Shown: piece by piece, positions 1 through 64,000 of the stretch | Layout: the number at the start of each line of letters is the position of its first letter | How positions within the stretch are numbered: the first letter of the stretch is position 1 | Source: Nitrospira defluvii | GTDB taxonomy: Bacteria; Nitrospirota; Nitrospiria; Nitrospirales; Nitrospiraceae | Assembly: GCA_000196815.1 (NCBI GenBank) | Contig: FP929003.1 | Location: forward strand, 2,441,501-2,505,500 | Direction of reading: 5' to 3' | Length of the DNA stretch: 64,000 nt | Translations under genes and position numbers: made by a program | Notes under the pieces: model-generated | Databases searched by the model: none | Told to the model about the DNA's origin: nothing | What the model saw: the letters and a program-made list of their open reading frames with translations, nothing else

Positions 1-27
1 TGCTGGTGGGTTGAAAAGGAGGCATCG

Positions 28-228
28 ATGTCGACGGCGGAGAAAATCTTTAAGGAAGTGCAAAAACTTCCGGACCCTCTCGCGCAAGAAGTTCTGGATT
101 TCATTGGATACATTGAAATGAAGCATGGCCTCAGGGATCGTCTCACCGAAGAATTGAAACAGGCACAGGAGCCGGCCATGCGCCATGTGTGGGACAACCA
201 GGACGACGAGGTTTGGAATGGCGTGTAA
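28..228 (+). CDS. DUF2281-like antitoxin of a type II TA pair
   Basis: A 66-residue acidic protein of the DUF2281 type: an amphipathic N-terminal helix (STAEKIFKEVQKLP) followed by QEVLDFIGYIEMKH, the usual core of small antitoxins found beside MazF or VapC toxins. A strong ribosome site (AAGGAGG) lies just before the ATG. The last codons overlap the toxin gene by 11 nt, so the two are probably translationally coupled, antitoxin first. The expected role is to bind the downstream MazF-like toxin and repress their shared promoter, which lies before the window start. Family from recognition; function inferred from pairing. Confidence 0.75.
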   Translation: MSTAEKIFKEVQKLPDPLAQEVLDFIGYIEMKHGLRDRLTEELKQAQEPAMRHVWDNQDDEVWNGV

Positions 229-556
229 GCCAGGAGATCTGGTCTTGATTCCCTTCCCATTTTCGGACCTGCAGGCAACGAAAAAACGTCCAGTGATGGT
301 TTTGACTCCGCCTGATCGCCACGCTGATTTTATCGGTCTCGCGATCACCACTGTCGAGCAACAACATCACGCCCTCCAAGTGGGGGCGGCCAACTTACTC
401 GACGGGGCGCTTCCCAAACCCTCATGGATCAGATTAGACAAAGTCTTTACCTTATCCGAGAGCAGTATCGTTAAGACGTTCGGCACCCTTTCTCCGCAAA
501 CCGTGCACAGTGTGCTGCAGGGACTTTGCGCCGTCGTCGGTTACGCCAAAAGATAA
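218..556 (+). CDS. MazF/PemK-like toxin (endoribonuclease)
   Basis: 112 residues. The N-terminus KPGDLVLIPFPFSDLQATKKRPVMV is the PemK/MazF barrel signature, GD(I/L)VL.PFPF(T/S)D, followed by KRPV(V/L)V. Members cleave mRNA or tRNA at short sequence motifs. The ATG at 218 lies inside the antitoxin's last codons (ATGGCGTGTAA). An earlier in-frame ATG at 185 would add 11 residues unlike the family and deepen the overlap, so 218 was chosen. The middle (SWIRLDKVFTL) fits the conserved strand that lines the RNA groove. The gene is intact. Its cleavage specificity cannot be read from the sequence. Confidence 0.8.
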   Translation: MACKPGDLVLIPFPFSDLQATKKRPVMVLTPPDRHADFIGLAITTVEQQHHALQVGAANLLDGALPKPSWIRLDKVFTLSESSIVKTFGTLSPQTVHSVLQGLCAVVGYAKR

Positions 557-654
557 GCGGCATCCAAACCCAGCCGCAACCGGCCGAAGTCACCCGCGCA
601 TGAGGGGCAGGAGTGGCTCACGGCCCTCCGGACGAGCTGCTTTTCTTCCCCCCC

Positions 655-673
655 CACGAGATACGCTTCACGA
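655..673. repeat. Interspersed CTTCACG motif, copy 1
   Basis: An intergenic copy of a short motif (CACGAGATACGCTTCACGA) that recurs with variations at 1161-1180, 1241-1270, 12492-12526, 17259-17294 and 18718-18736, always in or at the edge of a gap between genes. It lies upstream of the first 27-nt direct repeat and the Asn-Pro repeat gene. Function unknown. Confidence 0.6.
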
Positions 674-691
674 ACAGCGCGAGACGGGTAT

Positions 692-718
692 TTGTTCCCC
701 TGTGACCCCGGATGTCAC
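692..718. repeat. 27-nt direct repeat, left copy
   Basis: This 27-nt string (starts TTGTTCCCCTGTGACC) is identical to 1274-1300. The pair brackets the small secreted Asn-Pro repeat gene at 766-1125, and each copy is preceded by a CTTCACG motif, so a longer diverged unit of about 45-60 nt has been repeated. It could be a duplicated promoter-proximal segment, or the ends of a small inserted cassette. Confidence 0.7.
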
Positions 719-765
719 GGTCATCGGTTACAGTCGCAGGTGACCGGGCAGAAGAGGAGGGCACT

Positions 766-1125
766 ATGCGATCTTTATGGCTTCCAGTGGTACTGCTGCT
801 GATTCTGGCGTCGACCTCGACAACCTGGGCAGAGCCGGGGTTCGACGAGAAGTACCAGCGGGACTTTAACATCTTCAATCCCATCAACCAGTATCAGCCG
901 GATAACCCCTTGAACCCCGCCAATGCCTACGATCCGGCAAACCCCTTCAACCCGATCAACCAGTACGATCCCAACAACCCCGCCAATCCCATCAACCAAT
1001 TCAATCCGAACAATCCGTTCAACCCCATCAATCGGTACCGCCCGGAGAATCCGCTGAACCCCATCAATGAGTTCAACCCGACCGTACCGTTTGCGCCGTT
1101 GGGTGGGCCTGGACAGAAGCGCTGA
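766..1125 (+). CDS. Small secreted Asn-Pro tandem-repeat protein
   Basis: 119 residues. The start at 766 follows a strong ribosome site (GAGGAGG) and gives a clear Sec signal peptide, with a hydrophobic core LWLPVVLLLILAS and a cleavage-type TTWA/EP. The outermost start at 712 would add 18 residues before the signal and was rejected. The mature part is almost entirely a 12-residue repeat of the form NP(L/F/A)NP(I/A)N(Q/A/R/E)(Y/F)xPx, about six units from residue 38 onward, very rich in Asn and Pro, with no Cys and few charges. It should be extended or polyproline-like, perhaps a surface or periplasmic spacer. No family recognised. It sits alone between direct repeats. Confidence 0.75.
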   Translation: MRSLWLPVVLLLILASTSTTWAEPGFDEKYQRDFNIFNPINQYQPDNPLNPANAYDPANPFNPINQYDPNNPANPINQFNPNNPFNPINRYRPENPLNPINEFNPTVPFAPLGGPGQKR

Positions 1126-1240
1126 GGCGACTCGTGCCCTTCCCGATCCCGGCGAAAGAGGCTTCACGAACGACGAGCGACGATCTTCCGGATTCCGAGG
1201 TCCTGCTATCTGCCATACGCCATCAGCTTTTGTTTCCGAA

Positions 1241-1270
1241 CGAGATACGCTTCACGAGATACGAGCGGCG
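1241..1270. repeat. Interspersed CTTCACG motif, copy 2
   Basis: CGAGATACGCTTCACGAGAT followed by ACGAGCGGCG. It shares its first 16 nt with the 655-673 copy and stands just before the right 27-nt direct repeat, as copy 1 does before the left one. Confidence 0.6.
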
Positions 1271-1273
1271 AAG

Positions 1274-1300
1274 TTGTTCCCCTGTGACCCCGGATGTCAC
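1274..1300. repeat. 27-nt direct repeat, right copy
   Basis: Identical to 692-718. The distance between the two copies is 582 nt, start to start, and the Asn-Pro repeat gene is the only gene between them. Confidence 0.7.
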
Positions 1301-1611
1301 ACCGCAATGCTAGGGTATGGATGCCGGAGGCAGGGAGGCGAGGGTGCATGACCGGAAACGTGCAGTCTATGGGCGGGTAGGCTTGCTACAGCGGTCAATG
1401 GAAAAACTTGTCACTTCGCAGGCTGATGGAACACGCGCCGTTGTAGAAACACCTCGCACTCCTACCAGTGACTGTACTCAAGGTAGCTGCCCTGAACCTA
1501 GCCATTCAACAGGGTGATTTCTTGGCACGAAAGCAGGTATTCTTCGCCGGCGCGACCTGGCAGATTTGATCTGACAGCGATCCTCTTCTCCTGACCAAGA
1601 GGCCGATTCAC

Positions 1612-3588
1612 ATGGCACTGTCCCTCAACAAACCCAAACTCGACAATCTGGCCGACGAAATTTGGAAGTCCGCCGAACGGCTGCGCGGCAAGTTCAAAGC
1701 CTACGAATACCAGAACGTCATCCTGCCGATTATCGTCATCCGCCGCTTGGAGTGCGTGCTCATCAAATGGCGAGAAGACAAAACAACAGAAGTCCGAGCC
1801 AAGCGTCCGAAACTGACTGAAAAGGAATTGGCCAAGCTCGTCAAAGGCCTCGAACTCACCACGGCGCCGTTTTCGAACAAGACCAATCTGACGCTACGCA
1901 AAGTCTACGAAGAAGAGCCCACACTACTGGATCAGACGTTCAGAAAATACATTAACGGCTTTTCCAAGAACGTGGACGACATCATCGATCACTTTAACTA
2001 CCGCAACACCATCGGCCAGATGGTGAAGAACAACCGCCTCGCGCCGATCCTCAACCAGTACAAAGAACTGCCGCTCGGCCCGGCTCAGCTCTCGCCGTTG
2101 GAAATGGGATATGTCTATGAAGAACTGCTCCGCCGATTCTCCGAACAAAGCGGTGAAGAAGCCGGAGAACATTTTACGCCGCGCGAGATCATTCGCCTGA
2201 TGGTCGAGTTGCTGGAGATTCCCACTCCCGAGCGGCACATCTCCATCTACGACCCGGCCTGCGGCACGGGGGGCATGTTGTCGGTCGCCAAAGAACATCT
2301 GCTCGACCGCGCAGCCACCGAGCAACAGCGGGCCAATGTGGAGCAATTCGTGACCGTGCACGGGCAGGAACTCTCGCCGACCAACTACGCCATTTGCCAG
2401 GCGGACCTGCTCATTAAGAACGACCGGCAAGCCAAGGTACATCTTGGTAATTCCCTGATCCCGCACGATCCCCGCAGCAAAGAGCCAGGGGATCAACTGC
2501 CTGAGTCTACATTCCGGTTCGACTTCATGTTGTCAAATCCGCCCTTCGGCGTCACGTGGGGCGGGAAGGACGGCTATGAGACGGAGGCCCGCAAGCTACA
2601 AGGCACGCGATACAAAGCCGGTATGCCGCGCGTGAACGACGGCGCGTTGCTGTTTTTGCAAACCATGTTGGCGAAGATGAAGGAACCGGAGAAAGGCGCA
2701 AGCCGCCTCGCCATCATCTTCAACGGATCGCCGCTCTCGAACGGCGATTGCGGTTCCGGCGAAAGTGAAATCCGCCGTTGGATTCTGGAGAACGATTGGC
2801 TCGACTGCATCGTGATGCTGCCCGATCAGCTCTTCTACAACACCGGCATCTTCACCTACATCTGGCTGTTACGGAACGACAAGCCGGCGTCGCACAAGGA
2901 CAAGGTGATGCTCATCGATGCCCGCCAGCAATACGAAAAGGAGCCGAAGTCGTTCGGCAACAAACGCAACCGAATCACCGATGCGCATCGGCTGTGGATT
3001 GAAAGCCGTTACCACGACGGTTGGAAGGACGGGTTTGCCGACGAGCACGTCAAACTATTCCATCGCGAGGACTTCGCCTATCACAAGGTCAGCGTGGTGT
3101 TTTGGCAGTCAGACGACCAGGATCAGCCCGCGATCGTCACGGAGCCTTATGAAAAGTCCTTCACGGCGGCGAACATCAAGAAGGAACAGGAGTTCTATGA
3201 CAGCGAGTTGATCTTCCGCGTGCGGATCAAAGAGGGCAGGAAGGAACAGATCGCAACGCTGAGCTTGGGTCCGAAGGACAACGCCACCAAGGTGTTTAAG
3301 GCCTTGATGACGAACGGTCCGGAGATTCTGACAGTCGAGTGGACCCATCGGCACTATGTGAAAGACGACGAGTACATCCCGCATGGCGAAAACATCGAGG
3401 CCTTTTTGAAGCGCGAGATCGCGAGGCCAATTATCCTCTGGGAAGACAGTCCGCAACTCGGCTACGAAATCCTGCCGAACAAATACTTCTACAAATACAT
3501 GCCGCCGACGCCTGCCAAGGAATTGCTGGCTGAATTTTGGAGACTGGAGAAGGAAGCGGAAAAGATGCTGAAAGGGTTAGATAAGTGA
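1612..3588 (+). CDS. hsdM: Type I restriction-modification DNA methyltransferase, HsdM
   Basis: 658 residues. The N-terminal HsdM helical domain (ADEIWKSAERLRGKFKAYEYQNVILPIIVIRRL) leads into an N6-adenine methyltransferase fold. The SAM-binding motif I is DPACGTGG at residues 214-221 and the catalytic NPPF is at 309-312. It transfers methyl groups to adenine in the asymmetric target chosen by HsdS and forms the M2S core of the complex. The stop codon overlaps the hsdS GTG start (GTGA at 3585-3588), so expression is coupled. It has an unusually long C-terminus for HsdM, from about residue 480 on, of unclear role. Both catalytic motifs are intact. Confidence 0.96.
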   Translation: MALSLNKPKLDNLADEIWKSAERLRGKFKAYEYQNVILPIIVIRRLECVLIKWREDKTTEVRAKRPKLTEKELAKLVKGLELTTAPFSNKTNLTLRKVYEEEPTLLDQTFRKYINGFSKNVDDIIDHFNYRNTIGQMVKNNRLAPILNQYKELPLGPAQLSPLEMGYVYEELLRRFSEQSGEEAGEHFTPREIIRLMVELLEIPTPERHISIYDPACGTGGMLSVAKEHLLDRAATEQQRANVEQFVTVHGQELSPTNYAICQADLLIKNDRQAKVHLGNSLIPHDPRSKEPGDQLPESTFRFDFMLSNPPFGVTWGGKDGYETEARKLQGTRYKAGMPRVNDGALLFLQTMLAKMKEPEKGASRLAIIFNGSPLSNGDCGSGESEIRRWILENDWLDCIVMLPDQLFYNTGIFTYIWLLRNDKPASHKDKVMLIDARQQYEKEPKSFGNKRNRITDAHRLWIESRYHDGWKDGFADEHVKLFHREDFAYHKVSVVFWQSDDQDQPAIVTEPYEKSFTAANIKKEQEFYDSELIFRVRIKEGRKEQIATLSLGPKDNATKVFKALMTNGPEILTVEWTHRHYVKDDEYIPHGENIEAFLKREIARPIILWEDSPQLGYEILPNKYFYKYMPPTPAKELLAEFWRLEKEAEKMLKGLDK

Positions 3589-4919
3589 CTGAATGCACGT
3601 CGGCCAATTTCTTGGGAAAGGGCACAGCTTGGCCTTTGGACCGAATCAAGGACAATGTCTCAAAGATCGGTAGTGGAGTCACGCCAACTGGAGGGGCGAC
3701 ATCTTATAGTGACTCTGGTATACCGTTGCTTCGCAGCCAGAACGTTCATTTTGAAGGCATTAGGCTTGATGACGTTGCTTTCATCGATGAAGAAATTCAT
3801 GCGGAAATGCGAGGCACTCAGCTAAAGGAAAAGGATGTCTTGCTAAATATCACGGGAGCCTCGATCGGGCGTTGTACGTTCGTTCCAGATGGCTTCGGTG
3901 AAGGAAACGTAAACCAGCATGTCTGCATCATTCGCCCTTCGAGCCGCCTTGACCACCGTTTCCTGACATACTGTCTTGCCGCACCTTGGGGGCAAGACCA
4001 GATATTCGCAGGTTTCACCGGAGCCTCCCGTCAGGGTCTTGGACAGCGGGATCTTGGCGAAATTCAGATTCCTCTGCCGGACAGGACTACACAAGAGAAG
4101 GTAATCGCCTATTTGGATGCGAGTTGCGCGGCGATCGACGCGGCGGTGGCAGCCAAGCGCCGGCAGATCGAAGCGCTGGAGAGGACCAGAAAGTCGACAA
4201 TCACTCGAGCAATGGTACGCGGTCTGAACCCAGCGGTACAGCTCAAGACGTCTGGTCAGCATTGGCTGGGTAACATCCCTACCCATTGGACCGCTCCGTC
4301 TCTAAAGCGTCTTCTCATTGAGCCATTGACCTACGGCCTTAATGAAGCTGCCGAGCTCGAAGACCGCGAACTGCCGCGCTACCTGCGCATCACTGACTTC
4401 GACGAGAGTGGCGCCCTTCGCGACGACACGTTTCGATCCCTGCCACGTGAGGTTGCGCGTGAGGCACCGCTCGTGACCAACGACGTGCTGTTTGCACGAA
4501 GTGGGGCAACCGTAGGCAAAACGTTCTTGTTCCGCGACTACCAAGGAGATGCGTGTTTCGCGGGATATCTCATCAGGGCCAGAACCGCTCCATGGAAGAT
4601 CAATCCACTGTTCTTGTATCTCTTCACTAAAACAACAGCTTACGAGACCTGGAAGAATTTGACCTTCACACAAGCCACGATTCAAAACATCAGTGCAGCG
4701 AAGTACAACTATCTCGTGATCCCACTCCCACCTCTTTCAGAACAGCACTCCATCTGCGGTTTCGTTGAGCAGTGCAATGCCGACTTTGCGAGACTGACGG
4801 CATCGATTAACCGCCAAATCACCACCCTGACCGCCTACCGCAAGTCCCTCATTCATGAGTGTGTCACCGGTCAACGTCGCATCACCGAGCACAATACATC
4901 AAATTTGGTGTTGCCATAA
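3585..4919 (+). CDS. hsdS: Type I restriction-modification specificity subunit, HsdS
   Basis: 444 residues, GTG start overlapping the hsdM stop. It has the two-fold HsdS layout. Target recognition domain 1 spans roughly residues 15-170 (WPLDRIKDNVSKIGSGVTPT). The central conserved helix is about 172-215 (EKVIAYLDASCAAIDAAVAAKRRQIEAL). Target recognition domain 2 starts near 225 (HWLGNIPTHWTAPSLKRLL). The C-terminal conserved helix ends with KSLIHECVTGQRRI. The two recognition domains should each read one half of a bipartite DNA target separated by a spacer set by the helices. The target itself cannot be derived by reading. The next gene starts after a single base. Confidence 0.95.
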   Translation: MTECTSANFLGKGTAWPLDRIKDNVSKIGSGVTPTGGATSYSDSGIPLLRSQNVHFEGIRLDDVAFIDEEIHAEMRGTQLKEKDVLLNITGASIGRCTFVPDGFGEGNVNQHVCIIRPSSRLDHRFLTYCLAAPWGQDQIFAGFTGASRQGLGQRDLGEIQIPLPDRTTQEKVIAYLDASCAAIDAAVAAKRRQIEALERTRKSTITRAMVRGLNPAVQLKTSGQHWLGNIPTHWTAPSLKRLLIEPLTYGLNEAAELEDRELPRYLRITDFDESGALRDDTFRSLPREVAREAPLVTNDVLFARSGATVGKTFLFRDYQGDACFAGYLIRARTAPWKINPLFLYLFTKTTAYETWKNLTFTQATIQNISAAKYNYLVIPLPPLSEQHSICGFVEQCNADFARLTASINRQITTLTAYRKSLIHECVTGQRRITEHNTSNLVLP

Positions 4920-4920
4920 C

Positions 4921-5271
4921 ATGGAATTCACCGTAGAGTATTATGAAACTGTGGCGGGACGGTGCCCTGTACGCGAGTTTCTTGATGCGTTATTGGCAAG
5001 CGATCCGGACGACTGTGCGGCAATCTTCGCCGGCTTGGCAAAACTTCGAAGCCGACAGGCCCATCGAGAACCGTTGGCAAAGGCTCTGGGCGGCGGATTG
5101 TTCGAACTGCGCCACGTCGGAAAGCTGAACACTCGCGTGCTGTGGTTCTTTATGAAAGGCCGGCGAATTGTCGCCGTGCATGGCATCCGCAACAAAGGCC
5201 AGGCCATTGCGCCCCGTGACATCACGACTGCCCGGGAGCGAATGCACGATTGGCAGGAACGAATGACATGA
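4921..5271 (+). CDS. HigB/Gp49-like toxin inside the hsd operon
   Basis: 116 residues of the phage-derived Gp49-like/HigB group of the RelE superfamily. Typical elements are FTVEYYETVAGRCPVREFLDAL at the N-terminus, then ELRHVGKLNTRVLWFFMKGRRIVAVHGIRNKGQAI, the basic strand region that contacts mRNA on the ribosome. Family members cleave mRNA during translation. The ATG at 4921 lies one base after the hsdS stop and gives the family-typical N-terminus. An upstream in-frame ATG at 4855 would run inside hsdS. The stop overlaps the higA start (ATGA), the usual toxin-first order for higBA. The unusual feature is its position within a restriction operon. Confidence 0.88.
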   Translation: MEFTVEYYETVAGRCPVREFLDALLASDPDDCAAIFAGLAKLRSRQAHREPLAKALGGGLFELRHVGKLNTRVLWFFMKGRRIVAVHGIRNKGQAIAPRDITTARERMHDWQERMT

Positions 5272-5663
5272 AAAAGAAAACCAACTTTGACCTGCACCTC
5301 GAAGCTCAACTTCGCGATCCGAATTTCGCAGAGCGGTTCAAGCAAGCGGGCGAGGCGTGGGATGTGGCGTTGCAGATTGCGGTGCTTCGTGAAAAGGCCG
5401 GTCTCTCCCAAAAGGACTTGGCGCGCAAACTCAAGACGTCCCAGCAACAGGTCAGCCGGCTCGAATCGCCCTCCTACGAAGGACATTCGTTGAGCATGTT
5501 GCGCCGTGTGGCGCAGGAACTCCATGCCCGTGTACGGGTGGTACTCGAACCGGAAGATGCCGCCGATCATGTGGCCGAGCCACCGGCCTTGTATCGTGCG
5601 AAACGGCGCAGCGCAACGAACCGGGCCGCACGATCATGGCGCGCAAAAAAGCCCCGGAGCTGA
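5268..5663 (+). CDS. HigA-like antitoxin with XRE helix-turn-helix
   Basis: 131 residues. An N-terminal toxin-binding helix (NFDLHLEAQLRDPNFAERFKQAGEAWDV) is followed by a Cro/C1-type helix-turn-helix (AGLSQKDLARKLKTSQQQVSRLES, about residues 43-66). The C-terminus is a basic tail rich in Arg and Ala. The start at 5268 overlaps the toxin stop by 4 nt and its 3' end overlaps hsdR by 28 nt. It should neutralise the adjacent HigB-like toxin and may autoregulate, although any promoter it controls would be inside or upstream of the hsd operon. The basic tail, which overlaps the hsdR start, may be an addition created by that overlap. Confidence 0.88.
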   Translation: MKKKTNFDLHLEAQLRDPNFAERFKQAGEAWDVALQIAVLREKAGLSQKDLARKLKTSQQQVSRLESPSYEGHSLSMLRRVAQELHARVRVVLEPEDAADHVAEPPALYRAKRRSATNRAARSWRAKKPRS

Positions 5664-8569
5664 CCTTTCAACAGGACATCGCGGACTTCCTCCTTCGCCG
5701 GCACGGCTATCCGGTGTTGGAGCAAACCGAGATTACGGATACCGATCACTGCCTTGCAGAAGACCACCTCTGGGCCTTTCTCACCGCCACACAAGCCGAG
5801 CAAATTCAGAAATTAAAAGACGACTACGGCACGGACACGCGCGACGAAGTCTTTCGCACCCTTCGGCAGGAACTGGTTCGCACCCCGCTCTGGATGATCC
5901 TTCGGCATGGCCTCACGGTGCGTGCTTTGGAATTTCGCCTCTACTACCCAAAACCCCGATCGCAAGACAGCGCGGCGGCCAAGACCTACGGCGAGAATCG
6001 TTTAACTTTTCGGCCCCATTTCTATTTCGGGGAGACCAATCAGGAAATCGACTTCGTCTTCTTTCTCAACGGTCTGCCGATCGTCACGCTGGAACTGAAG
6101 CACGAGAAGAACCAGAACGTGCATGATGCGGTGGCGCAGTATGTGGCGCGCGATCACAGTCGAAAGATTTTCCAGTATCCCTTCCTCTATCTCGCCGCCG
6201 ATACGAGCGACGTGATGACAGCGACCGACCCGCGCAGGACCGAGCACTTTCGCTGGCACAACAGCGGGCTCACAAACAAGCCGCAAACTGAAGGAGAGTA
6301 TCCGGTAGAGTTTCTGTATCGAAAAGTCTTGTCGAAGGACCAGTTGCTGGAGTTGGTCTCCTCGTTTTTGGTGTTTGTGCCCCGGCGCGATGCCGAGGCA
6401 GATAAACCGGAGCGCCCGGCGTTCACCATCCTGCCTCGCTACCATCAGAGCCGCATGGTGCGGAGGGTTGCTGATGACGCCCTGTTCCACTTCACGACAT
6501 CGGGGGACATCGGTCGCAAATACCTCATCCACCACTCGGCAGGAAGCGGCAAGACGCTCTCGATCTGCTGGCTGGCCGATCGGCTGCACAGTCTCTATAA
6601 GCCGGACACCAATGAGAAGCTGACCGATGTGATTTTCATTCTGACCGACCGCAAGTCGCTCGATACAAACATCCGGGACGATATCGAGAAGTTCACGCAT
6701 CTCCAGCACGTGGTCGGTCTGGCGAGGAAATCCGAGGATCTGCCGCGGTTTCTTAAGGAACGCAAGCCGATCATCGTGACGACGCAGCAGAAATTCTCGT
6801 GGGTGCTGGAAGAGATCAACACGAACGCCGATCTAAAAACCTTACGCGTCGCGTTTCTGATCGATGAGGCGCACCGTTCGCAGGAAGGCCGCATGGGGGC
6901 CGCGATTCGTGTGCCGTTCCGAACACCCGAAGAAGCAGACATCGAAGATGCCGGAACCGAGGGTGAAGATGAGGAGGAACGGATTGCCAAGATCATCCGC
7001 GAACATGATCACAATCAACTCTTCGTGGCCTTCACCGCCACGCCTGCACCGGAAACGGTGACCCTGTTCGGCGCGCCCTTCGATAGCTACACAGAAGCCG
7101 AGGCGATCGCCGAAGGGTACATCGTGGATGTGGCGGCGAGCATCATTTCCTACAAGACACTCTATCACCTGCATTGTTCCATCGTGCCGACTCCTGGCGA
7201 GGAACGGGTCTATCCAAAGGGCGTGGTGTCGAAAGCGTTGCAGAACGTGGCCTACCAGGACGACGGCCTCATTCAATACAAGGCCGAGGTGATGCTGAGG
7301 ATTTTCGAGGAGAACGTGAAGCCGCTCATCGGCGGGCAGGCCAAGGCCATGATTGTGGCGACGTCGCGCATAGCCGGTCTTCGCTACTTCCATGTCTTGA
7401 AGGAAAAGCTGAAAGAACGCGGTGCGGACTATAGGGTGCTGTACGCCTTTTCGGACTTCGTGCATCCCACCACCAACGAAGCGGTCAGCGAGCATGCCCT
7501 AAATGAGTTGAAGGAAGGCGAGTTGATCGAGGACCGGTTCGAGGGCAACGACTACCGGCTCATGGTCGTGGCGAACAAGTTCCAAACCGGCTTCGACCAA
7601 CCGCTGCTGGCCGGCATGTTCCTCGATAAGCCAGTCGTGGACCGTCATGCGGTGCAGACGGTCTCGCGCCTCAACCGGAGTCATGAGGGGAAAACGGGTG
7701 TGGTCGTCGTCGATTTTACGAACAACGCGCAGGCGATTTTGAAGGCCTTCGCCAAATACCGGAAGGGAACTCCCTTTGAACCGGAAGAGCCGGACCCGGA
7801 ATTGGTGACCACACTGATGTCGGACATTCTTGCGGCCGGGCTCTTTACACAGAAGGATGCCGACGAACTGATCCATCTCATAGCCTTAGGGCCCAAGAGC
7901 GATCCACAGGTTCAGTTCATGGTGGGCGGGCTGCGAGTTCGCTTTCAGGCCGCACTCGTGTCACCTGACGACCGAAAGGCGTTCGTCTATCTGCTTGTCC
8001 GGTTTGCCAAGGCCTTTCACTTTCTGTCCTGCTTCTTCTCGTACCCACAGGAGGTCAAGCAGTTTGCGACCTTCGCCGACTATGTCGGCCCTCAACTCAT
8101 CAAGCAGGGCAGCGTGTCCGACTTGATGAAACAAATCAGACAGACCGAGGTTGTCAAAGCAGCCGTGGAATATCGAGGCGTTATGACCAGCACCGGGCCG
8201 GTGAAACTACAGCCCGGCAGGGGAACAAAGGGAGTAGGGCCGCCGGTCAGGAACGTCTCGGTTCAGGACATGATCGACGAGATTCGGACTAAGTATTCTA
8301 TCACCGACGATGAGGCGCTCTACATCAAACAGGTGACGGAACAGAAGACGGGCGACCCGGCCATTCGCGGAACCGTCCAGAGTCATCGAGACGACCGGCT
8401 CTATCTCGAAGGCCCCTACCGAGGCCAAGTGAATGGCGAGATCCAAGTGGCTTACAACGATCTCGCGCGGTATGAGGAACTAGCCGACCCGAAGTACACC
8501 GACACCGGAGGGATCTTCGACATCATGGCGATCACGGTCATCCACACCCATCTGACTGCTATGGCGTAA
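5636..8569 (+). CDS. hsdR: Type I restriction endonuclease subunit, HsdR
   Basis: 977 residues, normal for HsdR. The N-terminal PD-(D/E)xK nuclease region includes EIDFVFFLNGLPIVTLELKHEK. The superfamily 2 motor follows: Walker A AGSGKT at residues 302-307, DEAH at 410-413, FTATP near 466 and later helicase motifs (MVVANKFQTGFDQP, VQTVSRLNRSHEGK). With M and S subunits it translocates unmethylated DNA and cuts at a distance. The start lies 28 nt inside higA in another frame, so restriction may be translationally coupled to the antitoxin. No broken motif seen. Confidence 0.95.
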   Translation: MARKKAPELTFQQDIADFLLRRHGYPVLEQTEITDTDHCLAEDHLWAFLTATQAEQIQKLKDDYGTDTRDEVFRTLRQELVRTPLWMILRHGLTVRALEFRLYYPKPRSQDSAAAKTYGENRLTFRPHFYFGETNQEIDFVFFLNGLPIVTLELKHEKNQNVHDAVAQYVARDHSRKIFQYPFLYLAADTSDVMTATDPRRTEHFRWHNSGLTNKPQTEGEYPVEFLYRKVLSKDQLLELVSSFLVFVPRRDAEADKPERPAFTILPRYHQSRMVRRVADDALFHFTTSGDIGRKYLIHHSAGSGKTLSICWLADRLHSLYKPDTNEKLTDVIFILTDRKSLDTNIRDDIEKFTHLQHVVGLARKSEDLPRFLKERKPIIVTTQQKFSWVLEEINTNADLKTLRVAFLIDEAHRSQEGRMGAAIRVPFRTPEEADIEDAGTEGEDEEERIAKIIREHDHNQLFVAFTATPAPETVTLFGAPFDSYTEAEAIAEGYIVDVAASIISYKTLYHLHCSIVPTPGEERVYPKGVVSKALQNVAYQDDGLIQYKAEVMLRIFEENVKPLIGGQAKAMIVATSRIAGLRYFHVLKEKLKERGADYRVLYAFSDFVHPTTNEAVSEHALNELKEGELIEDRFEGNDYRLMVVANKFQTGFDQPLLAGMFLDKPVVDRHAVQTVSRLNRSHEGKTGVVVVDFTNNAQAILKAFAKYRKGTPFEPEEPDPELVTTLMSDILAAGLFTQKDADELIHLIALGPKSDPQVQFMVGGLRVRFQAALVSPDDRKAFVYLLVRFAKAFHFLSCFFSYPQEVKQFATFADYVGPQLIKQGSVSDLMKQIRQTEVVKAAVEYRGVMTSTGPVKLQPGRGTKGVGPPVRNVSVQDMIDEIRTKYSITDDEALYIKQVTEQKTGDPAIRGTVQSHRDDRLYLEGPYRGQVNGEIQVAYNDLARYEELADPKYTDTGGIFDIMAITVIHTHLTAMA

Positions 8570-8574
8570 CCTCT

Positions 8575-9237
8575 ATGGCGAAGCGGATCGGCGACATCCC
8601 GGAATACGATCGTCCGCGTGAGAAACTCCTGCGAAACGGCGCGGCGGTCCTGAGCGACCAGGAGCTGCTTGCGGTATTGCTCGGAAAGGGGACAAGCGGA
8701 GTTGATGTCATGACCTTGGCTGCCAAGCTGGCCAAGGTCATCGATGCGAAGGGATTGGCGGTGCGGGCGGATGACCTGCGTGCGTTCGACGGTGTCGGGG
8801 ACGCGAAGGCGACGTTGATCTTGGCGGCATTGGAATTTGCACGGCGTCGCATTAAGCCGGAAGGCGCAAAGATTCAGACGCCCGCCGACCTGTTACCTCA
8901 CGTGCGGCATTACGCCGACCGCAAGCAGGAGCATTTTCTCTGCGCGACTATCAACGGCGCCAATGAGATTCTGAACATTCGGGTGGTCACCATTGGATTG
9001 ATCGATCAGACTCCGGTGCATCCGCGAGAAGTGTTTGCGGAGGCAGTATCCGATCGTGCCTCCGCCATCATCGTCGCGCATAATCATCCGGCCGGAAGTC
9101 TACAGCCCTCCACAGCCGACATCGAAATCACTCAAAAGATCAAGAATGCAGGGCTCACGCTCGGCATTGAACTCCTTGATCACATCATTTTTAACCGTCA
9201 GAGTTACTATAGCTTCCTAGAGGACGGGAAATTATAG
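8575..9237 (+). CDS. radC: RadC family JAB-domain protein
   Basis: 220 residues. The N-terminus has a UPF0758/RadC helix-hairpin-helix part (LLAVLLGKGT..., LRAFDGVGDAKATLILAALEFARR). The C-terminal JAB/MPN domain carries the zinc motif HNHPAGS with H169, H171 and D182. RadC proteins are common beside restriction systems and on mobile islands. Their biochemical role is still unsettled and the old DNA-repair assignment is weak. It starts five bases after hsdR, so it belongs to this operon as the last gene. The downstream gap is followed by transporter remnants on the other strand. Confidence 0.9.
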   Translation: MAKRIGDIPEYDRPREKLLRNGAAVLSDQELLAVLLGKGTSGVDVMTLAAKLAKVIDAKGLAVRADDLRAFDGVGDAKATLILAALEFARRRIKPEGAKIQTPADLLPHVRHYADRKQEHFLCATINGANEILNIRVVTIGLIDQTPVHPREVFAEAVSDRASAIIVAHNHPAGSLQPSTADIEITQKIKNAGLTLGIELLDHIIFNRQSYYSFLEDGKL

Positions 9238-9302
9238 AGATTTGCTCTATCAGTCGCGAGTGAACAACGTGCCTAGACCTCGCCCTTGCCGCCTAGTTTC
9301 AT

Positions 9303-9430
9303 TCACTCCCTCAACCCCTCCGCCGCATTGATCTTCAGCCACATGACGCCGCCGCAGAAGGCGATAAGCGCCGCCACCAGCAACGACGTCGTCCAACCCC
9401 AGTGATCGGCGAGCCAGGGTGTGAGGCTGG
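9303..9430 (-). pseudogene. 3' remnant of the MFS transporter gene (copy C)
   Basis: On the minus strand this encodes SLTPWLADHWGWTTSLLVAA and so on through KINAAEGLRE-stop, the last 42 residues of the MFS protein at 11081-12325 with only a few changes, while third codon positions differ more. Homology stops abruptly at 9430, after a 41-nt segment (9390-9430) that is identical in all three copies. Nine bases further lies the stop codon of the MazF-like gene. It has no start and should not make protein. Translated by hand from the reverse complement. Confidence 0.85.
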
Positions 9431-9439
9431 AATGAAGGC

Positions 9440-9784
9440 TTACGGGGCAAAGAGTTCGGCCAGCAGGGTCAGGACTTGCGTGCGCGTCACATCGGTGATC
9501 GTTCCTACACGCTTGACCAAGCGGCTTTTGTCCACTGTCCGGATTTGATCCAGCACAACTTGCCCGGACTTACCCTTGAATCGAAGCGAGACACGAGTCG
9601 GGTAGGGGCGGCCTTTCGTCGTCATGGGTGCGATGATGACGGTGTCGATGTGCTGATTCATTTCATCCGGGGAAATAATGAGACAGGGGCGTGTCTTTCG
9701 AATTTCACGCCCTTCTGTAGGATCGAGGCGGACGAGAAAGACATCGAATCGGGACACTACCACGTCCAGTCGCTCCGATCCCAT
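9440..9784 (-). CDS. MazF-like toxin (TA pair between transporter copies C and B)
   Basis: 114 residues. FDVFLVRLDPTEGREIRKTRPCLIISPDEMN matches the MazF/PemK N-terminus (V.LDPT.G.E..K.RP.LI). IIAPMTT and LDQIRTVDKSRL are the central and C-terminal family motifs. The expected activity is sequence-specific mRNA cleavage. The ATG at 9784 overlaps the antitoxin gene by 28 nt. An alternative GTG nine codons in (before SRFDVFLV) would leave only a minimal overlap and cannot be excluded. It lies directly beside a duplicated transporter 3' end, which suggests it arrived with that DNA. Confidence 0.85.
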   Translation of the reverse strand: MGSERLDVVVSRFDVFLVRLDPTEGREIRKTRPCLIISPDEMNQHIDTVIIAPMTTKGRPYPTRVSLRFKGKSGQVVLDQIRTVDKSRLVKRVGTITDVTRTQVLTLLAELFAP

Positions 9785-10011
9785 GTGGACATCGCTGCAG
9801 ATTTCTGATCCAGCAAATGGTCATCCCCGTGGCGATGCATCTGCTCAAACGCTTGATGCCAACCGGCTCGCGGTTTGGATGCCGCGCGAATAACCAATTG
9901 TCCGTGCTGAATCTCTAGATCGACGTCTCCGTGCAGGTGACACTGTTCAATGACAGATTTCGGAATCCGGATGCCTTGGGAATTGCCGATTCTCACAACA
10001 CGAGCTTTCAT
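9757..10011 (-). CDS. MazE/AbrB-type antitoxin
   Basis: 84 residues. The N-terminal SpoVT-AbrB swapped-hairpin DNA-binding domain is clear: MKARVVRIGNSQGIRIPKSVIEQCHLHGDVDLEIQHGQLVIRA. The C-terminal region is polar and likely wraps the toxin. It is transcribed just before the MazF-like gene. Family members bind an operator upstream of their own gene; here that would be in 10012-10093, between the antitoxin start and the stop of transporter copy B. Confidence 0.88.
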   Translation of the reverse strand: MKARVVRIGNSQGIRIPKSVIEQCHLHGDVDLEIQHGQLVIRAASKPRAGWHQAFEQMHRHGDDHLLDQKSAAMSTWDRSDWTW

Positions 10012-10093
10012 GGCGATTTCCTCCGCTGTCTTGCTGAACTCTTGTGTAATTACATTGGCGTTACCCGCTGTGTCAAGAATTCACACCACCGCC

Positions 10094-10343
10094 TCACTCC
10101 CTCAGGCCCTCCGTCGGATCGATCTTCAGCCACATGACGCCTCCGCAGAGAGCAATGAGCGCGGCGACAAGTAACGACGCCGTCCAACCCCAGTGATCGG
10201 CGAGCCAGGGTGTGAGGCTGGGAGAGATCACACCGCCCACATTCGCGCCCATGTTCATCACGCCCGACAGGGTGCCCGCATGGGTCTTGGAGAGATCGGT
10301 CGTCACGCTCCAGTAGGCGCCCACGGCAACATACAACCAGCCG
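10094..10343 (-). pseudogene. 3' remnant of the MFS transporter gene (copy B)
   Basis: The minus strand encodes GWLYVAVGAYWSVTTDLSKT through KIDPTEGLRE-stop, about 83 residues nearly identical to the C-terminus of the complete transporter (11081-12325) but with many silent base differences. Homology ends near 10343, 43 bases before the stop codon of the next TA toxin. An ATG at 10348 would give an 84-residue fragment spanning about two membrane helices, but no ribosome site was seen, so it is treated as a remnant. Confidence 0.82.
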
Positions 10344-10386
10344 ATCAAGTGGGGAAGAGAAATGGTACCGGGAGTCTTTTCTGGAA

Positions 10387-10731
10387 CTAGCCGAGATCCA
10401 TTACTTCTTTGAGGGCGTGGGTTACGGCCCTGAGTTGGATCGTGGTGAGACGGGTCAACGGACCTTCAATCAATCGTTGATTATCGATCGCGCGGAGTTG
10501 ATCCACCAGCAGATCAGAGTCTTTCCGAAGTTTGCCCTGGGCGGTCATTCTGAGACGGAGCGGTTCCGCGTCGTCAATGAGCTGGGTGGAGAGGGGAATG
10601 ATCAGGGTGGAGGGATGTCCGGCATCGAGCAACGCTTGAGCTTGGACAATGAGCACGGGTCTGGTCTTTCCCGGTTCCGTCCCACGGCGAGGATTCAAGT
10701 CGGCAAGCCAAATCTCCCCGCGCTTACGCAT
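10387..10731 (-). CDS. MazF-like toxin (TA pair between transporter copies B and A)
   Basis: 114 residues. MRKRGEIWLADLNPRRGTEPGKTRPVLIVQAQALLD is a textbook MazF start (GEIWLADLNP..G.E..K.RPVLI.Q). PLSTQLI and DLLVDQLRAIDNQRL are further family motifs. It is a probable mRNA interferase. The ATG at 10731 overlaps the antitoxin gene by 8 nt. A longer reading frame to 10821 adds 30 residues that merely re-read the antitoxin gene, so the shorter start was chosen. It is distinct in sequence from the 9440-9784 toxin, so the two TA pairs are not a recent duplication. Confidence 0.9.
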   Translation of the reverse strand: MRKRGEIWLADLNPRRGTEPGKTRPVLIVQAQALLDAGHPSTLIIPLSTQLIDDAEPLRLRMTAQGKLRKDSDLLVDQLRAIDNQRLIEGPLTRLTTIQLRAVTHALKEVMDLG

Positions 10732-10960
10732 GAAGGTCTGTCTCAATGGCATCAAACTCGGCGTTGATGCGCATACTCTCTCCGCGCACCTTGTGCGAGG
10801 CCTGGGTGAGACGATCGGCACGAAGCTGTCGCTCGGTTTCGCGGTTCATGCGTTCCAATGATTGTCGGATATACGCCGCCCTCGATACGTGGAGTGATTC
10901 AGCGTAGCGTGTGCAGCGCTTGAGCAATTCGTCCGGCAATGTCACGGTAATGGTACTCAT
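10724..10960 (-). CDS. Ribbon-helix-helix (CopG-type) antitoxin
   Basis: 78 residues. STITVTLPDELLKRCTRYAESLHVSRAAYIRQSLERM is a ribbon-helix-helix DNA-binding domain, followed by a helical toxin-binding tail. GGAGG, four bases upstream of the ATG at 10960, supports this start over the ATGs at 10972 and 10975. Antitoxin first and an 8-nt overlap with the toxin are standard for MazEF-like pairs. The AT-rich stretch 10975-11015 upstream is a likely promoter and operator area. Confidence 0.88.
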   Translation of the reverse strand: MSTITVTLPDELLKRCTRYAESLHVSRAAYIRQSLERMNRETERQLRADRLTQASHKVRGESMRINAEFDAIETDLHA

Positions 10961-11080
10961 CGATACCTCCATCAACTATCACATTTTGATATCGAATCAT
11001 ACTATATCAGGGGATGAGGGACAGAGCAAACTAGGCCGTATCCGCGTTCGTTATGCGCCACACCAATGCCTCGCCACCGC

Positions 11081-12325
11081 TCACTCCCTCAATCCCTCGC
11101 TCGCATCGATCTTCACCCACATCACGCCGCCGCAGAGGGCGATGAGCGCGGCGACCAGCAGCGAGGCCGTCCAACCCCAGTGATCGGCGAGCCAGGGTGT
11201 GAGGCTGGGAGAGATCACACCGCCCACGTTCGCGCCCATGTTCATCACACCCGACAGGGTGCCCGCATGTGTCTTGGAGAGATCGGTCGTCACGCTCCAA
11301 TAGGCCCCGACGGTGAAATAGAGCCACCCCGCGCCAAGCGATAGGCAGGCGATGGCCACCGCCTGCGAATCGGCCCAGGCGCCGACGGCGATCAGTCCAC
11401 CGGCCAGCCCCATGCCGATCATGCCGACGATCATGCGGGCCTTCTTCAGACCAAGGCTCGAGACCAGGCGATCCGTGGTCCAGCCGCCGAGCGGGCAGAA
11501 GATGAGGATCGCGACGAAAGGTGCAGCCGCGAGCCAGCCGCCACGCAACAGATCGATCCCGCGCACGTTCACCAGGTAGAGGTAAAACCAGGACATATAA
11601 ATGTAGGCGACGTACCCAAGGCAGGCGTAACTCAACACCAGCCAGCGCAGGGATGACGAAGCAGCGAATTGCCGCCAGGGAACGACCACACGCGGGTGTA
11701 ATGACGCCGCGCCATCCGCCGCCTTCTGCTCGCGGGAACAGAGCACCCACAACAGGGCCACCACCAGACCGATCAAGGCGGAGAGGTAGAAGACTGTCTG
11801 CCAGTGATAATTCACCATGACCCAGGAGGCGAGGGGAGGGGTGATCGCGGCGCCGATGCCGATACCGCCGATGGCAATACCGATACCGAGCCCACGTTGC
11901 GCAGGCGGAATCCAATCGGCGACGGCGCGATTGAAGTTCGGCAGGGCCACGGCTTCACCCACGCCGAGGAGAAAACGCACAACGATCAGCGCACCGACCG
12001 TCCCGACCATGGCGGCCAACGGCAAGGTTGCAGCCACTGCCGTCAAGGCCGTGAAGACCGACCACCAGACCAGCGCGCCGGCCAGCACGACCCGGGCGCC
12101 CCAGCGATCGCCCAGCCAGCCGCCTGGAATCTGGCAGAGCGCATAGCCGAACACGAAGGCGGAAAAGATGTAGCCCATGTCCTGATCGGTCAGGCCATAG
12201 GCAGGCATCATCTGTCGCGCCGTCACGGAGATGTTGACCCGATCCATATAGGTCACGGCGCTGATCGCGAACAGGAGCCCGAGAATGCCCCATCGCGGTT
12301 GTGTCGTCGATCTGCCAGTTGCCAC
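11081..12325 (-). CDS. MFS transporter, anion:cation symporter-like
   Basis: 414 residues with about 12 membrane helices. The N-terminal SAVTYMDRVNISVTARQMMPAYGLTDQDMGYIFSAFVFGYALCQIPGGWLGDRWG is the ACS (hexuronate, phthalate and organic anion) subgroup pattern of the major facilitator family, with the helix 2-3 motif GWLGDRWGAR. Inner membrane; substrate not deducible. Its 3' end is duplicated twice downstream (10094-10343 and 9303-9430). It is divergent from the AsmA-like gene, with a 280-nt gap between them that carries a CTTCACG motif. Confidence 0.88.
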   Translation of the reverse strand: MATGRSTTQPRWGILGLLFAISAVTYMDRVNISVTARQMMPAYGLTDQDMGYIFSAFVFGYALCQIPGGWLGDRWGARVVLAGALVWWSVFTALTAVAATLPLAAMVGTVGALIVVRFLLGVGEAVALPNFNRAVADWIPPAQRGLGIGIAIGGIGIGAAITPPLASWVMVNYHWQTVFYLSALIGLVVALLWVLCSREQKAADGAASLHPRVVVPWRQFAASSSLRWLVLSYACLGYVAYIYMSWFYLYLVNVRGIDLLRGGWLAAAPFVAILIFCPLGGWTTDRLVSSLGLKKARMIVGMIGMGLAGGLIAVGAWADSQAVAIACLSLGAGWLYFTVGAYWSVTTDLSKTHAGTLSGVMNMGANVGGVISPSLTPWLADHWGWTASLLVAALIALCGGVMWVKIDASEGLRE

Positions 12326-12491
12326 TGGTCCTCCACCTCTTGCCCGCCCGGCGCGAGCGCGGGCATTATAGACCGGCTATCACGCACCGAATAAACTTAT
12401 TTGCAGTACCCGCCTGCATATCGTCGTTCGGCTTTCGTCTCTCGTCGCTCGCAGAATGGGCTCAGGAGCGAGACCACCAGTCCTTTCTCTC

Positions 12492-12526
12492 CACGAGATA
12501 CGCTTCACGTTTCACGAAATACGAGC
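12492..12526. repeat. Interspersed CTTCACG motif, copy 3
   Basis: The gap between the divergent MFS and AsmA-like genes holds CACGAGATACGCTTCACG followed by TTTCACGAAATACGAGC. The first 18 nt match copy 1 (655-673), and the inner TTCACG unit is repeated. No other feature was recognised in 12326-12605 apart from the AsmA start region. Confidence 0.6.
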
Positions 12527-12605
12527 CTGCACGGCCAGGACTCGTATGGATTTCCCTCTCATGCATCCAGTACACTCGGATTTTGACCTACCTGGTGGAG
12601 GTGCA

Positions 12606-15600
12606 GTGAGGGTTCGTCCGCGCGTTGTCGTGTTGTCGCTGCTCGGCCTGGTGGTCGTCGGCGCACTCCTTCTCCTCTATTCGCGCGAGTTGTTCGGCGT
12701 CGACGTCATCAAGAATTTCTTCCTCCAGCAACTCGAAACCAGTCTGCGGCGCAAGATCGAGGTCGACCGGATCAAGCTGGTCGTCCTGCCCAGCGTCCGG
12801 CTCGAACTCTCCAACGTGGGTGTCTACGGTCACGACGACCCGACCCACGTCGTCTTCCAGGCCAAAGAAATCGATATCGTCCTGCGCCTCCTGCCGCTGC
12901 TGAAGAAGCAGGTGGTGGCTAAGCGCATCTTTCTCGACGAGCCGACCGTCACCCTGATCCGCAATCGCTCCGGCCATTGGAATGTGCTCGCCGGGTTGCC
13001 CTCCGCGGCCAAAGACGAATCGGCCTATCAGATGTTCAGCCGTCTCCTGCAAATCCGTGAAGCCACGATTCAGCAGGGACACATCACGATCACGGACGAA
13101 GCTCGTCCGGACGGCGTCCGCACCACGAAGCTGGAAGCGGTCGAACTGGCGTTGAAGGTCTATCCGGGCAAGGCCCAGGGCGACTTGCACATCTCCGCCT
13201 CGTTGCCGGCGGAAGCGGCCCCTTCTTCCTTTTCCCTCACGGGCACCATCGGCTTGAGCGAATCCTCTTCGTCGCTGGCGGCGGAAGAACCCTATTCGGT
13301 CCATCCCGCGTTTCAGTTCGACGGCGAGATCGAGACCACCAATCTGCGCCTGCGCGAAGCGGCCGACTTCTTCGGCCCGCGCCCCGTGCCCGCTCAACTG
13401 CAGGGCGGCGCCAATCTGCAGAGCCGCATCCGCGTGGCGCCCGGCGTGGCCGGGTATGACGTGGTGCTCACGGAGATCGCCGCCAATGTGGATGAGCTGG
13501 CCATCACCGGCAAGGCGAACCTGGCGGGACTTCTGACCACGCAACCCACGTTCTCCATCACCTTTACCTCGCCCACCATCGACCTCAAGAAGCTCTTCGC
13601 CCGGATGCCGCCGCAATGGATTCATCCCCAATTGCCCGGCATCGTCGAGCAACGCCAACTGGGCGGGACGGTCGAAATCGTCTCGGCCACGCTGACCGGC
13701 GCCACCGCGCCCAGCCCGCAACTGTCGCTCACCGGTGACTTCCGGATTGAGAAGGGCACGGCGCTGATCGGAAACGACCGTGTGCCCACGCAGGATCTGT
13801 CCGCCACCATCTCCGTGGAACCGGGACGCATCCGGGTCGGCAAGGTGACGGGGAGCTACGGCACGCTCCAGATGACCGACGGCAAAGCTGTGGTGTCGTT
13901 CCTGGATGAAGGGCCTTGGATGGAGTTGGATATCAGCGGCAACATGACGGCGGCGGATCTGGTGAAGTTTTTGACCAAAACCATCCGCGCGGACCGGTTG
14001 ACCTCGCTGCTCGCGCAATCGCGCGAGATCGAGGGACAAACGCATCCGACGTTCCGCCTCGTCGGTCCGCTGGACAAACCGGAAGGCATCACGTTCGCAG
14101 GCGGGGAAGTGCTGGCCGAGCAGGTCAGTCTGGTGAATCCCTCCCTGCCGCAACGGCTCACGGCCATGCACGGACGTATCCTGTTCTCGCAAACCGGCGG
14201 GGCCCAGTTCGATCAAGTCACTGCCAACGTGGGCGAGACGCAACTGCAGTTCAACGGCATGATCAGCGGCGGCACGCCCAGCGTCTTTCAGGATTTTGTC
14301 ATTCGCGCAAGGGGCAGCGCCGCGCAACTTCGCCAGATGGTCTCTGCCGGAACCTTCCCCGACGATCTCCTCTATGGCATGGTCAACGCGAAGGTCCAGT
14401 TATCCGGGGCCTCCGGTGCGCCGCATCTACGCGGGGAGATCGGCCTGAACGACGCCAAACTCGTGCTGCCGATGGTCGGGGAGAAACCGTTCGGTTCACC
14501 GGCCTCCCTGGAGCTCGATGCCGATGTCACGCGGGGAGTCGGTTTGGTGATTTCCCGCATGGAACTCGTGATACCGCCGCTACGGTTGCCGTTAAAAGGA
14601 CACATCACCCTGGGCGATCAATTTTCGATCGATGCCTCGCTCGCCTCCGGTACGGTGTCGCTGTCGAGCCTTCCCGAATGGATCTATCGCAGCGGGTTCG
14701 AGGCAGGCAATCTCGAAGTCTCCATGGATGTGAAGGGCACGGATGCCGAATGGAGGAACTGGCGCACGGGCGGATGGCTGGCGCTGACCAACGGCCTGAT
14801 GTCGGTGAAAGGTGTCGACGGCCAGGTCGAGGATATTTACCTCCGGCTGAAATTTTCGAAGAACATCGCCGATATCAAACAGCTCTCCTTCCGCATCAAG
14901 GACAGCGATGTCAGCCTGTCGGGGGCGCTGAAGAACTGGACGACGAAACCGGTCATCGCCGTGAAGATCGAATCGTCCCAGATGGATCTTGATCTGCTCA
15001 TCCCCAAAGGACACCGTTCGCCGATCCGTGAATTTCTTGAGACCCTGGCTTCGACCAGTCAGGTCAGCGCCACCGCCACGATTGAAAAGGGCCTCTACAA
15101 ACATCTGCGATTCGGCGGCTTATCCGGTCGCCTGACGATTCAAGACGGCATGCTGGATCTCGACCGTGTCGTCGCTCAATCGGGAACCGGCCATGCCGCC
15201 GGACGCATGGTCGTCCGGCTGCCCAAGGGACAACCGGCTGAAACCGAAACCTCGATCCGGATGACGGGCATCCCGGCCGAATCCCTGTTGCCGCTGCTCG
15301 GAGCCCATGATCAGCCGGTGACCGGCGAGATGAAACTGACCGGTGTGATCCGCGGGCATGGACGGAACCCCCATGGCGTCCTGCCGACCCTCAACGGCAA
15401 AGTCGAACTGGTGTTGCAGGATGGCCGTATCCTCAAGACCGAAAAACGCGCCATCTGGAAGATTCTGTCCATTCTGAATCTGCCCGCGGTCTTGCAAGGG
15501 AAGGTGGATCTGGAGAAAGAGGGATTGCAGTACAACCGGGCGAGCACCACCCTGACGATTCAAAACGGATTGGTGAAGACCCAGAACATTGTCCTGGACA

Positions 15601-16019
15601 GTCCCGTGTTGAAAATCTCCGCCGCCGGCAATTACGACATGCCCACCGATCAGCTCGACATGATCTGGGCGGTGAGTCCATTCGGGTCCTACTCGCAATT
15701 TCTGAAATCGATTCCGCTCTTCGGGCGGCTGATCGCCGGGGACCGCAAAGGCCTGGCGACGGCGCTGTTTCAGGTGAAGGGCTCCATCGACGATCCCGAC
15801 GTGACCTATCTGCCGATGAAATCCTTTACCACGGGATTGACCGGTGTCGCGCAGCTCGCGTTCGACCTGCTGAAGAATACGGTGATGCTCCCGATCGACA
15901 TTCTGTCGCCGCAGGAGGAGAAGGATCCGGTGTTCGATCCCTCGCTGGAGATTCAGACGCCGCCTTCCGCCGCGCCACCGGTCGAGACGCCGGTCACACC
16001 GGCACCGGCCACGCCTTGA
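12606..16019 (+). CDS. Large AsmA/YhdP-like envelope protein
   Basis: 1137 residues from the GTG at 12606, which follows GGAGG by four bases. Upstream in-frame ATGs (12456, 12546, 12561) lack a ribosome site and add residues translated from repeat DNA. One N-terminal membrane helix (VVVLSLLGLVVVGALLLLYS) is followed by an AsmA domain (RRKIEVDRIKLVVLPSVRLELSNVGV) and a very long beta-rich periplasmic region. The C-terminal AsmA_2-like part (LNGKVELVLQDGRILKTEKRAIWKIL...KGSIDDPDVTYLP) resembles YhdP and TamB-type lipid-conducting proteins. The likely role is bridging inner and outer membranes for lipid transport, by family analogy. It ends in a Pro/Thr/Ala tail. Confidence 0.85.
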   Translation: MRVRPRVVVLSLLGLVVVGALLLLYSRELFGVDVIKNFFLQQLETSLRRKIEVDRIKLVVLPSVRLELSNVGVYGHDDPTHVVFQAKEIDIVLRLLPLLKKQVVAKRIFLDEPTVTLIRNRSGHWNVLAGLPSAAKDESAYQMFSRLLQIREATIQQGHITITDEARPDGVRTTKLEAVELALKVYPGKAQGDLHISASLPAEAAPSSFSLTGTIGLSESSSSLAAEEPYSVHPAFQFDGEIETTNLRLREAADFFGPRPVPAQLQGGANLQSRIRVAPGVAGYDVVLTEIAANVDELAITGKANLAGLLTTQPTFSITFTSPTIDLKKLFARMPPQWIHPQLPGIVEQRQLGGTVEIVSATLTGATAPSPQLSLTGDFRIEKGTALIGNDRVPTQDLSATISVEPGRIRVGKVTGSYGTLQMTDGKAVVSFLDEGPWMELDISGNMTAADLVKFLTKTIRADRLTSLLAQSREIEGQTHPTFRLVGPLDKPEGITFAGGEVLAEQVSLVNPSLPQRLTAMHGRILFSQTGGAQFDQVTANVGETQLQFNGMISGGTPSVFQDFVIRARGSAAQLRQMVSAGTFPDDLLYGMVNAKVQLSGASGAPHLRGEIGLNDAKLVLPMVGEKPFGSPASLELDADVTRGVGLVISRMELVIPPLRLPLKGHITLGDQFSIDASLASGTVSLSSLPEWIYRSGFEAGNLEVSMDVKGTDAEWRNWRTGGWLALTNGLMSVKGVDGQVEDIYLRLKFSKNIADIKQLSFRIKDSDVSLSGALKNWTTKPVIAVKIESSQMDLDLLIPKGHRSPIREFLETLASTSQVSATATIEKGLYKHLRFGGLSGRLTIQDGMLDLDRVVAQSGTGHAAGRMVVRLPKGQPAETETSIRMTGIPAESLLPLLGAHDQPVTGEMKLTGVIRGHGRNPHGVLPTLNGKVELVLQDGRILKTEKRAIWKILSILNLPAVLQGKVDLEKEGLQYNRASTTLTIQNGLVKTQNIVLDSPVLKISAAGNYDMPTDQLDMIWAVSPFGSYSQFLKSIPLFGRLIAGDRKGLATALFQVKGSIDDPDVTYLPMKSFTTGLTGVAQLAFDLLKNTVMLPIDILSPQEEKDPVFDPSLEIQTPPSAAPPVETPVTPAPATP

Positions 16020-16070
16020 CCACCTCCGGACCGCGTGATAGCATCCGAATGACGTGAACGCATCCATCTC

Positions 16071-17228
16071 ATGAGCCACTCGACCGAACACCACAGCCGT
16101 CCCGAGCAGAGCGCGACCCTCTTCATCGCCGCCAGCGAAACCGACTCCAATCTCTATTACGCTACCCGCTTCATCGCGCCGGATCCCTTCATCTACCTTG
16201 AAGTGAAGGGTGAACGGCTCATGGTCATGAGCGATCTGGAGGTGGACCGCGCGCGTAACCAGGCGACGGTCGATCGCGTGTTGTCTTACTCCGAGCTGGA
16301 GCGGCGCGCCAAATCGCAGGGCGTCAAAGATCCTGGCACGATCGATGTGATTCATCTGGTCTTGCAGGATGCCGGTCTGAAAGACATTCTAGTGCCGCCG
16401 ACGTTTCCCTTTCTCCATGCGAGCCGACTCCAGGAACTCGGCTATCGGTTGCGCACCAAACGCGAACCGTTCTACGAACAGCGGGTGATGAAATCGGACG
16501 ACGAGGTTCGACACATCGAGGCCGCCCAGCGAGCCACGGAAACGGCCGTGGCCGCCGCGCACCGGACCCTCCGACGCGCCGAGATTCGCGACAACGTTCT
16601 CTGGCTGGACGGCGAGGTTCTGACCTCCGAGCGAGTCAAAAAATTGATCAACGTCGCCCTGATGGAATGCGACTGCGTCGCGCAACATACCATCGTGGCA
16701 GGCGGGGAACAGGCCTGCGATCCCCATGATGAGGGCAGCGGCCCGTTGCCGGCTCATCGCAGCATCATTTTCGATGTGTTTCCGCGCTCCGCCGGCTCAC
16801 GATATTTCGCCGACATGTCCCGCACGGTCGTCCGCGGCACACCCTCGCCGGAATTGGCGCGCCTCTATCACGCCGTCAAAGATGCGCAGGAAGAAGCCAT
16901 CACCAAGATTCGAGACGGCGCCGACGGGGCCGCCATCCATCAAGGCATCTGCGATCGGTTCGAGAAGGCTGGCTACAAGACCGGCCTGGTCAACGGCCGC
17001 ATGCAGGGATATTTTCACGGCACCGGCCATGGCGTCGGTTTGGATATTCACGAAGCGCCCCGTATCAGCAGGACCGGTTCGCTGCTGCAGGAAGGGCATG
17101 TCGTCACCGTCGAGCCGGGACTCTACTACCCGGGCCTCGGCGCGGTGCGTATCGAAGACATGGTCCTCGTGACGAAAGACGGCTGCCGGAATTTGACGAA
17201 TTACCCGAAAGTCTTCGAACTCGGCTAG
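16071..17228 (+). CDS. M24 family metallopeptidase (Xaa-Pro aminopeptidase-like)
   Basis: 385 residues. An N-terminal creatinase-like domain (about 1-150) is followed by a pita-bread M24 domain. The five dinuclear metal ligands are visible: D235 (FDVFPR), D248 (ADMSRT), H320 (GTGHGVGLDIHE), E348 (VEPGLYYP) and E362 (RIEDM). It likely removes N-terminal residues before proline, or acts on another peptide or amide substrate, in the cytoplasm. Some M24 proteins with this layout are not peptidases, so the substrate is open. It lies 51 nt after the AsmA-like gene on the same strand. Confidence 0.88.
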   Translation: MSHSTEHHSRPEQSATLFIAASETDSNLYYATRFIAPDPFIYLEVKGERLMVMSDLEVDRARNQATVDRVLSYSELERRAKSQGVKDPGTIDVIHLVLQDAGLKDILVPPTFPFLHASRLQELGYRLRTKREPFYEQRVMKSDDEVRHIEAAQRATETAVAAAHRTLRRAEIRDNVLWLDGEVLTSERVKKLINVALMECDCVAQHTIVAGGEQACDPHDEGSGPLPAHRSIIFDVFPRSAGSRYFADMSRTVVRGTPSPELARLYHAVKDAQEEAITKIRDGADGAAIHQGICDRFEKAGYKTGLVNGRMQGYFHGTGHGVGLDIHEAPRISRTGSLLQEGHVVTVEPGLYYPGLGAVRIEDMVLVTKDGCRNLTNYPKVFELG

Positions 17229-17258
17229 TCGGTCAAACGAAGAAACACTTCTTCCGTT

Positions 17259-17294
17259 TTCACGCTTCACGCCCGACGCTTCACGTTTCACGAT
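17259..17294. repeat. Interspersed CTTCACG motif, copy 4
   Basis: TTCACGCTTCACGCCCGACG followed by CTTCACGTTTCACGA: four TTCACG units in 36 nt, directly before the ATG of the iron-sulfur subunit gene (17298). It leaves no normal ribosome site there, so the repeat forms the leader of that gene. Confidence 0.6.
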
Positions 17295-17297
17295 GTT

Positions 17298-18272
17298 ATG
17301 CGCCTGACCTTCACCATCCAGCGTTTTAACCCCGAAACCGATCAACAGCCCCACCGGGAAGACTATCGGCTCGACATCGGGCGCGGCATGACCGTGCTCG
17401 AGGCCCTGATCCGGATCAAGAACGAACTCGACGGCCGGTTGGCGCTGCGTTATTCCTGTCGCTCGGCCATTTGCGGCTCTTGCGCCATGCATATCAACGG
17501 CACGGAAAAGCTGGCCTGCCGCACCTCCATTCGCAAAGAACTGGAACGCCACGGCAGAATCTCGATCGAGCCCTTGCCCAACCTCCCGGTCATCAAGGAC
17601 CTGGTGGTCGATATGTCGCCGTTCTGGGAGAAAATCCGGGCCGTCACGCCCTGGCTCACTCCCGAAACCCATCCCACCAAACGATACGGGTCATCCGGAC
17701 AACTTCGGCTGCTGCCGGAGTCGTACCAGTTTCACAACGTAGACGCCTGTATCATGTGCGGAGCCTGTGTGGCCGCCTGCACCTCGCATGAAGTCTCACG
17801 GGGTTTTCTCGGCCCGGCGGCGCTCGCGAAGTCTGCGCGATTCGTCGCAGACCCGCGCGAACCGGCCGGGGCGAAACAGGCCAGACTCACCGCGCTCCAG
17901 GAGGCCGACGGCATCTGGGACTGCACCCGCTGCAACATGTGCGTGCAAGTCTGCCCGAAGGATGTGCAGCCGATGGAGGCGATCATTCGATTGCGTCGTT
18001 CGTCCCTCCGGCATGGATTGACCTCAGCCGAAGGCGCTCGTCACATCACCGGCTTCGTCGACCTGGTCCGCCACGAGGGACGTTTGAATGAAGCGTTGAT
18101 GCCGTTGAAGGTCCTCGGGTTCAATCTCCGGCGGGTGCTCGATGTGATGCCGCTCGGCCTGCGGATGTGGCTCAAAGGAAAGGTGCCGTTGCCGTTCGGC
18201 CACACCATTCCGGGCATTGAGCAGGTCCGGGCCATCTTTGCCGCTGCGCGCCGTCGGGCTCCGCGCGTCTGA
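17298..18272 (+). CDS. sdhB: Succinate dehydrogenase/fumarate reductase iron-sulfur subunit
   Basis: 324 residues, longer than classic SdhB (about 240). A plant-type [2Fe-2S] ferredoxin domain has C54, C59, C62 and C74. Two 4Fe-4S/3Fe-4S type motifs follow: CIMCGACVAAC (C151-C161) and CTRCNMCVQVCP (C209-C219). The protein passes electrons from a flavoprotein SdhA to a quinone-reducing anchor. Because each helical motif retains four Cys, it fits the SdhABE type that pairs with a CCG-domain SdhE; such a protein is encoded at 28543-29445. No sdhA gene is in the window. The extra C-terminal stretch after residue 245 is basic and possibly membrane-associated. The ATG is directly preceded by the CTTCACG repeat. 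Confidence 0.88.
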   Translation: MRLTFTIQRFNPETDQQPHREDYRLDIGRGMTVLEALIRIKNELDGRLALRYSCRSAICGSCAMHINGTEKLACRTSIRKELERHGRISIEPLPNLPVIKDLVVDMSPFWEKIRAVTPWLTPETHPTKRYGSSGQLRLLPESYQFHNVDACIMCGACVAACTSHEVSRGFLGPAALAKSARFVADPREPAGAKQARLTALQEADGIWDCTRCNMCVQVCPKDVQPMEAIIRLRRSSLRHGLTSAEGARHITGFVDLVRHEGRLNEALMPLKVLGFNLRRVLDVMPLGLRMWLKGKVPLPFGHTIPGIEQVRAIFAAARRRAPRV

Positions 18273-18277
18273 CGCCC

Positions 18278-18718
18278 ATGCCGGGGTCTTTCCGATTCCT
18301 CGACGACATCGCCCTGGCCGATATGGCATTCGATGCCGAGGGAGAGTCCTTGCCGGCCCTCTTCGAGGCCGCGACACACGCGCTTATCGAAAGCCTGGCC
18401 GATCCGGTCACCATCACCGAAACCTGGCGGCATACCGTGGACATGGAAGAAGCGGACATCGAAACGCTCCTGTTCGAATGGCTGGGACGGCTCGTCTATT
18501 TGAAAGATGCGCAGGGCGTGGTCTTCCATCGGGCGACCTTGTCGCTCACTCAGAACACTGCCCTCACAGCCTGGCACCTCCACGCCGAACTGACCGGTGC
18601 ACCGGTCGATCCCGCGACACAGGACCTGCGCTCCGACGTCAAAGGCGTCACGAAACATCTGTATGCGGTCACCCAGGAGGGGACGAGCTGGAAGGCCAGG
18701 GTGGTGTTGGATGTGTGA
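18278..18718 (+). CDS. Archease
   Basis: 146 residues of the archease family: SFRFLDDIALADMAFDAEGESLPALFEAATHALIESLADP at the N-terminus and DVKGVTKHLYAVTQEG.WKARVVLDV at the C-terminus, the family's conserved metal-binding end. Archease helps RtcB through its guanylylation cycle and multiple turnover. The RtcB gene follows 88 nt downstream, which strongly supports the call. The gene starts five bases after the iron-sulfur subunit. The first motif reads FLDD rather than the usual (E/D)HTAD, so the N-terminal metal site is slightly altered. Confidence 0.9.
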   Translation: MPGSFRFLDDIALADMAFDAEGESLPALFEAATHALIESLADPVTITETWRHTVDMEEADIETLLFEWLGRLVYLKDAQGVVFHRATLSLTQNTALTAWHLHAELTGAPVDPATQDLRSDVKGVTKHLYAVTQEGTSWKARVVLDV

Positions 18719-18745
18719 CGCTTCACGAGGCGTACGCATCGTACG
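18718..18745. repeat. CTTCACG motif copy 5 plus CGTACG dyad
   Basis: The archease-rtcB gap starts with ACGCTTCACGAGGCG, a copy of the interspersed motif, and continues with CGTACG-CAT-CGTACG (18731-18745), a compact dyad that can form a small hairpin. No promoter hexamers were seen. Confidence 0.5.
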
Positions 18746-18806
18746 TCGAGGGGATTGAGTGCCCGAGCACGACGTTGGAGGCCTTTTTCAGCATCCGGCT
18801 GGACGT

Positions 18807-20258
18807 ATGAAACTGAACACCGACATGCAGGTCGTCAAGATCAACGACTACCTCTGGGAAATTCCGCCCTCTGAAAAACCGGGCATGCTGGTCCCGGCTC
18901 GTATCTACGCCAGCGCGGCGATTCTCGGGGCGATGGATCGGGGCGTCTTCGATCAGGTCACCAACGTGGCCTGTCTCCCCGGTATCCATCGTTATGCCCT
19001 TTGTATGCCGGACGGACATTGGGGGTACGGCTTTCCCATCGGCGGTGTGGCGGCATTCAACCCCGAGGACGGAGTCATCTCACCCGGCGGCGTCGGCTAC
19101 GATATCAACTGCGGAATGCGGCTGATCCGTACCGACTTGTCGCTGTCCGAGGTACAACCGAAACTCGAACTGCTGATGACGGAACTCTTCCGTCGCGTCC
19201 CGGCCGGTGTCGGATCGCGCGGCTTCGTGAATCTCTCCCGACGGGACTTTCGCGACGTCATGCGACAAGGCGCGGGCTGGTGCATCGCCAAAGGTTATGG
19301 CTGGGAGGAGGACCTCGAACGCATCGAGGAGCGCGGTTGCCTGGATGGCGCAGACCCCACCCACGTGACCGACTACGCCGTCGAACGCGGCATCAATCAA
19401 CTCGGCACCCTGGGATCGGGCAACCACTATCTGGAAATACAGGTGCTCTCCGACAAAGGGATCTACGATCGTGCGACCGCCGCGGCCATGGGGTTGACCG
19501 GTCGCGATCAGGTGGTCGTGATGGTCCATTGCGGTTCGCGCGGGTTCGGCCACCAGGTGGCGAGCGACTATCTCAAAGTGTTCGAGAAAGCCATGCGCCG
19601 GTACGGGATCTCCGTCAAAGATCAGCAACTCGCCTGCGCGCCGTTTCGCTCACCGGAAGGACAGGACTATTTCGGCGCGATGAACTGCGCGGCCAACACG
19701 GCGTTCGCCAACCGCCAAGTCATCACGCATCAGATTCGCGAGGCCTTCGAAACGGTGTTCGGAGAAAGCGCCCGGCGCCTTGGCATGCAACTCATCTACG
19801 ATGTGGCGCATAACATCGCCAAGGTCGAACGCTACCGGGACGGGGAGTGGCTCGTGCACCGGAAAGGTGCCACGCGGGCATTCGGGCCCGGGAGCCCTGA
19901 ACTCCCGGCCTGTTATCGAGGGATCGGCCAACCGGTGATCTGCGGCGGCTCCATGGAGACCGGCTCGTATCTTCTGGTCGGCACGGATCGGGCGATGCAG
20001 GAGACGTTCGGCTCGACCATGCACGGGTCCGGCCGGACCATGTCGCGCGCACAGGCGAAACGCACGGTGCGCGGCGAGCAGCTCATGCGCGACATGAAAC
20101 AGCACGGCATTCTGGTGAAAGCCGTGTCCATGTCCGGTCTGGCTGAAGAAGCCGGGCTCGCGTACAAGAACATTTCGGATGTCGTGGGGACGGTGGACCA
20201 CGCGGGAATCACAAAAAAAGTGGCGGAACTCAAACCGATCGGCAATATAAAGGGCTAG
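18807..20258 (+). CDS. rtcB: RtcB RNA ligase
   Basis: 483 residues. Conserved RtcB motifs in order: PDGHWGYGFPIGGVAAF, GGVGYDINCGMRLI, LGSGNHYLEIQ, VHCGSRGFGHQV, YDVAHNIAK, HRKGATRAFGPG, GGSMETGSYLLVGT and the guanylylation-site region STMHGSGRTMSR. It joins RNA ends with 2',3'-cyclic phosphate (or 3'-phosphate) to 5'-OH using GTP and Mn. The ATG at 18807 was chosen because it gives the family N-terminus (MKLNTDMQVVKINDYLWEIP). The upstream archease makes this a compact RNA-ligation pair; no RtcR-type regulator is nearby. The stop codon lies in an inverted repeat. Confidence 0.96.
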   Translation: MKLNTDMQVVKINDYLWEIPPSEKPGMLVPARIYASAAILGAMDRGVFDQVTNVACLPGIHRYALCMPDGHWGYGFPIGGVAAFNPEDGVISPGGVGYDINCGMRLIRTDLSLSEVQPKLELLMTELFRRVPAGVGSRGFVNLSRRDFRDVMRQGAGWCIAKGYGWEEDLERIEERGCLDGADPTHVTDYAVERGINQLGTLGSGNHYLEIQVLSDKGIYDRATAAAMGLTGRDQVVVMVHCGSRGFGHQVASDYLKVFEKAMRRYGISVKDQQLACAPFRSPEGQDYFGAMNCAANTAFANRQVITHQIREAFETVFGESARRLGMQLIYDVAHNIAKVERYRDGEWLVHRKGATRAFGPGSPELPACYRGIGQPVICGGSMETGSYLLVGTDRAMQETFGSTMHGSGRTMSRAQAKRTVRGEQLMRDMKQHGILVKAVSMSGLAEEAGLAYKNISDVVGTVDHAGITKKVAELKPIGNIKG

Positions 20259-20284
20259 CCTTATACCAGATACCAGCGCTAGCC
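20253..20284. repeat. Inverted repeat at the end of rtcB
   Basis: GGCTAGC (20253-20259) and GCTAGCC (20278-20284) form a perfect 7-bp stem around an 18-nt loop that includes two ACCAG units. It covers the rtcB stop codon. There is no T-run, so it may be an mRNA-stabilising hairpin rather than an intrinsic terminator. Confidence 0.45.
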
Positions 20285-20288
20285 GATC

Positions 20289-20654
20289 ATGGACCAACGC
20301 CACCATCCCCGTTATCCCGTTCACTTTCGAAGTTCCTTTAGTTCCGTCAACCGCGTCGGCGGGGACGGCGAGGTCGTCGATCTGTCCCTGCGCGGCTGCG
20401 GTATCCTGAGCACGACAGGCGTGCATCCCGGTACCACCCTTGAACTCCGCATTCACATAACGGATCAGGAAATCCCGCTCACCATTCAACAAGGCGTCGT
20501 CCGCTGGTGCCGCGACGGCCGCATCGGTCTTGAATTCGTCTCCCTGCAACCGGACGAATGGACTCGCCTCCAAGGCATTGTCAAAGAACTCACGCGCCAA
20601 CCCTATGAACGGACCAACGACCGGCAAGACGGTCCCGGCACGTCACGACCCTGA
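20289..20654 (+). CDS. PilZ domain protein
   Basis: 121 residues, essentially one PilZ domain. The c-di-GMP-binding elements are both present: the RxxxR arm (RHHPR, residues 4-8) and (D/N)xSxxG (DLSLRGCG, near 35-42), then GVVRWCRDGRIGLEF. It should bind c-di-GMP and act as an adaptor. The ATG at 20289 has a weak ribosome site. The next two genes are a sensor-like membrane protein and a GGDEF-EAL protein, so a local c-di-GMP circuit is likely. Confidence 0.9.
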   Translation: MDQRHHPRYPVHFRSSFSSVNRVGGDGEVVDLSLRGCGILSTTGVHPGTTLELRIHITDQEIPLTIQQGVVRWCRDGRIGLEFVSLQPDEWTRLQGIVKELTRQPYERTNDRQDGPGTSRP

Positions 20655-20674
20655 CCCGTTGAGGAGGATACAGC

Positions 20675-21388
20675 ATGGCTCACGCGTCCCGATTGCCTCG
20701 CACCTGGCTTCCGGCGGTGTTCATCAGTGTGATGGTCTCCGCCTGCTGCGCGGCCGCGCTCTATGCGCTCCTGGCTCAACACGATCGTTCGCTCGTCGCA
20801 CAGCGCAATGCGGCGGCCATCGTGGCGGCCGAGCAGAGCGCACGCGCCGTGGCGCGAACCATGGCCTGGTTCAGTGAATCGCTGCCCGGCGAGAGTCTGG
20901 CCACTGTTCAGCAGACCCTGGAACAACATGCCCGGCAGGCCAATCTCCTCGATGCCGCCGTCATCACACCGGACAACATGGTCGTCGCCGCCAGTAATCC
21001 GGCCTCCATCGGCACCCCGATGCAGGATGCCGCATGGCCGGCGGCACGCAACAGCCAGAACAGTTCCATCACTCACGGGGTCGACAAGGGGAGGCCGGTC
21101 CTGATTGTGATCGAGCCCTTCCGCCAGGACAACCGCATCGCAGGATGGATCAGACTGGTCGTCGCAACCCCGCCGGATGCCGCAGTCCTTCGTTCGGAGC
21201 ACGATTTGGGGCGGGACGTGGCCCTGGTCATCGGACCGCTGCTCCTCGTGATGGTCGTCCTCTTGACCCTGACCATGCGGGGACTCATGAGCCGGGTACG
21301 CGCACTCTTGGCCGGCATCCTCATGGAGGCCTGGGAACAGCGCATCGTCCCGGTCGGCAATCCCGTCGAGACACCGGACAGGGGTTGA
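20675..21388 (+). CDS. Sensor-like membrane protein without output domain
   Basis: 237 residues with a GAGGAG ribosome site. Two membrane helices (about 12-34 and 183-204) flank a periplasmic domain of about 145 residues resembling a single Cache/dCache-like sensor (LLDAAVITPDNMVVAASNPASIGTPM...GRPVLIVIEPFRQDNRIAGWIRLVV). After helix 2 there are only about 30 residues: no HAMP, kinase or cyclase domain. It may signal through a partner such as the downstream response regulator. Family assignment is by fold-like pattern only; I do not recognise a named family. Confidence 0.65.
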   Translation: MAHASRLPRTWLPAVFISVMVSACCAAALYALLAQHDRSLVAQRNAAAIVAAEQSARAVARTMAWFSESLPGESLATVQQTLEQHARQANLLDAAVITPDNMVVAASNPASIGTPMQDAAWPAARNSQNSSITHGVDKGRPVLIVIEPFRQDNRIAGWIRLVVATPPDAAVLRSEHDLGRDVALVIGPLLLVMVVLLTLTMRGLMSRVRALLAGILMEAWEQRIVPVGNPVETPDRG

Positions 21389-21618
21389 TTCACCGGTACG
21401 GACATTTCCACAGTGCGTGTCTTCACCCTGACAGAGGAACATCCCCGCCGCTCAACAAGTGCTAATTATGTAGCGATTACGGAAAAGTTTGATACTCTGG
21501 CATGAACGCATCATGCTGAGACTTATCATCGACGCCCATTGCGCCATCGCCCTCCGGAAGGCGCAGAATTCATCATACGTGCGCATACTGTTGCCGTCGC
21601 ACAACTAAAGACAACACC

Positions 21619-23745
21619 ATGAGTCAAACCCATCCCACGATCCTTGTCGCCGACGACGACCCGCTGTCACGGCTCTTTGTTCAGAACGCGCTGGAACCGG
21701 CCGGCATGACCGTCGTGGAGGCCACGGGAGGACGGGACGCCCTGGCAAAGTTCGAGACCCTGATGCCCGATCTCGTCGTGATGGACATCATGATGCCGGA
21801 CCTGGACGGCTATCTGACCTGCTCCCGGCTTCGTACGCTCCCTCGCGGCAAACGGGTGCCGATCCTGGTTCTCACGGGATTGGATGACGCGAATTCCATC
21901 GCCCGGGCCTACCAGCACGGCGCCACGGACTTCATTACCAAGCCGGTCAACGCCACGATTCTCTGCCACCATGTCCGGTACATGCTCAGAACCAACAACG
22001 TGCTGCACGCGCTTATTCGAAGCGAATCGCGGTTGGAATTGGCCCAGCGGATCGCCCGGATCGGCAACTGGGACTGGAATCCCAAGACGAATCGCTTGAG
22101 CATGTCCAACGAATTATGCCGGCTCCTGGGCGTGCGTCCGCAGGATTTCGGCGGCACCTTCGAGGCCTTCCTGAATCTGATTCATCCGGACGACCGGCCG
22201 GTCGTCACCGGCGCCCTGGAGCGATTGGTCTCGCAGCACACACCTTGCGATATCGACCACCGTGTCGTGTTGCCGAACGGGACCGACTTCATCATTCATC
22301 TCCAGGCCGAAGGGGTGCGCGAGGAAGAGACGGACGAGCTGACGGTCATCGGGACCGCCCAGGACATCACCGAACGCAAACAGGCCGAACGGGCCATCCA
22401 TCAACTCGCGTACTACGACAGCCTGACGGGCCTGGCCAACCGTGTGTTGTTCAAGGATCGCCTCTCCAACGCTCTGTCCTATGCCGAACGCTACCATCAG
22501 CATCTGGCCACCCTCTTTATCGACTTGGATCGCTTCAAGATCATCAACGATACCCTGGGGCACACGGTGGGAGACCGCCTGCTGACACATGTCGCCGAGC
22601 GGTTGAGCGAATCGGTTCGCCAGAGCGACTCCGTCGGCCGGCATGCCGATCACGAACCCACCCACGCCCTCGCGCGACTCGGCGGAGATGAGTTCACCAT
22701 TCTGCTCACGGCATTACCGACTCCGGAAGACGCAGGACGAGTGGCCAGGCGGATACTGGAGGCACTGGCGCATCCTTTCAGCATCGACGGACATGAGATT
22801 TTTATTTCCGCGAGCATCGGCATTTCGATCTTTCCTTCGGACGGCGCCACCGTGGAAGCGTTGCTCAAGAACGCCGACACCGCGATGTACCATGCGAAAG
22901 AGCAGGGGCGGAACAACTGCCAGTTCTATTCGTCCGGCTTGAATGCCGCCGCGGCCGAACGCCTCGATCTTGAAAACGAGCTTCGCCGCGCCTTGGAACG
23001 GGAAGAGTTTGTCGTCTTTTATCAGCCGAAACTGAATATCCATTCACGCAAGATACTGGGAGCGGAAGCGCTCGTCCGCTGGAAACATCCCAAACGCGGC
23101 CTGGTGCCGCCGGGAGTCTTCTTGAATGCGGCGATCGACACGGGCCTCATCCGCCCGATGGACGAATGGGTACTTCGCGAGGCCTGCCGCCAGGTGAAGG
23201 CCTGGGAAACGGCCGGCCTGGCGCCTATCACCGTGTCGGCCAACGTGTCCAATTCCCTGTTTCACGGACGGACGCTGCCCGCCACGGTAGCCGATGCGCT
23301 TCGAGACTCCGGGCTGAATCCCTCGCAACTGGAGCTGGAACTGACTGAGTCCATCGCCATGCGGGACGTCGAGGCCTCGGTCACGATGCTGGAAGGCCTT
23401 CGCACCATGGGCGTCCGTCTCTCCATCGACGACTTCGGCACCGGGTATTCGTCGCTCAGTTATCTTCAGCGTTTTCCCCTGAGCCGTTTGAAGATCGATC
23501 AATCGTTTGTCCGCGATCTGCTTACCAACGAAAACAACGTGAAGATCACCCGGGCGATCATCGCGATGGCGCACAGTCTGAACCTCTCGGTTTTGGCCGA
23601 AGGAGTGGAAACAGAAGGCCAGTTGGCACGGTTACGGGAAGAAGGATGCGACGAGGTGCAGGGCTACCTGTTCAGCCGACCCGTCTGCGCGGAGGAGTTT
23701 GAGACGTTGCTCAGGGGCGATGCCGATGCCCGTACAGCAGCGTGA
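21619..23745 (+). CDS. Response regulator with PAS, GGDEF and EAL domains
   Basis: 708 residues. The REC domain (about 5-120) has the acidic pair in VADDDP, phospho-acceptor D56 (VVMDIMMPD) and the lysine of ITKPVN. A PAS/PAC domain covers about 140-255. The GGDEF domain has an intact active site, G355-F359, so cyclase activity is possible. The EAL domain has E483-L485 (GAEALVRW), ELELTESI, DDFGTGYSSLSYL and LKIDQSFV, all consistent with an active phosphodiesterase. A bifunctional c-di-GMP enzyme controlled by phosphorylation is inferred. Its 3' end overlaps the opposite-strand TPR gene by 35 nt. The cognate kinase is not in the window. Confidence 0.93.
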   Translation: MSQTHPTILVADDDPLSRLFVQNALEPAGMTVVEATGGRDALAKFETLMPDLVVMDIMMPDLDGYLTCSRLRTLPRGKRVPILVLTGLDDANSIARAYQHGATDFITKPVNATILCHHVRYMLRTNNVLHALIRSESRLELAQRIARIGNWDWNPKTNRLSMSNELCRLLGVRPQDFGGTFEAFLNLIHPDDRPVVTGALERLVSQHTPCDIDHRVVLPNGTDFIIHLQAEGVREEETDELTVIGTAQDITERKQAERAIHQLAYYDSLTGLANRVLFKDRLSNALSYAERYHQHLATLFIDLDRFKIINDTLGHTVGDRLLTHVAERLSESVRQSDSVGRHADHEPTHALARLGGDEFTILLTALPTPEDAGRVARRILEALAHPFSIDGHEIFISASIGISIFPSDGATVEALLKNADTAMYHAKEQGRNNCQFYSSGLNAAAAERLDLENELRRALEREEFVVFYQPKLNIHSRKILGAEALVRWKHPKRGLVPPGVFLNAAIDTGLIRPMDEWVLREACRQVKAWETAGLAPITVSANVSNSLFHGRTLPATVADALRDSGLNPSQLELELTESIAMRDVEASVTMLEGLRTMGVRLSIDDFGTGYSSLSYLQRFPLSRLKIDQSFVRDLLTNENNVKITRAIIAMAHSLNLSVLAEGVETEGQLARLREEGCDEVQGYLFSRPVCAEEFETLLRGDADARTAA

Positions 23746-25414
23746 TATTGATGCGGCGGTTGGTGAACCCTTCCTTGAACGCAATGTCATCGGTTTCGTG
23801 GAACAGGTCCGAGTTGAACACCACCGCCCGGTTCGCCCGATAGGGGATCTTGATTTCCTTCGCTCCCTGCGTCGTCAGCCACTCGTAGATCCTGCCTCGG
23901 GCCTTGTCGCTATTGTACGTCTTGAAATCCCACTCCCTGGGCGCTTCCTTATCCCACACCACCAGTCCGCCGCTCTCAGGATTCAGGTTCGACTCATCCG
24001 GCGTGATCCAGAAATTGACGTTGACTGCCGCGGCATCGGCGTGAATGTTCAGACCGCGCCTGGCGCTGTCGTGCTTAAATGCCCAGGCCTGCGTCAGGCG
24101 ATGGGTGCCGAAGATGCGGGGAAACCGGCGGCGTAACTCCTCGGCAATTTGAAGCAGCAGGGGAGAGGCGAACCCATCGCCGAGAAAGGCCCCGATATAG
24201 CCGTTCTCGTAGTCTTTCTTCCAGATCGTCGACGCCCAGCAGAACCGTCTCAACCGCTGTAACGCCTCGTCCGTCAACAACCCGTCGATGTACGTCACCT
24301 CCGGGTTCGTCGCCAGGTAGCGGGCCTCCACAGCTGCGCTGTCCAGGTCCGCAGCCAACGCACCTCCCTCGATCGTCTCACAAGGAGCGATATGGATCAG
24401 CCGGTTATACGAGGCGGCTATAGGCTGTATGTCGGCAGGCGACAGCGGCACACGATTTGACGATCCGGTGGCACCGGTCGCCGAGTGTTTCAGTTTCTCA
24501 CACAGTCGACTGAGGGCCTCGTAATAGGGGTTCCATTCATCGCCCAACAGCCCGCACGCTCGAAGATACTGCAGTTGCTCGGCATCATGCTTGAGCCGGG
24601 AGCGAAAGACGGCCGTCTCCGTCACAGGGCGGCCGTGCGCATGTTTGGCCTGCGCGGTTTCAGCGAAACAGCGCAGCGCCCGCGGCATATCCTCCCGCCA
24701 GATCCAGGCAATACCCAGGTTATAGAGCGCGGTTCCATACCCGGGGACGATCTGCAACGCGCGCTCGAAACAGCGAATGGCGTCGTCCAACCGACCCTGT
24801 TCCAGGAGGACCAAGCCTAGATTGTTCTGCGCCTCCGCATGAGACGGCTTCAAGGCGATGGCCCGCCGATACGACTCCGCGGCTTCATCCAACCGCCCCT
24901 GTTCTTTCAAGACGACGCCCAGGTTGTTGTGCGCCTCGGCATGATCGGGGTTGAGCGTCAGGACCTGCTCATAGGCGGCTTGCGCGTCTGCGAGACGTCC
25001 CAGCTCTTTGTAGGCGTTCCCGAGATTGGTGCGGGCTTCGATGTAGCGGGGATTCCATTGGATGGCCTGGCCATAGGCCTCGACCGCGTCCACCGTGCGT
25101 CCGGCGCGTTGCAGCACGACGCCGTGATTGAACCAGTAGACCGGATTGCGCGGACCGGCGGCACAGGCCTTCGCCAGCCACCCGAGCGCGTCTTTCAGAT
25201 TGCCGCGCCGGTAGGTCAGGAGGCCCAAACCATGGAGGGCGTCCGGCTGTGCCGGTGCGCGCTCGAGCAGGGACCGGTAGGCTCGTTCCGCTTCATCCAG
25301 ACGTCCGGCCTGGTGATGCAGCTGCGCCTCGCGCAGAAGCGCCGTTGAGACATCGGCACCTCCGGCCTGCCTCCCATGCAATTTTTCATCGCGGCGGCGC
25401 TCATTGCGATTCAC
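23711..25414 (-). CDS. TPR protein with C-terminal 2OG-Fe(II) oxygenase domain
   Basis: 567 residues. Residues about 22-260 are seven or so TPR units (QAGRLDEAERAYRSLLERAPAQPDALHGLGLL, repeated). After a linker, residues about 370-567 form a prolyl-hydroxylase-like double-stranded beta-helix: iron ligands in HADAAAVNVNFWI (HxD), distal FHETDDI, and RRINITLL for 2-oxoglutarate. It may hydroxylate a protein or peptide, possibly one held by the TPR part. No signal peptide. It faces away from its convergent neighbour but overlaps it tail to tail. The substrate is unknown; the Asn-Pro repeat protein would be a tempting but untested candidate. Confidence 0.82.
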   Translation of the reverse strand: MNRNERRRDEKLHGRQAGGADVSTALLREAQLHHQAGRLDEAERAYRSLLERAPAQPDALHGLGLLTYRRGNLKDALGWLAKACAAGPRNPVYWFNHGVVLQRAGRTVDAVEAYGQAIQWNPRYIEARTNLGNAYKELGRLADAQAAYEQVLTLNPDHAEAHNNLGVVLKEQGRLDEAAESYRRAIALKPSHAEAQNNLGLVLLEQGRLDDAIRCFERALQIVPGYGTALYNLGIAWIWREDMPRALRCFAETAQAKHAHGRPVTETAVFRSRLKHDAEQLQYLRACGLLGDEWNPYYEALSRLCEKLKHSATGATGSSNRVPLSPADIQPIAASYNRLIHIAPCETIEGGALAADLDSAAVEARYLATNPEVTYIDGLLTDEALQRLRRFCWASTIWKKDYENGYIGAFLGDGFASPLLLQIAEELRRRFPRIFGTHRLTQAWAFKHDSARRGLNIHADAAAVNVNFWITPDESNLNPESGGLVVWDKEAPREWDFKTYNSDKARGRIYEWLTTQGAKEIKIPYRANRAVVFNSDLFHETDDIAFKEGFTNRRINITLLYGHRHRP

Positions 25415-25513
25415 GACGATCCCTCCAGCGGTGACCTTACGGGTCGCCCCGGAGAGTAGCGCACATAGGGCATGGGGGTCAAAGTGGGAGTAAGAGAGCA
25501 GGGGAGCGAGAGA

Positions 25514-26935
25514 TCAGGCTGCTTGCGCGGAGCTTTGACGCTTGCGGCGTTGGCCCAGAATATCGAGCGCGGCCACGCGATACCCTTCGGCAAACGTGGG
25601 AAAGCTGAAAATGGAGTCGATGAACCGGTCGATGGTGGCCCCGTCCTGCAGCGCCATCTGACCAAGGTGAATCAGTTCGGTCGCATGCTCACCGACGATC
25701 TGTACACCGAGCAGTCGTTCGCCGGAGGGGTCGGCAATCAGTTTTAAGAGTCCGTCGCAGGCTCCCGTGATCTGCCCCTTGGCGATTTCTGTAAACCGCG
25801 CGCGCCCCACAAGCGGGCCACGGTACCGGGCCGCGGCCTGTTCCTCATCGAGTCCGATGGAGGCGATCTCCGGAATGGTGTAGATCCCGATCGGCACCTG
25901 ATTGAGCGAGTCGCCGACCGGAAGGCCCAAGGCGTGACTGACCGCCCGACGACCATCCTCCATGGCTTGTGAGGCCAGGGCAGGGGGACGGCCCAACATG
26001 TCTCCGGCGGCAAAAATATGCGGGACGGGGGTTTGCCCGTATTCGTTGACGGGGATCCGGCCCTTTTCGTCCAGCGTGAGCCCGGCCGCCTCAAGATTCA
26101 GTTCTTCGACGTTCGGTTGACGTCCCAGCGCGACCAGCATCTTTTCGCTCTTGACCGCCATGCCGTTCGCCAGCCTGGCGACGACGGAAGACACGCCGTC
26201 CCACGCCACTTCCTTGACGGTCTGCCCCACGTAAAACCGCCCGCCTTGCCGTTCGATACTGCGCTGAAACACCTCGACGATCTCAGCATCCATGAACGAC
26301 AGGGGACGCTGGGCCCTGTCGATGAGCGTCACTTCGACACCCAGCAGCGCGAAGGTCGAGGCATATTCACAGGCAATGACTCCGCCGCCCAAGACCGTCA
26401 ACGAGCGGGGCAGGTAGATCATCGACAGGATCGAATCGCTGTCCAGGACATGTTCGTGATCCACGGGAATTTCCGGAATCGAACGCGGCCGTGAGCCCGT
26501 CGCCAGCACGATCGTGTCGGCCCGCAAGGCCTGGCAGGCGCCGTCGATGGTTTCCAATTCCACTTCATTCGGCGAGAGGAATCGCGCGCGTCCGTGCCGA
26601 TAGGTCACGCTGTTGCGGGTGAGTTGGTCGGCCATGTAACACTCGTGCGCCTTCACCACCTCATCCAGGCGGTGCAGCAGCACGGACATCGGTACATCGA
26701 GCCGCAGCCGTCCTTCGAACACTTCGCTCGAGCGTTTGAGACGTTCGAACTGCAAGGCCGTCTCGCGTAGCGTCTTACTGGGAATCGTGCCCCGGTAGAC
26801 ACAATTGCCGCCGATGCCCTGCTCCTGTTCGATCAGGACGACTTTCTTCCCGGCCTTGGCGCCTTGAATGGCGGCTTTCTGGCCGGCCGGACCGCTCCCC
26901 ACCACCACGATGTCATAGGCATTGGGGGGCATCAC
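25514..26935 (-). CDS. sthA: Soluble pyridine nucleotide transhydrogenase (Si-specific)
   Basis: 473 residues of the FAD-dependent pyridine nucleotide-disulfide oxidoreductase family. FAD motif VVVGSGPAGQKAAIQGAKAGKKVVLIE; then GGNCVYRGTIPSKTLRE, where the second redox Cys is replaced (CxxxxT), as in SthA; NAD(P) site VLGGGVIACEYASTFALLGVEVTLI; and FAAGDMLG. It balances NADPH and NADH in the cytoplasm. The ATG at 26935 overlaps the HDOD gene stop by 4 nt, so the two are probably co-transcribed. A dihydrolipoamide dehydrogenase is unlikely because the disulfide is missing. Confidence 0.9.
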   Translation of the reverse strand: MMPPNAYDIVVVGSGPAGQKAAIQGAKAGKKVVLIEQEQGIGGNCVYRGTIPSKTLRETALQFERLKRSSEVFEGRLRLDVPMSVLLHRLDEVVKAHECYMADQLTRNSVTYRHGRARFLSPNEVELETIDGACQALRADTIVLATGSRPRSIPEIPVDHEHVLDSDSILSMIYLPRSLTVLGGGVIACEYASTFALLGVEVTLIDRAQRPLSFMDAEIVEVFQRSIERQGGRFYVGQTVKEVAWDGVSSVVARLANGMAVKSEKMLVALGRQPNVEELNLEAAGLTLDEKGRIPVNEYGQTPVPHIFAAGDMLGRPPALASQAMEDGRRAVSHALGLPVGDSLNQVPIGIYTIPEIASIGLDEEQAAARYRGPLVGRARFTEIAKGQITGACDGLLKLIADPSGERLLGVQIVGEHATELIHLGQMALQDGATIDRFIDSIFSFPTFAEGYRVAALDILGQRRKRQSSAQAA

Positions 26936-27801
26936 AACGGCATCGCCTCCACGACGGCTTGTACCTTGTCTTTCAAGGCCAGCAACGCATCGATATCTTT
27001 GGGATAGAGATTCAGATCGGCAAAGACCGCATGCTCGCGGACCATCGCTTCATCGAACGCCACGGGATCGAGAAAATGGGTGGCCAAACGACCGGCCAGA
27101 CAGGTCGTCATGCACTCCTGCTTGGCCGTCTTGGCATACTGGTAATCGCTGTGAAAGCCGATCGATTCCACGACAGGCGGCGGGAGCCCCCAATCTTCGG
27201 CGACGAGCAGGCCCACCTGGATGTAATAGCCTTCCAGCAGTTGATGCAACAACTCCTGCGTCAAAGTGAGATTCTGCTCCTTGGCCAGCGCGACCAGCGT
27301 CTGCAACACCACCGGTTTGCCGATCCCGTGCAGGAGTCCGCAGAGATAGGCGCTTTCGACGTTGAACCGGCGGACGCGGGCAATTTCTTTGGCGTAGGCG
27401 CCGCTTGCCAGGGAATACTGCCAGAGGCGCTTGACTTCATCGTCCCACCCCGGCACCTTGAAAGCACTGCCTTTGATGGAGGCGGAGAAGGCCAATTCCG
27501 ACATCAAGTTCATGCCCAGCATCGAGACGGCATGTTGTAACGACACCACAGGATTGCGGGTCATGTACGCCGGAGAGTTGGCGATCCGGATGACATGGGC
27601 GGCAAGGGCCTGGTCCTGATGAATGAGCGCGGCAAGCTTGGCGGCCTCCGCATCCGGATCGTAGACCATACTCAGAATTCTGGAGGCCACCTGAGGCAAG
27701 AGAGGGAGTTCGATGGCTCCCTTCTGGATTCGCTCGATCAGATGTTGTTCCAACGCGTCCGTAGAGGCCGCGTCCGTCGCTTTGGGAAGTTCAGCGCTCA
27801 T
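26932..27801 (-). CDS. HDOD domain protein
   Basis: 289 residues. The HDOD core starts at about residue 30: IELPLLPQVASRILSMVYDPDAEAAKLAALIHQDQALAAHVIRIANSPAY, then VSLQHAVSMLGMNLMSELAFS and a relic HD site (CGLLHGIGKPVVL). HDOD proteins are usually non-catalytic regulators in signalling, often linked to c-di-GMP or chemotaxis. The ATG at 27801 was preferred to an upstream TTG (27822). It overlaps the downstream sthA start by 4 nt. Confidence 0.85.
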   Translation of the reverse strand: MSAELPKATDAASTDALEQHLIERIQKGAIELPLLPQVASRILSMVYDPDAEAAKLAALIHQDQALAAHVIRIANSPAYMTRNPVVSLQHAVSMLGMNLMSELAFSASIKGSAFKVPGWDDEVKRLWQYSLASGAYAKEIARVRRFNVESAYLCGLLHGIGKPVVLQTLVALAKEQNLTLTQELLHQLLEGYYIQVGLLVAEDWGLPPPVVESIGFHSDYQYAKTAKQECMTTCLAGRLATHFLDPVAFDEAMVREHAVFADLNLYPKDIDALLALKDKVQAVVEAMPL

Positions 27802-27926
27802 AGGGCTTGCACCACACGTCAAGGTTGCGGGATTGTCTGCCTTGTAGATCCTTTTCGGCTCATTCTTCCCAAAACCTTAACCGTCCGGAAGGGGATCGAC
27901 GGGCACAGAACATGCCGGAGAATGAG

Positions 27927-27932
27927 TATAAT
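27927..27932 (+). promoter_or_regulatory. Possible -10 box for the coiled-coil protein gene
   Basis: A perfect TATAAT lies 58 nt before the start at 27990. No good -35 hexamer is found 17 nt upstream (CACAGA), so this is a weak assignment. Confidence 0.3.
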
Positions 27933-27989
27933 GTGACCGCATTGGGCCGGATGTCTGTCTTCCATCTGACAACAAAAAGGAGTCCCCGC

Positions 27990-28433
27990 ATGGCCGTGGC
28001 TAGAACGCTGGTGGTTCTGTACATCCTGGGTCTCTCCCTCACGCTTCCTCTCCGGGCAACCGCGGGAGACCAGTCGCAACCGTCTACAACCGACAGGGTG
28101 ATCCGGGACACCAAGGAGGCCGTCGAAGCAACCAAACAGTATACGCTTCAGCAAAAGGAGACCTTCCGGAAGGCGGTGCAGGCCGAACTGGCCGAGATGC
28201 AGGTCAAGATTGCGGAGCTCCAAAAGAAGGCCAACGCTGCCTCGGCGGAAGCCCGGACTGAAATGCAGAAGGCCCTTCAGGAGCTGGAACACAAAAAAGA
28301 CGAGGCAGGAAAGCAGCTTGAGGAGGTGAATGCCTCCACCAGCTCTGCCTGGAGTAAGCTCAAAGACAACATGAACGCCGCCGTCGAAGACCTGAAGAAA
28401 AGCTATAAGGAAACCGTGTCGAAACTTCCCTGA
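27990..28433 (+). CDS. Periplasmic coiled-coil protein
   Basis: 147 residues. The ATG at 27990 follows AAAAAGGAG and gives a Sec signal (LVVLYILGLSLTLPLRATAG). The mature part is nearly all helix with heptads: EAVEATKQYTLQQKETFRKAVQAELAEMQVKIAELQKKANAASAEARTEMQKALQELEHKKDEAGKQLEEV. This resembles small apolipoprotein-like or Sll1863-like stress proteins. Specific function unknown. It is divergent from the HDOD gene. Confidence 0.78.
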   Translation: MAVARTLVVLYILGLSLTLPLRATAGDQSQPSTTDRVIRDTKEAVEATKQYTLQQKETFRKAVQAELAEMQVKIAELQKKANAASAEARTEMQKALQELEHKKDEAGKQLEEVNASTSSAWSKLKDNMNAAVEDLKKSYKETVSKLP

Positions 28434-28542
28434 TCCCGCCTGTGGCTCACACACCCGAGAGAATCCCGATTCCGTCTGTTCATCGAGGGGTGAAATACGT
28501 TATGTTGGGACGGACAGGCCGGACGAACAGGCGACCCACTCT

Positions 28543-29445
28543 ATGCCCCTGAAATTTGCCCTCTATCCCGGTTGCGCAGCCAAAGGCGCCACCCCCGAAC
28601 TCTATCAATCTACGATGGCCATCGTCGGCCGGTTAGGCATCGAGGTCGTCGAACTGGCCGCCTCCTCCTGTTGCGGCGCCGGCGTGATCGGGGAGGCCGA
28701 TCCGGATGCAGCGCTTGCACTGAACGCCAGAACCTTCGCTCAAGCGGAGCGGCTCGGGCTGGACATCATGACCATCTGTGGCACCTGCCAGGGGGTGATG
28801 AGCGCGGCAAACCGCCGCCTGAAGAACGAACCGGGCACCCTTGAGCGGGTGAATACAATCCTCGCGCAAGACGGCATCAGCTACGGCGGCGGGGTCCAGG
28901 TGAAACATCTGCTCTGGATCGCGGTTCGGGATATCGGACTCACCCGCGTGGGGGAGACGGTCCAATCTCCATTTCGTCATTTCCGTATTGCCCCCTTCTA
29001 CGGATGTTACATGCTCCGGCCCTCCTGGGAGCTGGGGTTCGACGATCCGGAGAATCCGAGTTCGCTCGAAAAAATTATTCGTGCCGTCGGCGGGGAACCG
29101 GTCGCCTATGCGGGCCGGACCAAGTGCTGCGGCTTTCCTATCATTCTGGAGAAGGAAGCGATCGCGGTGGCCATGGCCGGCACCAATATGAAGGACGCGA
29201 AGGACCATGGCGCGGACTTCATGGTGACTCCCTGTCCGCTCTGCCACATGAGCCTCGACATTTACCAGGAGCGCGCAGGGCGGGCCGTCAACACGGCGCT
29301 GAACCTTCCCATCCTGCATCTTCCACAGCTGCTCGGTCTCGCGATGGGTCTCCCTGCACAGGACTTGGGGCTCTCACGCCACCTGATCTCCGTCGACCGT
29401 ATCGTGACGCGCCTGCACACACCGGACACAACACATTCATCCTGA
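28543..29445 (+). CDS. CCG-domain protein, SdhE/HdrB-like
   Basis: 300 residues with two cysteine-rich CCG domains: YPGCAAKGATPELYQST...SCCGAGV...CGTCQGVM (residues about 6-88) and APFYGCYMLRP...TKCCGFPI...CPLCHMSL (about 150-240). Such domains bind unusual [4Fe-4S] clusters in heterodisulfide reductase B and in SdhE, the anchor of class E succinate:quinone reductases. With the SdhB-like protein encoded at 17298-18272 it most likely forms such a complex. A heterodisulfide-reductase-like role is the alternative. There are no membrane helices; SdhE types attach through amphipathic helices. Confidence 0.82.
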   Translation: MPLKFALYPGCAAKGATPELYQSTMAIVGRLGIEVVELAASSCCGAGVIGEADPDAALALNARTFAQAERLGLDIMTICGTCQGVMSAANRRLKNEPGTLERVNTILAQDGISYGGGVQVKHLLWIAVRDIGLTRVGETVQSPFRHFRIAPFYGCYMLRPSWELGFDDPENPSSLEKIIRAVGGEPVAYAGRTKCCGFPIILEKEAIAVAMAGTNMKDAKDHGADFMVTPCPLCHMSLDIYQERAGRAVNTALNLPILHLPQLLGLAMGLPAQDLGLSRHLISVDRIVTRLHTPDTTHSS

Positions 29446-29462
29446 CCCGTGGAGCCCACGAC

Positions 29463-29783
29463 ATGAAGGTACTCACGCTTGCAGATTTTCAGCAGTTCAG
29501 TGCCGAGAAGATGAAGAAGAATAACCTCTTCCAAACCCCGCGCTTTTTTTGCGACATCTATTGCTTTGAACCGGGCCAGGAACAGAAGGGCCACATTCAC
29601 GGCGAGCAGGACAAGGTCTACATTGTGCTGGAAGGGGAAGGGACGTTTCAGGTCGGTTCACACAAGCAGGTGCTGGGACCGGGCCAGGGCACCATGGCTC
29701 CGGCCGGCGATGAGCATGGAGTGAAGAATCACACGGCACAGCGGCTGAAAGTCCTGGTGTTCGTCGCGCCGAATCAGGCCTGA
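29463..29783 (+). CDS. Cupin domain protein
   Basis: 106 residues. A single cupin barrel: motif 1 GHIHGEQDKVYIVLEGEGTFQVG (metal ligands H, H and a downstream acidic residue) and motif 2 GPGQGTMAPAGDEHGVKN (final His). The ATG at 29463 is 17 nt after the SdhE-like stop. Probably a small metal-binding enzyme or sensor; no substrate can be inferred. The co-directional pairing with the SdhE-like gene suggests a shared transcript. Confidence 0.82.
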   Translation: MKVLTLADFQQFSAEKMKKNNLFQTPRFFCDIYCFEPGQEQKGHIHGEQDKVYIVLEGEGTFQVGSHKQVLGPGQGTMAPAGDEHGVKNHTAQRLKVLVFVAPNQA

Positions 29784-29839
29784 CAATCGACAATCGGCGT
29801 TCGTTCCTGTTGTCGAAATCCCGACCGACGCATGCCGTC

Positions 29840-30598
29840 TCATTTTCGGATCGTCAGCGGGGCCGTAACGGTGATGGCCCCGGCAAGGTCGCCCTCCTTG
29901 TGCCCTTCTTTGGGATAGCCGGAGATGTCGAGATCCCCCTTCGGTTCGCCGTGGCAGGCGAGGCAATCCTTGGCGTAATAGATCGGCATGACGACGCGCA
30001 ACGTACTCCCCCCTTCCGTCAGCTCACTGACATAGGCTTCCGCGCGTGGCCTGGCGGAGAGCCATTTCAGCACCGACGCCTCATATTCATCCGGCTCGTT
30101 CTTCGGATTGCGGGGCTCGATGGCCGTCTGTTTCAGGCGCACGTGCGCCGACTTGGAGAAGCGGGCCGAGGCCTGACTCCCATAGGTCGCCGGGATGAAA
30201 TTCTTGTAGCCGATGCCGCGCTGGTTGATGACGACTTGCGCATCCCGCACGACTTCTCGGCTGGCCTGCACCAGCGCAGGTAGAAGTTCTTTTGCCAACG
30301 GCGGGATGAGGATCGAAACCGGCGCGGCGGGCAACGCGGTGAGATCAATCCCGGTCTTGGCCAGAAACTCCCGCACGAGCTGCTGCTCGAACAGTTCCGG
30401 CGTGAACCCCTTCTCACCCTTGTGGGGATCGTCGATCAACACCTGATTCCGTTCGATCACCATGCGGCCGGATTGCAGCAGCTTTGCCAGCAATCGCGCC
30501 GTTTCTTCCGCCTCCGCCCGTTCGACCGCACCGACCATCGACGGTTGAGCGATCAACAACTGGACCGCCGCCAGGATGCAGAACAGGTACCTTTTCAT
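29840..30598 (-). CDS. DUF3365 (Tll0287-like) haem-binding periplasmic protein
   Basis: 252 residues. Signal peptide MKRYLFCILAAVQLLIAQPS, then a DUF3365/Tll0287-like sensor fold with the haem c motif CLACH near the C-terminus (MPIYYAKDCLACHGEPKGDLDISGYPKEGHKEGDLAGAITV). Known relatives are c-type haem sensor or redox proteins related to PAS folds. The ATG at 30598 was chosen for the signal peptide; an upstream frame to 30775 lacks one. It is the last gene of the nirK-side minus-strand run, which suggests a periplasmic redox role. Confidence 0.85.
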   Translation of the reverse strand: MKRYLFCILAAVQLLIAQPSMVGAVERAEAEETARLLAKLLQSGRMVIERNQVLIDDPHKGEKGFTPELFEQQLVREFLAKTGIDLTALPAAPVSILIPPLAKELLPALVQASREVVRDAQVVINQRGIGYKNFIPATYGSQASARFSKSAHVRLKQTAIEPRNPKNEPDEYEASVLKWLSARPRAEAYVSELTEGGSTLRVVMPIYYAKDCLACHGEPKGDLDISGYPKEGHKEGDLAGAITVTAPLTIRK

Positions 30599-30620
30599 GA
30601 CTCTTCTCCTCTCCGGGATG

Positions 30621-31652
30621 TTACGGCTCGACCTTGAGGCGACAGGTTCCTTGCGCGTAATGGGCCGCCATCTGTTCCACGTCAAACGACAACCCCTCCA
30701 GAGAAGCCCGGCGAGGAAAGGCGTACTCCTCGTCAAGCCACCTGGTTCGCATCTCACGGAGCCGGCCCGACTCATCGAGTTTCAACAGCAGGTCGTTCAG
30801 TAACCAGCGCAGGTGGTAACTCTCCTCGGCCACGACCACGCCGTAATCTGCTTTGGTCAAAAACAACGGACGACCGCTTTCGCGTATCAACAGAGACCAG
30901 TCTTTGCGAACCCGTGTGACCATATACTCCAGCACCGGTTGCGCCCCGAGAATCACGTCGATGCGCGGCTCCGCCTGCGAGTCGGCATACTCAAACGCCG
31001 CCGGGAGCGAATCGCACAAAATCAACCGGCGGGGGCTCAAATTTGCCTCGGCATAATAATAGGCGCTGGTTTCGTCCTGGACCGCGATCGTCAATCCGTC
31101 CAGCGCATGGCTGGTCGCCGCCAGCCGGTCGGGACTGGGATGCATCGCCTGCTCCCGAACATTGGCACGGACTCGCTCAAGAACCGCGGGACTGGTCGTG
31201 ATCCCGCTGACCCCACCGCCGTAAAAGTAGGGCAGGGAATAGGCCACACCGGCCCGGGCCGGCGCGGGGGTGTTGATCGCCACGGCGGACATGAACCAAT
31301 CGAGATGCCCTTCATTCAGCAGCCGGAACAGATCCCTGAACCGCACCAGGTGCAAGACCGGGGTCACCGTGCGGCCGCACCGTCGGGATAATTCATCGGT
31401 CATCGCCCGCACTAGTTCCACGTCGAGCCCGGTGACCCGAGCGCCCTCGTCGGTCCAGATCGTCGGGAACACAAACGGACGAAAGGGCTCCATCGCGAGG
31501 CCGACTTGCACCCGTTCACGTTCGCAGATGATATCGACCTTGTTGCCTGACACCGGCCAGACGCGCTCGACCGCGTCGATCAACAGCCCGCACCCGGGAA
31601 GGCACAGACAGAGGACCGCCATCCATCCCACGCGAACCTGCGACGCCCGCAT
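30621..31652 (-). CDS. Family 3 extracellular solute-binding lipoprotein
   Basis: 343 residues. Lipoprotein signal with lipobox LPGC (CLCLPGCGLL). The body is a periplasmic binding protein type 3 fold (VQVGLAMEPFRPFVFPTIWTDEGARVTGLDVELVRAMTDELSRRCG...GHLDWFMSAVAINTPAPARAGVAYSLPYFYGG). No ABC permease or ATPase is beside it, so it may be a sensor or act with a distant transporter. The ATG at 31652 overlaps the previous stop (TGATG), which favours this start over 31682. Confidence 0.82.
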   Translation of the reverse strand: MRASQVRVGWMAVLCLCLPGCGLLIDAVERVWPVSGNKVDIICERERVQVGLAMEPFRPFVFPTIWTDEGARVTGLDVELVRAMTDELSRRCGRTVTPVLHLVRFRDLFRLLNEGHLDWFMSAVAINTPAPARAGVAYSLPYFYGGGVSGITTSPAVLERVRANVREQAMHPSPDRLAATSHALDGLTIAVQDETSAYYYAEANLSPRRLILCDSLPAAFEYADSQAEPRIDVILGAQPVLEYMVTRVRKDWSLLIRESGRPLFLTKADYGVVVAEESYHLRWLLNDLLLKLDESGRLREMRTRWLDEEYAFPRRASLEGLSFDVEQMAAHYAQGTCRLKVEP

Positions 31653-32263
31653 CAAAACCGAACGCCTGTGAGAAATACCCATTGTTGCGCCTGTCCCGCC
31701 TCGCCGCGAAAATCTACGCCGTACTGGCTATATTGCACGCTGATATCGACCGACAGACTGCGTGCCACAGGAAATCGCACGCCCAGCTGACCTCCGATCA
31801 AATGGCCCGGCGCGTTGTTCCCCGGCCCGGGTAACACGCCTCCGGCCAGGAACCCGACGTACGGGACCGCCCGATCCTCCAAGGGACCGAACAGGATATG
31901 ACGGAGCAGGCGGCTGATCGGTTTGTGGGTGGGAAAATCCAGGATGTCGATGAAGTTGTTCCAGCGGGGATTGAGAAACAGGGAATGCTGGTCGGTCCGG
32001 AATTCCTGGGAATGGATGCTGAAGTATTGGTAGATGGTCCGAACCTCCACGTTGCCATAGCGGAGCGCGGTGATTCCGAGTTGCACGCCGATCTCGCGGT
32101 CGTCGGGGGCGAAGGTCTGCTGGCGAAGCATGACATCGACATTGAAGGGCCGGATGGGAAATTCCAGCATCGCCTCCTGGGCCGACAGAGACGCGGCAGA
32201 GGCCAGACACCACCCTCCGATTGCGATCATGCTCCACAGCAGGCCGGTCCATTTGTGCGCCAT
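31652..32263 (-). CDS. Outer membrane beta-barrel protein
   Basis: 203 residues. The signal peptide is at MAHKWTGLLWSMIAIGGWCLASAASLSAQ, and alternating hydrophobic strands follow, e.g. VRTIYQYFSIHSQEFRTDQHSLFL and LSVDISVQYSQYGVDF, ending with aromatic F (WVFLTGVRF) as in barrels recognised by BamA. A small 8-strand barrel is likely. Function unknown. The ATG at 32263 was chosen for the signal; the longer frame to 32476 would add 71 residues without one. It shares a stop-start overlap with the lipoprotein gene. Confidence 0.72.
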   Translation of the reverse strand: MAHKWTGLLWSMIAIGGWCLASAASLSAQEAMLEFPIRPFNVDVMLRQQTFAPDDREIGVQLGITALRYGNVEVRTIYQYFSIHSQEFRTDQHSLFLNPRWNNFIDILDFPTHKPISRLLRHILFGPLEDRAVPYVGFLAGGVLPGPGNNAPGHLIGGQLGVRFPVARSLSVDISVQYSQYGVDFRGEAGQAQQWVFLTGVRF

Positions 32264-32342
32264 GATGCCGGTAGTCTCCGCAGAGAGCTTCGGATAGACC
32301 GTGCCTAGTTTGGCCGAACGGTTCAAAAGTCGCAACCGCCGC

Positions 32343-32696
32343 CTACCTGGACAAGGGAACGGGCCCCGCAGAAATACAGGACTGCATGATCTCGACCCGG
32401 CAACCAGTATCGGGGCGCACGTGACGGCGCGCGACCGCCAAGAGGTCGTCCGGTGTGACCTGGCCGCTGACCACATCGATCAGCACATGATCAGGGACGC
32501 TGTCCGGCTCCACGCGCGTGACGCCGGGAACCTGCGCCAACTCCGCAGCGAGACTCCGGCTGAAGGAGGGACAGTCTTGGCCGGACAAGAAGAGCGCCAC
32601 GCGCTCGTGCGAGGTGCCGGCATTGACTGGGCTCGCTAGGCATCCGGCGAACAGGAGCAAGCAGCACCGCGTCATCCCACGAAATGGCATCGGCAT
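32343..32696 (-). CDS. Small secreted protein next to nirK
   Basis: 117 residues with a signal peptide (CCLLLFAGCLASPVNAG; the Cys could also be a lipidation site). The mature part, ERVALFLSGQDCPSFSRSLAAELAQVPGVTRVEPDSVPDHVLIDVVSGQVTPDDLLAVARRH, has the beta-alpha-beta rhythm of heavy-metal-associated (HMA) folds but only one Cys where HMA has CxxC. Possibly related to copper handling for NirK; this is inference from position and pattern. The start may be 32696 or 32675. Confidence 0.6.
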   Translation of the reverse strand: MPMPFRGMTRCCLLLFAGCLASPVNAGTSHERVALFLSGQDCPSFSRSLAAELAQVPGVTRVEPDSVPDHVLIDVVSGQVTPDDLLAVARRHVRPDTGCRVEIMQSCISAGPVPLSR

Positions 32697-32804
32697 CTCC
32701 TAAAAACCACACGCCTTGGATAAATTGATTGGTCATGATCTTTCCTTCGGACTGTCCGGCCGACCCGTTCGAGCCGGCCGGGTGAATCAGTCACACGACC
32801 GGCG

Positions 32805-33776
32805 TTACTTCGCCGGCAATTCCCACGGCACCATCGGCATCAACGGCGCCGCCTTGGCATCCGGTCCGGCCAGTAACACCGCAATGGCTCCTCGCAACGC
32901 ACCCGTGAGCGAATGGGTCACCAGCGGATAGGCGCCGGCAGATTCCACCACCACGTCGAAGGTGGCCGCGCTGCCCGGTCCCACCACGTAGGTTTGCACG
33001 CCCTTCAGATTATTGGCCGGGTTGCCGCTTTCATAGACGTTGTCCCAAATCTCTCCGATCGGGTGAAACGAGGAAAACTCGTTCGGGCCCGCGTTGACGA
33101 AATAGATCCGCACCCGCTCTCCCGGCTTCGCGTCGAGTTTCCCGCCGCCGGTCACAAACGGGTGGTACTTGAAAATACCGCCGTTGAACATCATGCCGTC
33201 GTACTTGCGATCGAACATCGCCTGCACGTCGTTCGGATTTTTGAAATACTCAGACTGCACCAAGACGTATTCCCGGTCTGCCTTCGGCCAGACTTTGGCG
33301 TTTTTGGGATCCACGATGATGGCGCCGAACATCCCCCGCGCGACGTGCTGGATCATGGGCGGGGCGCCGCAGTGGTAGAAGAACACCCCCGGCTTCTTCG
33401 CCGTGAATGAGAAGCTGTGTGTCTCGCCGGTATTGACGGCCCGGTAGTTCTTCAGGAAGTCGACTTCCGCAGCATGGAAATCCATCGCATGGGGATTCTT
33501 ATTCGTGGCCGGGTTCGTCAAAGTGAAGTTGACGACATCGCCTTCCGTGACCCGCACCACCGGACCGGGGAACTGTCCGTTGAAGGTCCAGGCGGCATAC
33601 TTCTCACCGCCTCCGTCGATCACGATGTCCGTCTCGACTGCGGTCATTTTAATCTCGTGGGTCTTGGCCTGCGCGGACGAGTCCATCCCCGCCAGCAATC
33701 CCAGCGTCATTCCCAGGACGGGCAGAGCGTTGCGCAAGCTGCGTCCCGAGTGGTTGGTCGTTCTCTGTGTGTGCAT
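32805..33776 (-). CDS. nirK: Copper-containing nitrite reductase, NirK
   Basis: 323 residues with signal peptide and two cupredoxin domains. Type 1 copper ligands by alignment to known NirK: H96, C136, H144, M149. Type 2 copper ligands: H101, H135, H288. Catalytic D99 (HAMDFH) and H238 (SFHPIG) are present, so it should be active. It reduces nitrite to NO in the periplasm. The C136-H144 loop (CGAPPMIQH) is short, like the AniA type rather than the longer Alcaligenes-type loop. The gene follows a Crp/Fnr regulator gene, and a perfect inverted repeat lies 121-145 nt upstream of its ATG. Confidence 0.95.
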   Translation of the reverse strand: MHTQRTTNHSGRSLRNALPVLGMTLGLLAGMDSSAQAKTHEIKMTAVETDIVIDGGGEKYAAWTFNGQFPGPVVRVTEGDVVNFTLTNPATNKNPHAMDFHAAEVDFLKNYRAVNTGETHSFSFTAKKPGVFFYHCGAPPMIQHVARGMFGAIIVDPKNAKVWPKADREYVLVQSEYFKNPNDVQAMFDRKYDGMMFNGGIFKYHPFVTGGGKLDAKPGERVRIYFVNAGPNEFSSFHPIGEIWDNVYESGNPANNLKGVQTYVVGPGSAATFDVVVESAGAYPLVTHSLTGALRGAIAVLLAGPDAKAAPLMPMVPWELPAK

Positions 33777-33873
33777 GGTTGCCTCCGATTGTCCCTATGG
33801 TTCACCCGGCGACCGGGAACGCATCGCTCCCGGATCAACATTCGTCGAGATTGAATGCTGCGCCTCTGCCTGC

Positions 33874-33921
33874 ACCATACGGGAGGGCACCAACAATAAA
33901 ACATGACTATTGTCATGTTTT
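33874..33921 (-). promoter_or_regulatory. Putative Crp/Fnr operator and nirK promoter
   Basis: AAAACATGAC (33898-33907), TATT, GTCATGTTTT (33912-33921): a perfect 10-bp inverted repeat with a TGAC-N4-GTCA core, the shape of Crp/Fnr/Dnr operators. On the minus strand the hexamer TATGGT (33874-33879) is centred 33 nt downstream of the dyad centre, matching a class II activated promoter (site at about -41.5 with the -10 box). That would start the nirK RNA near 33868, about 90 nt before the ATG. The regulator gene upstream is the natural candidate. Dyad seen; the promoter is inferred. Confidence 0.7.
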
Positions 33922-33950
33922 GAACAATAACGTCGCTGTCGAGAAAATAA

Positions 33951-34730
33951 TTACGTGGAAGCGAGGAGGCGGAGCTTGGGAAGGTCGCGAATGATGAGGC
34001 GGGCAGCCGTTCCCGACACGAGACGCTCTTTCTTAAACCGCGCCATGATGCGGATGGCGGTTTCAGTCGTGACACCCACCATGTTCGCCATGTCCTGGCG
34101 TGTGAGACGGACGGAGACCCTGATCCCGTTCGGCTCTTGAACCCCGCTTCGTTCTGCGAGGTTCACCAGGAGAGAGGCCAACCGTTGGTCGGCCCGGTCC
34201 AACGCGAGGACCTTGGCTTTTTCCTGCGCTTCATTGAGACGGTTCCCCAGGTACCGGATGACTTCCATGGCGGCATCCGGATTCCCGCGCAACATCTTGA
34301 AGTACGCTTCTTTCTTCATCCGCAGCACACTGACATCCCCCATGGGCTGAGCCGTGCCCGGATGAGAGGCGCCGTCGAAAGCCGAGGCATCGCAACAAAA
34401 CAGATCGCCTGGCATGAGCACTTTCAGCGTGCACTCCTTCCCGTCGAGGGACGATTTGACGCACTTCACCGACCCTTCCTTGACGATATGAAAGTACTCG
34501 GTGGGATCGCCCTCACGGAAGATGTACTGCCCCTTGCCGTAGCGGGTTTCCGTCATTTCGCCCAGGACCTTCTGACGATCCTGGGCGCTGAGGATCTGGA
34601 GGAGGGGAATCTGATTCAACCCGGCAGGGAAGGCAGGGCCGGATTGTTCAGCGGGAGGCTGTTTTAACGATTTCTTTGGCCGCTTCGACAATCGAGCGTA
34701 CTCCAATACCAAAATGATCGACGAGCTCAT
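33951..34730 (-). CDS. Crp/Fnr family transcriptional regulator
   Basis: 259 residues from the ATG at 34730, which follows GGGAGG; the first 27 residues re-read the end of the transketolase gene, so a shorter TTG start is possible. The cyclic-nucleotide-binding-like domain (about 45-160: ETRYGKGQYIFREGDPTEYFHIVKEGSVKCVKSSLDGKECTLKVLMPGDLF) is followed by a dimer helix and a winged helix (SVRLTRQDMANMVGVTTETAIRIMARFKKERLV). The N-terminal cysteine cluster of oxygen-sensing FNR is absent, so it is not a classic Fe-S FNR. The ligand is unknown; NO or redox control of nirK is plausible. It lies between transketolase and nirK. Confidence 0.88.
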   Translation of the reverse strand: MSSSIILVLEYARLSKRPKKSLKQPPAEQSGPAFPAGLNQIPLLQILSAQDRQKVLGEMTETRYGKGQYIFREGDPTEYFHIVKEGSVKCVKSSLDGKECTLKVLMPGDLFCCDASAFDGASHPGTAQPMGDVSVLRMKKEAYFKMLRGNPDAAMEVIRYLGNRLNEAQEKAKVLALDRADQRLASLLVNLAERSGVQEPNGIRVSVRLTRQDMANMVGVTTETAIRIMARFKKERLVSGTAARLIIRDLPKLRLLAST

Positions 34731-36534
34731 CCGGCCTCCCGCTGCGCGGGATTTCCCGAACGGCCAATTTGTGCACCCGCACACCTTCCGATGCGAGCGC
34801 GCTCAAGACGGCATCGCCGATGCCTCCGTGTGCATAGTGGTCCTCGACCGTCAGGAATCGTCCGCCGGTCGCCCGCGCACAATCGAGCAACGTGGCGCGA
34901 TCCACCGGCACGATGCTGTAGAGGTCGAGCACGCGGGTCGTGATACCCGCCGCCTTCAATTGATCATGGGCTTTTAAGGCCTCGAACAACGTCACTCCGG
35001 CCGCGACGATCGTCAGCTGGTCGGCGGCACTCTGCCGGACCACCTTGGAGCCTCCAATCTTAAACTGCTCATCCAGGCCATAAATCACCGGCGTCTTGGG
35101 GCGACCGGCGCGGAGGTATACCATGCCCTTGTGAGCAGCCGCCGCTTCCACCAGTTTGTACATCGAGAGCGCGTCGGACGGGTACAGTACCGTCACACCG
35201 GGCTGCGCCGACATCATCGCCAGGTCTTCAAGCCCCATCTGCGAGGGGCCGTCTTCACCGATGCTCACACCGACGTGCGTCCCCACCAGTTTGATGTTCG
35301 ACTGGCTGATCGCCGCCATTCGAATGAAATCGTAAGCCCGCGTGAAGAACGCGGCGAACGTCGCCACAAAGGGAATCTTTCCGCAGGCGGCGATACCGGC
35401 CGCGGCGCCCAACATGTTTTGCTCCGCGATAAAGTTTTCCAGGAAACGGTCCGGAAACCGCTTTCCAAACTTGTCACTATAGGTGGAATTCTTCACATCC
35501 GCATCCAGCGCGACCACCTGCGAGTCGGCCTCGCCGAGCGCCAGAAGAGCGGCTCCGAATGCTTCCCGTGTCGCCGCCGAGTCACCGAGTTTGTACGGCG
35601 GAGGCGCCATCGTTCCCTTGGCAGGGGCCGCGGCTTTGACGGCTGTCGGCATCGGAATCTGCGCTTGCGTCGAGCCGGGCTTGAGTTGCCGCGTCAGTTC
35701 ATCCAAGGCCTTCTGGGTTTCTTCGCCCTTCTTCATGGGCTTTCCATGCCATTCCGGATGATTTTCCATGAAGGAGATGCCGCGCCCCTTGAAAGTCTTC
35801 GCCAACAACACCGTCGGCCGCCCCTTGGTCCGCGCCGCTTCCTCAAACGCTGCCACAAGGGCGCCGATATCGTGACCGTCCACCACGATGGCATGCCAGC
35901 CGAACCCGGCCCATCGGGCACGATAGGCTTCCATGTCGTGCTGCAACATCGTAGGGTCGCTTTGTCCCAGCCGGTTCACGTCCACAATCGCGCACAGGTT
36001 ATCCAACGCCGCGTGCCGCGCGACTTCCGCCGCTTCCCACACGGAACCTTCGACGGACTCGCCATCTCCCATCAACACATAGGTCCGGTAGTCGGTCTTA
36101 TCGATCGATTTGGCATTGAATGCGAGCCCCACTCCGGCGGGCAGGCCTTGCCCCAACGAGCCGGTCGCCATGTCCACGAAGGAAAGGCGGGGCGTCGGAT
36201 GACCTTCGAGATCGGACCCGAGCGTGCGCAGTTTGAGCAATTCTGATTTGGGAAACAGCCCGGCTTCCGCCCAGGCCGCATAGAGCAGGGGCGCCGCATG
36301 GCCTTTCGAGAGGACGAAGCGATCACTATTGGGCAGTTTCGGATTCTTCGGATCGTATCGCATCACGGAGAAAAACAGGACGGCAACGATATCTGCGGCC
36401 GAACAACAGCTGGAGGGATGTCCGCTCCCGGCTTCAGTCGTCGCCTTCACACTGTCCATGCGAAGGTGCGTCGCCTTATTGGCCAAAGCGGTCAGAAGGT
36501 CAGGCGTGGCGGTAGAGGCAGCAGAGGCAGTCAT
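34648..36534 (-). CDS. tkt: Transketolase
   Basis: 628 residues. The N-terminal thiamine diphosphate domain contains SGHPSSCCSAADIVAVLFF, SKGHAAPLLYAAWAEAG and the GDG motif with Mg site (MGDGESVEGSVWEAAEVARHAALDNLCAIVDVNRLGQ). The middle pyrimidine-binding domain contains FIAEQNMLGAAAGIAACGKIPFVATFAAFFTRAYDFIR, followed by a C-terminal domain. It exchanges two-carbon units in the pentose phosphate route. The ATG at 36534 has AAGGAT upstream and the family start; the frame to 36744 is an extension through the divergent promoter region. There is an internal Ala/Pro-rich linker at about 300-315. The stop overlaps the regulator gene start region by 83 nt. Confidence 0.94.
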   Translation of the reverse strand: MTASAASTATPDLLTALANKATHLRMDSVKATTEAGSGHPSSCCSAADIVAVLFFSVMRYDPKNPKLPNSDRFVLSKGHAAPLLYAAWAEAGLFPKSELLKLRTLGSDLEGHPTPRLSFVDMATGSLGQGLPAGVGLAFNAKSIDKTDYRTYVLMGDGESVEGSVWEAAEVARHAALDNLCAIVDVNRLGQSDPTMLQHDMEAYRARWAGFGWHAIVVDGHDIGALVAAFEEAARTKGRPTVLLAKTFKGRGISFMENHPEWHGKPMKKGEETQKALDELTRQLKPGSTQAQIPMPTAVKAAAPAKGTMAPPPYKLGDSAATREAFGAALLALGEADSQVVALDADVKNSTYSDKFGKRFPDRFLENFIAEQNMLGAAAGIAACGKIPFVATFAAFFTRAYDFIRMAAISQSNIKLVGTHVGVSIGEDGPSQMGLEDLAMMSAQPGVTVLYPSDALSMYKLVEAAAAHKGMVYLRAGRPKTPVIYGLDEQFKIGGSKVVRQSAADQLTIVAAGVTLFEALKAHDQLKAAGITTRVLDLYSIVPVDRATLLDCARATGGRFLTVEDHYAHGGIGDAVLSALASEGVRVHKLAVREIPRSGRPDELVDHFGIGVRSIVEAAKEIVKTASR

Positions 36535-36694
36535 GCGCGATCCTTTCAGGATGGGAGCTGATAAATTCCGGGTGATTTGGATGATCAGTGAGAGGGACGG
36601 GCCGCCTCTCAACGGCACGAAGCTAACAAATGGCATGCAGGGAGTCAATGAAGGCAGTCGTCGCGCAGCACAGGCCACTCGGGGCACAGAATTC

Positions 36695-36723
36695 TTGACA
36701 CGGTACGGGCAACTCGTTAAGAT
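36695..36723 (+). promoter_or_regulatory. Promoter of the pyr operon
   Basis: TTGACA (36695-36700), a 17-nt spacer and TAAGAT (36718-36723): consensus -35 and a 4/6 -10 at ideal spacing. The start of transcription would be near 36730, just before the PyrR-binding loop. It lies in the gap between the divergent transketolase gene and pyrR. Confidence 0.7.
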
Positions 36724-36743
36724 CGGCTCGCCTTTAACGCTCA

Positions 36744-36754
36744 TCCTGTGAGGT
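36744..36754 (+). promoter_or_regulatory. PyrR-binding loop in the pyr leader RNA
   Basis: UCCUGUGAGGU matches the core UCCNGNGAGGY of the PyrR-binding (anti-antiterminator) loop known from Bacillus. It lies about 15 nt into the predicted transcript and 54 nt before the attenuator. Its AGGUG can instead pair with CACCU of the terminator's 5' arm, giving a plausible antiterminator. PyrR with UMP would free the terminator. Confidence 0.72.
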
Positions 36755-36760
36755 GGGTAA

Positions 36761-37426
<666 letters not shown>

Positions 37427-37440
37427 CCGGAGACATTGTC

Positions 37441-38361
37441 GTGGGGCTCAAACGGAAAGACCTGCTCAGCCTGACCAACCTGTCGGCGGACGATATCACG
37501 TTGATCCTGGAAACCGCGGATTCCTTCAAGGAAGTCTCCGGCCGGGAGATCAAGAAGGTGCCGGCCTTACGAGGCAAGACGGTCGTGAACCTCTTCTTCG
37601 AACCGAGCACCAGAACCAGAACGTCGTTTGAATTGGCCGCCAAGCGGCTCAGCGCCGATGTGATCAATTTTTCCCCCTCTTCCAGCAGCGTGGTGAAGGG
37701 GGAAACGCTCCTGGATACGGCCCGGAACATCGAAGCCATGCAGGCCGACATCATCGTCCTGCGGCACTCCTCGGCCGGCGCGGCGGAGACCCTGGCGCGG
37801 GGAGTGAAATCCTCGGTGATCAATGCCGGGGACGGATGGCATGAACATCCGACACAGGCTCTGCTCGACCTGTACACGATCCGCAGCCGGCAAATGGGCT
37901 TCGCCGGATTGCGCGTCGCGATTGTCGGCGATGTGGCGCACAGCCGTGTCGCCCGCTCGAATATTTTCGCCCTCACAAAACTCGGGGCGGAAGTGCGGGT
38001 CGTCGGCCCCCCGACCATGATTCCTCTACAGATCAGCCAGCTCGGAGTGCAGGTGTACCACAACTTGGACGAAGCGCTGCGCGGCGTGAACGTAATCATG
38101 ATGTTGAGGCTCCAACTGGAGCGACAGGGGCGCGCGTTGTTTCCGACGATCCGGGAATATGCGCGACACTATGGATTGACCGGCGAACGCGTAAAACTGG
38201 CCGAGCCCGGGGCCATCGTCATGCATCCCGGTCCCATCAACCGCGGGGTGGAAATCGCCCCCGACGTGGCGGACAGTCTCTCGTCGGTCATTCTCGATCA
38301 GGTGGCGAACGGCGTGGCCGTGCGTATGGGCATTTTGTACCTCATGTCGGGAGCCGGCTGA
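37441..38361 (+). CDS. pyrB: Aspartate carbamoyltransferase, catalytic chain
   Basis: 306 residues, GTG start 14 nt after pyrR. The carbamoyl phosphate motif is [15 protein letters not shown] (S56, T57, R58, T59, R60, T61); then [39 protein letters not shown] and [13 protein letters not shown]-type ends ([13 protein letters not shown]). It catalyses the committed step, carbamoyl phosphate plus aspartate to carbamoyl aspartate. No pyrI regulatory subunit follows, so control is probably through PyrR. pyrC is next. Confidence 0.97.
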
Positions 38362-38416
38362 GCGGGACGAAGCGACCGAGTGAATCCTTTTACCTTTTGC
38401 TTTGTGTGAGTGAACG

Positions 38417-39709
38417 ATGACACTACTGATTCAAGGCGGTCATGTGATCGATCCCGGACGCGTGAACGGCGTGGCCGACGTCCTGATCGAAAACGGAACA
38501 ATCTCGGCAGTCGGACCGGCCCTCAAGGCGCCCGCCGGTGCAACAGTCATTCAAGCCAAGGGGCAATTAGTGCTTCCGGGGTTCGTGGATCTCCACGTGC
38601 ATTTCCGCGAGCCGGGGTTCGAGTATAAAGAGACGATCCAGTCCGGAACGGCTGCGGCCGTCGCGGGTGGATTCACGACCGTCTGCGCGATGCCCAACAC
38701 CAATCCCGTGAACGACAATCAGGCCGTCACCGAATTCATGCTCGAACGCGCGAAGGCGGCGGGTAACGCCCACCTCTATCCGATCGGCGCCATCACAAAA
38801 AAGTCGGAAGGCAAAGAACTGGCGGAAATCGGCGATCTGCGTCGCGCCGGTTGTGTCGCCATCTCCGACGACGGAAAGCCGGTGATGAACAGCCTCGTCA
38901 TGCGACGCGCCATGGAATACGCGCGCGCCTTCGACGTGCCGGTCGTGGACCACTGCGAAGATCTGCACCTGTCTGAGGGCGGGTGTATGAACGAAGGGCT
39001 GGTCTCGACCGAACTCGGCCTTCCGGGCATTCCTTCGGCTGCGGAAGATGTCATGGTCGCGCGCAATGTCTCGCTGGCTGAATTGACCGGCGCCCGTCTC
39101 CACCTCGCGCACATCAGCACCGCCGGTTCGGTGCGCATGGTGCGGGAAGCGAAGGCACGCGGTCTGAAGGTCACGGCTGAAGCCTGTCCGCATCACTTCA
39201 CCCTGACCGAAGAACTAACACGCGGGTACAACACCCACGCGAAGATGAATCCTCCGCTGAGGACCATGCAGGACGTCCAAGCGATCAAAGAAGGACTCCG
39301 CGACGGAACTATCGACGTGATCGCGACCGACCATGCCCCGCATGCGACCCAAGAGAAGCAGCAGGAGTTCACCGAAGCGCCGTTCGGCATCGTGGGCCTG
39401 GAGACCGCCCTCTCGCTGACGCTGGCCCTGGTGGATGAAGGGGTGCTGACGCTCGAATCCGCGATCGACAAACTGGCGACCGCGCCGGCCAAAGCGTTCA
39501 GTCTCAATGCCGGAACCCTGGCGGTCGGCGCGCCGGCTGACGTCGCCATCGTCGATCCGAACAGGGAGTGGCAAGTGGACCCGTCACGGTTTCGTTCCAA
39601 GAGCCGCAACACCCCCTTCGCCGGCTGGAAGGTGAGGGGACGGGTGACGACCACCATCGTCTCCGGTCGCGTCGTGTTCGAACTCGATCGCTCAGAGCGA
39701 CAGGCATAG
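38417..39709 (+). CDS. pyrC: Dihydroorotase
   Basis: 430 residues, class I dihydroorotase of the amidohydrolase family. Zinc site DLHVHFREPGFEYKETIQSG, AVAGGFTTVCAMPNTNPV, later VVDHCEDLHL, LHLAHIST and ATDHAPH, so all metal ligands are present. It cyclises carbamoyl aspartate to dihydroorotate in the cytoplasm. It starts 55 nt after pyrB. An enzymatically dead PyrC homologue is ruled out by the intact HxH and DH motifs. Confidence 0.96.
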   Translation: MTLLIQGGHVIDPGRVNGVADVLIENGTISAVGPALKAPAGATVIQAKGQLVLPGFVDLHVHFREPGFEYKETIQSGTAAAVAGGFTTVCAMPNTNPVNDNQAVTEFMLERAKAAGNAHLYPIGAITKKSEGKELAEIGDLRRAGCVAISDDGKPVMNSLVMRRAMEYARAFDVPVVDHCEDLHLSEGGCMNEGLVSTELGLPGIPSAAEDVMVARNVSLAELTGARLHLAHISTAGSVRMVREAKARGLKVTAEACPHHFTLTEELTRGYNTHAKMNPPLRTMQDVQAIKEGLRDGTIDVIATDHAPHATQEKQQEFTEAPFGIVGLETALSLTLALVDEGVLTLESAIDKLATAPAKAFSLNAGTLAVGAPADVAIVDPNREWQVDPSRFRSKSRNTPFAGWKVRGRVTTTIVSGRVVFELDRSERQA

Positions 39710-39721
39710 GGATTCGACACG

Positions 39722-40225
39722 GTGCGCCAAGGACTCATCGCCTGTATGACCTGTGAGCTGCTGGCCCTGGCGGTCTGGATCGGCGGGCTCTTGGTGCTCG
39801 TTGCCGCCGTCATCCCGGCCGTGTTCAATACGTTCGGCGGCCAGGACACCGGCGGCTTCTTTCTGACCCGCGCCTTCGACGGGTACAACCGTTTGGTGCT
39901 CGGATCGGCGGCGATCCTGACCGCGGGACTCCTGTGGCGAGCGTGGCTGGTCCAGCGGGGCCTGACGGATGGCGAGATCACCAGAACCGAATGGTTGCTG
40001 CTCGGAGCCATGCTCCTCACCGCGGGGATCATCACGTTTGTGCTGCATCCCCAGGCGGCAGCTCTGCAGGCACAAGCCTTTGCCTCCAAAGGAGAGGAGG
40101 CGCGGAAAGCGGCGTTCGAAGCATTCTTTCAACTGCACAAACCAGTACGGGCCTTGTATATCGTGAATGTCGGACTCGGAATCGCGCTGCTGACCGTGCG
40201 GGTGCGATCCTGGGTCCCTCGATAA
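39722..40225 (+). CDS. DUF4149-like integral membrane protein
   Basis: 167 residues, GTG start 12 nt after pyrC. Four membrane helices: LALAVWIGGLLVLVAAVIPAVF, LVLGSAAILTAGLLWRAWLV, WLLLGAMLLTAGIITFVLHPQA and ALYIVNVGLGIALLTVRV, with the DUF4149 feature of a first helix carrying WIGG and a polar loop before helix 4 (FFQLHKPVRALYIVN). Inner membrane; function unknown. It is inserted between pyrC and carA with tight spacing. Confidence 0.75.
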   Translation: MRQGLIACMTCELLALAVWIGGLLVLVAAVIPAVFNTFGGQDTGGFFLTRAFDGYNRLVLGSAAILTAGLLWRAWLVQRGLTDGEITRTEWLLLGAMLLTAGIITFVLHPQAAALQAQAFASKGEEARKAAFEAFFQLHKPVRALYIVNVGLGIALLTVRVRSWVPR

Positions 40226-40234
40226 GGAGTTATC

Positions 40235-41419
40235 TTGAAGAAAGCGATTCTGGCGCTTGCCGACGGAACCTGGTTCGAAGGACGAGCCCTCGGGGCAGAG
40301 GGGGAGACCGGCGGTGAAGTCGTGTTCAACACCGCCATGACCGGGTATCAGGAAGTGTTGACCGATCCCTCCTACCGGGGACAGATCGTGACCATGACCT
40401 GTCCGCATATCGGCAACTACGGTGTGACACCGGAAGACATCGAGTCCACCCGGATCTGGGCGGAAGGATTCGTCGTCAAGGAATCCAGCCGGCTGGCGAG
40501 CAATTGGCGCAGCAAGGCCACGCTTCAGGAATATTTGCAGGCCGCAAACATCGTGGCGATCGAAGGCATCGACACCCGAGCGCTCACGACGCATCTGCGG
40601 GAGAAGGGCGCACAGCCTGGCGTGATTTCCCACATCGATCTCGATCCGCGTCGTCTCGCCGACAAGGCCCGGAAGGCGCCGAGCATCATCGGCCGCGATC
40701 TCGCCGCCACGGTGACCTGCGAGCGACGCTACACCTGGACAGCCGGAACCGGCGACTGGGCGCCGAAGCTGACGATACCCGCGCCCGGCGCCACGCAGGC
40801 AGCACGAAAGACCTGGCGTGTGGTGGCCTATGATTTCGGCGTCAAACAGAACATTCTCCGGCGGCTCGTCGATGTCGGCTGCGAGGTCACCGTGGTGCCC
40901 GCTTCCACCCCGGCGAAGGACGTGCTGGCGCTCAACCCTCAAGGATTGTTCCTCTCGAACGGGCCCGGCGACCCGGAAGGGGTGCCCTATGCCATGGACG
41001 CGCTTCGGGAACTGATCGGCCGGCTCCCGATTTTCGGCATCTGTCTCGGTCACCAATTACTCGGCCTGGCGCTTGGTTTCTCCACCTACAAGCTGAAGTT
41101 CGGCCACCACGGCGCCAATCACCCGGTCATCGACCTCCGGACCAGAAAGGTCGAGATCACCTCGCAAAACCATAACTTCGCCGTACGTTTTCCGATCGGG
41201 GCCCCGGCGGAGGGACAGGACATGCCGATTGTGGGCACACCGTTCGGGCGCGTACAGTTGACCCATACCAGTCTCAATGACGGATCGGTCGAGGGCATGA
41301 TGTGTCTGGACCGCCCGGTCTTTTCCGTCCAATATCACCCTGAAGCCGCGCCGGGCCCGCACGATTCGGCCTATCTCTTTGAACAATTTGTCGCGTTGAT
41401 GGAGACACATTATGCATAG
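40235..41419 (+). CDS. carA: Carbamoyl phosphate synthase small chain
   Basis: 394 residues, TTG start with AAGGAG nine bases upstream. The N-terminal domain ([41 protein letters not shown]) leads to a class I glutamine amidotransferase with nucleophile C270 ([10 protein letters not shown]) and the His/Glu of [13 protein letters not shown]. It releases ammonia from glutamine for CarB. It overlaps sppA by 8 nt; carB lies about 2 kb further on, separated by two protease genes. Confidence 0.96.
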
Positions 41420-42488
41420 GAGCCTGCCCGACGTTGACCTGTCTGCTGTGGCGAACGCTCTGCAGCCACATGCGAGGCCGCATCGCCGTCGCCTCGTCAC
41501 GAACCACACAGTCGGACAGGCCCTGAGCCCGTGGTATCTCTGTACCGCGGTTGCCGTGCTGGTCCTCGCCCTGATGCAGGCAGCCTGCGTCACGATCAAT
41601 CTGCCGCCGGGACCGGGCGCACTTGAAGAACATAAGGTCAGCGGGACGGGCAAAGACAAAGTCCTGCTGATGGACGTGTCCGGTGTGATCAGCTCCGAAA
41701 ATAAGGACGGGTTTTACTCCTCGCCCGGTATGCTCGCAACCGTGAAGGAAGAGCTGGAACGGGCCACGAAGGATGAGCGTATCAAGGCCATCGTCCTCCG
41801 GATCAACAGTCCGGGCGGCACCGTCACGGCCTCCGACATCATTTATCACGAACTCAAGTCGTTCAAGACCAGCCGGAAGATTCCGATTGTGGCCTCCATC
41901 ATGGATGTGGGCGCCTCCGGCGGGTACTACATTGCGGCCGCAGCCGATACCGTGTTCGCTCATCCGTCGACCGTCACCGGCAGCATCGGCGTCATCATGT
42001 TGACCGTCAATGCCAGAGGGCTCCTCGAAAAGGTCGGCGTGGAGACCAACGCCGTCACCTCCGGACCGCGCAAGGATATGGGCTCGCCTTTCCGGGCGAT
42101 GCTGCCGGAGGAGCGCGCAATCTTCCAGGGAGTCATCGACGGCTTTTATCAACGATTCCTCCAGGTCGTACAGGACGGTCGCCCGAACATGAACGGCGAG
42201 ACCATCAGGAAGCTGGCCGACGGCCGGATCTATTCCGGCGAGCAGGCGAAAGCTGCCGGGCTGGTGGATGACATCGGGTATCTCGAGGACGCCATCGAGC
42301 TGGCAAAGAAAAAAGCCGGTCTCACGGAAGCAAAAGTGGTGACCTATCGCCGACCGGGCGAATACCAGAACAATATCTACTCGCGATTGGTCGCGCCGGC
42401 GCCGAGCCTGGCCAGTCTGGCGAACATCGATTTGCTCTCAGTCGTACGAGGCGGGTCTCCGCAGTTCATGTATCTGTGGATGCCCTGA
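41412..42488 (+). CDS. sppA: Signal peptide peptidase SppA-like lipoprotein
   Basis: 358 residues. An unusual 40-residue N-terminal stretch precedes a lipoprotein-type hydrophobic signal ([10 protein letters not shown]). The S49 fold has [15 protein letters not shown], catalytic S169 (GASGGYY) and general base K221 ([10 protein letters not shown]). The 52-residue spacing equals that of short-form SppA. It degrades cleaved signal peptides in the membrane. It overlaps carA by 8 nt. A later start would suit the signal better, but no ribosome site was found. Confidence 0.88.
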
Positions 42489-42520
42489 GGCGGTGAGTTG
42501 CATCCCGCGCCTGGTGCTGA

Positions 42521-43519
42521 TTGAATGGAATGGACATGATGCATCCATCAGGCCGACATTCAATCGACACCCTGCTCAACACCTCGATGGGAAGACGGGC
42601 GGCCTTGGCCCTGGGAGTCCGCGCCGCCTATCTCCTCTCGACGACGGTGGGGCTCGGCGCGGCGGCAGGCCTGATGCAATCGCTTGCCGGCTGCCAGCGG
42701 GCGCCCGGCACCGCGCGGGAGCAGTTCATCTATATTTCGGAAGAAAAAGAAATGGCGATGGGCCTCTCGGCATTTCGAGAAGTGCTCCGGCAGGCCCCCT
42801 TGAGCGAGAATCCGGAGCTCAACGAAATGGTACACCGGGTCGGGAATCGCATCGCCAAGGCGGCCAATAAGCCTGAGTATCAGTGGGAGTTCGCGGTCAT
42901 TCAGGACGATCGCACGATCAACGCCTTCGCGCTTCCCGGCGGAAAAGTGGCGGTGTTCACCGGAATTTTGAAGGTCACGAAAACTGAAGACGGGTTGGCG
43001 ACCGTCATGGGCCATGAGGTCGCCCATGCCCTGCAGCGCCATGGAGCGGAACGGATGAGTCGCAGCGTGCTCGAACAGATCGGACAATTGGCGGCCCTGG
43101 GCGCCGGCGCGGCCGCGGGTCGCCCGGATGCGGCCATGGCGGCCATGACCGTTTACGGTGTCGGAGTCTCATTGCCCTTCGACCGCCGGCAGGAATCGGA
43201 AGCGGATTTCATCGGCCTGCGCTTGATGGCCGAGGCCGGATACGACCCCCGTGAAGCAGTCGCCTTCTGGGAACGGATGAGCGGCTGTCCGCGCGCCATG
43301 ATCAATAAACTCTGTTTCCGCTCGCAGCAGGCCATCCCGGAGTTTCTCTCGACCCATCCGTCCGATGTGACTCGTATCAATCAGATCGAGGCCTGGATCC
43401 CGGACGCGATGAAACACTATCATCCCGCAGGAAAGGCTCCGGCGATCCCGTCCGGACCGATCCAACCCTACCGGCCACCGGTGGGGCCCATGCCCGAGGC
43501 GCCTCTGCCGACCGGCTAA
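42521..43519 (+). CDS. M48 family metalloprotease, lipoprotein-like
   Basis: 332 residues. A lipobox-like LAGC near residue 55 follows a Tat/Sec-like segment (MGRRAALALGVRAAYLLSTTVGLGAAAGLMQSLAGC). The peptidase has zinc motif HEVAH (H165-H169) and the third ligand in ESEADFIGLRLM, with the chaperone-like loop ALPGGKVAVFTGIL. It resembles BepA/LoiP, which monitor outer-membrane protein assembly. It ends in a Pro-rich tail. Several ATGs are close together (42521, 42530, 42536), so the exact start is uncertain. It lies between sppA and carB. Confidence 0.85.
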   Translation: MNGMDMMHPSGRHSIDTLLNTSMGRRAALALGVRAAYLLSTTVGLGAAAGLMQSLAGCQRAPGTAREQFIYISEEKEMAMGLSAFREVLRQAPLSENPELNEMVHRVGNRIAKAANKPEYQWEFAVIQDDRTINAFALPGGKVAVFTGILKVTKTEDGLATVMGHEVAHALQRHGAERMSRSVLEQIGQLAALGAGAAAGRPDAAMAAMTVYGVGVSLPFDRRQESEADFIGLRLMAEAGYDPREAVAFWERMSGCPRAMINKLCFRSQQAIPEFLSTHPSDVTRINQIEAWIPDAMKHYHPAGKAPAIPSGPIQPYRPPVGPMPEAPLPTG

Positions 43520-43540
43520 CTTTTTGAGTTGAGGTCAATT

Positions 43541-46500
43541 GTGCCACGACGGACAGACATCCGCTCCATTCTTCTGATCGGCTCCGGCCCCATCGTCATC
43601 GGGCAGGCGTGCGAATTCGACTACTCCGGCACGCAGGCCTGCAAGGCCCTCAAGGAAGAGGGCTACCGCGTCATCCTGATCAACAGCAATCCGGCGACGA
43701 TCATGACCGACCCGGATTTTGCAGACCGCACGTATATCGAACCGATCACCCTGGACGTGGTGGAGAAGGTCATCGAATGCGAACGGCCCGATGCGCTCCT
43801 GCCCACCATGGGGGGACAGACGGCGTTGAACACCGCCATCGGCCTGGCCAAGCGCGGGGTCCTCGAAAAATACGGCGTTCGGTTGATCGGCGCGTCGATC
43901 GCGGCCATCCATAAGGCCGAGGATCGCGATGCCTTCCGGCAGGCCATGTGGAAAATCGGCTTGCGCGTGCCGGACAGCGGCGTGGCGACCTCCCTGGCCG
44001 AGGCCGAGCGCGAACTGGAACGGATCCGCTTCCCGGCGATCGTTCGCCCCTCGTTCACCATGGGCGGCACCGGCGGCAACATCGCCTACAACATCGAAGA
44101 ATTCCGGACGCAGGTGGAATGGGGCCTGTCCATGAGTCCGGTCCGTCAGGTGCTCATCGAGCAGTCCGTCATCGGATGGAAAGAGTTCGAGCTCGAGGTG
44201 ATGCGCGACCTGAAGGACAATGTGGTCATCATCTGCCCGATCGAAAATCTCGACCCGATGGGGGTGCACACCGGCGACAGTATTACGGTGGCCCCGGCCC
44301 TCACCCTGACCGACAAAGAATATCAAATGCTACGCGATGCGGCCGTGCGCATCATTCGTGAGATCGGCGTCGACACCGGCGGAGCCAACATCCAGTTCGG
44401 CCTGAACCCGGTCAACGGCGAGATGGTCGTCATCGAGATGAATCCGCGCGTCTCCAGAAGCTCGGCCCTGGCGTCGAAGGCGACGGGATTTCCCATCGCC
44501 AAGATCGCGGCCAAACTGGCTGTCGGCTACACCCTCGACGAAATCACGAACGACATTACCGGGGTCACGAAAGCCTCGTTCGAGCCCACCATCGACTACG
44601 TCGTCGTGAAGATTCCGCGCTTTGCCTTTCAGAAATTCCCCGGAGCCGATCCGACGCTGACCACACAGATGAAGTCGGTGGGCGAGGTGATGGCCATCGG
44701 ACGCACGTTCAAGGAATCGCTGCAGAAAGCGATCCGGTCCATGGAGGTCGATCAGTTCGGATTCAGCTCGAAGATGGGGCTGGATCTCGCGGTGCCACCC
44801 GGTCTCGACCGGGAAGACGCGATGGAGCAGGTCCGCAAAGCGGTGCGCACCCCGCTACCCGATCGGCTGTGGCGGCTGGCCGACGGCATGCGGCTCGGCA
44901 TGCCCAATCAGGAGTTATTCGCGCTCACCAAGATCGATCCCTGGTTTCTGCAGCAGATTCGTGAACTGATCGACTTCGAGGCCCGACTCGTCGCGGAACG
45001 GGCGACACTCGGCCCCACAGGCCTGCAACCGGATCTTCTGATCGAGGCCAAGGAACTGGGCTTCTCCGACCCACGCCTGGCTCAACTCCTGGGAGTGGAA
45101 CAACAGACCGTTCGCGGCTGGCGGCTGGCATTGAGCCAAGGGGCTCAGCCGCGAAGTGTGACCTACAAGCGGGTCGATACCTGTGCGGCAGAATTTGAAG
45201 CCCATACACCGTATCTCTACTCGACCTACGAACGGGAATGTGAAGCCCGGCCGACCGACAAAAAGAAAGTCGTCATTCTCGGCGGCGGACCGAACCGGAT
45301 CGGGCAGGGGATCGAGTTCGACTACTGCTGTGTGCACGCCGCCATGGCCCTGCGGGAAGAGCAGATTGAAACCATCATGGTCAACTGCAATCCGGAAACG
45401 GTCAGCACGGATTATGACACCTCCGACCGTCTCTACTTCGAGCCATTGACGGAAGAAGACGTGCTGAACATCGTGGAACGCGAACAGCCGATGGGTGTGG
45501 TCCTGCAATTCGGAGGACAGACACCCTTGAAACTGGCGCTCTCCCTGTCCCGCGCCGGTGTCAGAATTCTCGGCACCAGTCCGGATGCGATCGACCGCGC
45601 GGAAGATCGCGCCCGCTTCCGTGAGTTACTCGATAAACTCGGGTTGCGTCAGGCCGAGAGCGGGATGGCCCATTCCGTCGAAGAAGCGTTGACGATCGCC
45701 GCCGAGATTACCTATCCCGTGATGGTGCGACCGTCATATGTGCTCGGCGGACGCTCGATGCAGATCGTCTATGACGAAGCGGGATTGCTCCACTACATGA
45801 ACACGGCGGTCAAGGCATCGGAGAAACATCCGGTGCTGATCGATAAGTACTTGCGCGATGCCATCGAAATCGACGCAGACGCCATTTCCGACGGCACCAC
45901 CGTGGTCGTCGCTGGCATCATGGAGCACATCGAGGAAGCGGGCGTTCACTCCGGCGACTCGGCCTGCTCGCTGCCTCCATACACGCTGGATGCGACGATC
46001 ATCGAGGAGATCCGGCGTCAAATGACTGCGCTGGCATTGGAACTCGGCGTCATCGGTCTCATGAACGCCCAATTCGCCGTGAAGGATCAGACCATCTATG
46101 TCCTGGAGGTCAACCCGCGCGGCTCACGGACCGTGCCGTTCGTCAGCAAGGCGATCGGCGTACCGCTCGCCAAATTGGCCATGAAGGTGATGGTCGGCAA
46201 GTCGCTGCAACAACTGCATTTCACCACCGCCCCGACGCCGGCGCATCTCTCGGTGAAAGAGGCGGTGTTCCCCTTTACCAAGTTCGCGGGCGTGGATGTG
46301 CTCCTGGGCCCCGAAATGAAATCCACCGGTGAGGTCATGGGGATCGACAGCGATTTCGGATGGGCCTTCGTCAAATCTCAGGCCGGCGCCGGCGCCATTC
46401 TGCCGACCTCCGGCACCGCCTTCCTCAGCGTGAAGAGCGAAGACCGGGCAGGGGCCTTCGATGTCGCGCGGCGGCTCGTGGCGCTGGGCTTCCGTATCAC

Positions 46501-46810
46501 GGCGACTTCAGGCACCGCGCTGTACCTGAGCGAACAAGGCATGTGTGTGGACGTCGTGAACAAGGTCCAGGAAGGACGGCCGCACATCGTCGATCATATT
46601 AAAAACGGAGAGGTCGCATTGGTCGTCAATACCGTGCGCACCGCTTCGGCTCAGACCGACTCGCTGTCCATTCGACGCGAGGCCCTGCACAAGGGCGTGC
46701 CGTACTACACCACGATGCGGGGAGCCCTGGCTGCGGTCATGGGCATTGAAGCCTTGTTGAAAAAGGGGCTTGCCATTCGAGCGTTGCAGGAGTATCACCG
46801 GGTGCATTGA
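43541..46810 (+). CDS. carB: Carbamoyl phosphate synthase large chain
   Basis: 1089 residues. Two tandem ATP-grasp synthetase halves are seen: [36 protein letters not shown] and [28 protein letters not shown], each with QTALN or QTPLK motifs, then a C-terminal MGS allosteric domain ([34 protein letters not shown]). It makes carbamoyl phosphate for both pyrimidines and arginine. The GTG at 43541 follows GAGG by six bases, so it is preferred to the TTG at 43529. The gene is complete and unsplit. Confidence 0.96.
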
Positions 46811-46954
46811 GCGAGAGCTCACGCGAACAGGCAATTGACAACAGGTTCCAGGAAGACCGCCGGAAAGCCGGGAGGTTCCTGGATGCGGGGCGACCGGAAA
46901 GACCACCGACACGCAATACGAAAAACCGGTTTCAATGGTCATCGGGGGGAAGAT

Positions 46955-47431
46955 ATGCCGACACCGATTACGCGAAAAGGATACGAAGCGCTGAAAGCCG
47001 AATTGGACCGGCTGCACAAGGTCGAGCGACCGCGGGTGATCGAGGCCATTGCGGAAGCGCGCGCCCATGGCGACCTCAGCGAAAATGCCGAATATGACGC
47101 GGCCAAGGAACGCCAGGGCTTTATCGAAGCGCGGCTGGCCGAGCTGAAGGGCAAACTGGCCGACTGCCGGATCATCGACATTGCAGGCCGCACCAGCGAA
47201 ACGGTCGTCTTCGGCGCTACCGTGGTGCTGATCGAGCAGGAGGCGCAAGCCAAAAAGCAATATACCCTGGTGGGGCAGGATGAGGCCGATTTGAAATTCT
47301 CCCGCATCTCCGTCCAGTCGCCGGTCGGGCGCGCCCTCATCGGGAAACGGGTAGGGGACATGGTGGAAGTGACCACGCCCGCGAAGATCGTCGAGTACGA
47401 AGTGATGGAAATCCGTTTCGAAGAATTATAG
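46955..47431 (+). CDS. greA: Transcription elongation factor GreA
   Basis: 158 residues. The N-terminal coiled coil (TRKGYEALKAELDRLHKVERPRVIEAIAEARAHGDLSENAEYDAAKERQGFIEARLAELKGKL) carries the DLSENAEY tip with the acidic residues that enter the polymerase channel. The C-terminal FKBP-like domain ends EYEVMEIRFEEL. It stimulates cleavage of backtracked RNA. The ATG at 46955 follows GGGGGAAG; the frame from 46835 adds unrelated residues. It is 144 nt downstream of carB. Confidence 0.96.
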   Translation: MPTPITRKGYEALKAELDRLHKVERPRVIEAIAEARAHGDLSENAEYDAAKERQGFIEARLAELKGKLADCRIIDIAGRTSETVVFGATVVLIEQEAQAKKQYTLVGQDEADLKFSRISVQSPVGRALIGKRVGDMVEVTTPAKIVEYEVMEIRFEEL

Positions 47432-47511
47432 TCGCCGATGTCGATTCTGATCCCGTCACACCATTCAACCTATCCTGAACCACCCTGCAGCATACGGATC
47501 CTGTCCTCGTC

Positions 47512-48312
47512 ATGCCGGTAATGATCCCGCTCATCACGCTGCTGACGGATTTCGGCGAGCGCGACTATTTCGTCGCCAGCATGAAGGGCGTCATCCTCAA
47601 CATCAATCCCCAGGCCAGGATCGTGGATCTCTCCCATCAGGTCACGCCGCACGATGTGGCGGATGCCGCCTATCTTCTCAAATCCTGTTATCGCTATTTC
47701 CCGGACGGAACGATCCATGTGGCCGTCGTGGATCCCGGCGTGGGCGGCACCAGGCGGCCGCTGCTCGTGTCGTCGTCGCGCTATTTCTTTATCGGACCGG
47801 ACAACGGCCTGTTCACGCACATCTATGAGGAAGAACAAGGCGTCGAAGTGCGGCAGATCGAGAACCGTCAGTATCGATTGGACTCCGAGGGGGCGACCTT
47901 CGATGGGCGCGATCTCTTTGCGCCGGCGGCCGCCTGGTTGACCAAAGGCCAACCGATCGGCTCGTTCGGGCGACTCGTGCCGAACTACGAACGCCTCCCG
48001 ATTGCGGAACCGGCCTGGGACAAACATGTGATGGCGGGACGGATTCTCTACATCGATCGGTTCGGCAATCTGATCTCCAATCTCACGGCCTACCACCTCA
48101 AGGAAGTGCGGGGTGTGACCAAACGCCCCGAGCCCTCTATCCGCATCGGCGGAATCACAATCGACGGGTTGGTGGGAAGTTATGCGGAGGGTTCGCCCGA
48201 TACCCCTCAGGCCCTGATCAACAGCAACGGATATGTGGAAGTCTTCCTGAAGGAAGGACACGCGGCCGACCGATTGAAGGTCGAACGCGGCCGGCGGATC
48301 GAACTCTGCTGA
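47512..48312 (+). CDS. SAM hydrolase (SAM hydroxide adenosyltransferase, DUF62)
   Basis: 266 residues. The N-terminal motif LLTDFGERDYFVASMKGVI and the VVDPGVGGTRRPLLV and GPDNGLF motifs define the SAM hydrolase/fluorinase family. Most members split SAM into adenosine and methionine, using Asp-Arg-His to activate water; R and H of the triad appear in GVGGTRRP and neighbouring residues. Halogenase activity is unlikely without the fluorinase-specific loop. Cytoplasmic. It is followed by a 360-nt gap. Confidence 0.88.
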   Translation: MPVMIPLITLLTDFGERDYFVASMKGVILNINPQARIVDLSHQVTPHDVADAAYLLKSCYRYFPDGTIHVAVVDPGVGGTRRPLLVSSSRYFFIGPDNGLFTHIYEEEQGVEVRQIENRQYRLDSEGATFDGRDLFAPAAAWLTKGQPIGSFGRLVPNYERLPIAEPAWDKHVMAGRILYIDRFGNLISNLTAYHLKEVRGVTKRPEPSIRIGGITIDGLVGSYAEGSPDTPQALINSNGYVEVFLKEGHAADRLKVERGRRIELC

Positions 48313-48672
48313 GTCCTTCACTCGCCGGTCACCGGAACAGCCCATCCCTCCGGACATGGGGTCGCCTCAATTGACAGGCAAAAGACGTCGATGTTTTAAT
48401 GACACAGTGAGCGAGTCGGCCGGGACGAATGAGTTGGTCTTCCCGGAACATGCTGATCTCCTTGCGTATCTGCCCGCAGACCGTTCGGATCGCACCGTTC
48501 CCCTTCGTCCTGCCCGGCGACTTCCGGCTTTTTCGGCAACAGGCATCGAGCAATCATGGGTGAATTTGTCCGCAGCAGGCCCTCTCAAGCCGACGGACCG
48601 ATGTCTGCCGCGGCCACGCACTTGGCTTTCTCGGCAGACAGACCGATAGGGGACCAGCGAGAACGGAATGTT
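48313..48672. other. Gap with no recognised gene
   Basis: Contains a possible weak intrinsic terminator, GCCCGG-N6-CCGGC followed by TTTTT (48512-48533), on the plus strand. A frame of 97 codons here (48356-48649) has no family features and is not annotated. No riboswitch or RNA gene was recognised. Confidence 0.5.
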
Positions 48673-49821
48673 ATGAAACAGCTTCTCTGCCAATTGTCGC
48701 TTATTCTCGTCGGCCTGACATTGGCTGGCTGTTCGCGTCCCGATCCGCCCGCACCCTCGTCGAAAACCGTTCAACCGCCGGTCGTCGCCACCCGCCAACC
48801 TGATATTCAAACGATGCTCATTGAAACCTCGCCCTCGCTTCCGGCCCTGACGCTCTCGGCCAGGGTGACCTATGCCGAGGATGGGTTTTCCAGAATCTCC
48901 TCCCCCCTCCAGGGACCGGTGCTGGATGTGCGGGTCAAACTCGGGCAGGCTGTCAAAGCCGGCGACGTCTTGATGGTCATCGATGCGGCCGACATTGCCA
49001 CCGCCTACGCCGCGTATGTCGAGGAAATCTCAGAATTAGGACTGGCGGAACGCAACTACGAACTGACGAAAGACCTGTACGACGCCCAAGCCATGTCCCT
49101 GAAAGACCTGGAACATGCGGAGAACGACTTGAACCGGGAACGGGCCGAATTTAAGCAGGCGAAAGGCCGGCTCCTGTCTCTGCGCGTGCCGGCGGGCGAA
49201 CTCAGCAAACCGCTTGCCCAACAACAGATCACGTCACGGTTCGAATTGCGCAGCCCGTTGACGGGTACCGTCGTGGAGCGCAATGTGACGCCCGGACAAA
49301 TTGTAGGGCCGGCCACGGACACGCCGTTGTTTACCGTCGCCAATCTCGACCGTTTGCAGGTCGTCGCGGATGTGTATGAACATGACCTCTCGGGAATTCG
49401 AGTCGGAGCGGTCGCGCCCATGACCGTCGAAGCCTATCCGGGCATCGAGTTTCCCGCCACGATCAGCGTGATCGGCGATGTGGTCGATCCGGCCACGCGC
49501 ACCATTAAAATTCGCGCGTCCGTCTCGAACGTGGATCGTCGCCTGAAGCCTGAAATGTTCGCACGAGTGACCATCGCAGGCCACACCATGCGCCCGAAGA
49601 TCGTCATCCCGAAACAGGCCCTCCTTGAACATTCCGGCAAACAGTGGGTGGTGGTGCAACATGACGCCGGCCGCCTTGAGGAGCGTGCCATCAACATCGA
49701 CAGCGTGATCGACAATCAGGTGACGATTCGGGAGGGGCTGACGACCGGCGAACGAATCCTGCTCACACCCTCGACCATCAACCACCTTGCGGCGGGTGAC
49801 ACCTCAGCCGGTGGAGCGTAA
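48673..49821 (+). CDS. RND-type efflux periplasmic adaptor lipoprotein
   Basis: 382 residues. Signal with lipobox LAGC (LILVGLTLAGCS). The HlyD/CusB-like layout has a lipoyl half (ISSPLQGPVLDVRVKLGQAVKAGDVLMVID), a hairpin helix pair (about 105-170), a second lipoyl half (FELRSPLTGTVVERNVTPGQIVGPATDTPLFTVANLDRL), a beta-barrel and a membrane-proximal domain. Such adaptors link an inner-membrane pump to an outer-membrane channel. Neither pump nor TolC-like gene follows; a convergent barrel gene lies next door. The ATG at 48673 is chosen for the lipobox. Confidence 0.88.
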   Translation: MKQLLCQLSLILVGLTLAGCSRPDPPAPSSKTVQPPVVATRQPDIQTMLIETSPSLPALTLSARVTYAEDGFSRISSPLQGPVLDVRVKLGQAVKAGDVLMVIDAADIATAYAAYVEEISELGLAERNYELTKDLYDAQAMSLKDLEHAENDLNRERAEFKQAKGRLLSLRVPAGELSKPLAQQQITSRFELRSPLTGTVVERNVTPGQIVGPATDTPLFTVANLDRLQVVADVYEHDLSGIRVGAVAPMTVEAYPGIEFPATISVIGDVVDPATRTIKIRASVSNVDRRLKPEMFARVTIAGHTMRPKIVIPKQALLEHSGKQWVVVQHDAGRLEERAINIDSVIDNQVTIREGLTTGERILLTPSTINHLAAGDTSAGGA

Positions 49822-49844
49822 CAAAGCCGCACTTCTGGAAGGGG

Positions 49845-51071
49845 CTATAGAGAGGCCACCAGAATACGTACGAGCCCGGAGAGATCCTCGGTATCGAGCC
49901 CTGCCACAGTCCGATTGGTCGTGTTGGTATAGGCGGCTTCCAGAGAAATCGTCGTGGGATGGCCGTAAATCGGGTCCAGATGCAACGCAAACATCCCCTT
50001 GCCCACGATGCTGTTCGTATCAATCAGTCCGTCACTCGAACTGGTGCTCGTATAGCCTCCCATCGCACTGACCAATAACCGTTGACTCTGTTTGTACAAC
50101 ATCGACACGGATGCCATAGGCGTCTGAATCGTCGCGCCGGACCAGCTTTGGGTCTCCGTCCGGTAGCTCAGCGTCGGAGCAAGGGTCAAGGTGTTCATGG
50201 GCCGATAGGTCGCCACCAAAGTCTGGGCAAAGGCGGTCGATTGGGAGCCCCCTCGCGTTTCGTCGTTCGTCAGGATATAGCTCGATGAGAGCCGCGCGTT
50301 CCACGTGAGTCCCGTATAGGAGAGCGCGGCCTCCATGCTGTTGCTCTGACTCCGCTGCGGGATAGCGCCGCTGGGGTCGAAACTGCTCGCGAGGGCGCTT
50401 CGCGTATAGGTCAGACTGAGTTCGGGCCAAGCCGGCTTGGCTACCGCGAGGCCGATGCGATTGAAGGTGTGTTGAATCCGGGCCCGGGTAGGATCCAGGT
50501 CCACGTTGTTCCAGGTTTGACCGGACGAGCTTCGAAGCTTGGTAATCCCCATTCCCCATTCGCCCCACATTTCCCGCACCGTCTGGTCAGGTGAATTGAA
50601 AAACGCCTTGCCGGCCGACCGATAGTTGATGCCATATCGAAACTGACCGTTGGTGCCCGTCAGCGCCATACGCACCATGCGTTTGGTCCCGTCATCCCGC
50701 TGATCGATGCGAGAGGGAATACCCGCATCATTCGTCGCATTGTTGGCCACCTCGCCTTCCGTCGTCAGCTGTCCCTTGAAAAATGTCGACGCCGCCACCA
50801 CGCCTTTCGTCTGCGGCCGTTCCGAATCAGGCACCAGGTCTTTCAAACGCGTCGACGCGGTCGGCGGTGCAAAGGAGGTGGTCTGGAAAGAGGCGTGCAG
50901 CACCGGAGACGCAATTGAAAAGGGAATCGCCGATGAACCGGACTCGCGGGCGGTGTCGGTAAACTGAATCCGTTGAAGAAGGAGCTCCGATGGCTGGGCA
51001 TCTTCCGCCAGAGCCGTTAATGGGAAGGCCAGCAGCAGGAGCCAGCCGCACAACTTCAGACGGCCTGTCAT
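49845..51071 (-). CDS. Predicted outer membrane beta-barrel protein
   Basis: 408 residues. Signal peptide MTGRLKLCGWLLLLAFPLTALA, then a long series of amphipathic strands (e.g. GQFRYGINYRSAGKAFF, LSLTYTRSALASSF, WNARLSSSYILTNDE, LTLAPTLSYRTETQSWSG, SVSMLYKQSQRLLVSAMGGYTS), as in 14-18-strand barrels. No named family was recognised. It is convergent with the adaptor gene (24 nt between stops) and downstream of bioA on the same strand. Confidence 0.7.
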   Translation of the reverse strand: MTGRLKLCGWLLLLAFPLTALAEDAQPSELLLQRIQFTDTARESGSSAIPFSIASPVLHASFQTTSFAPPTASTRLKDLVPDSERPQTKGVVAASTFFKGQLTTEGEVANNATNDAGIPSRIDQRDDGTKRMVRMALTGTNGQFRYGINYRSAGKAFFNSPDQTVREMWGEWGMGITKLRSSSGQTWNNVDLDPTRARIQHTFNRIGLAVAKPAWPELSLTYTRSALASSFDPSGAIPQRSQSNSMEAALSYTGLTWNARLSSSYILTNDETRGGSQSTAFAQTLVATYRPMNTLTLAPTLSYRTETQSWSGATIQTPMASVSMLYKQSQRLLVSAMGGYTSTSSSDGLIDTNSIVGKGMFALHLDPIYGHPTTISLEAAYTNTTNRTVAGLDTEDLSGLVRILVASL

Positions 51072-51245
51072 GCTGAAAAATCCGACGGAAGGATGTCGTG
51101 GCGCAGCATGAAATCAAGTGTAGCACTCGATTTTCAGCCGTCCGGGCGCCTGCGGGGGTGCACAAAAACTGTCGGGAGATGTTCATCGGCGAACGCCTGA
51201 CGCCGCGTTCCAGCAAATAGAAATCGGCCGCAATGACGGGACGTT

Positions 51246-52628
51246 CTACGCCGGAGATGCGCTGCCTTCGGTCACGTCAACGATGGCCCTGTGCAAAATT
51301 GCCACCATCTTGGTTAATTCTTGAGGGCTGGTGGAGAGGGGAGGGACCAGTGCGATGACGTTGCCGAGCGGTCTCATCAAGAGGCCGCCTTGTCGGCAGA
51401 CCTGGGCCACGCGATGGCCGATTCGCATTTGAAGCGGGTAGGGAGTGCGCGTCGTGCGATCCTGCACGAGTTCGATTCCGGCCATCAACCCACATTGCCG
51501 GATCTCGCCCACATGACCCAACGAGGCCGTCGGACGCAGCAGACGCGCGAGCAGCTTGGTCTGCTTTCGCACGTGCGTGAGCGTCTTCTCACGGCGAAAG
51601 ATGTCCAGGTTGGCCAGGGCCACGGCGCAGCCCAACGGATTGCCCGTGTAACTATGCCCGTGGAAAAACGTTTTCCATTCGTCATACCGTCCCAAGAAGG
51701 CGTGATAGATCTCCTCGGTCGCCAGGGTGGCTGCCAGCGGCATGTATCCGCCGGTCATGCCCTTACTGATCGCCATCAGGTCCGGCGTCACACCTTCATG
51801 CTGACAGGCGAACATTTTGCCGGTGCGGCCGAAGCCCGTCGCCACCTCATCCGCAATCAACAAGACGTTGTACTTCGTGCACAGCTCGCGCACGCGGGTA
51901 AGGTATCCTGGCGGTGCAGTCAACATCCCCGCCGCCGCTTGCACGAGCGGCTCGAGAATGACCCCGGCCAGTTCGCGATGACGGGCCTTCAACAGCGACT
52001 CCAGCGGATCGATGCAGGCCATGTGACAAGCGGGATAGGTCAGGCGCAGCGGACAACGATAACAATAGGGCGGATCCACCTCGAGCGTCGGAAACAGGAG
52101 GGTTTTAAACCGCGCATGAAAGAGCTCGATGTTCCCGACGCTCACAGCCCCGATCGTGTCCCCGTGGTAGGCCAGCTTCAAATGTAGAAAGGAATGTTTG
52201 GTGCCGGCGGTCGGCTGCCGCTGTTGCCAGTATTGCACCGCCATCTTCAGCGCCACCTCGACCGCCGTGGACCCGTTGTCCGAATAAAACACCCGTTGAA
52301 GTCCCTTGGGCGCAACCCGGATCAGCTCCCTCGCCAGTCGAATGGCCGGCGGATTGGACAGACCGAGGAAGGTGGAATGCGCGATCTGTCCGAGCTGCGC
52401 CGTGAGGGCGCGATCCAATCGCGGATGCCGGTGGCCGTGAATATTGACCCAGATGGACGACGTGCCGTCGAGATACTTCCGGCCCTCCGTGTCGATGAGG
52501 TAGGAGCCTTTGCCCTTGTGGATGATCAGGGGCTCCTCCTGCTCCCATTCCTGCATCTGCGTAAACGGATGCCACAGATAGGCATGGTCCCAGGCCGCTA
52601 GTGAACGGTGCATGGATGGTCGAGTCAT
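51246..52628 (-). CDS. bioA: Adenosylmethionine-8-amino-7-oxononanoate aminotransferase
   Basis: 460 residues, class III PLP aminotransferase. BioA-type start [48 protein letters not shown]-lysine region [25 protein letters not shown] and [21 protein letters not shown]. It makes 7,8-diaminononanoate, a biotin precursor, using SAM as amino donor. The ATG at 52628 gives the family N-terminus; the frame to 52730 runs into the divergent lepA promoter. No other bio genes are in the window. Confidence 0.94.
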
Positions 52629-52723
52629 GATGACGGGAGAGTACAGAACCACTCGTGCGGCACGATCGCATCGACGACGCCGAACGACGCGCCGTGCGCG
52701 GATTATAACGGCGGGCGATTTCT

Positions 52724-52752
52724 TTGACAACCTTGGGAGCGGTCACTATAAT
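52724..52752 (+). promoter_or_regulatory. Consensus sigma-70 promoter of lepA
   Basis: TTGACA (52724-52729), exactly 17 nt, then TATAAT (52747-52752): both hexamers perfect. The start of RNA would be near 52759, about 12 nt before the lepA ATG, which has GGGGA as ribosome site. It probably drives the long lepA-to-plsY run. Confidence 0.88.
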
Positions 52753-52770
52753 GAACCGATTTTGGGGAAC

Positions 52771-54582
52771 ATGAGCCAGGATTTGCAAAGTCTCATCCGA
52801 AATTTCTCGATCATCGCCCATATCGATCACGGTAAATCGACCCTCGCTGACCGGCTCCTCGACGCAACTGGCGCAGTGACTGCCCGGGAGGCGAAAGAGC
52901 AGATCCTCGATGCGATGGACCTGGAGCGTGAGCGCGGCATCACGATCAAAGCGCACGCTGTGGCCATCCGCTACAAGGCTCAGGACGGGAAGACGTATTT
53001 ACTGCATTTGATCGATACGCCCGGTCACGTTGACTTCACGTACGAAGTGTCGCGCAGCCTCGCGGCCTGCGAGGGCTCGCTGCTGCTCGTCGATGCGACG
53101 CAGGGCGTCCAGGCCCAAACCATCGCCAACGTCAACCTGGCCATGGGCAACCACCATACGATTATTCCGGTCATCAATAAGATCGATCTCGCCAGTGCCG
53201 ACGTCGAGGGCACGAAACAACAAATTTCCGATGTGCTGACTCTGGACGCCAGCGATGCCATGTTGGTGAGCGCCAAGGAAGGGCGCGGCGTTCCGGAAGT
53301 GCTCGAGGCGATCGTCAACCGCATTCCGCCGCCCTCCGGCGATCCCGATCGCCCCCTTAAGGCATTGATTTTCGATTCCTGGTTCGACAACTACCAGGGC
53401 GTGATCGTCCTCACCCGCATCATCGACGGCTCCGTGCGCCCGGGGATGAAGATCAAGGTGATGTCCAACGACCGGCTCTTCGAAGTCACCGAGGTCGGAC
53501 AGTTCACGCCGAAACGGACCAAGGGCACCCAGCTCATGACGGGGGAGGTCGGCTACCTCTGCGCCAATATGAAGGAAGTGGCCGACGTGAAGATCGGTGA
53601 CACGTTGACCGAAGCGGCACACCCGACCGAGCAACCGTTTCCCGGCTACAAAGAAGTCAAACCCCTGGTGTTTTGCGGGCTGTATTCGACGGACACCGCT
53701 CGCTACGAAGATCTGCGGGATGCGCTCTTGAAATTGCGATTGAACGACTCGTCGTTTATCTATGAGCCGGAAACCTCGCTCGCCCTCGGGTTCGGCTTCC
53801 GTTGCGGCTTCCTCGGCCTGCTCCACATGGAAATCATTCAGGAGCGGCTGGAGCGTGAATACGGACTGACGCTCATCACCACTGCACCGACCGTCATCTA
53901 CCGGATCCTGACGACCAAAGGCGACGTGCTCGAACTCAATAACCCGGCGGAACTTCCTGAACCCAGCTCAATCGCTTCGTTCGAAGAGCCGTTTATCCTC
54001 GCGACGCTGATCGCACCGGAGCGCTATCTCGGCACCTTGCTGCAATTGTGTCAGGAACGACGCGGTATCCAGCGAAGCATCCACTACCTGGATCCCACCC
54101 GCGTCGTAATCAGCTACGAGCTGCCGCTGAACGAAGTCATCCTCGATTTCCACGACAAGTTGAAATCGAAGACGCAAGGTTATGCGTCGCTCGACTATGA
54201 ACTCCTCGGGTATCGGGAATCCGAACTGGTGCGCCTCGATATTCTGCTCAACGGTGAGCCCGTCGATGCGTTGTCTTTCATCACGCATAAAGAGCGGGCG
54301 TATCAGCGCGGGCGTCAGGTCGCAGAAAAAATGAAAGAACTGATTCCCAAGCAGATGTTCGAAATCGCCATCCAGGCGGCGATCGGCAACAAGATCATCG
54401 CGCGGGAAACGATCGGCGCCATTAAGAAGAATGTCACCGCAAAATGTTACGGCGGCGACATCTCGCGCAAGCGAAAGCTCTGGGACAAGCAGAAAGAAGG
54501 CAAAAAACGTATGAAAGCGGTCGGACGGGTGGAAGTGCCCCAAGAAGCGTTCCTGGCCATCCTCAAGGTGGGCGAGGAATGA
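52771..54582 (+). CDS. lepA: Elongation factor 4 (LepA)
   Basis: 603 residues. GTPase: G1 [10 protein letters not shown]3 DTPGHVDF, G4 NKID. EF-G-like domains II, III and V and the LepA-specific C-terminal domain ([31 protein letters not shown]...[12 protein letters not shown]) follow. It acts on stalled or initiating ribosomes. The ATG at 52771 is chosen for the family start ([19 protein letters not shown]) and its position after the promoter. The stop overlaps the lepB start (ATGA). Confidence 0.97.
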
Positions 54583-55358
54583 GTCTCGACCCCAATCCAC
54601 GTCCCGACGACAGCTCCTCAACGACGGGGCCGGTCACGCCCCCCGCACCCTCGGAACAAGCGACAGAAGCCCCCACGGTCGTCGCGGTCGGTCAGCCGGC
54701 CCACAAGTCGATCCTGCGGGAATATGCGGAAGCAATCATCATCGCGATGTTGCTCGCCTTTGCCATTCGCGTCTTCGTGGTGCAGGCGTTCAAGATTCCC
54801 TCCGGTTCGATGATTCCCACGCTGCTGGTGGGTGATCATATTCTCGTCAGCAAACTGTCGTATGGCCTGCAATGGCCGACCGACTGCAAGATTCAACCGG
54901 GGTTTCCGCCTGTCACCTGTTACTCGTCGCGAACGCTCATTCCATTCGGCTCGATCCAGCGCGGCGATATCATCGTCTTCCGGTTTCCCGAAGATGAGGA
55001 TAAGGACTTTATCAAGCGTGTCATCGGTCTCCCCGGCGATACCATTCACGTGCGGAATAAAGTCGTGCACATCAACGGGACGCCGTTCGACGACCATGCC
55101 TTCACGCAACACACTGATCCCCCCGTGCATGACGGGCGCATCAGTCCGCGCGACAATTTCGGCCCTGTGACAGTGCCGGAGGACGCGTACTTCGTGATGG
55201 GAGACAATCGGGACCATAGTCTCGATAGTCGCTTCTGGGGCTATGTCCGCACGGAAAAAGTGCGCGGCAAAGCATTTCGCATTTACTGGTCGTGGAGCGG
55301 CCAAGGATCATGGACGGAATGGGTACGATGGGAAAGGTTAGGAAAAGCCATCCAGTAG
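54579..55358 (+). CDS. lepB: Signal peptidase I
   Basis: 259 residues. An N-terminal cytoplasmic Pro/Ser/Thr-rich stretch precedes one membrane helix ([20 protein letters not shown]). Catalytic S77 (PSGSMIP) and K146 ([11 protein letters not shown]) are present, then [15 protein letters not shown]. It cleaves Sec signal peptides. The ATG at 54579 overlaps the lepA stop by 4 nt. Its end overlaps the hldE1 start region. Confidence 0.96.
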
Positions 55359-56392
55359 GGCGAACCGGACAGACCGGAACGTCGAGCGGGCAACCGGGCG
55401 AAGATGCGACGCTTGATTACGTCGCACTCAGCGCCTACGTCCAGCGTTTCTCTCAGGCCAAAGTGCTGGTGATCGGGGACTTGATCCTCGACCACTACGT
55501 CTGGGGACGGGTGAGCCGGATTTCTCCGGAAGCACCGGTTCCGGTCGTTCACGTGGAATCGGAGTCGCTCAAGCTGGGCGGCGCGGCTAACGTCTTCAAC
55601 AACATTCTCGCGCTCGGCGGGCAGGCGGATATCTGCGGCGTGATCGGAGCGGACGAAAGCGGGCGCTTGCTCTTGAAAGAACTGGGCGGGCGCCGGCAGG
55701 GCCGCGGCGGTGTGGTCATCGACCAGAGCCGGCCGACGACCAGAAAGTCTCGGGTGGTCGCCCACAATCAGCAGATCGTTCGGTATGACGTCGAACGCCG
55801 CACGGAACTCTCGGCCCTGCTGCAACGGCGCATTCTTCGGTATGTGGAATCGCGCTTGAAAGAACTCTCCTGCCTGGTTGTCTCGGACTATGCGAAGGGG
55901 GTCGTCACCGCGTCGCTCATGACAGAGTTGACTCGACTGGCGGGGCAGCGCAAAATTCCCATCGTGGTCGATCCCAAGGTGGAGCATTTCAGCTATTACA
56001 AAGGTGTCACCGTCATCACCCCCAACCACCTCGAAGCCACTCAGGCTGCCGGCGTGCAAGGGGAGGACGACAAGGCGATTACAAAAGCCGGCACCATTCT
56101 CCGTCAGCGACTGGGGTGCCAAACTGTTTTGGTGACGCGGGGTGAGCGAGGAATGAGTGTCTACCAGGCTCATGGCGACCATTGGCACATCCCCACACGC
56201 GCCCGACAGGTCTTCGATGTCACCGGTGCCGGTGATACGGTCGTCGGAACACTCGCGCTGGCGCTCTCGACGGGCGCAAGCATGCGTGACGCAGCGGTAC
56301 TTGCCAACCAAGCCGCCGGGGTCGTCGTCGGCATGATCGGCACCGCCACGGTCACGGCCGCGCAACTCACGGATGCCCTGGGACAACATTGA
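55328..56392 (+). CDS. rfaE1: D-glycero-beta-D-manno-heptose-7-phosphate kinase
   Basis: 354 residues from the ATG at 55328. A PfkB kinase: VLVIGDLILDHYVWGRVSRISPEAPVPVVHVESESLKLGGAANV and the catalytic anion-hole DVTGAGDTVVGTLALALSTG. Only the kinase half of HldE is present; no adenylyltransferase domain follows. It phosphorylates heptose 7-phosphate at C1 for LPS core. Starts at 55292-55319 are also in frame inside lepB, so the true start is unsure; all overlap lepB. Confidence 0.9.
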   Translation: MGKVRKSHPVGRTGQTGTSSGQPGEDATLDYVALSAYVQRFSQAKVLVIGDLILDHYVWGRVSRISPEAPVPVVHVESESLKLGGAANVFNNILALGGQADICGVIGADESGRLLLKELGGRRQGRGGVVIDQSRPTTRKSRVVAHNQQIVRYDVERRTELSALLQRRILRYVESRLKELSCLVVSDYAKGVVTASLMTELTRLAGQRKIPIVVDPKVEHFSYYKGVTVITPNHLEATQAAGVQGEDDKAITKAGTILRQRLGCQTVLVTRGERGMSVYQAHGDHWHIPTRARQVFDVTGAGDTVVGTLALALSTGASMRDAAVLANQAAGVVVGMIGTATVTAAQLTDALGQH

Positions 56393-56393
56393 C

Positions 56394-57164
56394 GTGAAAC
56401 GTTCGGTGACGGTGGTGATTCCAGCCCGGTACGGCTCTTCACGATTCCCGGGCAAACCGCTGGTTGAGTTGCTGGGCAAACCGATGATCCAACATGTCTA
56501 TGAACAGGCACAGGCTTGTCGCGCGGTCGATGACGTGCTGGTCGCCACGGATGACGAGCGCATCAAAACGGCGGTTCAGCGCTTCGGCGGCCAGGTCGTG
56601 ATGACGACGGAGCCCTATCGCACCGGCACCGACCGCGTCGCCGCCGTCGCCGAGAGCCGCACCGGCGACTGCTTCGTCGACCTGCAGGGCGACGAGATCC
56701 TGCTCCATCCCGATCTCATCACCGACCTGGTCGAGCCGTTTCTGGACAGCGATGCCACGATGGGCACCTTGAAACGACAGATCGATTCCGATCAAGATCT
56801 CCACAACCCGGGTGTGGTCAAGGTGACCACCGACCGCGAGGGCTACGCATTGTATTTTTCCCGCGCGCCGATTCCGTTGGTGCGGGACGATCCGAAGCGG
56901 GCTGCGGTGCCGGGACTGCATTTCATTCACCTGGGCTTGTACATCTATACCCGGGACACATTGCAACGCCTGACTGCCTTGCCGACAGGGACGTTGGAAG
57001 AGGCCGAAAAACTCGAACAACTGCGCGCCTTGGAAAACGGTATGCGCATCCGTGTGTGGGAAACCATCCACGGCTCCTTGCGCATCGATAGCCCCGAGGA
57101 CGTGCCCGGCGCACTGAAACACCTTCACAGCCGTGCAACCGGACTCGGCATCACTCACTCATGA
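56394..57164 (+). CDS. kdsB: 3-deoxy-manno-octulosonate cytidylyltransferase (KdsB)
   Basis: 256 residues, GTG start one base after the rfaE1 stop. [35 protein letters not shown] is the nucleotidyltransferase start, with ATDDERI and DLQGDE as metal and substrate motifs. It forms CMP-Kdo from Kdo and CTP for LPS. An upstream ATG (56373) would add seven residues. pyrG, source of CTP, follows at 57182. Confidence 0.95.
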
Positions 57165-57181
57165 CGAGAGAAGGTGCCACG

Positions 57182-58783
57182 ATGAGCAAACTGATTTTTG
57201 TGACCGGCGGTGTCGTATCGTCGCTCGGAAAGGGGCTGGCTTCCGCATCCATCGGCAATCTGCTGGAAAGCCGCGGGCTGAAGATCACGTTCCTCAAGCT
57301 CGATCCCTACATCAACGTCGATCCGGGCACCATGAATCCGTACCAGCACGGAGAGGTCTACGTCACGGAGGACGGGGCGGAAACCGACCTCGATCTGGGC
57401 CACTATGAGCGGTATACCTCCCTGACTCTGACACGCGAGAACAACTACACCACCGGCCGCATTTACCACGCCGTCATCACCAAGGAACGGCGCGGCGATT
57501 ACCTGGGCGGAACGGTGCAAGTCGTGCCCCATGTCACGGACGAGATCAAGCAATGCATCATGCGCATTTCGCAAGGCATGGACGTCACGATCGTCGAGAT
57601 CGGCGGCACCGTCGGCGACATCGAAAGCCTGCCGTTCCTGGAGGCCATCCGGCAAATCCCCTACGACGTGGGACGCGACAACGTGCTCTATGTTCACCTC
57701 ACGCTGGTGCCCTACATAGGCGCCGCCGGTGAACTGAAAACCAAACCGACGCAGCATTCCGTGAACAAGCTGCGTGAAATCGGTATTCAACCGAACATCC
57801 TCCTGTGCCGCACCGATCGTTATCTGCCGCCGGAGCTCAAGGCGAAGATCGCCATGTTCTGCAACGTGGAAAAAGATGCGGTCATCACGGCCAAGGATGT
57901 CGAGACCATCTACGAAGTGCCCATCGTGTTTCGCAAAGAAGGACTGGATGAACTGATCGTCCGCCAGCTCAAGCTGGAAACCGGCCCGCCGAATCTCCGC
58001 GAGTGGGATGCGATGGTGCAGAAAATCAAGCATCCCAAACACGAGGTGTCGATCGCGTTGGTCGGAAAATATGCCGGCTTGAAGGAATGTTATAAGAGCC
58101 TGGCGGAAGCGCTGGTACATGGCGGCATCGATCACGAAACCCGCGTCAACGTGAACTGGATCGAATCCGAAGAGGTGGAGCGTCAGGGGACCGAGCGTAT
58201 TCTCCGTGAAGCCGACGGGATTCTCATTCCAGGCGGTTTCGGCGCACGGGGGATCGAAGGCAAGATCGTCACGATCCAATATGCGCGAGAACATCAGATT
58301 CCGTTCCTCGGCCTCTGCCTGGGCATGCAATGCGCCACCATCGAATTTGCGCGCAACGTCGCGGGCCTTGTCGGTGCCAACAGTGCGGAATTCGATGAAA
58401 AGACCCAGCATCCGGTGATTCACCTGATGTCCGACCAACAGTCGGTCAACGACAAGGGCGGCACGATGCGGCTCGGTGCCTATGCCTGCAAGCTGGGCGA
58501 GGGGACGCTGGCGCAGAAGATGTACGGGGTCGGTGAGGTACGCGAACGGCATCGCCATCGATATGAATTCAATAATGCCTATCGCGCGCAATTGACGGCC
58601 AAAGGACTCATTTTGAGCGGCCTGTCACCGGACGGCCGCCTGGTTGAAATCGTCGAGTTGCAGAACCACCCCTGGTTCCTGGCTACGCAGTTTCATCCGG
58701 AATACAAGTCACGGCCGCATCACCCGCATCCGTTATTCAGCGGGTTTGTGGGGGCGGCGTTACGTCGCAAGTGCGGCCACTAA
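57182..58783 (+). CDS. pyrG: CTP synthase
   Basis: 533 residues. The N-terminal synthase domain is [76 protein letters not shown]. The C-terminal glutaminase has [16 protein letters not shown] and the [17 protein letters not shown] ending. It converts UTP to CTP, feeding KdsB and CDP-diacylglycerol synthesis. The ATG at 57182 has AAGG upstream; a start at 57161 would overlap kdsB by 4 nt. A hairpin element follows the stop. Confidence 0.97.
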
Positions 58784-58786
58784 GAG

Positions 58787-58904
58787 GGATGCTGAAACTG
58801 CCTTTCAACGGCGTTCTCGACTCGACACAATCCTCGACGTAGCTCCGCTACGCCTGCGGTTCTGTCTCGTCTGCGGCCTTGCTGAAAGATCAGTTTGAGC
58901 ATCC
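58787..58904. repeat. Palindromic intergenic element, MITE/REP-like
   Basis: GGATGCTGAAACTG (58787-58800) is matched by CAGTTTGAGCATCC (58891-58904), and the arms continue inward imperfectly (CTTTCA with TGAAAG, and GC-rich blocks) to an apical CGTAGC-TCC-GCTACG stem near 58839-58853. The whole 118-nt segment could fold into one long hairpin. No ORF or transposase. It sits between pyrG and kdsA. I recall similar GGATGCT-bounded elements in Nitrospira genomes, but this is unchecked. Confidence 0.8.
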
Positions 58905-58932
58905 CCTTACTTACACGAACTCATCGGAGACT

Positions 58933-59754
58933 ATGGCGTACGAAGTGGATTTGGAACAGTTTAAGATCGGGGCGGGGCATCGGCCGTTTTTGATCGCCGG
59001 CCCTTGCGTGATCGAAAGTGAGCAACTTGCCATGGATACGGCGGGACGTATTGCGGAGATCGCCAAGGCGATCGGCATGCCCTACGTCTTTAAGTCGTCC
59101 TTCGACAAGGCCAATCGCACCTCCATCACCTCCTTTCGGGGACCGGGCTTGGAGAAGGGCTTGGCCGTGCTCGCCAGGGTCAAGCAACAGATCGGGGTGC
59201 CGGTGCTGACCGATGTCCATTCGGAAGAACAGGCCACAGAGGCCGGTCGCGTCGTGGATATCCTGCAGATTCCGGCCTTTCTCTGTCGCCAGACCGACCT
59301 CTTGATCGCCGCTGCCAAGACGGGCAAGGTCGTCAATATCAAGAAGGGACAGTTTCTGTCCCCGCCGGAAATGGGCAACGCGGTGAAGAAAGTGGAAGAC
59401 AGCGGGAACCGGCGCATCGTGTTGACCGAACGGGGCTCCTCCTTCGGCTACAATAATCTGGTCGTGGACATGCGCTCCTTTCCCATCATGCGCCGGTTCG
59501 GCTACCCAGTGGTCTTCGACGCGACCCACAGCGTGCAACTCCCCGGCGGAGGCGGCACGAAATCCAGCGGTCAGCGCGAATTCGTGGAAACATTGGCCTG
59601 TGCGGCGGCAGGCGCCGGCTGCGACGGGTTCTTCATGGAAGTGCACCCCGACCCGGATTCCGCGTTGTCTGACGGACCGAACATGGTCCCGCTGCATACG
59701 CTTCACTCACTTCTCGAACGGGTACTACGTATATGGGACGCAGCCGCAAAATAA
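58933..59754 (+). CDS. kdsA: 3-deoxy-D-manno-octulosonate 8-phosphate synthase
   Basis: 273 residues. [62 protein letters not shown] is the KdsA start; later [25 protein letters not shown] and [12 protein letters not shown]. It joins arabinose 5-phosphate to phosphoenolpyruvate. The ATG at 58933 was chosen; an earlier start at 58879 lies inside the hairpin element. The Cys in AGPCV agrees with a metal-type KdsA. The 3' end overlaps kdsD by 22 nt. Confidence 0.96.
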
Positions 59755-60770
59755 CCGGGTCCGCCACATCACCCGCACCCAAGCGCGCCGCTCGACGCCC
59801 TCAACAGGATGCCAGCGTGCAGGAGGGGAGACGTGTCCTGGAGATCGAAGCGCGAGCCGTTCAGGAATTGATGGCTCGTCTCGACGACCGGTTCGCCTCG
59901 GCCGTCAACTTTCTCTACGAATGCCAGGGCAAGGTGGTCATTTCCGGTATGGGCAAGTCCGGACTGATCGGCCAGAAAATCGCGGCGACATTGGCCAGCA
60001 CCGGCACCCCTTCCTTCTTCCTGCATCCGGCGGAAGGCGTCCATGGCGACCTCGGCATGCTGGCTCGACGGGATGTGTTGATCGCCATCTCCAATAGCGG
60101 CGAAACACAGGAAGTCCTCCAATTGCTGCCCTTCGTGAAACGCATGAATATTCCAGTCGTGGGAATGACGGGAAAAATGGGCTCCACGCTGGCGAAAAAC
60201 AGCGATGTCACCCTCGATGTATCGGTCGATGAAGAAGCCTGCCCGCTGGGATTAGCCCCGACGGCCAGTACCACCGCCACCCTCGCCATGGGTGATGCGC
60301 TCGCAGTCGCGCTGCTTCAAAAGCGCGGCTTCAAGCACGACGATTTCGCGCAGTTTCACCCGGGCGGCACCCTGGGGCGACGGCTGCTGGTGAAAGTGCG
60401 TGACCTCATGCAGCATGGGGATCACCTGCCGCGTGTGCGCGACAACGTCTCCGGCGCGGACATGATTCTGGAGATGACGTCAAAGAAACTCGGGATGACG
60501 ACCGTGGTCGACGCCAAGGGGGCGCTGTACGGAATCGTGACCGACGGGGATTTGCGGCGCTTCATTCAAGCAGGCGGGGACTTCAGCAACATCACCGCCG
60601 GGGATCTCGCCAGTCGCCAACCGAAAACCATCGGGCCGGACGAACTGGCCACGACGGCCGTCGCGCTGATGGAACGGTTTTCCATCACGGCGCTGGTGGT
60701 CCTGGAGAGGCCGAATCGCCTGGCAGGCGTCATTCACTTGCATGACCTGCTCAAACACGGCATTGTGTAG
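59733..60770 (+). CDS. kdsD: Arabinose 5-phosphate isomerase (KpsF/GutQ/KdsD type)
   Basis: 345 residues. A basic N-terminus, then an SIS domain ([55 protein letters not shown]) and two CBS domains from about residue 225 ([14 protein letters not shown]..., [38 protein letters not shown]). It makes arabinose 5-phosphate from ribulose 5-phosphate, the substrate of KdsA encoded immediately upstream. It overlaps kdsA by 22 nt. KdsC phosphatase is not in the window. Confidence 0.94.
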
Positions 60771-60815
60771 GGGAGCCATCGCGCGCGGCGCGTCGAAGGG
60801 TTTGTCGAAGGAGTT

Positions 60816-61430
60816 ATGGCAGAAAACTGGAAACAAGCCGGGCTGGTACTGATGCGGTCAGCAGGGCAGGAAAGCAACATCAATCTGCCCAATGTGCTGA
60901 CGCTCGTCCGCATTCTCTTGATCCCGGTCTTCGTCATGCTGCTCATCGACCCGACGCCGGATCGAGCCTTGGCCGCAGCCATCGTATTCGTCGTCGCAGC
61001 CGTGACCGACCTCCTGGACGGATACGTCGCGCGCAAGACCGGTCAAATCACCAAACTCGGACGACTCTTAGACCCGATTGCCGACAAACTGCTCGTGTTG
61101 TCCGCATTGATCTTGCTGGTGCAGGTCGATCGGGTCAGCGCGCTGGTGGCGATTCTGATCATTGCGCGTGAAGTCGCCGTCACCGGCCTCCGGGCCATCG
61201 CGGCCTCCGAAGGTTTGATCATGTCCGCCGAGGTCACCGGCAAATACAAAATGGCCCTGCAGGTCATTGCCATCGTCCTGCTGGTGCTCGAAGGTACCGT
61301 GGTGGAAGCGATCGGTAATCTGCATTTGGCCGGCATTGTCACCTTGTATCTGTCACTCATCCTGGGCTATGTGTCAGGCGCACAGTATGTCTGGAGCTTC
61401 TGGCGTCAGGTCGGAGCGAAAGGTCTCTAA
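60816..61430 (+). CDS. pgsA: CDP-diacylglycerol--glycerol-3-phosphate 3-phosphatidyltransferase
   Basis: 204 residues, CDP-alcohol phosphotransferase family. The motif D65-L-L-D68-G-x2-A-R...G82...D86-x3-D90 is complete. There are five or six membrane helices. An N-terminal extension of about 20 residues precedes the usual NLPNVLTLVRIL start. It makes phosphatidylglycerol phosphate in the inner membrane. plsY follows closely, so two phospholipid genes are paired. Confidence 0.93.
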   Translation: MAENWKQAGLVLMRSAGQESNINLPNVLTLVRILLIPVFVMLLIDPTPDRALAAAIVFVVAAVTDLLDGYVARKTGQITKLGRLLDPIADKLLVLSALILLVQVDRVSALVAILIIAREVAVTGLRAIAASEGLIMSAEVTGKYKMALQVIAIVLLVLEGTVVEAIGNLHLAGIVTLYLSLILGYVSGAQYVWSFWRQVGAKGL

Positions 61431-61478
61431 CCGGACGATTCGGCCGACGCTCGTATCCGGCTATCCGGGCAACGATTG

Positions 61479-62081
61479 ATGGACAGTCCCTGGCTCATCG
61501 GGTTCCTCATCTTTTCCAGCTATCTCCTTGGATCGATTCCTTTCGGAGTCGTGGTATCACGCCTCCTGGGTGCTGTGGATCCACGCACCGCCGGCAGCAG
61601 GAACGTGGGATTTACCAATGTCCTGCGCGTGAGCGGGAAAAAGGCCGGAATCCTCACGCTGCTGGGCGACATCGGAAAAGGCTGGCTGGCCGGCTGGGTC
61701 GGCACGATGTTGTTGCAGGAGGAGTCGGCCATTCTCTGGGTCGCGCTGGCCTCGGTCATCGGGCATCTGCACTCGGTGTTTCTGGGATTCAAAGGTGGAA
61801 AGGGTGTGGCGACCGCACTGGGCGCAGCCCTTGGAGTCGCTCCGTGGATCGGACTGACCCTGATGGGTTTGTGGGTCGGCGCCGTATTCCTGTGGAAATA
61901 TTCGTCGGGCGGCGCGCTGTTCGCCTTTGCCATGTTTCCAATCGTGGCGTTGCTGTTTCATCGATCTTGGACTTTTATCGGCTTTACCTGTGTCGTCAGC
62001 CTCTTGATTTGGGTGAGGCACAAGGACAATCTGGTTCGGTTGTGGAGTGGGACGGAATCTCGAATCGGACAAGCAAGTTGA
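61479..62081 (+). CDS. plsY: Glycerol-3-phosphate acyltransferase PlsY
   Basis: 200 residues with about five membrane helices. PlsY motifs: SSYLLGSIPFGVVVSRLLG, DPRTAGSRNVGFTNVLRVSGKKAGILTLLGDIGKGWLA and GHLHSVFLGFKGGKGVATALG. It transfers acyl from acyl phosphate to glycerol 3-phosphate, the first step of phospholipid synthesis; PlsX is not in the window. The ATG at 61479 is preferred to the TTG three bases upstream. Confidence 0.94.
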   Translation: MDSPWLIGFLIFSSYLLGSIPFGVVVSRLLGAVDPRTAGSRNVGFTNVLRVSGKKAGILTLLGDIGKGWLAGWVGTMLLQEESAILWVALASVIGHLHSVFLGFKGGKGVATALGAALGVAPWIGLTLMGLWVGAVFLWKYSSGGALFAFAMFPIVALLFHRSWTFIGFTCVVSLLIWVRHKDNLVRLWSGTESRIGQAS

Positions 62082-62094
62082 CATAATATATCTT

Positions 62095-62112
62095 ATCGGA
62101 CATTTATCCGAT
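62095..62112. repeat. Inverted repeat over the RCK_C gene start
   Basis: ATCGGA (62095-62100) and TCCGAT (62107-62112) flank CATTTA; the right arm contains the A and T of the ATG at 62111. A TTGACA lies at 62078-62083 across the plsY stop. It could be an operator or a hairpin that limits translation; no ribosome site is visible here. Confidence 0.45.
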
Positions 62113-62749
62113 GTTGTCTTTTGAGCTGTTAGCTCGCCTCCGCAAAGAATTGTTCCTCACTGGCAGCGCACTCTACGAGACGATTGTCGCCATCGCGGAA
62201 CGCGTCAACCGCAAGGTCCATGTCCTGCGCCTCCATGGTCAGGCCACCACGATTCTCAATCAGATTCACGCCATCCATCGACAGATCGGCTGCCGCATCG
62301 CAGAGCTGGGCACCAAACCCTCCGGCACCATGCCGTCGGCCGCTCCCGCCACACGCGCAACCCTGGAAGACACCCTCCGCACAGCCTCCGATCGCATCAA
62401 GGGGCAACAGGTCGCCTTGCAACAGATCGAGCGGCATATCCGTGACCTCAAGATCGAACTGGCCCACGAAGACCTGCTGACCATGCAGCGCGACCTGGGT
62501 CTGCGTGACGCGGCCATCGAACGCGTGGTCGTCTCCCGTGGTGCACCGGTCATCGGCCATCCGATCGGCGAATTCGACCTGCCGCCGACGACCCACATCG
62601 TCGCGGTGTTTCGAGGACCATTCCTGCTTCCGCTCTCTGATTCCATGACCCTCCGGCCCGACGACATTGTGATTCTGGTCGGCCTTCGCCACGACCTGGC
62701 TCACTGGCTTCCGCATTTCCAACGGTCGGCGGCCTCCAAGTCGGCCTAA
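62111..62749 (+). CDS. Orphan RCK_C (TrkA-C) domain protein with coiled coil
   Basis: 212 residues. Residues about 1-130 are helical with coiled-coil stretches (ATLEDTLRTASDRIKGQQVALQQIERHIRDLKIELAHEDLLTMQRDLGL). The C-terminal RCK_C fold is IERVVVSRGAPVIGHPIGEFDLPPTTHIVAVFRGPFLLPLSDSMTLRPDDIVILVG. RCK_C domains bind nucleotides or ions and gate transporters. There is no RCK_N (Rossmann) half and no channel gene next to it, so the partner is unknown. The start is uncertain because the ATG lacks a ribosome site. Confidence 0.7.
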   Translation: MLSFELLARLRKELFLTGSALYETIVAIAERVNRKVHVLRLHGQATTILNQIHAIHRQIGCRIAELGTKPSGTMPSAAPATRATLEDTLRTASDRIKGQQVALQQIERHIRDLKIELAHEDLLTMQRDLGLRDAAIERVVVSRGAPVIGHPIGEFDLPPTTHIVAVFRGPFLLPLSDSMTLRPDDIVILVGLRHDLAHWLPHFQRSAASKSA

Positions 62750-62836
62750 GCCACCTCGCTTCCGTTGCCGCTCGAGAATCTGCTATTCTGAAGCCAGGTC
62801 AGGTGTGTGAGATTCGGCTCCCGGAGCTTGTCCAGC

Positions 62837-64000
62837 ATGAAGACACAAACGCCCTTCGCTACAGCACTTGTTCTCGGTCTCGCGCTCTCCGCAGGGCTGG
62901 CAGGGAATCCGGAAAGCACCCTGGCAGCTCCTGACATCGCGTCACCACCACGGAAAGAATCGTCCGGGCTGCGCATGCTCGAAGAACTCCAAACCGTGAT
63001 CACCGACTTAGCCGAGGAGGCCAAACCGTCGGTCGTGAGCATTTTCCCGATTCAAACCCTGGGCAAGTCGCGCGACGGATCCGGCGAGCGGGTCCCCAAC
63101 TCCACGGGCTCCGGCTCCGGGGTCATCATCGATCCCAACGGCCACATTATTACGAATAACCATGTGGTGGGTGATGCCACGGAAGTCGAGGTTCGCCTTT
63201 CCGACAAGACCAAGCTGTTCGCGCAAGTCGTCGGCAAGGATCCGGACACCGACCTGGCTGTTCTGAAAGTCACCACCGATCACCCCCTCCCCGCCGCCCG
63301 GTTCGGTGACTCCACCGGAGTGAAGGTCGGTCAGTGGGTGCTGGCCGTCGGAAACCCCTTCGGTTTAGATCGAACGGTGACGCTCGGGGTGGTCAGCGGG
63401 ATTGGACGGGAAAACATCAATCTCTCCCGGTACGAAAACTTCATCCAGACCGACGCCTCCATCAATCCAGGGAACTCCGGCGGACCGCTCTTCAATCTGC
63501 GGGGAGATGTCATCGGCATCAATACGGCCATCATCAACTTTGCCCAGGGAATCGGATTCGCGATTCCTTCCAACATGGCCAAACAGGTGATGAACCAACT
63601 CATCTCGAAGGGGAAGGTCGTACGGGCCTGGCTGGGCGTCGGCCTGCAGCCACTGACACCGGACCTGGCCAACAAATTCGGCGTGGATGAGAATGAAGGT
63701 GTCCTGGTGAACGAAGTGTTCGAGCGGGACCCGGCCGCTCTGGCCGGCATCAAGCCGGGCGACGTGATCACCAAAGTCGATGGCGCGCTCGTCGACACCC
63801 CGAACAAGCTGTCCCGTCTGGTGGCCGCATTAGACCCCGGCTCCTCCACGCGCGTGGAAGTGGTCCGGGACGGTAAACGCCTTACACTCAATGTGGCCCT
63901 GAGCGAACGCCGAGATGCAGTGGTCACGGCGTCCCTTCCCCAGAGCAGAACGGACTTGAAGTTGGGCATCGACGTGCAAGACCTGACGGCGGGTCTGGCG
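62837..64000 (+). CDS. HtrA/DegP-type periplasmic serine protease (3' end cut)
   Basis: 388 residues visible; the frame runs off the window end. Signal peptide (MKTQTPFATALVLGLALSAGLA). Trypsin-like triad H109 (TNNHVVG), D139 (DTDLAVL), S214 (GNSGGPL). The first PDZ domain is WLGVGLQPLTPDLANKFGVDENEGVLVNEVFERDPAALAGIKPGDVITKVDG, and the start of a second PDZ (KLGIDVQDLTAGLA) is at the edge. It degrades or refolds misfolded envelope proteins. It lies 87 nt after the RCK_C gene on the same strand. Confidence 0.93.
   Translation, partial: MKTQTPFATALVLGLALSAGLAGNPESTLAAPDIASPPRKESSGLRMLEELQTVITDLAEEAKPSVVSIFPIQTLGKSRDGSGERVPNSTGSGSGVIIDPNGHIITNNHVVGDATEVEVRLSDKTKLFAQVVGKDPDTDLAVLKVTTDHPLPAARFGDSTGVKVGQWVLAVGNPFGLDRTVTLGVVSGIGRENINLSRYENFIQTDASINPGNSGGPLFNLRGDVIGINTAIINFAQGIGFAIPSNMAKQVMNQLISKGKVVRAWLGVGLQPLTPDLANKFGVDENEGVLVNEVFERDPAALAGIKPGDVITKVDGALVDTPNKLSRLVAALDPGSSTRVEVVRDGKRLTLNVALSERRDAVVTASLPQSRTDLKLGIDVQDLTAGLA

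Follow-up and report, generated by a model that had tools for sequence, protein, structure and literature searches.

Upstream of nirK, taken as the gene of the nitric-oxide-forming copper nitrite reductase, a Nitrospira genome assembled into a single contig of 4,317,083 bp carries an inverted repeat which very probably represents an operator: nirK would be transcribed from a class II promoter activated by a Crp/Fnr-type protein, namely the regulator encoded immediately upstream, and this regulator would bind the repeat. The comparison of related genomes demonstrates, at the level of sequence, that this operator is conserved, that its distance to a −10-like hexamer is kept, that it is placed almost exclusively at nirK genes and that it occurs together with the regulator gene. 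The same comparison points to binding by the regulator, to activation rather than repression and to the RNA start given below. In the proposed mechanism, a dimer of the regulator would occupy the dyad at about −41.5/−42.5 and overlap the −35 region, which offers no good sigma-70 hexamer; once bound, the dimer would recruit RNA polymerase to the TATGGT hexamer.

The dyad and its surroundings

In the window, i.e., the whole 64-kb stretch of DNA that was analysed, the minus-strand gene order is tkt - crp - dyad - nirK, with both nirK and the regulator gene (crp) on the minus strand (Table 1). The intergenic region between crp and nirK spans 174 bp; the dyad starts 29 bp past the crp stop codon, and its centre is located 133 bp before the ATG of nirK.

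Table 1 Features of the nirK region in the window
Feature	Coordinates	Strand	Remarks
nirK (nirK1), gene of putative copper nitrite reductase (323 aa)	32805..33776	-	GGAGG 5 nt before ATG
-10-like hexamer TATGGT of putative nirK promoter	33874..33879	-	centre 33876.5
Putative operator AAAACATGAC-AATA-GTCATGTTTT (minus-strand reading)	33898..33921	-	centre 33909.5; consensus AAACATGAY-N4-RTCATGTTT
A/T-rich element ATTGTT, directly upstream of dyad	33923..33928	-	from conservation profile
Crp/Fnr-type regulator gene, 246 aa	33951..34691	-	proposed TTG start 34691; cNMP_binding and HTH_Crp_2 domains
Transketolase gene tkt	34648..36744	-	upstream of regulator gene, slight overlap; conserved neighbour

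The nirK1 product matches the Cu-oxidase Pfam domains and displays, as judged by eye, the type 1 and type 2 copper ligand motifs NPHAMDFH, FFYHCGAPPMIQHVARGM, FHPIGEIW and VTHSL; against TIGR02376 it scores 197.5 bits (E 3.6e-58), the equivalog cut-off being 296.3. Translation of the regulator gene probably begins at TTG 34691 and not at 34730 or 34784, because a GGAG is positioned 8 nt upstream of this codon and the resulting N-terminus, MSKRPKK..., has similar residues in relatives. Downstream of nirK, at about 29450-30775 of the window, two genes encode a small cupin protein and a DUF3365-like protein with a CxxCH motif, and such neighbours recur near the regulator in relatives (L187; the cupin also in another family of the same order, treated below as the second family).

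The perfect 10-bp dyad described upstream of nirK by the first-pass annotation, AAAACATGAC-TATT-GTCATGTTTT, is present as claimed, and the distance from its centre to that of the minus-strand TATGGT is indeed 33 nt. A search for its core, CATGAC-N4-GTCATG, as the same annotation had proposed, returned a single exact occurrence in the 4.32-Mb genome. Within the window, the dyad is the sole perfect 10-bp inverted repeat with a spacer of 3-8 nt. This uniqueness is weak evidence, however, since order-1 Markov shuffles of the window yield 0.7 such repeats on average (maximum 3); the strong evidence is conservation, which also led to the rejection of a chance palindrome. No −35/−10 sigma-70 pair was recognised in the promoter region of the window.

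Conservation, promoter geometry and targets

Altogether, 80 nirK loci from named genomes were compared, in 43 of which an orthologue of the regulator (61-99% identity) directly precedes nirK; together with the window, these relatives make up 44 aligned crp-linked loci. Loss of the dyad upstream of nirK orthologues had been named beforehand as a finding that would overturn the original proposal, and the dyad is retained between crp and nirK in 44/44 of the regulator-linked loci. Its consensus is AAACATGAY-N4-RTCATGTTT, with nine invariant arm positions and a spacer of 4 bp in every locus, and the weakest site (L049) carries four mismatches. Most arm columns reach 1.3-2 bits, with 1.0 at the C/T position, and most flanking columns stay below 0.5 bit. 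At nirK genes without the regulator, whose products share about 65-75% identity with NirK1, the operator was not found. It is likewise absent where only a 42% identical regulator homologue adjoins nirK (L077 being Nitrospira sp. UW-LDO-01). In L204 (1562-1598) and L205 (about 1386-1422), the stretch that separates the regulator gene from nirK contains a perfect 18-1-18 palindrome, AATCTAATTAGATACATG-G-CATGTATCTAATTAGATT.

The spacing between dyad and promoter is equally well kept. In 44/44 nirK1 loci, a TANNNT hexamer starts at +29 or +30 (0-based), counted rightwards from the centre of the dyad, and 41/44 have the TATNNT form; other offsets average 0.35 loci; at nirK2 genes, a second type of nirK treated below, the hexamer occupies offset 29 or 30 in 11/11 sites. 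Operator and −10 centres are thus 32-33 bp apart without a good −35 hexamer, which is the arrangement of a class II promoter as far as sequence can tell. The class II geometry originally proposed, with the site at −41.5, agrees with a −10-like hexamer within one base of the required spacing in all 44 loci. Because the site is taken to lie at −41.5, the nirK RNA is predicted to start at about 33867-33868, leaving a leader of approximately 91 nt. In addition, an A/T-rich block with consensus ATTTTT spans positions −19 to −14 relative to the centre of the dyad (A in 80% at −19, T in 59-75% at −18 to −14), corresponding to about −55 to −61 of the promoter. In class II promoters, the alpha-CTD of RNA polymerase usually contacts the region of about −55 to −61, and the function of the block is possibly that of such an alpha-CTD/UP contact.

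The genome encodes a second nirK (nirK2; G000:C1:4189808-4190725, L101:451-1461), which is located outside the window at a distance of 1.7 Mb. Its 336-aa frame is 62% identical to NirK1 in the aligned part and shows the copper-ligand motifs by eye. The best other operator match of the genome, AAACATGACAATTGTCATATTG, lies upstream of this gene, with TATCCT at offset 30; nirK2 is found downstream of an M20-peptidase-like gene, and no crp accompanies its site. Across the genus (29 genomes), 35/35 sites with at most two mismatches are positioned directly upstream of nirK1 or nirK2, as judged from coordinates compared by hand, and the reversed-pattern control gives one site. For the family, the search gave 96 sites in total, against 6 for the control. 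Three more nirK2 genes possess sites with 3-4 mismatches and the hexamer at offset 30. The operator was not found at L202 and L203, two copies of nirK2 that belong to further genera within the family. Hence, the operator appears to be close to nirK-specific and would serve nirK1 as well as the unlinked nirK2. A wider regulon in the own genome was considered and rejected, as only one extra site with three mismatches was obtained versus one in the reversed-pattern control. Autoregulation via the same motif was discarded as well, given that no second site with up to three mismatches occurs near crp or tkt in this genome. A few sites are situated away from nirK. One of them, in G059 (L193:1522-2080), is an operator with two mismatches followed by TATCTT at offset 29 and a gene for a 141-aa ferredoxin:thioredoxin-reductase-like protein, possibly an extra target in this one genome.

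The occurrence of the site also follows that of the regulator. The family was sampled with 147 genomes, and sites with up to two mismatches are present in 74/82 genomes with the regulator gene and in 6/65 without it (Fisher p 9e-25, a value which ignores shared ancestry and therefore describes the pattern without testing independent events). Eight genomes have the regulator but no match; five of these hold a version with 3-6 mismatches and a −10 at offset 29/30, and in G103 and G128 the regulator is represented by a homologue of only 42% identity; G089 was left out of this reading of intergenic regions. Four of the six site-only genomes have their sites on contigs other than that of nirK, one is without a nirK match and one (G096) is unplaced. 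The link between the adjoining Crp/Fnr protein and nirK, as put forward by the first-pass annotation, thus gains support from both the unlinked nirK2 site and this co-occurrence.

With these data at hand, other explanations of the dyad can be weighed. Its position 29 bp after the crp stop codon would suit an intrinsic terminator of crp, composed of a hairpin and a T-run; a terminator scan does report the dyad on the minus strand, and in all linked loci the dyad centre is found 17-48 bp past the crp stop and is followed by a T-rich tail. As a hairpin, however, it contains only three G-C pairs and has a fold z-score of −1.67, and its arm letters are conserved beyond what pairing would demand. 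Moreover, nirK2 is preceded by this sequence although crp is not encoded nearby, the spacer length never departs from 4 bp, 10/44 loci contain an unpairable arm position and the −10 hexamer keeps a fixed distance from the dyad; together, these points argue so strongly against a crp terminator that this reading, which is scarcely credible, was rejected. It is also very improbable that the dyad is bound by a different Crp/Fnr protein and that the neighbouring gene is a mere passenger. Two further Crp/Fnr proteins are encoded in the genome, and proteins of this type can share sites. Against this, site and orthologue co-occur over the 147 genomes while genomes that lack the two still retain other Crp/Fnr paralogues, and the regulator gene stays in place where the adjoining nirK belongs to another clade or is replaced.

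If the adjacent regulator is the binding protein, it could still act as a repressor, as the site overlaps the expected −35 region and might occlude RNA polymerase at nirK. Yet repression would not need a −10 spacing that is fixed to one base in loci drawn from across the order, no promoter-like −35/−10 pair was found in the region, and the site takes the position of a class II activator, all of which makes a repressor very unlikely. Activation of nirK by the regulator encoded next to it is therefore the preferred reading.

The association extends beyond nirK1. In the second family, 8/8 regulator homologues examined have a NirK encoded close by that belongs to a different clade (35-40% identity), with transketolase upstream in 4/8 loci; TGAY-N4-RTCA sites are present in 7/8 loci, four of which have TANNNT at offset 29/30. 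Within the own family, the operator of G051 precedes genes for a cytochrome and for a NirK of 33% identity (named by eye). In G097, the place of nirK beside operator and regulator is taken by genes for a cupredoxin/propeller protein and a c-type cytochrome, again named by eye. On this sampling, the regulator follows NirK and not one particular NirK gene. Three loci (L187:846-2625, L188:3022-5292 and L189:3324-5601) contain operator and regulator but lack nirK1. Behind the operator and regulator of such nirK1-less loci, inspection by eye identified a c-type cytochrome with a cupredoxin/YVTN-propeller protein, an other-clade NirK or a truncated-haemoglobin-like frame, and these genes are candidates for co-regulation. 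One genus of the second family (L232, L233, L234) differs in displaying the recognition helix EET(A/T)VR and the FNR-like intergenic site TTGATCCAYATCAA, and no −10 at offset 29/30 was seen in these three loci; this pairing suggests that helix and operator may have co-evolved.

The regulator and its signal

Membership of the regulator in the Crp/Fnr superfamily is evident from its matches to PF00027 (E 3e-18) and PF13545 (E 5e-18), both above cut-off. The AlphaFold model (pLDDT 83.9, pTM 0.67) has the expected fold and is less sure in the sensor loops; therefore, no claim on metal geometry is made. Comparison of the predicted fold with GlxR, CRP and FNR gives Z-scores of 25-27, and as the top ranks fall within about two Z units, no choice among subfamilies is made on this basis. 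The recognition helix reads TTETAIR. A published rule relates helix residues to site bases, pairing Glu181 with A6 of TGA, and Arg180 with a G in the third position of the site (PMC1274295). The T-E-T-A-I-R helix fits this rule, as it has Glu at CRP position 181 together with TGA in the site, and neither Arg180 nor G at position 3.

Profiles of individual subfamilies are far from being matched: the regulator reaches 70.6 bits against a cut-off of 228 for the FNR family PRK11161 and 67.7 bits against 266 for the CRP NCBIfam, and its scores for the NCBIfam families FixK, NtcA and FtrB are likewise far below the cut-offs. FNR binds its [4Fe-4S] cluster via four cysteines, three of them N-terminal and one at position 122 in E. 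coli. The first-pass annotation had noted the lack of the N-terminal ones, and no conserved N-terminal Cys exists among 56 orthologues; the equivalent of position 122 in E. coli FNR appears to be Leu in the regulator. In cAMP-activated CRP proteins, the phosphate-binding cassette has the form G-E-L ... R-S/T-A. In the alignment of the regulator with GlxR, Cys-Cys-Asp replaces Gly-Glu, and the Arg of the cassette is missing. With these residues absent, both FNR-type oxygen sensing and cAMP binding were rejected as the signal.

Instead, a Cys / Cys-Cys / His set stands out in the sensor domain, comprising Cys77, Cys99, Cys100 and His110 in TTG numbering (108, 130, 131 and 141 from GTG 34784), which is invariant in 36/36 aligned regulators and in eight order-level ones. 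In seven homologues from other families, the nearest among those examined, these positions read Ile/Val/Leu - Gly - Gly/Ala - Tyr, and no nirK was seen near them in the regions fetched. As this would depend on the rooting of the regulator tree, the Cys-bearing regulators are not claimed as one clade. Because the FNR cysteines and the cAMP cassette are absent while the Cys / Cys-Cys / His set is invariant, the signal is most likely a nitrogen oxide or redox signal, which would be perceived by these residues directly or through a bound cofactor. More tentatively, and with confidence slightly short of even, these proteins may make up a separate, order-wide Crp/Fnr subclass in Nitrospirales (Cys / Cys-Cys / His-Pro-Gly), which would be tied to NirK of any clade, read a nitrogen-oxide, redox or copper signal via those residues and control a nearly single-gene (nirK) regulon.

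Relation to earlier work and known systems

nirK has been reported in all Nitrospira genomes analysed, and its role has been called undetermined or unclear (PMC6606698, PMC6251164, PMC3578206). With operator, promoter and regulator defined, the role of NirK in nitrite oxidisers becomes testable via the signal which drives regulator binding, and the Cys / Cys-Cys / His signature provides the residues to mutate first. Moreover, the operator marks nirK promoters across a bacterial order and can be used as a search key for nirK-co-regulated genes such as those of the c-type cytochrome, the cupredoxin/propeller protein and the truncated-haemoglobin-like frame in some relatives. A genome study from 2017 mentioned that nirK is preceded by 'Fnr' in several genomes, among them those of N. 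defluvii and N. moscoviensis, and suggested control (PMC5596200). In a meta-regulon study from 2021, a Crp/Fnr protein of an N. defluvii-like genome was labelled NnrR, and the search motif was drawn from Rhodobacter and enterobacteria (PMC8510549). A literature search that covered only a minority of subscription papers yielded no earlier description of the operator or its geometry, of nirK2 as a second target, of the linkage across the order or of the Cys signature.

Among known systems, NsrR of Nitrosomonas is likewise a regulator dedicated to nirK in a nitrifier, but it is a nitrite-sensitive repressor of the Rrf2 family with a different motif (PMC1274295). Class II CRP/FNR promoters of E. 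coli share with the present one a two-fold symmetric site of the TGA-N-TCA type near −41.5, a −10 hexamer, the lack of a good −35 and an A/T-rich stretch at about −58, whereas the half-site here is ATGAY and the target set is nearly nirK-only. HcpR of delta-proteobacteria (wyTTGACnnnnGTCAArw) has the TGAC-N4-GTCA core and the spacer in common with this operator, yet its half-site is TTGAC instead of ATGAY and its targets are hcp/frdX, not nirK; the HcpR of P. gingivalis is a haem-based NO sensor.

The haem CO sensor CooA is among the best PDB profile matches to the regulator. The haem ligands of CooA are Cys75 and His77 (R. rubrum numbering) together with the N-terminal Pro. In the alignment, the leading residue of the Cys-Cys pair falls on the cysteine two residues before the haem His of CooA, but the position of this His is occupied by Asp in the alignment with 2fmy, so that of these two ligand positions only the Cys is kept; the regulator furthermore contains an 8-residue insertion with His-Pro-Gly, and no CO genes were seen near it.

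DNR senses NO in a haem-dependent manner, and the profile match of the regulator to the DNR structure 3dkw (E 5e-21) indicates superfamily kinship only. DNR/NNR and NnrR, the nitric-oxide-responsive regulators of denitrification, are also Crp/Fnr proteins controlling nitrite reductase genes; the regulator described here is distinguished from them by its invariant Cys / Cys-Cys / His set. Additionally, the recognition motif of NnrR, ctTTGcgnnnncgCAAag (PMC1274295), is not matched by the conserved operator AAACATGAYnnnnRTCATGTTT. Activation of nitrite reductase genes by Crp/Fnr proteins is already well known from DNR and NnrR, so that the novelty consists in the operator and the sensor signature which this system has of its own.
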